From: Acidobacteriota bacterium
GTDB lineage: Bacteria; Acidobacteriota; Terriglobia; Terriglobales; Acidobacteriaceae
Direction of reading: 5' to 3'
DNA: 33,332 nucleotides
Assembly: GCA_019236695.1 (NCBI GenBank)
Contig: JAFAIN010000125.1
Coordinates: 1-33,332 of the forward strand
The position numbers were made by a program, and so were the translations under genes. The notes below the pieces were generated by a model. It ran no database searches. It was not told the origin of the DNA and was given only the letters and a program-made list of their open reading frames with translations. This document shows positions 1 through 33,332 of the stretch, piece by piece (positions within the stretch are counted from its first letter, which is position 1; each line of letters starts with the position of its first letter).

Positions 1-482
1 GGCTGATGCGCAACCACGGCAGCCCGCGCCGCTATGAGTATGCAATCCTCGGAACCAACAGCCGCCTTGACTCCATCCAGGCCGCTATCCTCGACGTCAA
101 GTTGAGGCATCTCGATGCCTGGACGGAAGGGCGGCGCCGCAATGCGAAGCGCTACGACGAACTGATTAGTGCACTTACGCCCGGCCGCGTCCTCACCCCG
201 TTCGCCCCGGATGGCCGGTTCCATATCTTCAACCAGTACACCCTTCGCGTGGAGGGCCGCCACCAACTGCGAGCGCATCTCGCCTCCCGGGGTATACCCT
301 CCGAAATCTATTACCCTTATCCCCTCCACCTGCAGCCCGCTTTCGCCGGCTATGGTTACGGCCCTGGCTCACTGCCTGCCACCGAAAAAATCTGTTCTGA
401 GGTGGTGTCGCTGCCCATCTATCCTGAGCTGCCCGACGATCATCTGCAGGCCGTAGTCGCGGCAATCGCCGAATTCTGCTGA
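1..482 (+). CDS. DegT/DnrJ/EryC1/StrS family aminotransferase, C-terminal part (5' truncated by window edge)
   Basis: ORF 6..482 open to the left edge; NSRLDSIQAAIL, FHIFNQYTLRV, IPSEIYYPYPLHLQPAF and CSEVVSLPIYPEL are typical of the family C-terminus. Confidence 0.9.
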   Translation, partial: LMRNHGSPRRYEYAILGTNSRLDSIQAAILDVKLRHLDAWTEGRRRNAKRYDELISALTPGRVLTPFAPDGRFHIFNQYTLRVEGRHQLRAHLASRGIPSEIYYPYPLHLQPAFAGYGYGPGSLPATEKICSEVVSLPIYPELPDDHLQAVVAAIAEFC

Positions 483-552
483 TGAGGGGTTAGCGGTGCG
501 ACAAGCAATAATGATGCGGGTCCGGCCGCCCCCCCGGCCGCTGCTGTTTGTG

Positions 553-575
553 GCTGAGAGCTGAGAGCTGAAAGC
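553..575. repeat. Heptameric short tandem repeat, gctgaga x2 + gctgaaa
   Basis: gctgaga|gctgaga|gctgaaa|gc read directly between two genes. Confidence 0.8.
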
Positions 576-578
576 CCC

Positions 579-1160
579 TCAGTTCTTCCACCTCTCGACC
601 ATCTCCCACCACATCATGCGCTGCCATTCCAGCAGCGTAGTCTTCGCCCATTCGCGATGCCGCCACCATTCCGCGCCAAACTGATGCGAATCCGTAGCTG
701 CGGCGCTTCGCCACTCGTATTGCGGCATCACACGCCGCGCCACCGATAGCGCCCGGCGCGTGTGGTACGCCGAGGTCACCAGCAGCACCGATCGTGGCTT
801 CCCGGCCGCCACGCAGCGCCGCGCCGATTCCAGTTCCTGCAAGGTGGAATCCCCGTAGGTCGCGCAAATCTGAACCTTCTGTGACTCGGCTCCGGCCGTT
901 TCTCTTACGAACGCTGCCGCATACTCCGGCAGCGGGTGCCCGAATTCCACCGTATCGCCTCGAACGTCATAGATCATGCTGCCCGCCATTCCGGAGCGAA
1001 GCAGAGTCAGCGCCCGCCAGTAACGATGGTCCTGGGTATCGCCGGCGAGCACAAGGATCGCGTCGCTATGCGCCGCTGAATCCACCGCCAGAAAACGTGC
1101 TGCGTTCACGGCGAACCACACCGCCAGAACGGCAATCAGCAGAATGGCGAGTTTCTTCAT
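579..1160 (-). CDS. DUF218/YdcF-family membrane-anchored protein
   Basis: N-terminal hydrophobic anchor, AILVLAGD, STLQELESARRC, VLLVTSAYHTRRAL. Confidence 0.75.
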   Translation of the reverse strand: MKKLAILLIAVLAVWFAVNAARFLAVDSAAHSDAILVLAGDTQDHRYWRALTLLRSGMAGSMIYDVRGDTVEFGHPLPEYAAAFVRETAGAESQKVQICATYGDSTLQELESARRCVAAGKPRSVLLVTSAYHTRRALSVARRVMPQYEWRSAAATDSHQFGAEWWRHREWAKTTLLEWQRMMWWEMVERWKN

Positions 1161-1186
1161 CTTTCGCGCGGAATTTCCGCAAGGCG

Positions 1187-1903
1187 CTACATCCAGCCCC
1201 GCGCGTAGTAATACACGATCTTCGCGAGCTCCGATACCTCTTCGATTGCAGCCGCGGGCCGGCCCCGCATCGTCGCCGCTGACTTCATGCCGTCGGGCAG
1301 GGCCCGCGCCACTACCGGAATTCCTGCCTTGCGAAACACCCGCGCGGCCCGAAAAACGTGGTAGTCGCTGGTCAGCAGCACCTTGGTTCCTGCGGTTGAG
1401 TTCAGCAGGTCGCGGCTGAAAAGCGCATTCTCCCGAGTGCTGGTGGAACGTGTCTCCGTCGCAATTGCGGAATCCGGCACGCCGTGCGACGCCAGAAAAT
1501 CACGCATGCCCTCCGCCACCGCCGGTGTCCCCCCGCCCAGCAGCACGATCTTCCGGTACGGCCCCGCATGCAGATAGTTCCATAGCGCGTACTCCGCGCG
1601 CACGTAGGAGGTGTAACCCAGTACTCCATCCGGCTGCGTGCCCGGCCCGCCCGGCACAACCAGCACGTCACCGCGCTCGGAATCGCGGAATCCGCCATCG
1701 GCCAGGCTGTGCGCAATCCATCCGGTCACCGGGGTCACCAACACCACCAGCGAAAGCGCCCCGAAAATGGCGAAAGCGCGAGTGCCACATCTCGCCAGCC
1801 TGCGCGGCAGAGAGTTCCTGGCCATCAAAACGATAAAGCCATTGTAAGCTGTGCGCCAACCGCAGGGTCTCGTGGCCGAGGGCGTCATAAGCTGCGGGCA
1901 CAC
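1187..1903 (-). CDS. DUF218/YdcF-family protein (second, adjacent copy)
   Basis: DVLVVPGGPG, KIVLLGGG, TRSTSTRENALFSRDLL, VLLTSDYHVFRAARVFRKAG. Confidence 0.75.
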   Translation of the reverse strand: MCPQLMTPSATRPCGWRTAYNGFIVLMARNSLPRRLARCGTRAFAIFGALSLVVLVTPVTGWIAHSLADGGFRDSERGDVLVVPGGPGTQPDGVLGYTSYVRAEYALWNYLHAGPYRKIVLLGGGTPAVAEGMRDFLASHGVPDSAIATETRSTSTRENALFSRDLLNSTAGTKVLLTSDYHVFRAARVFRKAGIPVVARALPDGMKSAATMRGRPAAAIEEVSELAKIVYYYARGWM

Positions 1904-1928
1904 GAAAGCGGCGGGCCGCCAGACAAAA

Positions 1929-1954
1929 AGCCGCCCGCCAATTGGCGGGCGGCT
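1929..1954 (-). terminator. Rho-independent terminator for the EXORDIUM-like gene
   Basis: Perfect 26-bp palindrome AGCCGCCCGCCAATTGGCGGGCGGCT, followed on the minus strand by a T5 run, 17 nt past the stop at 1971. Confidence 0.85.
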
Positions 1955-1970
1955 GATTACGAATTGGAAC

Positions 1971-2948
1971 TTAATAGCTCATAGAGCAATAACCGCCGCT
2001 GGCATTTACCCAGTTCCGCTGGATCAGCCACTCGGTCTTGGAAGCGCCGGTGAAGTTGTAATAGGAGCCGTTGGCCGCCGTGGATAACGTGCCGAACGTC
2101 CATGCGCATTTGTCGGCGTTTTCCTCGCCGCGGCTGTCATACCAGGCATTGAGCAGAGGATCGCTGATGGCTTCTTCCGATTCGTGCGCAATGATGCTGG
2201 CCATGCCATCCGCGCCGGGATTGCCGTTGGGGCTGGTGCTTTGCGCCGCGCACGCCGAGAGGCAACGGGCGGGGTTGCCGACGAAGGCAAACTTGATGTC
2301 GGGCCCGCTCGAGGTGTAGCCGTCAAGCGAGTGATCGTGCCAGCCGCAATACTGCGTGCAGAAGCCCGAAGTCTCGTTCACATCGCTCGAGGTCAGCACG
2401 AAGTAGATGCCATTGGTGTCGCAGCCGCCCAGCGAGGGGCAATGGCTGGCCACGACCTGGTAGATGTTCTGGTCACTCAGCGCCGTGCCGTACGTGTAAT
2501 TGTCGTTCTGCTGGCCCGAAAGGTTCATCAACCCGGCAACATGCTGGTTCGAGCCGTTGTAATAGCTGGTATTGATGTGTTCATACTTGCTGCCGCTCAG
2601 GTCGCTGATCAGCGTGGGCAGCAGGCTGGTGGCGGTGTTGCCGCTCCAATTGCCATACCAGATGAAATAGACATTCACGGTGCCAAGCATCACCGGCCCG
2701 CCATGATAGTTGATGCCATTGCCCGAGCCTCGCGAGCGTGACGCCTGGTTGCTGGGGCCGGCATTATCGTCGGCGATGTCCTGTGCCGGCGGCGCTTTGG
2801 GATCGTCAATGCCCTGGTGTTTGCCGTTAGGCCGCAAATCGTTCCCGTTTTTGCTGCGCACCACCTGCGCGGGCGCAAACGATGCGGCCAACATGAAAGC
2901 CGCTACGGTCGCGGCCACAAGGGATGCTCGTGTAGCATTTGTGGTCAT
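1971..2948 (-). CDS. Secreted EXORDIUM/phosphate-induced protein 1 (PHI-1)-like protein
   Basis: Signal peptide, then INYHGGPVMLGTVNVYFIWYG, YFVLTSSDVNETSGFCTQYCGWH, IKFAFVGNPARCLSACAAQ, GADGMASIIAHESEEAISDP, ENADKCAW; same motif order as plant EXO proteins. Confidence 0.8.
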   Translation of the reverse strand: MTTNATRASLVAATVAAFMLAASFAPAQVVRSKNGNDLRPNGKHQGIDDPKAPPAQDIADDNAGPSNQASRSRGSGNGINYHGGPVMLGTVNVYFIWYGNWSGNTATSLLPTLISDLSGSKYEHINTSYYNGSNQHVAGLMNLSGQQNDNYTYGTALSDQNIYQVVASHCPSLGGCDTNGIYFVLTSSDVNETSGFCTQYCGWHDHSLDGYTSSGPDIKFAFVGNPARCLSACAAQSTSPNGNPGADGMASIIAHESEEAISDPLLNAWYDSRGEENADKCAWTFGTLSTAANGSYYNFTGASKTEWLIQRNWVNASGGYCSMSY

Positions 2949-3130
2949 TCCAACCTGCCTCGCAAAGGGATTACCGGGAACGGCCAGAGTTCCCCGGCCG
3001 TTAACCAGCTTACCGCTAAATCCCTGATTAAGGGATGAATTTTTGCCTTAATTCCCGCTGGTTGTGCTCGGGGTCAACGACCAAAGTAACCAACTCTGCC
3101 TGGTTCAGGTATAACGGTGTCCTGAACTGC

Positions 3131-4186
3131 TTGATTGGACAGGATATCTTCGACGTGCTTGTGATCGGCGCCGGGCCAACCGGGCTGGCCTGCGCCATTG
3201 AGGCGCGCCGTGCCGGGTTCACTGCGGTCAACCTCGATAAAGGCTGCCTGGTGAATTCTCTCTGCCACTACCCCGTAAACATGACGTTTTTTACCACTCC
3301 TGAGCTGCTGGAAATTGGCGATATTCCGTTCACCACATCGAATCAAAAACCCTCGCGCCTCGAGGCGCTGGAGTACTACCGGAAGGTCGCCGCGCATTAC
3401 AGCCTCGACGTTCGCCAATACCAGGCTGTCGGGAGCATCGAGGGTTGCGACGGCGAATTTCGCGTTACCACCCGCGATCGTTACGATGGCGGTCACGAAT
3501 ATGCCGCCCGCAAGCTGGTGATCGCCACCGGTTTTTACGACCGCCCGAATCTTCTAAAAGTTCCTGGAGAGGATCTGCCAAAGGTCCTGCATTATTACAA
3601 CGAGCCGCACCCTTATTTCGACACCGACGTGATCGTCGTAGGGGGCAGGAACTCCGCAGCCATCGCAGCTCTGGAGTTGTGGCGGCACGGCGCCCGCGTC
3701 ACATTGGTGCATCGCGGGCCCGGCATTCACGAGCGCGTAAAGTACTGGATCCGGCCCGACATCCTGAACCGCATCAAGAATGGGGAAGTAAAGGCATATT
3801 TCAACAGCGCCATTCAGGCAATCACCCCGGCCGAAGTTCTGCTTCACACACCGCAGGGCGATGCCACTCTCAAGAACGACTTCGTGCTGGCCATGACCGG
3901 CTACCATCCCGATTTCGATTTTCTGCGCCGTGCAGGCATCGAACTGGGGCCGGAGTGCCGCCCCGCTTGCAACTCCGAAACCCTCGAGAGTAACGTTCCC
4001 GGTATCTACCTTGCCGGCGTGATCATTGCCGGCGTCCGGACCGGCGAAATTTTCATCGAGAATGGGCGCTTTCACGGTGCCCAGATTGCCGGCGACCTGA
4101 AGCGGAAACTGCGGCCGCACGTGGCCACCCTCCAGCCTGAACCGGCGCCACCCCCGCGTCCCGCCCACCTGCAATCAGCCGAGTAA
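3131..4186 (+). CDS. ypdA: YpdA-family FAD/NAD(P)-dependent oxidoreductase (putative bacillithiol disulfide reductase)
   Basis: FDVLVIGAGPTGLACAIEA, LVNSLCHYPVNMTFFTTPELLEIG, VIVVGGRNSAAIAALEL, GIYLAGVIIAG. Track ORF opens at 3035; TTG at 3131 fits the family N-terminus better. Confidence 0.8.
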   Translation: MIGQDIFDVLVIGAGPTGLACAIEARRAGFTAVNLDKGCLVNSLCHYPVNMTFFTTPELLEIGDIPFTTSNQKPSRLEALEYYRKVAAHYSLDVRQYQAVGSIEGCDGEFRVTTRDRYDGGHEYAARKLVIATGFYDRPNLLKVPGEDLPKVLHYYNEPHPYFDTDVIVVGGRNSAAIAALELWRHGARVTLVHRGPGIHERVKYWIRPDILNRIKNGEVKAYFNSAIQAITPAEVLLHTPQGDATLKNDFVLAMTGYHPDFDFLRRAGIELGPECRPACNSETLESNVPGIYLAGVIIAGVRTGEIFIENGRFHGAQIAGDLKRKLRPHVATLQPEPAPPPRPAHLQSAE

Positions 4187-4275
4187 ACTGGAAGGGGATT
4201 GTCATCCGCGGCTTCGCGGTGAATATTCCGTTGCCACCAGCCTGTGCCAACTCAATTCCGCAATTTGGCAATGCT

Positions 4276-6705
4276 TTATTCCAGCCCCACTCGCTTCATC
4301 AGTGCCTTGAATCGCTCGTCCCCGCGCAGTGGCCGCAGCTTGGGATCGACTGCCAGGTACGGCAGCCAGGCGGAACGCTCCTGATACGCCCCGTCGAGCA
4401 GGTCGAAGGCCCGGTCCCGCTCGCCAAACGCAAGCTGAATCAGCGCCAGTTGGTAAGCCGAAATGTAAAGCGAGCCGGCTGCGCGCTCCAGTTCGTCGTA
4501 CATGGGGCTGGCCTGCAGATAATTCTTCGTGACCGCAAGCGCGTACGCCAGGGCCGCACGAAACAGCGGATTATCAGGCGCGAGCTGCAGGCCCTTGCGG
4601 AATTGCGCAATCGCCGCTTCGCTGCGGCCCGATTCCAGGTACGCCTCGCCCAGGATGAGGTGCGCCGGCAGGAAATTCGGATCCAGCTGCAACGTCTTTT
4701 GCTCGCCGTTGATCGCGCCCGCCATGTCGCCTGCCAGGTACATGGCCAGCGCCGCGCCCGAGTTGACCCCGGGAGAAAGCGGATCGAGCTGCTGCGCCCG
4801 CCTGGCCTCATCCTCCGCCTCCCTCACTCTCCCCGCCGACGCCAGATACTCTGCGTACCATTGGTGCGCCGTGGGATAGCTGGGGTTCAGTTGAATGGCG
4901 CGCCGGAATTCGCGCTCGCTGCCCGCCCAGTCGAAATCGTAGTGAAACAGAATGTATGCCAGCGAGGTGTGCGCCTCGGCCAGAGATCCATCCAGCGCCA
5001 CCGCCTTTCGCGCCGCCTCCTCCGATTTCGGCATCGCTTCCGTCGGAGGCAGTACGTAATACCCCAGGCTCAGCCAGGCATCTGCCAGCCCCGCATAGGG
5101 CAGCGCCTGGTTCGGATCCAGCGCAATGGCCTGCTCGAAATCGTCAACCGCCCGCCGCAGGCTTTCCGCCGTCCGGTCCGCCCACTCGTGGCGCCCGCGC
5201 ACGTATGCCTCATAGGCCGCGGGATTGATTCTGCTGCCCGCCGAGGCCCTGACCGGCCCCGCCGAAGCCAATTGAAGCTGGATCGCTGATGCGATCGCCT
5301 GCGCCAGTTCGCTTTGCAGCGTAAGGATGTCGCTGGCCTGGCGATCATATTGGTGCGTCCAAACCGACGTTTCGTCCCGCGTCTTTACCAGTTGCGCGTC
5401 CACGCGCACGTGCCCGCCGTTGCGCCTGACCGTGCCTTCCACCAGGTACGCCACGCCCAACTCACGCCCGATCTCCTTTGGCGTCTTCGTCGATTCGCGG
5501 AAGCGCATGCTCGAGCTCCGGGCAATCACTCCCAGGCGCTCCGGGTTCACGCTGCCCAATTGCGTAATCAGGTCGTCCGTCAGGCCCTCCGTAAAGTACT
5601 CCTGCCCCGCGCTCGACCCGCGCTCTTCGAGTGGCAGCACCGCCACCATGATCTTGGCCGCAGGCCGAAGCGCAAATCGGTAAATCACAAAGGTCACCAG
5701 CGCAATCACTGCAATCGCCAGCGCGCCCAGCAGCAGTGGCGATTTTTTCCCATGGCGCAGCCGTGAAATCGTCTGCTCCTGCTCCCGCAACCGCGATGGC
5801 AATGGCAGGGCCCGGCTCTCCATCGAAACCGGCAGGTCGCCGCCATGGATGGTCCGGCGCAGTGACTCCAGGTCGGCTCGTACGTCGGCGGCTGACTGGT
5901 AGCGCTTCACCGGGTCCTTCTCCAGCGCTTTTTCCACAATCCCTTCCACTTCCGGCGGGACGGAAGGCTCAATCGTGTGCAGCGCCACCGGATGCCGATT
6001 CATAATCGCTTCCAGCGTCAGTGCCCGGTTCTTCTTCAGGAATGGCTTCTGGCCGCTGGCCATCTCATACAGCACCACCCCCAGCGAGAACAGGTCTGCA
6101 CGCTGGTCGATCGGCTCGCCTCGCGCCTGTTCGGGCGAAACATAGGTTGCCGTTCCGGGAATCTCGCCGGCGATCGTAAGCGCGGTTTCGTGGCCGTAAG
6201 GCGCGGTTTCATCCAGATCGGCCATCAGCTTTGCCAGCCCGAAATCCACCAGGCGCACGCTGCCGTCGCGCTGGATAAAAATGTTGCCCGGCTTGATGTC
6301 GCGATGCACAATTCCGTGCCGGTGCGCAGCTTCCAGAGCGCCCGCCGTCTGAATGGCGACGTCCAGCAGTTCGCTCACCGGCAGCCGTCCCCGGCCGATT
6401 CGGTCCTTCAGCGTCTCGCCTTCCAGCAGCTCCATCGCGATGAAAGGCCGCCCGTCGGCTTCCTCGACTTCATAAATGGTGCACACGTTGGCATGGTTGA
6501 ATGCCGAGGCCGCGCGTGCTTCCCGCAGGAATCGCTTAACCGAATTGCTGTCGCTCGATAGGCTGTCGGAAAGGAACTTCAGGGCCACCCGCCGGTGCAG
6601 CCGTGTGTCTTCGGCTTCATATACCACCCCCATGCCCCCGCTCCCCAGTTCGCGCAGCACGCGATAGTGAGAGATGGTGCGGCCTATGACGTTCCCGCTT
6701 GACAT
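4276..6705 (-). CDS. Serine/threonine protein kinase with TM helix, TolB-like domain and C-terminal TPR repeats
   Basis: YRVLRELGSGGMGVVYEAED, IVHRDIKPGNIF, DFGLAKL, GTATYVSPEQARG; TM LLLGALAIAVIALVTFVIYRF; VAVLPLEERGSS..YFTEGLTDDL; TPR-like repeats. ATG at 6705 preferred to the 6918 ORF start. Confidence 0.93.
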   Translation of the reverse strand: MSSGNVIGRTISHYRVLRELGSGGMGVVYEAEDTRLHRRVALKFLSDSLSSDSNSVKRFLREARAASAFNHANVCTIYEVEEADGRPFIAMELLEGETLKDRIGRGRLPVSELLDVAIQTAGALEAAHRHGIVHRDIKPGNIFIQRDGSVRLVDFGLAKLMADLDETAPYGHETALTIAGEIPGTATYVSPEQARGEPIDQRADLFSLGVVLYEMASGQKPFLKKNRALTLEAIMNRHPVALHTIEPSVPPEVEGIVEKALEKDPVKRYQSAADVRADLESLRRTIHGGDLPVSMESRALPLPSRLREQEQTISRLRHGKKSPLLLGALAIAVIALVTFVIYRFALRPAAKIMVAVLPLEERGSSAGQEYFTEGLTDDLITQLGSVNPERLGVIARSSSMRFRESTKTPKEIGRELGVAYLVEGTVRRNGGHVRVDAQLVKTRDETSVWTHQYDRQASDILTLQSELAQAIASAIQLQLASAGPVRASAGSRINPAAYEAYVRGRHEWADRTAESLRRAVDDFEQAIALDPNQALPYAGLADAWLSLGYYVLPPTEAMPKSEEAARKAVALDGSLAEAHTSLAYILFHYDFDWAGSEREFRRAIQLNPSYPTAHQWYAEYLASAGRVREAEDEARRAQQLDPLSPGVNSGAALAMYLAGDMAGAINGEQKTLQLDPNFLPAHLILGEAYLESGRSEAAIAQFRKGLQLAPDNPLFRAALAYALAVTKNYLQASPMYDELERAAGSLYISAYQLALIQLAFGERDRAFDLLDGAYQERSAWLPYLAVDPKLRPLRGDERFKALMKRVGLE

Positions 6706-6923
6706 GGGAAGCCTCGATCCGGACTGAAGCAGCGCTTTGCGGCTGCAGGCACAGCCGCTTCGGCGGATTATCGGCCGCACATCATAACCTGTCAATGCGT
6801 GGGCCCGGCCGCCCTCAGCTCCGGGGTCGTGGGAACAGACAGGGCCGAGCGAAGCGGCCCGACGGGCGTTCCTTGGGCGAGGCCCACCCAGATATGAGCT
6901 CTCCACCGTGAGAGTCATTGGGA

Positions 6924-6939
6924 GCCCGCGTGAGCGGGC
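6924..6939. other. Intergenic hairpin GCCCGC-GTGA-GCGGGC
   Basis: Perfect 6-bp inverted repeat with 4-nt loop. Confidence 0.55.
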
Positions 6940-7063
6940 GACGAGTTTGGGGACGCCTCCTCCCTGCGCTCAGGGTTGGTCGCCCTCCTCCGGGCTTCGC
7001 CTCGCCTGCCCAAAAGCCGGCACAGCATTGGGCGAACCACGTTTGGCGATTGGGCAAAACAAT

Positions 7064-7085
7064 AGACCTGCCCGCAGGCAGGTCT
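7064..7085 (-). terminator. Terminator hairpin downstream of erpA-like gene, possibly bidirectional
   Basis: AGACCTGCC-CGCA-GGCAGGTCT perfect 9-bp stem, followed by TTCTC on plus and ATTGTTTTG on minus. Confidence 0.7.
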
Positions 7086-7106
7086 TTCTCCCCCAATTCA
7101 AAGCTC

Positions 7107-7481
7107 TTACACGCTGAACGACGAACCGCACCCGCACGTTGTCTTCACGTTGGGGTTCTCGAACTTGAAGCCGGCGCCTTCCAGCGTCTCCACGTAATCC
7201 ACGGTCGCGCCGTTCAGGTACATCACCGAGGTCGCATCCACGAACACCTTCAGGCCGTCGAAGTCGTACACTTTGTCCATCAGGCCGGCGCTGTTTTCGA
7301 ACGACATCGAATATTGGAAGCCGGAGCATCCGCCCCCCACCACGCCCACTCGCAGTCCGCTCGGAGCCGGATTCTGTTGCGCCATGATCTCCTTCACCTT
7401 ATTGACCGCCGTAGGCGTAAGGCTGATGGGCGGCGCCTTCTTGGCTGGCGCGATATTTGGATCGACTGTGGTGGTTGACAT
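7107..7481 (-). CDS. erpA: HesB/IscA/ErpA-family iron-sulfur cluster assembly/insertion protein
   Basis: ISLTPTAVNKVKEIMAQ, LRVGVVGGGCSGFQYSMSFE and C-terminal TCGCGSSFSV with conserved cysteines. Confidence 0.88.
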   Translation of the reverse strand: MSTTTVDPNIAPAKKAPPISLTPTAVNKVKEIMAQQNPAPSGLRVGVVGGGCSGFQYSMSFENSAGLMDKVYDFDGLKVFVDATSVMYLNGATVDYVETLEGAGFKFENPNVKTTCGCGSSFSV

Positions 7482-7612
7482 TTCTGGCTTCTCCTCGCGT
7501 TTTCAGGATTATAGCAAACACCTTTGATCGCTTATTTGATGCCCGGCAACTCCCCAAGGTTCATGAAACATCGCCCATCGCCCTGATCCGGCCGTCCAAG
7601 GGCTGGCTGCAT

Positions 7613-7647
7613 TATTGCTTTTTGCCTTCTGCCTTTTGCCTTTTACT
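7613..7647. repeat. Degenerate heptameric tandem repeat of TTTTGCC
   Basis: TATTGCT|TTTTGCC|TTCTGCC|TTTTGCC|TTTTACT read directly in intergenic DNA. Confidence 0.75.
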
Positions 7648-7757
7648 TGGCCTATAATTCAATTCAAGGCCCCCATACCCAGGTCCGTCGGCTTCGGGAT
7701 TGGCCGGCGCACCCTCGTACGCGGGACTGGCTTGATCAATCTGTGCGGGAGGTGCAT

Positions 7758-8039
7758 ATGGCATTCCTCAACCAGCATCTTACGGCTTTGTTGATCGCCT
7801 GGGCCTGCTTGACCACCGTCCTGGTGCTGCTGCTCATCTATCGCAGCACGCTGAGCATCCATGAGGACGACCAGCTCTTCCTTGACGAATCCGAAGCCCA
7901 CATGCAGCGCGAGCAAATGGAAAACACCAGGCGCATGGAACGGCTCACGCCGTTCGTGCGTATTTTCGGCGCCGCTTCCGGCTTGCTCATCCTCTGCATC
8001 GCGGTCATCTGGGTCTACGCCGGCCTCGCCAACCAGTAG
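7758..8039 (+). CDS. Small membrane protein with two predicted TM helices, unknown function
   Basis: MAFLNQHLTALLIAWACLTTVLVLLLIYR... FGAASGLLILCIAVIWVYAGLANQ; GGGAGGT motif upstream of ATG. Confidence 0.6.
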   Translation: MAFLNQHLTALLIAWACLTTVLVLLLIYRSTLSIHEDDQLFLDESEAHMQREQMENTRRMERLTPFVRIFGAASGLLILCIAVIWVYAGLANQ

Positions 8040-8185
8040 TAGCAGGGCACGTGGGCGCGCCACTCATCGCAATTACGATGGGCGCGCCGCCCAGCGCGCA
8101 TTCGCCGTGCGTCCGGGCCGCAAGCCACGGGACAAAGAATATTCCGAGCCCATAAAGTCGGCGGAAGAAACCCGCGCCAGGAAGC

Positions 8186-8271
8186 TGGTGCCGGGAACAG
8201 GACTTGAACCTGCACGCCTTTTGGGCACTGGATCCTAAGTCCAGCGCGTCTGCCAATTCCGCCATCCCGGC
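8186..8271 (-). tRNA. tRNA-Leu, anticodon UAG, CCA encoded
   Basis: Reverse complement GCCGGGATGGCGGAATTGGCAGACGCGCTGGACTTAGGATCCAGTGCCCAAAAGGCGTGCAGGTTCAAGTCCTGTTCCCGGCACCA; 7-bp acceptor stem, anticodon loop CTTAGGA, long variable arm, TTCAAGTC T-loop. Confidence 0.96.
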
Positions 8272-8450
8272 GACTTATTGATTATACGAATGTTGCTGGG
8301 GCTCTCCAGGACCGTTCTTAATTCCCTGCGGAAGGAGTTTGGCCGGTTCGCTGGAAACCGCTTAAGCCTGAGAGTTCCTCTCCGGAAATTGTTAAATTTC
8401 TGTTAGGAAAATAGGCGAAAAGGCCTGCTCGCGGTTAGGTTATTCCTTTC

Positions 8451-10235
8451 ATGGCATACGGGACCGCGAGCGCACCAGTATCTCGGCTGTGGCAGGCGGT
8501 TCTTTCGCTGTCGGATGCGGAACGCAAGACCCGCCGAAAGCGTCCTGCCACGCTGGCGTACGACGTTGACGAAGTTCCTCCCGCGTCCCTGTCCATTGCC
8601 CTGGCCTTGCAGCACGTGCTCGCAATGTCGGTGGGATGGATTTACGTGATCATCGCGGTGGACGCGATGGGCGGGACCGGCGGCCAGGCGCAAAGCCTCC
8701 TTCGCGTCTCGATGATCGTTTCCGGCCTGACCACAATCCTGCAGGCCCGGGGAGGCCGCCTGGGTTCCGGGTACCTTAACCCCGCCTCCTGCAGCCTGAC
8801 TTACCTCGCTCCCACCATCCTGGCTGTCCGTGTTGGCGGCTTTCCGCTCGTCTTTGGAATGACGGCGATGAACGGAGCCTTCACTGCAGTGCTCTCGCGA
8901 TTTCTTCGCCGCCTGCGCATCCTTTTTCCACCCGATGTCACCGGCCTGATCGTCTCCATCGTGGGCATCCAGCTCGTCGCCATCGGATGCCCGAAACTGC
9001 TCGGGCGCTCTCCTTCGCACCCCGACGCGTACATGCCCGCCACATTTCTTGGCCTCATTACCCTGTTCGCAATGATCGCGCCCAGCGTCTGGAGCAAGGG
9101 CAGGCTGCGGTTATTTCCCATCCTCATCGGCCTGGCCGTCGGTCATGTTGTAGCGCTGTACATGGGCGTGCTCACCTGGTCTCAAATCCGCGCGCAGTGG
9201 GCGCAGCCGCTCTTCGGGCTGCCCCACCGCATCTCCGGAGGAATGGCTTTCCGCCCTTCGCTGTTGATCCCGTTTCTCGCAATCGGTGTTGCCGCCACCC
9301 TGAAGACCGTTGGCGACGTGACCCTGTGCCAGAAGATGAATGACGCCGAGTGGAGGCGGACCGACATGGAATCGGTGAGCGGCGGCGTGATGGCAAATTC
9401 CATCGGCACCATGACGTCGGGCCTGTTGGGTGGATTTGCCCAGAACAATGCGTCGGCATGCCTGGGCGTGGAATTGGCAACCGGCGTCACCAGCCGCGCG
9501 CTGGCCGTTCCCGCAGGTCTCATCGTAGGGTTGCTGGCCTTTGTCCCGGGTCTGGCCGGCACCTTCGCCCTGATGCCGCAGCCCGTCATGGGCGCTTTGC
9601 TCATCTACTCCACTTGCTTCCTCATGCTCGGCGGGCTGCAGGTAATGACCGCCCGCATGTTGGACGCGCGCCGCATCTTTGCCATCGGCATCGCGCTCGT
9701 GTTCGGAATCAGCGTTGAGGTGGCGCCCGAGCTTTATCGCAATGCCCCCGAGTTGATCCGGCCCATCTTTGCCTCTTCCACTGCGCTGGCCACCATCATC
9801 GCCGTAGCCCTCAGCCTGCTGTTTCGCATTGGCCTCAAGAAGGTTAGCCGGCTCGATCTGCAGTACGGCAAAGACAATCTCGGAGCCATCAGCCGCTTCA
9901 TGGAGGATCAGGGCTCCGCGTGGGGAATGCGCCATGACGTGGTGCAGCGCGGCATTGACGCGGTCTACGAATTCGTCACCAACGCCGGTGACTTGCAATT
10001 GCGATCTCCCGAGATAATTGTCCGAGCGCAGTTCGATGAGTTCCATCTCGACATCGAAATTCAATACGACGGCCCGACCATCGAACTCGCGGCAAGAATG
10101 CCGACCGTGGAAGAACTCGCGGCCGGCACAGGCGTGGCATTGTTATCGCAATACATGATCCGGGAATCAGCCGATGACGTTCGCATGAAGCGGGCTGGCG
10201 ACAGTTCAGTGTTGTGCCTGCATTTTGAACATTAA
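8451..10235 (+). CDS. NCS2-family xanthine/uracil permease with extra cytosolic C-terminal domain
   Basis: Multi-TM protein; QHVLAMSVGWIYVIIAVDA, GLTTILQARGGRLGSGYLNP, GGFAQNNASACLGVELATGVTSR, PQPVMGALLIYSTCFLMLGGLQ; then about 120 soluble residues. Confidence 0.85.
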   Translation: MAYGTASAPVSRLWQAVLSLSDAERKTRRKRPATLAYDVDEVPPASLSIALALQHVLAMSVGWIYVIIAVDAMGGTGGQAQSLLRVSMIVSGLTTILQARGGRLGSGYLNPASCSLTYLAPTILAVRVGGFPLVFGMTAMNGAFTAVLSRFLRRLRILFPPDVTGLIVSIVGIQLVAIGCPKLLGRSPSHPDAYMPATFLGLITLFAMIAPSVWSKGRLRLFPILIGLAVGHVVALYMGVLTWSQIRAQWAQPLFGLPHRISGGMAFRPSLLIPFLAIGVAATLKTVGDVTLCQKMNDAEWRRTDMESVSGGVMANSIGTMTSGLLGGFAQNNASACLGVELATGVTSRALAVPAGLIVGLLAFVPGLAGTFALMPQPVMGALLIYSTCFLMLGGLQVMTARMLDARRIFAIGIALVFGISVEVAPELYRNAPELIRPIFASSTALATIIAVALSLLFRIGLKKVSRLDLQYGKDNLGAISRFMEDQGSAWGMRHDVVQRGIDAVYEFVTNAGDLQLRSPEIIVRAQFDEFHLDIEIQYDGPTIELAARMPTVEELAAGTGVALLSQYMIRESADDVRMKRAGDSSVLCLHFEH

Positions 10236-10421
10236 AGCCCACGAGGACGGGCATGGCTACCGCCGCAAGCGCTGAATCGGCCCGCTAATCGCCTATCTTG
10301 TAAATTGTTCTTGCTGACATCACTCGCCGATGTGTCGAAGCCGAAATGCTGGAAGTGCTCTGGCGCGCGGAACACGCGCTTAGCCAGAACCAGCAAGTAA
10401 TTGCGATTTCCCGCTGTGCGG

Positions 10422-11468
10422 TTACGTCAAAGGCGGTTGTTGCGGCTGGGTAGGCGTTGCCTGCCCCTGTCCGGTCGGAACCGGCACAGCCATGCCGGGC
10501 GCGCCTGTGGTTTGCGAGCCCACCGGCGGAGCCCCAACCCCCTGCGCCGGTCCGCGTGCGTCGAGGCGCGGGTCGTAAATGAAGGCCCATTCGTTGTAGT
10601 GGTTCTTCTCGTTGAACTCGCGAATCGATTGCTCGGTGCTCGTGCTCGCCACCCCAATGATGGCTCCGCCCCCTATCTGTTGCCCGGGCGCGCCAAAGCC
10701 GGTCGATACGTTGCCCGGCGTTGCAAGGCTGCTGGCCGGCGTCATCCCGCTCCCGTTGTTCGCCTGCTGGCTGGCGCTCTGCTGGTTCGTATTTCCGCCA
10801 GAGCTCTGATTTCCGGGGTCTTGCTGGCCGGTCGCCGTGCTGGCGGCCGTGAGCAACTCCGCTACCACAATGCCGCCCACGCCCGGTTTGATCTGGGTTG
10901 TGCCGCCGCTCAACTGCCCCATGCTCCCGGCCGACGCCTGGTTGGTCGAGCCGGATGTCGAACCCAACGTTGACCCGAAACCCGAACCCGAGCTCATGCT
11001 GCTTGAGAAGCCGCCCGCGGCTGGATTCGTTCCTGCGGTCCCCGCCGGCATGCCGGCCGGGGTAAACGGTGATTGTGCGCCCGGTATCCCCGGGCCTCCC
11101 GAGAGTTGCCAATTCGGAATTGTGGCTTCGCCCTGGTGAACCAGTTTCCAGTCGTCTTTCCCCGTAACCGGGTCAACGTATCGTTTTCGGAGAAAGCGCA
11201 CGCCGTTGGTTTCGACCAGTTGGTCCATGTTGCCGGGATAACGATGGAACTTCTTGTAGTAGCGCTTCACCGCTTCGGCATACTGCTTGCCGCGAAAAAT
11301 CAGTTCCGCCTCGCGCTGCCGCCTGATCCGGTTGGAGATGGTGGGCGCCGCCACCGCCGCCGCAATGCTCAACAGCGTCACCGCAATCAGCAGCACCAGC
11401 AGAAGATAGCCCGATTGCGCGCGCCGTCGCCTTGCCTTCGATTCTCGGTTCTTCGCTGGGTTGGTCAT
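10422..11468 (-). CDS. GspG/pseudopilin-like protein with long low-complexity insert
   Basis: Prepilin-type N-terminus RRRRAQSGYLLLVLLIAVTLLSIAAAVAAP, AEAVKRYYKKFHRYPGNMDQL, then G/S/T/Q-rich stretch and HYNEWAFIYDPRLD. Confidence 0.65.
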   Translation of the reverse strand: MTNPAKNRESKARRRRAQSGYLLLVLLIAVTLLSIAAAVAAPTISNRIRRQREAELIFRGKQYAEAVKRYYKKFHRYPGNMDQLVETNGVRFLRKRYVDPVTGKDDWKLVHQGEATIPNWQLSGGPGIPGAQSPFTPAGMPAGTAGTNPAAGGFSSSMSSGSGFGSTLGSTSGSTNQASAGSMGQLSGGTTQIKPGVGGIVVAELLTAASTATGQQDPGNQSSGGNTNQQSASQQANNGSGMTPASSLATPGNVSTGFGAPGQQIGGGAIIGVASTSTEQSIREFNEKNHYNEWAFIYDPRLDARGPAQGVGAPPVGSQTTGAPGMAVPVPTGQGQATPTQPQQPPLT

Positions 11469-11473
11469 GCTGG

Positions 11474-12082
11474 CTACTGCGTCATCAGAATGCGCTGCGT
11501 GTTGTTGTTCAGCATGTCCTGAATCTCTACCGAATCGTTGTTGATCTTCAGGACCTTGTAGCGCCGGTCCACAATGTCGCCCTCCCGCGCAATGAACGTA
11601 TCATCGCCCTCCGCCAGGAAAACCTGCCTTGCCTGGCCGGGCCGGTTGGCGAAGCCGAAAAACTTTAAATTAATGGGCGGCGGCGGGGGCGGTCCCGTGT
11701 TGGCCGGCGCCGGTGGAGGCGGCGGGGCCGTCGTCCTCGGATCCGGAATCTTCTCGACTACTTTGATTGGCTCATCCTGAAAGATGTTTCGTCCGTTGCC
11801 GTTGTAGGCAATCTGCTCGCTCAGTTTCAGCAGGTCGAGCCGCAGGCCCGGTGCTCCCGTGGGCAGCGTGATGGTCGAGTTCTTCCGCTGGGACCGCGGG
11901 GTAACGGTCGTGCGCTGCGCCACCCCGGGCTCCTCCGGGGCTGAATTCGCCGCAACCGGGGCTGCCGGAGCCGCCGCCGCGCCCGAATCCGAGGTGAACT
12001 GATGAATTGCAAACCACGCCGCAAAGGCCGCCAGCCCCAAGGCAATCGCCGTCTGCTTCTTGTTTTCGGTTCCCAGCTTCAC
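11474..12082 (-). CDS. Putative PilP/GspC-like pilus or type II secretion accessory protein
   Basis: Single N-terminal TM, proline-rich linker, C-terminal LKFFGFANRPGQARQVFLAEGDDTFIAREGDIVDRRYKVLKINNDSVEIQD. Confidence 0.55.
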   Translation of the reverse strand: MKLGTENKKQTAIALGLAAFAAWFAIHQFTSDSGAAAAPAAPVAANSAPEEPGVAQRTTVTPRSQRKNSTITLPTGAPGLRLDLLKLSEQIAYNGNGRNIFQDEPIKVVEKIPDPRTTAPPPPPAPANTGPPPPPPINLKFFGFANRPGQARQVFLAEGDDTFIAREGDIVDRRYKVLKINNDSVEIQDMLNNNTQRILMTQ

Positions 12083-12177
12083 GGCGACACCATGTCCTCA
12101 TGACCTAAGACGCGAATGCACAGCTTTCGTTCCACGATTGGGACTGGCGTTATTCTAGCGCACCAACAGGCGAGACT

Positions 12178-12645
12178 TTATTGATGCAGGGCAAACGCTG
12201 GCCAAGCTTGAGGATTTGTGGTTGTGTCATCCCGACTCAAGGGAGGGAGCTGCACAGGTCCCAGCGAACCGCGCCTGCCGCCTTTACCGCCGGCATGGAA
12301 TTGCCCGCTCTCCGGCAAGGCCAGAATCTCAATCTGCCGCGCCCGCCACAGCCCGTCTCCGTTTTCCTCGGCCAGCACGCGAATCTCCGCGCCAGCCTTC
12401 AGGCTGTCGGTTGCCCGTTTTTGCCGTTTCTCAGGCGGGATGTATTCGGAATAAACCACACGGGCTTGGCCGACCTCCACCTTGCGGAGCAGTCCGTTAC
12501 GTCCCATGACTAGAATCGTGCCCGGAACTGCCTGTGCCGGATCCGGCGCTTCGATAATGCGGCCTCGAAATGTCGCTGGCGTAGCCGCAAAGGACGCACC
12601 CGCCACCATCACCAGCGTCAGCCTGGAAACAACTCCCACATCCAC
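12178..12645 (-). CDS. Hypothetical secreted protein, possibly in the pseudopilin cluster
   Basis: Signal-peptide-like N-terminus LTLVMVAGASFAATPA; same strand and spacing as the two downstream genes. Confidence 0.5.
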   Translation of the reverse strand: MDVGVVSRLTLVMVAGASFAATPATFRGRIIEAPDPAQAVPGTILVMGRNGLLRKVEVGQARVVYSEYIPPEKRQKRATDSLKAGAEIRVLAEENGDGLWRARQIEILALPESGQFHAGGKGGRRGSLGPVQLPPLSRDDTTTNPQAWPAFALHQ

Positions 12646-12679
12646 TCTGATGCTCGGCTTTTTACCTTTTGCCCTTATT

Positions 12680-14047
<1,368 letters not shown>

Positions 14048-14204
14048 AGAGCTCCTCGGTTGAAAAAATAGAATGCACATCTTACCGCAACCGCTCAGGC
14101 CTAACCACGGAGCGTATCGCGCCGTGCGAAATGTAACCCGAGGAGAGGCCGTCAAGACACATAGGATGTAAACCGACTCCAGCAAAAGGAAGAGAGGGGG
14201 TTGG

Positions 14205-14363
14205 GTGAGTCACGAGGCGAAGTGGCAGTATTTTCGTGTGATGTATGGGCGTTATCGGGCGGCCAAAGGCGAAGTACGATCGCAACTGTTGGATGAGTTT
14301 TGTTTAACCACGCAGTACAACCCCGCTCTGGTTCAGGATGCCGTCAGGAAGGACGATATGTAA
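14205..14363 (+). pseudogene. Truncated N-terminal remnant of an integrase-core type transposase
   Basis: Hand translation VSHEAKWQYFRVMYGRYRAAKGEVRSQLLDEFCLTTQYNPALVQDAVRKDDM*; resembles the N-terminus of IS transposases (M..E.K..Y...M..RY..A.K..K...LDEFC..TGYHRKYA), similarity ending at TTQY. Below the ORF-track size cut-off. Confidence 0.6.
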
Positions 14364-14982
14364 TGCGCTGTTTCCATCGCGAGCGGAAGAACCACACCGC
14401 CGCTGCCACTACAGCGGTTACGATGGCCAGATCGAACCGGTGAAACCACGTTCGCAACCGCGGATCCGTATCCCAGCGTTCGCCCAGCTTCATGCCCACC
14501 CACGCCAGGCCAAGGCACCAGGGAAAGGAGCCGGCGAACGTATAGAAATGGAATCGGCCCTGCGGCATCCGCGCCACCCCGGCGGGAAGCGCAATGAAAG
14601 TTCGTACTACAGGCAACAGGCGAGCCACGAAAACCGTCGCGCCGCCATAGCGGGCGAAGAACCGCTCCGTATGTTCCAGTTCGCGGCGGCTGAGCAGGAG
14701 ATAAGAGCCGTATCGCTCCACCAGCGGTCTGCCGCCGTAATACCCCACTGCATATGCGGCCAGCGACCCAACATTGCAGCCCAGAGCCCCTACGGCAGCC
14801 ACTGCATAAAGATGGAACCGCCCGGTGTACACCAGGTAACCGGCGAAGGGCATGATGATTTCGGAAGGTAGCGGAATGCAGGCCGATTCGATCGCCATCA
14901 GCAGCACGACGCCGGGATATCCGGCAGCGCTGATCAATCCAGTGATCCAGGCCGCCAGCACGGCAATGGTTCGCGAGAGCAC
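14344..14982 (-). CDS. DedA-family membrane protein
   Basis: GYPGVVLLMAIESACIPLPSEIIMPFAGYLV, GSLAAYAVGYYGGRPLVERYG, FVARLLPVVRTFIALPAGVARM. Confidence 0.92.
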   Translation of the reverse strand: MLSRTIAVLAAWITGLISAAGYPGVVLLMAIESACIPLPSEIIMPFAGYLVYTGRFHLYAVAAVGALGCNVGSLAAYAVGYYGGRPLVERYGSYLLLSRRELEHTERFFARYGGATVFVARLLPVVRTFIALPAGVARMPQGRFHFYTFAGSFPWCLGLAWVGMKLGERWDTDPRLRTWFHRFDLAIVTAVVAAAVWFFRSRWKQRITYRPS

Positions 14983-15152
14983 GAATTAGTCTATACGGCA
15001 GGAGATGCCGGGATCGCTTACCTCGCCCGTACCGATAACCCAATAACGCATAACCTGACTGAAAGACCTGGAGCGCCACGAAAGCGATTTTGCGATTTTC
15101 TCATTGACAAAGCCTAACTTTATGCCGCAAAGTACTTTCATCTGGAGGGCTT

Positions 15153-15377
15153 ATGGTTTGGTTTCGTCGCTGGGGATGGATTTATCGCCCCGTTTCAGTC
15201 GCTGGCTGGCTGGCGACCGCGCTCACGCTCGCTTTCTGCGCGCAGGTGGCGGTCTTCGTCGACTCGCGCTCACACTCGGTCAGTGACACGTTCTATCGTG
15301 TCTTCCCTTACGCAATTCCCGCGCTGCTGCTGCTCGATTGGCTGGCTTCCCGGACCTCGCCGCGCGCCGAGACTTAA
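15153..15377 (+). CDS. Small membrane protein of unknown function
   Basis: MVWFRRWGWIYRPVSVAGWLATALTLAFCAQVAVFVD.., two hydrophobic segments; GGAGG upstream. Confidence 0.55.
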   Translation: MVWFRRWGWIYRPVSVAGWLATALTLAFCAQVAVFVDSRSHSVSDTFYRVFPYAIPALLLLDWLASRTSPRAET

Positions 15378-15607
15378 AATTCGGCGCCGACTTCCTGGGT
15401 GAACGTGTAGCCGGGCAGGTTTGCGCCGCCGGCACTGCGCGTAATCCGCACGCGAACCGTTTTCGGGTTGAGGGCGGCGCCCAGTGGTGTGCGCCGCAGC
15501 ACGGCAATCTCGGAGAAGACCTCCGTATAAATCTTGGTCACCAGGAACACGTCACCTGTGGAATCGCTGCGCCACAGTTGTCCCTGGCGGAGTGAGCGCT
15601 CTGCCAT
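15374..15607 (-). CDS. Hypothetical protein
   Basis: 77-aa ORF MAERSLRQGQLWRSDSTGDVFLVTKIYTEVFSEIAVLRRT..; stop overlaps the convergent ORF by 4 nt. Confidence 0.5.
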   Translation of the reverse strand: MAERSLRQGQLWRSDSTGDVFLVTKIYTEVFSEIAVLRRTPLGAALNPKTVRVRITRSAGGANLPGYTFTQEVGAEF

Positions 15608-15743
15608 GCAGCCAATCTAGCGCGCTCCATTTCGCCTGGGCAGGTTACGAAAGGCCATCCCGCGAGGGGCAGCACCCTCTGTGCAGCTGGCCGTTGGGGG
15701 CCGGGCTCGAGCCCCCGGCCGGGACGACTGGATTCGTGCGGCG

Positions 15744-17036
15744 CTACGCGCGAAGAGTCGGCACGGCCTTCTCGACTGCCTCGCAGAAGGTGTCGATTTC
15801 TTCCGTCGAGGTGTAAACGTTCGGGCTCACGCGGATTCCGGTGAACTGCGGCTTTCCTTTCATCGCGGGCCCAGTAATGGGTACTACCACGATGTTGTAC
15901 TTCTCCAGCAACGTGCTGGCCAGCTTTCCTGGATCCACTCCGTCAAATTGAATGGTGGCAAATGCCCCGGAAAGGTTCGGGTCGAGTCCTACCAGGAGCG
16001 TTGCTCCTTTCACCTGGGTCAGCCGTGCAGCCCACCTTTGTTTCAGGTATCGCATGCGAGCAAATTTTCGCTCCGCCCCCATCTGGTCATGGAACGCCAG
16101 CGCCTGCTGAATGCCATTGTGCATGGCGGCCGGATGGGTGCCGATCTCTTCGAATTTCCGAATGTTGTCATCCATGGCCGGGGGCGCCGCCATTAAAGCC
16201 CAGTGGCGGCGAACCCGGTCGCGCCGCACGTACAACATGCCAGTCCCAATCGGAGCGGACAGCCACTTGTGAAGGCTGGCGCCGTAGAAATCACAGTCGA
16301 GCCCCTGGCCCGGATCGGCGGAACTCGCGAACCGAAACGGCACGTGCGCAAACGCATGCGCGCCGTCCACAATGCTCGTAATCCCATGCCGGCGGGCAAG
16401 GGCACAGACCTCGGCCACCGGAAGAATCTGTCCAGTCATAAACACCACTTGCGAAACATGGATCACGCGCGTTCGCGGTGTAATGGCACGCTCGTAGAGC
16501 GCAACGATGTCGCCGGGGTCCCTCACCGGCACCTCGAAATCCACCTGGCGCAGCACAATGCCTTCCCGGCGTTCGCGCTGCTGCCAGGTGGTGATCATGC
16601 GGGGATAATCCTGGCTGGTGGTCACCACCTCATCGCCCGGTTTGAGGTCGAGCCCGAACTGCGCAATCTGCAATGACTCGCTGGCGTTGCGGGTAATCGC
16701 AATCGTCTCCGGATCAGCGCTCCAAAGGGCGGCAAGACGCTTGCGCGTGTCTTCGATTTTTGGTTCCAGTTCGCCCCACATGCGCTGCGCCGGCAGCAGG
16801 TTCGAATACCGGATGGCATCAATCTCCGCCTCGAGCACGAGCGAAGGAGAAGGCGCCACGCCGCCATTGTTCAGATTAATGAGTTTTGGATCGCGGAGAT
16901 ATGCGCGGCGGATTTCGCGCCAGAAGTCCTCATCGCTTGCCACCTGCTGCGCAGGCGTGCCCGCATGCGCTCGGTTCAGTGCGGCGAGAATGGCCAGCGC
17001 TTGCGAAGCCCACAGGAATTCCCGCCGGTTCGGCAT
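15744..17036 (-). CDS. Class V aminotransferase (isopenicillin N epimerase-like) with Tat signal peptide
   Basis: Tat-like MPNRREFLWASQALAILAALNRAHA; INLNNGGVAPSP, TRNASESLQIAQFGLDLKPGDEVVTTSQDYP, SIVDGAHAFAHVPF, FYGASLHKWLSAPIGTGMLYVRR (PLP lysine). Confidence 0.88.
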   Translation of the reverse strand: MPNRREFLWASQALAILAALNRAHAGTPAQQVASDEDFWREIRRAYLRDPKLINLNNGGVAPSPSLVLEAEIDAIRYSNLLPAQRMWGELEPKIEDTRKRLAALWSADPETIAITRNASESLQIAQFGLDLKPGDEVVTTSQDYPRMITTWQQRERREGIVLRQVDFEVPVRDPGDIVALYERAITPRTRVIHVSQVVFMTGQILPVAEVCALARRHGITSIVDGAHAFAHVPFRFASSADPGQGLDCDFYGASLHKWLSAPIGTGMLYVRRDRVRRHWALMAAPPAMDDNIRKFEEIGTHPAAMHNGIQQALAFHDQMGAERKFARMRYLKQRWAARLTQVKGATLLVGLDPNLSGAFATIQFDGVDPGKLASTLLEKYNIVVVPITGPAMKGKPQFTGIRVSPNVYTSTEEIDTFCEAVEKAVPTLRA

Positions 17037-17099
17037 TCCGACCTCCTGCACAACGGCCAAATCTTACACCGGCGCGCATGGCGGGCAAAGCTCAATGGG

Positions 17100-19841
17100 C
17101 TATTTCGTGCGCCCGCCTTCGGTCTTCAGCTTGTCGGTTGCGGCTGCCTGCGCCGCCGCCAGCCTCGCGGTGAGCACGCGGAAAGGCGAGCACGACACAT
17201 AATTGAACCCCTGCTGGTAGCAGAACTCAACCGACGAAGGCTCGCCGCCGTGTTCGCCGCATATCCCGATTTTGATGTCGTGCCGCGTGGCGCGGCCCTT
17301 TTGCACGGCGATCTTCATGAGCTGGCCTACGCCGTCGCGGTCCAGAACCGCGAACGGATCCTGTTTGAAAATGCCTTCGCTCAGGTAGATCGGCAGGAAC
17401 TTGTTGATATCGTCGCGCGAGAAGCCGAACGTGGTTTGCGTGAGGTCGTTGGTGCCGAAACTGAAGAATTCGGCTTCCTTCGCGATCTCATCTGCCACCA
17501 GCGCCGCCCGGGGCAGTTCGATCATGGTGCCGACCAGGTATTCGACGCGCGACTCCTTCTCGGAGAACACTTCTTCCGCTGCGCGGCGCACGATTGCCGC
17601 CTGGTTGGCCATTTCCTTGAGAGACGAAGTCAGCGGGATCATGATCTCGGGAATCACTTTCACTCCCTCTGCCTTCACCTTGACCGCCGCTTCGAAGATG
17701 GCGCGTGCCTGCATCTCGGTGATTTCCGGATACGTGATCCCCAGTCGGCAGCCGCGATGCCCCAGCATGGGGTTGATTTCGTGAAGATCGTTCACGCGGC
17801 GCAGCAGTGCGCGGAGTTCACGCAGCTTGGGCGATTTCGGCTTGGTAGCCTCCAGCACCGCAATCTGCACCATCAGCTCTTCGCGGCTGGGCAGAAACTC
17901 GTGCAGTGGCGGATCGAGCGTCCGGATAGTTACCGGAAAGCCGTCCATGGCGCGGAATACGCCGACAAAATCCGACCGCTGGAACGGCAGCAGCTTCTTC
18001 AGGGCCGCGCGTCGCTCCTTTTCATCCCGGGCGAGAATCATGGCGCGCATATGCGCAATGCGGTCTTCGGCGAAGAACATGTGCTCGGTGCGGCACAGCC
18101 CAATGCCCTCCGCCCCGAAAGCGCGCGCCTGAATGGCGTCGCGCGGAATGTCGGCGTTGGCGCGGACCTGCATGGTGCGGAACGGTTCTGCCCAGGCCAT
18201 GAATTTCAGCAGCTCCGGATCGTCGGGCTTGGCCGCTACGGTGCCCAGCCGGCCCTTGATTACGCGGCCGGTTGTGCCATCGAGCGAAATCCAGTCGCCT
18301 TCATGGAACGTCTGGCCCTTCACCGACATTTCCTGCGCCTTCTCATCCACATGGATTTCGCCCGCGCCGGCCACGCAGCATTTGCCCATGCCGCGCGTCA
18401 CCACCGCGGCGTGGCTGGTCATTCCGCCGCGCGAGGTCAGAATTCCCACCGCCACCTCCATGCCGTGTATGTCCTCGGGCGTGGTTTCGGCACGAACCAG
18501 GATCACCGGGTTCTTGCCGCCGCCGGCGCGCTCCACTGCATCGTCGGCCGTAAACACGATCTGCCCGACAGCGGCGCCCGGAGAAGCCGGCAGCCCGGTG
18601 GTCAGGATCTCAATGTCGCCTTTCTCATCGAGCTTCGGAACCAGGAAGTCGTAAAGCTGATTGGGATCGACCCGGAAGATGGCGTCTTCTTTGGTGATCA
18701 GGCCTTCCTCAACCATGTGGATCGCCACTCGGACCGCGGCGCGCCCGGTGCGTTTCCCGTTCCGCGTCTGCAGCATGTACAGCTTGCCTTCCTGAATGGT
18801 GAATTCGAAATCCTGCATGTCGCGGTAGTGCTGCTCCAGCCGTGTCGTAATCTCACGCAACTGGCGGTAGGCCTCGGGATTCACGCGCTCCAGTTCGGAA
18901 ATATGCACCGGCGTGCGAATGCCGGCCACGACATCTTCACCCTGCGCGTTCATCAGGAATTCGCCGTAAAACTCGCGATCGCCAGTGGAAGGATTGCGGG
19001 TAAAGCCAACCCCCGTGCCGCTGGTCTCGCCCAGGTTGCCGAACACCATGGCCTGCACGTTCACGGCGGTTCCGAGCTCGTCGGAAATGTTGTTCATGCG
19101 CCGGTAATGCCGGGCGCGGTCGTTGTCCCAGGAGCGGAATACGGCGTTGCGCGCCTCCACCAGTTGCTCGCGAGGATCCTGCGGGAAATCGCGCCGGGTG
19201 TGCCGTTTCACAACCTTCTTGTAATCGGAAATGACCTCCTTCAGCGCTTTGGCGTCGAGATCGGTATCGAGCTTTGCCTTCTTCTTGTGCTTGATGCCTT
19301 CGAAAACTTCGTCGAAGGCGGCCTTCGGGATCTCGAGCACCACGTTGCCGAACATCTGGATCAGCCTGCGATAGCTGTCATAGGCAAACCGCGGGTTGTT
19401 GCTGCGTGCGGCAAGCGCTTGCACGCTTTGGTCGTTCAGGCCGAGATTCAGGATCGTATCCATCATGCCCGGCATGGAGAATTTCGCGCCCGAACGGACG
19501 CTGACCAGCAGCGGGTTCGATCCGGAGCCGAGCTTCTGCCCCTGCAGGTCTTCCAGGCGAGCGAGCGACTCGTTCATCTGGCGATCCACTTCCGGCGATA
19601 CCTTTTGCGCGCGCATCCACTCGCGGCAAGCCTCCGTCTGGATGGTGAACCCGGGGGGAACAGGCAGCCCGGCATTGGTCATCTCGGCGAGGCCTGCGCC
19701 CTTGCCGCCAAGCACGTCTTTCATCGTGCCATTGCCTTCGGCATGGCCTCCCCCGAAGAAATAGACGTACTTGGCCGCGCCGGCTCTGTGGCCATCACCG
19801 GAATGCGTGGACTCGACTTGCGGAAGGGTTTGGGTCGCCAT
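17100..19841 (-). CDS. ppdK: Pyruvate, phosphate dikinase
   Basis: GTMKDVLGGKGAGLAEMTNAGLPVPPGFTI, SVRSGAKFSMPGMMDTILNLGLND, GILTSRGGMTSHAAVVTRGMGKCCVAG, GIGLCRTEHMFF, IGICGEHGGEPSSVEFC. ATG at 19841 preferred to 20171. Confidence 0.96.
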   Translation of the reverse strand: MATQTLPQVESTHSGDGHRAGAAKYVYFFGGGHAEGNGTMKDVLGGKGAGLAEMTNAGLPVPPGFTIQTEACREWMRAQKVSPEVDRQMNESLARLEDLQGQKLGSGSNPLLVSVRSGAKFSMPGMMDTILNLGLNDQSVQALAARSNNPRFAYDSYRRLIQMFGNVVLEIPKAAFDEVFEGIKHKKKAKLDTDLDAKALKEVISDYKKVVKRHTRRDFPQDPREQLVEARNAVFRSWDNDRARHYRRMNNISDELGTAVNVQAMVFGNLGETSGTGVGFTRNPSTGDREFYGEFLMNAQGEDVVAGIRTPVHISELERVNPEAYRQLREITTRLEQHYRDMQDFEFTIQEGKLYMLQTRNGKRTGRAAVRVAIHMVEEGLITKEDAIFRVDPNQLYDFLVPKLDEKGDIEILTTGLPASPGAAVGQIVFTADDAVERAGGGKNPVILVRAETTPEDIHGMEVAVGILTSRGGMTSHAAVVTRGMGKCCVAGAGEIHVDEKAQEMSVKGQTFHEGDWISLDGTTGRVIKGRLGTVAAKPDDPELLKFMAWAEPFRTMQVRANADIPRDAIQARAFGAEGIGLCRTEHMFFAEDRIAHMRAMILARDEKERRAALKKLLPFQRSDFVGVFRAMDGFPVTIRTLDPPLHEFLPSREELMVQIAVLEATKPKSPKLRELRALLRRVNDLHEINPMLGHRGCRLGITYPEITEMQARAIFEAAVKVKAEGVKVIPEIMIPLTSSLKEMANQAAIVRRAAEEVFSEKESRVEYLVGTMIELPRAALVADEIAKEAEFFSFGTNDLTQTTFGFSRDDINKFLPIYLSEGIFKQDPFAVLDRDGVGQLMKIAVQKGRATRHDIKIGICGEHGGEPSSVEFCYQQGFNYVSCSPFRVLTARLAAAQAAATDKLKTEGGRTK

Positions 19842-19932
19842 GAAGCGTCTCCTGATGATGTCGTGAATCATCCAGTCTATCGCGGATGGGAGGGAAGTGT
19901 TGGTGAGCCGCGTCACGTGCCGCGCGCAAGGC

Positions 19933-20376
19933 TCACGCCGAATCGCGAATCGGGTCCAGCACATCAAGAAACGGAAACTGGTGAAAATCAGTGTCGCGCG
20001 TGCATATGCGCCGAATTCCGTGCTCCCGCATGAGGACGGCGGTATGGGCGTCATGAAAGCGGTTTCCCGACAGTTGCGGCAGCTCATGCACCACGTGAGC
20101 CGCAATTTCGGCATGCCGCTCGGTGGGAGTAAGGATGCCGAGGCCCGGTGAGCGCAGCAGCGACTCGACAAAACTCCAGGCGCCGGCCGCGGTCCAGGGC
20201 CGGCGCAGGACCTGGCGATGCGTGCTCACCCGAAGGAATTCATACAGGATCGGCCACGTCGTGTACCAGGCATCTACTCGTTGCCGCTGGCGTTCCAACC
20301 ATGCCCGGCATGCGGCATGGAACTCGGAATCCTGATTGGCAGCATAGATCAGCACACTGGCGTCAACCACCAACAC
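19933..20376 (-). CDS. vapC: VapC-type PIN-domain toxin (GTG start)
   Basis: MLVVDASVLIYAANQDSEFH, YEFLRVSTH, HDAHTAVLMREHGIRRICTRDTDFHQFP: conserved PIN acidic residues. Confidence 0.88.
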   Translation of the reverse strand: MLVVDASVLIYAANQDSEFHAACRAWLERQRQRVDAWYTTWPILYEFLRVSTHRQVLRRPWTAAGAWSFVESLLRSPGLGILTPTERHAEIAAHVVHELPQLSGNRFHDAHTAVLMREHGIRRICTRDTDFHQFPFLDVLDPIRDSA

Positions 20377-20602
20377 TACTTGCTCTCCATGGCGTCATAG
20401 AGAGCATCGCGGTCCGCGACATCCACCAGCATCTGCCCCCCCGGAATCCTGGCAGCGGGGGAAGGGCGGCAGGCTTTTTCGATGACCGGAACATCATCCG
20501 CAGTGCGGCTTCGACCAACTCCGACATGGTGCGCCGCTGTCGCGCCGCCTCCCGCTTCAACTGGGCTGCAACCCCATCGTCGATCACGAACGTAGTCTTC
20601 AT
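20376..20602 (-). pseudogene. vapB: VapB-type ribbon-helix-helix antitoxin, frameshifted at a G7 tract (apparent ORF 20363..20614)
   Basis: Zero frame MKTTFVIDDGVAAQLKREAARQRRTMSELVEAALRMMFRSSKKPAALPPLPGFRGG then nonsense; +1 nt at 20436..20442 gives QMLVDVADRDALYDAMESK* ending in TAG that overlaps vapC GTG by 1 nt. Confidence 0.85.
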
Positions 20603-20621
20603 ACGGAATACCACATCATAG

Positions 20622-20637
20622 ATACGGTTATACGGTT
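20622..20637. repeat. Tandem 8-bp direct repeat ATACGGTT x2 upstream of vapB
   Basis: ATACGGTT|ATACGGTT read directly; a further ATACGG at 20601. Confidence 0.6.
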
Positions 20638-20671
20638 CATGGCAACCGGCGCAACGAGTGGAATGGCTGCG

Positions 20672-21469
20672 TCAGTGCTCTGCCGTTTTTCGCCTCGCTT
20701 TGTTGCGCTCCCAGATGATGCGCAGCCCGTCGAGCGTCAGCAGATCGTCAATTTCCGTAATGTACTGCGAGCCGGGACCGATCAAGGCCGCCAGGCCGCC
20801 AGTAGCCACCACTTTGGCGGGGCGGCCCAGCTCCGCCAGCATGCGTTCCAGAATGCCATCCACCAGCCCAAGATATCCGTAATAAAGCCCGGACTGCAGG
20901 TGGCTGGTGGTGTTGGTTCCGATCACATGCGCGGGCGGCCGGATATCGACCCTCGGCAGCTTGGCAGTGCGCTGGACCAGTGCGTCGGCGGAGATCCCCA
21001 GGCCCGGAGCAATGGCGCCGCCGATGTACTCGGCCCGTTCTGTCACGACGTCGAACGTCGTGGCTGTGCCGAAATCCACGATGACAACGGGGCCGCCGTG
21101 CTTCTCGAAGGCGGCCACGGAATTCACCAGGCGGTCAGCGCCCAGTTCCCGCGGGGTTTCCTGCAGCACCGAAATGCCGGTCTTGATGCCGGGTTCAATA
21201 AACAGCGGCCGGGCATCGAAATATCGCTCGCACATGGCGCGCAATGTGGAATCCAGCGGCGGGACAACAGAAGAAACCACGATCCCATCGATGCTTCGGA
21301 CATCGAGCTTTGCCATGTCGAATAGGGAGCGGAAGAAAACGCCGTACTCATCCACCGTGCCGCTGCGGTTGGTGGAGAGGCGCCAGTGCACCACCGCCGC
21401 GCCTGCCGACTCCGCCGGATAAACCCCCATCACGGTGTTGGTGTTGCCAACGTCGAGCACAAGGAGCAT
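20672..21469 (-). CDS. coaX: Type III pantothenate kinase
   Basis: MLLVLDVGNTNTVMGVY, VVIVDFGTATTFDVV, YIGGAIAPGLGISADAL, TNTTSHLQSGLYYGYLGLVDGI, VVATGGLA. Confidence 0.96.
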   Translation of the reverse strand: MLLVLDVGNTNTVMGVYPAESAGAAVVHWRLSTNRSGTVDEYGVFFRSLFDMAKLDVRSIDGIVVSSVVPPLDSTLRAMCERYFDARPLFIEPGIKTGISVLQETPRELGADRLVNSVAAFEKHGGPVVIVDFGTATTFDVVTERAEYIGGAIAPGLGISADALVQRTAKLPRVDIRPPAHVIGTNTTSHLQSGLYYGYLGLVDGILERMLAELGRPAKVVATGGLAALIGPGSQYITEIDDLLTLDGLRIIWERNKARRKTAEH

Positions 21470-21725
21470 GAGCGTAAGTGGACCGCCGCTGCCGCAGGAT
21501 TGTCAACCAAATTGCGGCCCCGGGCACGCCTGGCAGCACGCCTTCACGGGCGCAAATATCTGACTGGGTTCACAGCGGCATACGGTTAATAGCCTTGAAA
21601 GCGCGAGGCAGGCAATGCTTATGCCAGCCCTGGCCCGTGAATTCTCGCCACGCCAGCCGAGCTGGTATCCCTCCCGCGCACGGAAATAATCAGCCGGCAG
21701 ACGCTGTTCTGCTGAGGCGCAATCG

Positions 21726-22046
21726 CTATTGCAATACCCCGGTCAATCGCGTCAAGTCCAGCAGGTCTCGGACCCGGGGATGCACATTCACCAATTTCAA
21801 CTCGCAGCCGTCCTTCTTTGCCGAGATATATGCGCGCAAAAGGGCGCCGAGTCCGGAACTGTCCACGAAACCAACACCGCTGAAATCGGCGAACACAAAT
21901 TTATGGCTCGGAGACAAATCCTTTACTTCCGAAGTGATGAAGTCGCCGGCCTCAGAAGTAAGGCGGCCTCGGCACATCAGGGTTGGTATTCCCTGCTCAG
22001 AAGTGCTGCGATCGATGGTGAACAGGCTCTGCGGCGTGGAAGACAT
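21726..22046 (-). CDS. STAS-domain anti-sigma factor antagonist-like protein
   Basis: FADFSGVGFVDSSGLGALLRAYISAKKDGCELKLVNVHPRVRDLLDLTRL: RsbV/SpoIIAA-type phospho-Ser region. Confidence 0.88.
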   Translation of the reverse strand: MSSTPQSLFTIDRSTSEQGIPTLMCRGRLTSEAGDFITSEVKDLSPSHKFVFADFSGVGFVDSSGLGALLRAYISAKKDGCELKLVNVHPRVRDLLDLTRLTGVLQ

Positions 22047-22181
22047 GAGATCACATCCCGATCAGACAGCAGGTTTGGGTGCTATTCGTAGGGCCACCGA
22101 TTCTTTCCGCTGCCGCGGTCCGAGTCAAGTGAAGATTGCGTGAATCTGCGCGTGCTGCCCCGCATGGGCTCTAAGCGAAAA

Positions 22182-22214
22182 ATTCACAGGGAATTCATTT
22201 TCCATTTACATCTG
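22182..22214 (+). promoter_or_regulatory. Candidate Pho box: three 11-bp-phased TTCACA-like direct repeats upstream of pstS
   Basis: ATTCACAGGGA|ATTCATTTTCC|ATTTACATCTG at 22182, 22193 and 22204, ending about 36 nt before the pstS ATG. Confidence 0.5.
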
Positions 22215-22250
22215 ACATGTATCGTGCGCAGGTGATTAAAGGAGAGCCTT

Positions 22251-23285
22251 ATGCGAATTCGCCCCGTCACCGCGATGATTGGAGTCCTCTGCGTAATCGG
22301 CCTGACTGGCTGCTCATCGAGTAACGGTTCGCCGGGCGACGGCGTGAAGCTACAGGGAGCGGGCGCCAGTTTTCCGGCGCCTCTGTATACAAAATGGTTC
22401 AAGAGCTTCAGCGGTAGCCGGCCGAACGTGCTGGTCGATTATCAATCGGTCGGCAGCGGGAGCGGAGTGAAGAGCGTGATTGACCGAACGGTGGATTTCG
22501 GCGCCAGCGATGCGGCAATGTCGCCTGAGGAGATGGCGCGTGTCCAAGGCGGAGTGCAGTTGATTCCCATGACCGCAGGGAGCATCGGGATCGCGTACAA
22601 CCTGCCTGACGTGAAGGAATTGAAACTCTCCCGGAAAGCGTACTCGGGAATCTTTCTAGGGAAGATCAAGAAGTGGAACGACCCCGAGATCGTGCAGTCC
22701 AATCCCGGCGTGAAGCTGCCCGACACCGCAGTGAACGTTGTCGTCCGGGCTGACTCGAGCGGCACCAGCTTCGTCTTCTCGAAGCACCTCAGCGCGATCA
22801 GCCCGGAGTTTGAAAAGACTATAGGAACGAACAAGATGCCAAACTGGCCCGTCGGAACGAAGAGCAAAGGCAATGAGGGCGTCACGGCAGCCATCATGAC
22901 GACGCCCGGTTCCGTGGGTTACATCGAATATGGCTACGCCAGGAGCCAGAACGTTCCGCTCGCGGCGCTCGAAAACAAGGCCGGAAAGTACATTTCTGCC
23001 AATACTGTTTCCGGCCAGGCGGCGCTGGCGTCGGCAGAGCTTCCCGAGAACCTGATCGTATGGAACGCCGATCCCGCTGCCCCAGACGCTTATCCTATCG
23101 TCACCTATACGTGGCAGATCTTCTACAAGAAATACGATGCGAAGAAACTGGCCGCCATCAAGGATTTGATTGCCTATCAACTCAATGATGGCCAGAAGGA
23201 TGCTGAGGCGCTCGGTTATATTCCGCTGCCGCCAAACGTCGTGGCGAAAGGAATGGCTGCGACCTCGGGGATCGTCTCGCAGTAG
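22251..23285 (+). CDS. pstS: Phosphate ABC transporter substrate-binding lipoprotein
   Basis: Lipobox LTGCSSS; LQGAGASFPAPLYTKWF, VDYQSVGSGSGVKSVIDRTVDFGASDAAMS, VVRADSSGTSFVFSKHLS. Confidence 0.96.
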   Translation: MRIRPVTAMIGVLCVIGLTGCSSSNGSPGDGVKLQGAGASFPAPLYTKWFKSFSGSRPNVLVDYQSVGSGSGVKSVIDRTVDFGASDAAMSPEEMARVQGGVQLIPMTAGSIGIAYNLPDVKELKLSRKAYSGIFLGKIKKWNDPEIVQSNPGVKLPDTAVNVVVRADSSGTSFVFSKHLSAISPEFEKTIGTNKMPNWPVGTKSKGNEGVTAAIMTTPGSVGYIEYGYARSQNVPLAALENKAGKYISANTVSGQAALASAELPENLIVWNADPAAPDAYPIVTYTWQIFYKKYDAKKLAAIKDLIAYQLNDGQKDAEALGYIPLPPNVVAKGMAATSGIVSQ

Positions 23286-23296
23286 GAGGAACGACT

Positions 23297-24361
23297 ATGT
23301 CATCAGCCGCTCCTGTTGCGGAATTCCCAACTTCCTCGCCGCTGTTCGACGCGCGAGCCGGCGAGGTGACTCAGGCGCCATCGCGGGGCCAACGGATTTT
23401 CGACGCAGTATTTCGCAAGACCTGCCACACGTTTGCATGGCTCACGATCCTGCTCGTGGGGTTCATCGTTGCTCGCATCACCGCCGCCGCCATTCCCGCG
23501 ATCCATACTCTCGGTTTGGGATTCGTGACGGGGCGAGTGTGGGATGCAAACGCAGGGACATACGGCATCCTGGCGCAGATTTGGGGAACGATTTACACCT
23601 CGGTGCTGGCGCTCATGCTGGGTTCGATTTTCGGAGTGGCGGCGGCGATCTTCTTGAGCGAGGGCTTTTTAAGCGCTGCTGTATTCGGAGCGTTGAAGAA
23701 ATTCAACCTGCACCTGAAGCCAGTCACGCTGAGGCTTCCGGACCAGCTTGAAAGGCTTCTAAAGGAGCTTATCGAGCTACTCGCCGCGATTCCCAGCGTT
23801 GTGTACGGCTTATGGGGTATTTTCGTGGTCATCCCGCTCATCCGGCCCTGGTGTAACTGGCTGCATGCGCAGATGGGCTGGGTCCCGTTCTTCTCAACCG
23901 ATCTCAGCGGGCCCGGGGTCTTGCCGGCTGTGCTCGTACTCGCGATTATGATCCTGCCCACCGTGACGGCCATCAGCCGTGACGCGTTGGTCTCAGTCCC
24001 CCCGAAGATCCGGATGGCTGCCTACGGGCTTGGAGCTACGCGATGGGAGTCGCTTTTCGCCGTGATTCTTCCGGCCGCGTCGCGCGGAATCTTTGGCGGA
24101 ATCGTGCTCGCATTCGGGCGTGCGCTGGGTGAAACCATGGCGCTGGCGATGCTCGTAGGCAACAGCAACCAAATCAAGCTATCGCTCTTTTCGCCGGCAA
24201 ACACACTGGCGGCGCTGCTGGCCAACAATTTTCCGGAAGCCGGGCCCAAAGAGGTCGGAATCCTGATGTATGCCGCTCTGGTGCTCCTGGCGATCACCCT
24301 GGTTGTGAACGTTGCAGGAGCATTCATTCTTCACCGTGCGGCGCTGATGCAGTCGGAGTAG
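23297..24361 (+). CDS. pstC: Phosphate ABC transporter permease PstC
   Basis: ELLAAIPSVVYGLWGIFVVIPLIRP, GATRWESLFAVILPAASRGIFGGIVLAFGRALGETMALAMLVGN. Confidence 0.95.
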   Translation: MSSAAPVAEFPTSSPLFDARAGEVTQAPSRGQRIFDAVFRKTCHTFAWLTILLVGFIVARITAAAIPAIHTLGLGFVTGRVWDANAGTYGILAQIWGTIYTSVLALMLGSIFGVAAAIFLSEGFLSAAVFGALKKFNLHLKPVTLRLPDQLERLLKELIELLAAIPSVVYGLWGIFVVIPLIRPWCNWLHAQMGWVPFFSTDLSGPGVLPAVLVLAIMILPTVTAISRDALVSVPPKIRMAAYGLGATRWESLFAVILPAASRGIFGGIVLAFGRALGETMALAMLVGNSNQIKLSLFSPANTLAALLANNFPEAGPKEVGILMYAALVLLAITLVVNVAGAFILHRAALMQSE

Positions 24362-24368
24362 GAGAGGC

Positions 24369-25298
24369 ATGGCTACCAACGTTGTCGAGCGGAACCTGGC
24401 TGGAGTAGAAGACCCATTTGCGGGTGTCGATTTCTCGCACCTCGAACGTTCGCTGCGGCGGCCTCGCACGCTTATAGATGCTCTCCTGAATCTCGCAACG
24501 GCCGCGCTCACGATGCTTGCCTTGGTTCCCCTGTTCAGCGTCGTGGTGATGTTGCTATGGCGGGGCGGGAAGAGGCTGAGTATTGCCGCGCTCACCTCGT
24601 TGCCTCCCGGTCCCCTTGAGGCCGGTGGGGGATTTGGAAACGCAATCGTAGGTACGACCGTGATGGTCGCCGTGGCCATCCTGTTCAGCGTTCCTTTTGG
24701 AATCCTGACGGCGGTCTACCTGGCGCAGTCGAACAACAAAGTCGCAGAGGTCGTGCGTTTTTGCGCCAAGCTCCTTACCGGCTTCCCCTCGATTCTGGCG
24801 GGCGTCTTTGCCTATGGCGCGGTGGTGCTGGCGACGGGGGGATTCTCGTCCCTGGCGGGTGCAGTGGCCCTCTCGGTTCTGATGCTTCCGACGGTCATTC
24901 TTACTTCCGAAGACGCGATCCGGATGGTCCCTTCTCGAATGAAAGAAGCGGCAATCGGAATGGGAGCAACCACTGCCCAGACCGTGTGGATGGTGCTTCT
25001 GCCGACTGCAATCCCGGGAATCCTGACCGGAGTGATGCTGGCCGTTGCGCGTGCCGCCGGAGAGACCGCGCCACTGATCTTTACTGCCTTATTCAGCAAC
25101 TACTGGCTCTGGCAGCACGGCCAGATGAAGCTGATGCAACCGACTGCTTCGCTGGCGGTGCTGATCTATAACTTCGCGGGAATGCCATTTAAAAACCAGG
25201 TGGAACTGGCATGGGCCGCCGCGCTCGTGCTGGTGCTAATGGTGCTCTGTGCCAATCTTGCGGGACAGGCCCTTTCCGCAAGACAAGTGCAACGATAA
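24369..25298 (+). CDS. pstA: Phosphate ABC transporter permease PstA
   Basis: [64 protein letters not shown]. Confidence 0.95.
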
Positions 25299-25311
25299 AC
25301 AGGAGAGTCCT

Positions 25312-26154
25312 ATGTCTACAGCCATGCCCCCTCTGCGGCCCGCCAATGGACATGCCGCAACCTTGCCGGCCGAGAAGCGTGATGACATCGTGGTGGATTG
25401 CCACATCCGGGAGCTTTATTACGGCAGTTTCAAGGCAGTTCGCGACACCGAGATTCCTATCAGGAAGAATTCGATTACGGCTTTCATCGGCCCATCTGGT
25501 TGCGGAAAGAGCACTGTGCTGCGCTGTTTGAACCGGATGAATGACCTGGTCCGCGGGTTCCGTTTTGAGGGGCACGTGCGCTATCGGGGGCGCGATATCT
25601 ATGCGCATGGAATCGACCCGGTGGCCGTGCGGCGATTCATCGGCATGGTGTTCCAGCAGCCGAATCCGTTTGCGACCAGCATCTTCAACAACGTCGCATT
25701 CGGGCTGCGGCTCAACGGCTTCAAAGGCGACAGAGCCGATAAGGTGGAAAAGGCTCTGCGCGCGGCCGCTCTCTGGGACGAGGTGAAGGACAAGCTGAAC
25801 AAGAGCGGCCTCTCACTCTCGGGCGGGCAGCAGCAGCGCCTGTGCATTGCGCGCGCGATTGCGACGGAACCGGAAGTCCTGCTGATGGACGAGCCGTGCT
25901 CGGCTCTCGACCCTATCGCAACGCGAAGGATTGAGGAATTGATGACCGAACTCAGCCAAAAGTTCACAATTGCGATTGTGACCCACAACCTGCAACAGGC
26001 GCAGCGCGTCGCCGATTACACGGGATTTCTCTACGTTGACACCACACAGGGCGGCCGCACCGGTTATCTTGTGGAATTCAATCACTCGAAGCACCTGTTC
26101 GAAGACCCGCAGCACCCCCACACCCAGCAATACATCCGAGGCGAGTTCAGCTAG
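25312..26154 (+). CDS. pstB: Phosphate ABC transporter ATP-binding protein PstB
   Basis: Walker [54 protein letters not shown] at 25312 preceded by AGGAGA. Confidence 0.96.
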
Positions 26155-26224
26155 CGTTCACCAGGAGCTCTCGACTTGCGTATTACTGATCCTCGCATAA
26201 CAGGGTGACGCCCCAGCAATTATC

Positions 26225-26247
26225 ATCCCGATCGCGCAAAGCGGGAT
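26225..26247. other. Intergenic hairpin ATCCCG-N11-CGGGAT
   Basis: 6-bp inverted repeat after pstB. Confidence 0.5.
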
Positions 26248-26251
26248 AGGG

Positions 26252-26286
26252 ATCTGCATTTCCCCTTCAATCAGCAAAATGCAGAT
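26252..26286 (+). terminator. Stem-loop after pstB, possible terminator of pstSCAB
   Basis: ATCTGCATTT-N15-AAATGCAGAT perfect 10-bp inverted repeat; only a weak T-rich tail (TTTCTC). Confidence 0.45.
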
Positions 26287-26317
26287 TTCTCGCGCAAAAC
26301 CAGCGCTCGAAATGACA
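26279..26317. repeat. Dispersed repeat copy (atgcagatttctcgc...gctcgaaatgaca)
   Basis: Shares ATGCAGATTTCTCGC and GCTCGAAATG with 32191..32222. Confidence 0.65.
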
Positions 26318-26484
26318 AGCACCGGGGGCGGAGCGCCAGGGATGGCGAGCTGCCATCGCAGTGTGGAAAACCGCGGGCCAGGCGCGGCGGAGTTTTATGG
26401 CAATTTCATTTCCCCGCAACCTCCGCGAAATATCGCGCTCCTACTCTCGTTCCGCGGCTCAACCGCAGAAATGAGAGGAGCGTA

Positions 26485-28053
26485 ATGATGTTGTCCAGCC
26501 TGAATTCAAGACCGGTATGGAAGCGCCTTGCGGCCCTGCTCGGCATCGCCGGGTTGCTGCTGCCCTCGCCTGTCTTCGCCAGCGATGAAAGCGAGCATGC
26601 AACCACTACACCCATCAAGCACCTGGTGGTCATCTTCCAGGAAAACGTTTCGTTCGACCATTACTTCGGAACTTATCCAGTTGCCGCGAACCAGGCCGGT
26701 GAGCCGCAATTCGAGGCGCGGCCGAATACCCCCGGCGTGAATGGCCTTTCGCCTGCTCTGCGGAACAACAATCCCAACGGGACCAACCCATTTCGCCTGG
26801 ATCGCAGCAAGGCGGCAACGTGCGATCAAGACCACAACTACAACGACGAGCAGTTTATGTTCCATGGCGGCCTGATGGACCGGTTCGTGCAACTTGGCAC
26901 CACGGGAACTGATGGCACACTGACCTGCAGCGCGACGGACATCATGGGCTACTTCGATGGCAACACGGTCACGGCGATGTGGAACTACGCCCAGAATTTC
27001 GCAATGAGCGACAACAGCTTTGGAACGACGTTCGGGCCTTCCACTCCCGGGGCGCTGAATCTTGTCTCCGGGCAAACGCATGGCGCAACTGCGCCCAAAG
27101 GCCTTACCGGAAGCAATGTGAGCAGCATTGCAGGTAACTCCATGGTCGGAGATTTGCGTCCCTATTACGATGACTGTTCTCCAGGAGGGGGCCAGCAGCC
27201 GAATCAGGCCGTAATGAGCGGCAAGAACATTGGCGACCTGCTGAATCAGAAAGGAATTACGTGGGGATGGTTTCAGGGCGGCTTCCGGCCGACGTCAGTG
27301 GCCGGCGGAAAGGCAGTTTGCGGCGCAACCCACACCGGCAGCGATGGACTGCCGAAAGGTGACTACATTCCGCACCACGAACCGTTTCAGTACTACGCCT
27401 CGACAACCAACCAGCATCATCTGCCGCCTTCCGCAGTGTCGATGATCGGCAAGACCGACCAGGCAAATCATCAATACGACCTCGCGGACTTCTGGTCGGC
27501 CGCGGATAATGGCAACCTGCCTGAGGTTTCGTTCCTCAAGGCTCGCGGTTTCGAAGATGGCCATGCCGGCTACTCTGACCCGTTGGCGGAGCAGAGATTC
27601 GTCGTCACCACCATCAATCGCCTGCAGCGCTCACGGGAGTGGCGGGAAACTGCCATCATCATCGCTTACGACGACTCTGACGGGTGGTACGACCACGTCA
27701 TGGGTCCGATTGTGATGCAATCAAGCACCAGCCAGGACGAACTGCTTGGTCCCGGCACGTGCGGCACGACGGCCAATGGAGCTTATTCGGGTCGCTGCGG
27801 CTACGGCCCTCGCCTTCCGCTGCTGGTGGTGTCACCCTGGGCCAAACAGAATTACGTGGCCCACAATGTAAGCGATCAATCCTCAATCCTGCGATTCATC
27901 GAAGACAACTGGGATCTCGGCCAGATTGGCGACCAGTCATCCGACGCAGTCGCAGGCACGATTTCGAATATGTTTGACTTTAAATCGCCGCGCAACCGGA
28001 AGCTAATGCTTGACCCTGCAACGGGGTTGCGCGTTGAGGACGATGACAACTAA
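26485..28053 (+). CDS. Secreted phosphoesterase-family protein (phospholipase C / AcpA-like acid phosphatase)
   Basis: Signal peptide LLGIAGLLLPSPVFA; IKHLVVIFQENVSFDHYFGTYP, MSDNSFGTTFGPSTPGALNLVSGQT, IIIAYDDSDGWYDHVMGP, GRCGYGPRLPLLVVSPWAKQNYV. Confidence 0.92.
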   Translation: MMLSSLNSRPVWKRLAALLGIAGLLLPSPVFASDESEHATTTPIKHLVVIFQENVSFDHYFGTYPVAANQAGEPQFEARPNTPGVNGLSPALRNNNPNGTNPFRLDRSKAATCDQDHNYNDEQFMFHGGLMDRFVQLGTTGTDGTLTCSATDIMGYFDGNTVTAMWNYAQNFAMSDNSFGTTFGPSTPGALNLVSGQTHGATAPKGLTGSNVSSIAGNSMVGDLRPYYDDCSPGGGQQPNQAVMSGKNIGDLLNQKGITWGWFQGGFRPTSVAGGKAVCGATHTGSDGLPKGDYIPHHEPFQYYASTTNQHHLPPSAVSMIGKTDQANHQYDLADFWSAADNGNLPEVSFLKARGFEDGHAGYSDPLAEQRFVVTTINRLQRSREWRETAIIIAYDDSDGWYDHVMGPIVMQSSTSQDELLGPGTCGTTANGAYSGRCGYGPRLPLLVVSPWAKQNYVAHNVSDQSSILRFIEDNWDLGQIGDQSSDAVAGTISNMFDFKSPRNRKLMLDPATGLRVEDDDN

Positions 28054-28080
28054 CAGTTGCGTAAGAGCTTCTTTCAGAGC

Positions 28081-28119
28081 GCCCCACCTGTTTCGGTTTT
28101 CCAGCGAATCAGGTGGGGC
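28081..28119. terminator. Stem-loop between convergent phosphoesterase and birA genes
   Basis: GCCCCACCTG-N19-CAGGTGGGGC perfect 10-bp inverted repeat; small hairpin CCAGC-CATTT-GCTGG follows at 28119..28133. Confidence 0.5.
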
Positions 28120-28276
28120 CAGCCATTTGCTGGTCCAACAGTCCAAGTGCCTCGAAAGGCCCGGCTTGAATCCGCCCGCAAAAGGCCCTTTTCCTCGCCG
28201 GTATATCGCCACTAAGGAATACGATCACTTCCCGGGCTTGGGCGGTCCCGTTCTCCTGTTACACCAACTCCGCCGG

Positions 28277-29083
28277 TTATGGTCTTGGCGCAATGGCTCG
28301 CACACCGCCGGAAAGGACCCGGCGCAATCCCGCACTGGTTCTAACCAGGAGGAATCCCTGCGGGTCCAGGCCTTCGGTTACGCCTTCATAGCCGCCCTGC
28401 TCGTCAACCCGCACATGCCGGCCGCGCGCATACGATGAGGCAGTTTCAAACTCGCGGCAAATGTCGGCTGCGCCGGCACCGGCCCGAAAAGCGAGATACC
28501 GCCGATCAAGGGAGAGAAGGATTTCAGCGAGCAGTTCCGCTCTGGGCCACACGCTTCCCGTTTCTCTGTAGAGAGACGTGGCTTCCCCACTGAGCGCGCC
28601 CGGGAAGCCGCCTTGATTCACATTGACCCCTATTCCCAGCACAACGTAGTGGCCGCCGCCGGCATCGGGCGCTGCTTCGGCCAGAACGCCGCAGACTTTG
28701 CGCTGGTTGAGCAGCACGTCGTTCGGCCAGCGCAGGTCGCATTGGGCGTGAGCAGCGCTTCGAATTCCGTCACGCACCGCCAGGCCGCCGACGAGCGTGA
28801 GCGACAGCAGTTCGGAGGCGCCCACCCGCGGCCGCAGCACCGCCGAGCAGTAAATCCCCTCCGAAGCCGGAGATTCCCACGTATGGCCGCCCCGGCCTCG
28901 GCCCGCCGTCTGCTGCTCTGCGATATAAAGCGAGCCTTCCGGCGCGCCTTCGGCAGCCGCCTGCATGGCCACCGTGTTGGTCGAGGGGAGGCTGGTGTAA
29001 TGCGTAATCTGCGCGAAGAAGATCGTGTTTGAGATGAGCGGCCGCAGGCAAGAGGGATCGAGAAGGGAAAGATCGGCGCTCAT
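28277..29083 (-). CDS. birA: Biotin--[acetyl-CoA-carboxylase] ligase, no N-terminal HTH
   Basis: LPSTNTVAM, EQQTAGRGRGGHTWESPASEGIYCSAVLRP, LRWPNDVLLNQRKVCGVLAEA, YVVLGIGVNVNQ. ATG at 29083 preferred to 29194. Confidence 0.94.
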   Translation of the reverse strand: MSADLSLLDPSCLRPLISNTIFFAQITHYTSLPSTNTVAMQAAAEGAPEGSLYIAEQQTAGRGRGGHTWESPASEGIYCSAVLRPRVGASELLSLTLVGGLAVRDGIRSAAHAQCDLRWPNDVLLNQRKVCGVLAEAAPDAGGGHYVVLGIGVNVNQGGFPGALSGEATSLYRETGSVWPRAELLAEILLSLDRRYLAFRAGAGAADICREFETASSYARGRHVRVDEQGGYEGVTEGLDPQGFLLVRTSAGLRRVLSGGVRAIAPRP

Positions 29084-29108
29084 GCGTAAATTTCGCAGGC
29101 GAAACGGG

Positions 29109-29543
29109 TCAGGACCGCAGCCGGATCGGAATATCGCAGCGCTCGCAATCCACCAGGTGATGGGGGTTCTGATGGCCGCAGGCGTCGCACACAATCACGC
29201 CGTCGCGCGCCTCCGGAAAGACTTGCCGGCGCGCCGCAGCGGGCGGCACTCGCGAGGCCCTCCATGAAGTTCTGTCCGGTATAGGGCTGTCGCTCAGCCG
29301 CGCTTCGGCCGCGCTGTGCGGATCCACTGGGGCCCGCTTCTCCGGCGGCGCGGAGCGCATGCGCTGGTCCGGCTCTGCCAGAAGCGCAGCGGCAAGCCGC
29401 AAGGCATCCAATTCCGATTTGACCCGCCGAAGCGCGATCTCTTTCTGTTGCAGCAGTCGCTCTACTTCTACCATTTCAACCAATGTAGGCCGGCGCCGCT
29501 GAAAACTCCATTGCAAATCTGGGTTCCCCAACTCGCCGCTCAA
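29109..29543 (-). CDS. Hypothetical protein with N-terminal coiled coil and C-terminal zinc ribbon (TTG start)
   Basis: VEVERLLQQKEIALRRVKSELDALRLAAALLA; CDACGHQNPHHLVDCERCDIP. Confidence 0.6.
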   Translation of the reverse strand: MSGELGNPDLQWSFQRRRPTLVEMVEVERLLQQKEIALRRVKSELDALRLAAALLAEPDQRMRSAPPEKRAPVDPHSAAEARLSDSPIPDRTSWRASRVPPAAARRQVFPEARDGVIVCDACGHQNPHHLVDCERCDIPIRLRS

Positions 29544-29548
29544 TATAT

Positions 29549-32086
29549 TCAGGGCTGGCGCAGGATCGTCTGATACGGATCAATCAAAAGCTTGCGGGCT
29601 CCCGCAGGCGCGGTGAAGCGCACGCTGGTCTCGCTGCCGTCTGTGAACACGTGGCCCAGCAGAACCGGCTTGCCTCCGCTCACGGAGGCGTAGATTGGGA
29701 CTGAGCTTACAAAATCTTCCGGCGCGTCCTTCTGCAGCAGGCGGGCCGTGACAATTGCCTTTTCACCGCGCACGCTGAACTTAACGTCTTCCAGTTCAAA
29801 CCTCGGAATGGCGGTGCCGTTCACCCATGAAGCGAAAAACCATTCGAGCGACCGCCGGCCTTCGTAGTTCATGCCGGCCGGCAGCACGGCCTCAAAAGCC
29901 CGCTGCACGTCCTCGTTGCTCATGACGTTTTCCCGGTGCGCCTGCCCCAGCTGGCGCAGCGCCGAAAGGAACAGTTCGTCTCCCGAGGCGACCTTCTTGC
30001 CGGGCGTGGCGGGAGCATCGCGCAGCAGGTTGCGGAGCATGTGGATCAGCCAGGTGCCGCGGCCATAGACCACGGGATCGTAGCCGCTGGGGAACTTCGA
30101 GGAGGTGAGCCTCGGACCTAGAGTTACGGGTCCGGCCATGTAGATCGGCGTGCCGTCGGCGTTCTTCCCGAGCAGTCGCTCACGATAATGCTCCAGGACG
30201 GTGCGGACATCGGCCGGGCTGTTCTGCTCGAGGATCATGAGGGCGCAGTAATTGGCGAGAGCCTCGCTCAGCCACTGATCGCGGTAGGTTCGCCAGCCGA
30301 CGTTGTCGCCCCACCACTGGTGGGCAGTTTCATGCGGCACCATCAGCTTGCCGTAGAGCAGGCTGTTCCAATCGCTGATATGTTGGGCGGCACGCTCCTG
30401 CGGCGTGAGGAACGCGAAGCTCGAGAGAAAGATCAGCCCCGGCCAGCCCTGCCCGACCTGCCCGGGTACCTGCGTGAGCCAGAGCTCCGAATACGGATAA
30501 GGCCCAATGTGGGCTGAGAGCCAGTCCACAGCATGGGCCGCATCCTCGGCGACGTTTGAGGCATGCTTGGCAGGAATGGGTTCGGTGGGCACCGGGGGCA
30601 TGTCGGGCGGTCTGACGGCAACCGGGCGGCTGTTGTTGTCTTCGATTTGGGGAACTTCGGGAACCTGGGCGCGAAGGAAGTTGCGTTCGACCGAGCGCGA
30701 AGCATAGGCCGCCACCGCCACGCTGCCGGCCTTGGCCGCCACCCTGGTGTACTGGCCCAGGTTGAAACCGGCGGTCGGAATCGGCTGCCGCGCAATCCAG
30801 TGGGTTGCCTGCTGGCCGTCCTGCGTGGTCTCGGAGACCGAAGTTCCAGTCGCCACCAGCGTCCAGCCCGGGGGATAGCGGAATTCCATGTCGAAGGCGG
30901 CATAGCTCAAGCCGCGATTGGGGAACCAGGTGCCGCGCGCGCCCACGTACAGCAAACCGCCTCCGGCATCGGAAAGCACATCGCCCGAATAGCGGAACCG
31001 CAACTGCAAGCGCTGGTTTGGCAGCGTGGGCTGGGGCAGCACCACCGCCACAATGTCGTTTCCGCGGCGCTCTCGCTGGCTGCCATGCGCGGCCGGGTTC
31101 TGCAGGAACTCCAGCGGTTCCTCGCCTTCCGGCGTCACCTCGGTTACCGAACTGATCTGCAGGAAACGCGAGAGTTCGAAGATCATCAGGCGTGTGGGTT
31201 GCGGCGCGAATCGCAGCGTCAACAGCGTGTCTGCCTGCAGGTTGCTGGGCGGCGTGATCTGCGCCCTGATTTTGTAATCCGTAACGCGCAGCCAGTCGCC
31301 TTCCACGTCTTCCGGATCGATACCGGCGACTTCGTCGTCGCGCAAGCCTTCGCTCAACCCGCCGCCCGGCTGCGACGCCCTCACAGGATGCGCGGCTGCC
31401 GCCAGAGGCGCATAGGAAGTCCAAACGTCCAGGAATGCGCGCTCACGAGCCTGCGCAACCTGTGCCACCAGCACGGCCTCGGGCCGGCTCGGGTCGTAAT
31501 ACACCTCGTACGTGCCATGGGGTGTGCCGCCAATCCGCAGGTGCAGATACTCGCCTGCTGCATGCATTTGCGGCGTGAAGAAGTCAACCAGAAGGCGCAT
31601 GGCATCGGCGGCTGCCAGGTTCTGTGCGATGGGGGCGGCATGGCTGTAGAACTCGCGCCTGGAATCTTCATCGTCGAATGGCCGCAGCCCCGCTTTCAGT
31701 TCGCCGGGCACATCGCCATCGAAGCGCAGGTAAGCGGTGCTGAATTCATCGGCCAGAATCGCCGCGCCCGTAAACAGGCCGAGAGAGGCGCGCTCGACGG
31801 TGGAAGGCGGAGAAATCAGAATGTTGGCATCGCCTTCAAAGAAAGCGCCGGTTACTTTTCCCTGCACGTCGCGCGTGAACGCGATACTGCCGTCGTTGAA
31901 CGTCACCTGGATGGAGCGCCGGTCGAGCGACACATCGCGAATTCGATACACCTGTTGCGCATCGATTTGTACGGTTGCGAGCTGCTCGTAGATTTGCGCT
32001 GCGGATCCTGCCGGCGCAGGCGCCTGCGCATGCGCTGCAAGCGCGCTCGTGACTGCCAACGCGGCGGCGGCCAGACTTCTCAGCAT
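29549..32086 (-). CDS. M1-family (gluzincin) metallopeptidase-like secreted protein
   Basis: Signal peptide MLRSLAAAALAVTSALAAHAQA; HETAHQWWGDNVGWRTYRDQWLSEALANY = HEXXH-X18-E. ATG at 32086 preferred to 32302. Confidence 0.9.
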   Translation of the reverse strand: MLRSLAAAALAVTSALAAHAQAPAPAGSAAQIYEQLATVQIDAQQVYRIRDVSLDRRSIQVTFNDGSIAFTRDVQGKVTGAFFEGDANILISPPSTVERASLGLFTGAAILADEFSTAYLRFDGDVPGELKAGLRPFDDEDSRREFYSHAAPIAQNLAAADAMRLLVDFFTPQMHAAGEYLHLRIGGTPHGTYEVYYDPSRPEAVLVAQVAQARERAFLDVWTSYAPLAAAAHPVRASQPGGGLSEGLRDDEVAGIDPEDVEGDWLRVTDYKIRAQITPPSNLQADTLLTLRFAPQPTRLMIFELSRFLQISSVTEVTPEGEEPLEFLQNPAAHGSQRERRGNDIVAVVLPQPTLPNQRLQLRFRYSGDVLSDAGGGLLYVGARGTWFPNRGLSYAAFDMEFRYPPGWTLVATGTSVSETTQDGQQATHWIARQPIPTAGFNLGQYTRVAAKAGSVAVAAYASRSVERNFLRAQVPEVPQIEDNNSRPVAVRPPDMPPVPTEPIPAKHASNVAEDAAHAVDWLSAHIGPYPYSELWLTQVPGQVGQGWPGLIFLSSFAFLTPQERAAQHISDWNSLLYGKLMVPHETAHQWWGDNVGWRTYRDQWLSEALANYCALMILEQNSPADVRTVLEHYRERLLGKNADGTPIYMAGPVTLGPRLTSSKFPSGYDPVVYGRGTWLIHMLRNLLRDAPATPGKKVASGDELFLSALRQLGQAHRENVMSNEDVQRAFEAVLPAGMNYEGRRSLEWFFASWVNGTAIPRFELEDVKFSVRGEKAIVTARLLQKDAPEDFVSSVPIYASVSGGKPVLLGHVFTDGSETSVRFTAPAGARKLLIDPYQTILRQP

Positions 32087-32108
32087 TGCCAATAGAATGC
32101 CACAACCC

Positions 32109-32183
32109 AGCGGTAAGCGGTAAGCTCGCAGCTCTAAGCTCGCAGCCGGCAGCATTTCACCGCGGAGGCGCGGAGGCGCGGAG
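32109..32183. repeat. Cluster of short direct repeats: AGCGGTA x2, TAAGCTCGCAGC x2, CGCGGAGG x~3
   Basis: Read directly: 32109-32122, 32121-32132/32135-32146, 32161-32183. Confidence 0.8.
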
Positions 32184-32190
32184 AAGGCCG

Positions 32191-32222
32191 ATGCAGATTT
32201 CTCGCTTCGCTCGAAATGGCAC
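32191..32222. repeat. Dispersed repeat copy (atgcagatttctcgcttcgctcgaaatggcac)
   Basis: Minus strand translates to the artefactual CHFERSEKS peptide in the over-extended ORF 29549..32302; matches 26279..26317. Confidence 0.75.
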
Positions 32223-32446
32223 ACGTTCTGAGGGGTTGTGACGAACCTACCCTCGTCAGCCCGTCTATCAGGACGAACTAGGTGAAGACCAGGGAATTCC
32301 ACAGGGAGGGCGGGGGGTATGGGAGATCAGGGCCGGTTTTGAGCTCCCGGTTTTTGGCCTTTTGCGACTACAATCGCTGCGGCGGCATCTTATCCGCATA
32401 CAGGCGGTATCCAGCCTCTTACGGGCGGAACTGCACTGGAGAAACC

Positions 32447-33328
32447 ATGAACCCACTTACGGGCAATTCCTGCCCCAAGGTCACAATTCCTTCCATTCAG
32501 GAAAAGAAGCAGCGCCGCGAGGCGATTACCTGTCTCACGGCCTATGACTACGCCACCGCTCGCCTGGTGGACGAAGCGGGAATCGACATGGTGCTCGTCG
32601 GCGACTCGCTCGCCATGGTTGTGCTCGGCCATGACACCACGCTGCCGGTGACGATGGATGAAATGCTGCACCACACCCGGGCGGCACGCCGCGCGGTTCG
32701 GCGCGCGCTCCTGGTTGCGGATATGCCGTACGCCAGCTACCACGTCAGCATGGAGGAAGCCATACGCAATGCGGCCCGGTTCGTGAAGGAAGCCGGAGCT
32801 GAGGCGGTGAAGGTGGAAGGTGGGGAAAAACGCGCCGTGCTGGTGGAACGACTGCTCGAGGCCGAAATACCCGTCGTGGGCCACATCGGCCTGACGCCCC
32901 AGTCCGTTCATCGCTTCGGCGGCTTCAAGGTGCAGGGAAAGTCGCTGGCCGCAATCGAACAACTGATGCGCGACGCCGCTGCGTTGGAAGGCTCAGGCGC
33001 TTTTGCACTGGTGCTCGAGGGCATTCCGCGCGAAGTCGCCGCCATGGTCACGCGCCATGTGGGAATTCCGACGATCGGTATTGGAGCCGGACCCGACTGC
33101 GACGGTCAGGTGCTGGTGCTGCACGATCTGCTTGGGCTTGGGTTCCAGCCGCCGGCGAAGTTCGTCCGGCAGTATGCCAATCTTCGCGGCATCATCGGGG
33201 CGGCGGTGGCAAACTTCAGGGGCGACGTGGAAGCCCGTACATTTCCGGCTGAGAGCGAGAGCTATCATCTGCCCCCCGAGACAGTGCACGAATTGCAGGA
33301 TCTGGCTGCGCGCGGCAGCGTCCGATGA
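32447..33328 (+). CDS. panB: 3-methyl-2-oxobutanoate hydroxymethyltransferase
   Basis: ITCLTAYDYATARLVDEAGIDMVLVGDSLAMVVLGHDTTLPVTMDEMLHHTRAARR, VGHIGLTPQSVHRFGGFKVQGK, IPTIGIGAGPDCDGQVLVLHDLLGL. ATG at 32447. Confidence 0.96.
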   Translation: MNPLTGNSCPKVTIPSIQEKKQRREAITCLTAYDYATARLVDEAGIDMVLVGDSLAMVVLGHDTTLPVTMDEMLHHTRAARRAVRRALLVADMPYASYHVSMEEAIRNAARFVKEAGAEAVKVEGGEKRAVLVERLLEAEIPVVGHIGLTPQSVHRFGGFKVQGKSLAAIEQLMRDAAALEGSGAFALVLEGIPREVAAMVTRHVGIPTIGIGAGPDCDGQVLVLHDLLGLGFQPPAKFVRQYANLRGIIGAAVANFRGDVEARTFPAESESYHLPPETVHELQDLAARGSVR

Positions 33329-33332
33329 TTCT

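Follow-up and report, generated by a model that had tools for sequence, protein, structure and literature searches.

A vapB antitoxin gene that leaves its family frame in a run of seven Gs beside an intact-looking vapC: a possible recent contraction in an Acidobacteriota VapBC module

In the genome of an Acidobacteriota bacterium the antitoxin gene of a vapBC pair departs from the frame of its family within a run of seven Gs, while the conserved C-terminal tail of the antitoxin lies in the neighbouring frame, directly before an intact-looking toxin gene. The best explanation, which we advance tentatively on the strength of the DNA and its relatives, is that an ordinary VapBC module with weak expression has recently lost a single base by contraction of the tract. 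The window – the whole 33,332-nt stretch analyzed – is an entire contig (C155) of a 363-contig draft genome of 3.64 Mb that is ∼88% complete.

A vapB frame broken in a G7 tract

The locus has the layout of type II VapBC modules: a ribbon-helix-helix (RHH) vapB is found upstream of a PIN-domain vapC, the two genes being adjacent, overlapping and on the same strand. The features that define the break are:

20363..20602, minus strand: vapB antitoxin gene, read in the zero frame from the ATG start of the family; profile match to PF01402 (RHH_1) above cut-off
19933..20376, minus strand: vapC toxin gene, PIN domain, intact; matches to PF01850 and TIGR00028 (Mtu_PIN_fam)
20436..20442, minus strand: G7 tract (C7 on the plus strand), where the reading frame departs from the family frame
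20376..20435, minus strand: conserved C-terminal tail of VapB, encoded in the neighbouring frame and terminated by a TAG with a one-base overlap with the vapC start

The zero-frame open reading frame of vapB extends from 20614 to 20363 (minus strand) and has GTG as its first codon; the start used by the family is the ATG at 20602. A profile built from intact relatives aligns with the window VapB only at positions 1–57 of 75: the N-terminal ribbon-helix-helix (residues 1–57) is retained and the C-terminal part is out of frame. Beyond the tract the zero frame terminates in ...GFRGGRCWWMSRTAMLSMTPWRASSVGG and a stop, a sequence without resemblance to the VapB family. The neighbouring frame, on the other hand, reads ...GGQMLVDVADRDALYDAMESK and ends in a TAG (20378..20376) whose last base is also the first of the vapC GTG (20376). 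This tail aligns without gaps to the family consensus GGxLVDVADRxALYxAMEER and keeps every invariant C-terminal residue (D, D, R, A, L, Y and M). The original prediction, made from the letters alone, had placed a break in vapB at the G7 tract and a natural VapB tail, with its TAG overlapping the vapC GTG by one base, in the next frame; both parts are borne out. Runs of seven or more Gs or Cs number just 25 in a 1.01-Mb sample of this genome, and since the break falls exactly inside one of these rare runs a misread gene boundary is unlikely.

The state of vapC had been named as a check on the prediction, and its frame looks intact. The protein scores 103.9 bits against TIGR00028 (cut-off 73.6), and alignment with relatives shows all four acidic residues in place: the D of VVDAS, the E of YEF, the D of HDAH and the D of TRDTDF. 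One departure from the usual VapC is that residues 5–7 read D-A-S where nearly all relatives have D-T-N (L226 has D-A-D and L139 D-A-K). The nearest solved VapC is VapC43 of M. tuberculosis (7vwo). Like known type II modules of the TIGR00028 kind, the locus has an RHH antitoxin gene directly before, and overlapping, a PIN toxin gene; unlike them, its frame is broken in the toxin-binding C-terminus of the antitoxin. The locus is derived from a VapBC but, with the tail out of frame, does not qualify as a working one.

Relatives cross the site in a single frame

VapB relatives were drawn from near relatives, one public MAG, the phylum, the class and the order, and their DNA was read at the site. 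In all instances in which VapC is intact, the site is crossed in one frame that ends in the tail carried out of frame in the window. Close relatives that naturally end in the zero-frame sequence would, by its own account, have refuted the prediction; those read end in the sequence of the other frame. At the site they carry mixed Gly and Ser codons, with a longest G run of G6 (L135); a G7 tract is found in none of the relatives with an intact VapC, and is thus not conserved at this position, and the zero-frame extension is absent from every relative read.

Three deductions follow. Because relatives use a single frame and have runs of G6 at most, the ancestral state is in frame. Given their mixed Gly and Ser codons and the absence of a tract of seven, the run arose locally from Gly-Gly codons, and it is the zero-frame end that is the derived state. 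Finally, retention of all invariant tail residues out of frame indicates that the break is young, or absent altogether.

The search for relatives also delimits the comparison. No VapB match was found in the one same-genus genome and no relative of the window VapC in IMG/VR; a scan of genome contigs for relatives returned a single one (the public MAG). The coaX/ppdK neighbourhood of the locus differs in relatives, leaving no matching empty site for comparison.

These data bear on phase variation, according to which reversible changes in the length of the homopolymer toggle the antitoxin on and off. Seven Gs can suffice for this: the glpK gene of M. tuberculosis has a GGGGGGG tract that varies with high frequency among clinical isolates (PMC6667613), and frameshift indels that are reversible are also on record (PMC8339072). 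The likeness to glpK is that a one-base indel in a seven-base G tract would inactivate the gene. The differences are that the change here is a contraction relative to the family, rather than an expansion, seen in one sequence rather than in a population, and that full-length MutS and MutL are encoded in the genome, unlike in mycobacteria. Given also that relatives do not share the tract, and that an intact toxin would make it costly to switch off its antitoxin, we regard phase variation as quite improbable.

Assembly quality around homopolymers

An undercall in the consensus or assembly would leave vapB intact in the organism and the contig one base short in the homopolymer. It would account for both the intact VapC and the undecayed tail, and the state of the genome also speaks for it: a draft in 363 contigs, ∼88% complete and resembling a metagenome bin. 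Nevertheless we judge an undercall to be somewhat unlikely. The number and size of the contigs suggest short reads, and short reads cope well with runs of seven to eight bases. Moreover, no homopolymer errors were seen elsewhere in a 1.01 Mb sample of the same assembly, where frame switches were no more frequent at homopolymers than at random places. The first codon-usage scan for frame switches was too strict for most G7 tracts, which were then read singly: at least 10 G7/C7 tracts in the genome lie inside intact long genes. Splits across frames affected 0/17 genes in an alignment with 400 kb of a complete genome from the same family, and all 22 PIN loci in the genome (22/22) are free of stops. 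Together these results argue against an assembly that is generally prone to homopolymer error, though they would be compatible with one isolated undercall. Were the base nonetheless present in the organism, the locus would illustrate how homopolymer gaps create false orphan toxins.

The 22 PIN-domain loci of the 3.6 Mb draft include six VapC-like loci that score above the TIGR00028 cut-off, that is, five besides that of the window.

Decay of related modules and the state of the promoter

Other broken VapBs were found among the relatives, and in every case VapC is also broken or missing. In L213 there are stops in both genes; in L217 the VapB frame is also broken in the linker, though at a different repeat (CTTC) that has apparently contracted, and VapC is absent; in L143/L176 and L144/L175 a broken VapB likewise goes with a VapC that is broken or missing. 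Among the loci read, that of the window alone pairs a broken VapB with an intact VapC, a singularity that favors an undercall. In a live module one would not expect the antitoxin to be broken while the toxin stays intact, and the pairing therefore points to an undercall, a rescue or operon silence; it also weighs against a real contraction, since selection should act against cells that lose the antitoxin but keep an active toxin. Further copies of the same break were sought among partial VapB hits in other genomes, most of which proved to belong to other subfamilies or to modules that have lost the toxin.

Toxin-first decay is common in the family: L138, L203, L205, L212 and L224 have an intact VapB and a broken or lost VapC.

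A silent operon would be consistent with the sequence upstream of vapB. In relatives the vapB promoter is near-leaderless, comprising a TTGACA-like element, ∼17 nt, TATGnT, 7 nt and then the ATG. The corresponding position in the window is:

20610..20615, minus strand: −10 position of the vapB promoter (near-leaderless in the family), eroded to TGTGGT (family TATGnT)

The −35 element of the window matches TTGACA at 3/6 positions and a consensus scan detected no promoter at its vapB. Among relatives, TATGnT occupies the −10 position in 28/30 modules with an intact VapC versus 2/10 with a broken VapC (Fisher p 2e-5, on a rough automatic split that is uncorrected for kinship and that assigns L139 to the broken group solely for its first motif, DAK). 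By its −10 and −35 hexamers the window looks like a decaying module; with the −10 eroded as in decaying relatives, the operon may be quiet and loss of the antitoxin tolerable. Two observations count against this part of the contraction reading: L208 has the same TGTGGT hexamer, yet both of its genes are intact, and an alternative TTGCCA-19-TATGAT pair is present 5 nt upstream in the window.

In L003, L004, L124, L129 and others, TTGACA-17-TATGGT is located 7 nt before the ATG and overlaps a CATA...TATG palindrome; the vapBC operons of these relatives look near-leaderless and autoregulated.

A slippery heptamer and a stable RNA fold

A rescue could take the form of −1 slippage, ribosomal or transcriptional, at the sequence G_GGG_GGC, giving some full-length antitoxin either as a programmed event or by leakiness. 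Two features are relevant:

20435..20441, minus strand: slippery heptamer G_GGG_GGC, formed by the G7 tract and the next C
20381..20406, minus strand: 11-bp RNA hairpin with loop ACGC, starting 28 nt after the heptamer, its 3′ arm holding GGAG

The heptamer sits in the −1 slip register of the zero frame (C GG|G GGG GGC) and fits the pattern X_XXY_YYZ, as had been predicted. The register stands, but it follows automatically from the loss of one G in this codon phase. The heptamer is missing from all relatives, and 25 other in-frame G_GGG_GGC sites lie in intact genes.

For the 93 nt of RNA from the tract onwards, the predicted folding energy is −40.8 kcal/mol (z −3.1, −3.6, −3.1 and −3.7 in separate runs), a strength reached by 0.2–0.4% of 500 random coding windows and by none of 38 other in-frame G_GGG_GG(A/C/T) sites, for which z is −1.9 or higher. 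The mean z among relatives is −0.24, although two relatives that lack the heptamer have stable folds as well (z −2.8 and −2.0). This stable fold is the one observation that a plain indel leaves unexplained, and slippage would in addition account for viability and for the conserved tail.

The heptamer in the right register and the stable RNA downstream thus resemble programmed −1 frameshifting. Against the resemblance, the signal is not conserved, the Gly-Gly codons explain the tract and the spacing of the strong hairpin appears far too long. Frameshift stimulators are usually found ∼5–9 nt from the slippery site; here only a long-range outer stem starts close to the heptamer. The hairpin has, furthermore, an alternative job: its 3′ arm contains the Shine-Dalgarno-like GGAG of vapC (20385..20388, minus strand, 8 nt before the GTG). 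From its distance to the heptamer and its position over this element, a role in vapC translation appears at least as likely as the stimulation of slippage. We consider slippage improbable. Its strongest form, in which VapB is made only by −1 slippage at G7, aided by RNA that masks the vapC ribosome-binding site as well, with the slippage rate setting the ratio of antitoxin to toxin, is highly improbable. Slippage, if true, would yield a product containing a peptide that spans ...FRGGQMLVDVADR from G7 DNA, and would mean that the toxin–antitoxin ratio is set translationally.

A conserved vapC-coupling hairpin as a feature of the family was also considered and is not established: conservation of the hairpin is weak, with 65% of cells paired versus 61% in a slid control. 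A hint comes from codon choice, the pairing Leu being preferentially CTC or CTT (p 0.001). Pairing between the Shine-Dalgarno-like sequence of vapC and the vapB codons for ALY occurs in the window and some relatives, and translational coupling is possible.

The assembly error, mutation, phase variation and slippage listed in the original prediction hold up as a list of options. The suggestion that slippage or phase variation sets antitoxin dose stochastically is not supported: no relative has the tract or the heptamer, G7 is short, mismatch-repair genes are present, and the strong hairpin lies 28 nt from the heptamer and over the vapC ribosome-binding site. What survives of it is the unusually stable downstream fold, which keeps slippage as a minority option.

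A model for the loss and its tolerance

A recent single-base contraction would have proceeded as follows. vapB would have lost one base in the G-rich stretch that encodes the Gly-Gly codons of the linker, sparing the DNA-binding half of VapB and removing the segment expected to cap the VapC active site; the result would be an isolated loss-of-function allele rather than a signal for recoding. The loss is probably tolerated through decay of the promoter, with little VapC made, perhaps aided by some binding that the truncated VapB retains or by traces of slippage. We infer that the base is truly missing in the cell, that operon expression is low, as the upstream hexamers suggest, and that the truncated VapB would be unable to neutralise VapC.

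The structure of VapBC11 gives substance to the possibility of residual binding. In that complex the VapB C-terminus wraps VapC from a lateral site to the active site, and a lateral-site peptide alone inhibits somewhat (PMC6265470). The truncated VapB of the window keeps the DNA-binding part together with the lateral segment, and partial binding of VapC is therefore possible. Rescue by a non-cognate VapB is unlikely, judging by VapB specificity (PMC7354431). If the allele is real, the locus would offer a snapshot of toxin–antitoxin decay in an unusual order: antitoxin before toxin, possibly as a consequence of earlier promoter decay.

An antisense open frame in the window

The window also contains a 1022-aa open frame (16965..20033, plus strand) that is antisense to a pyruvate phosphate dikinase-like gene and is probably an effect of codon usage.
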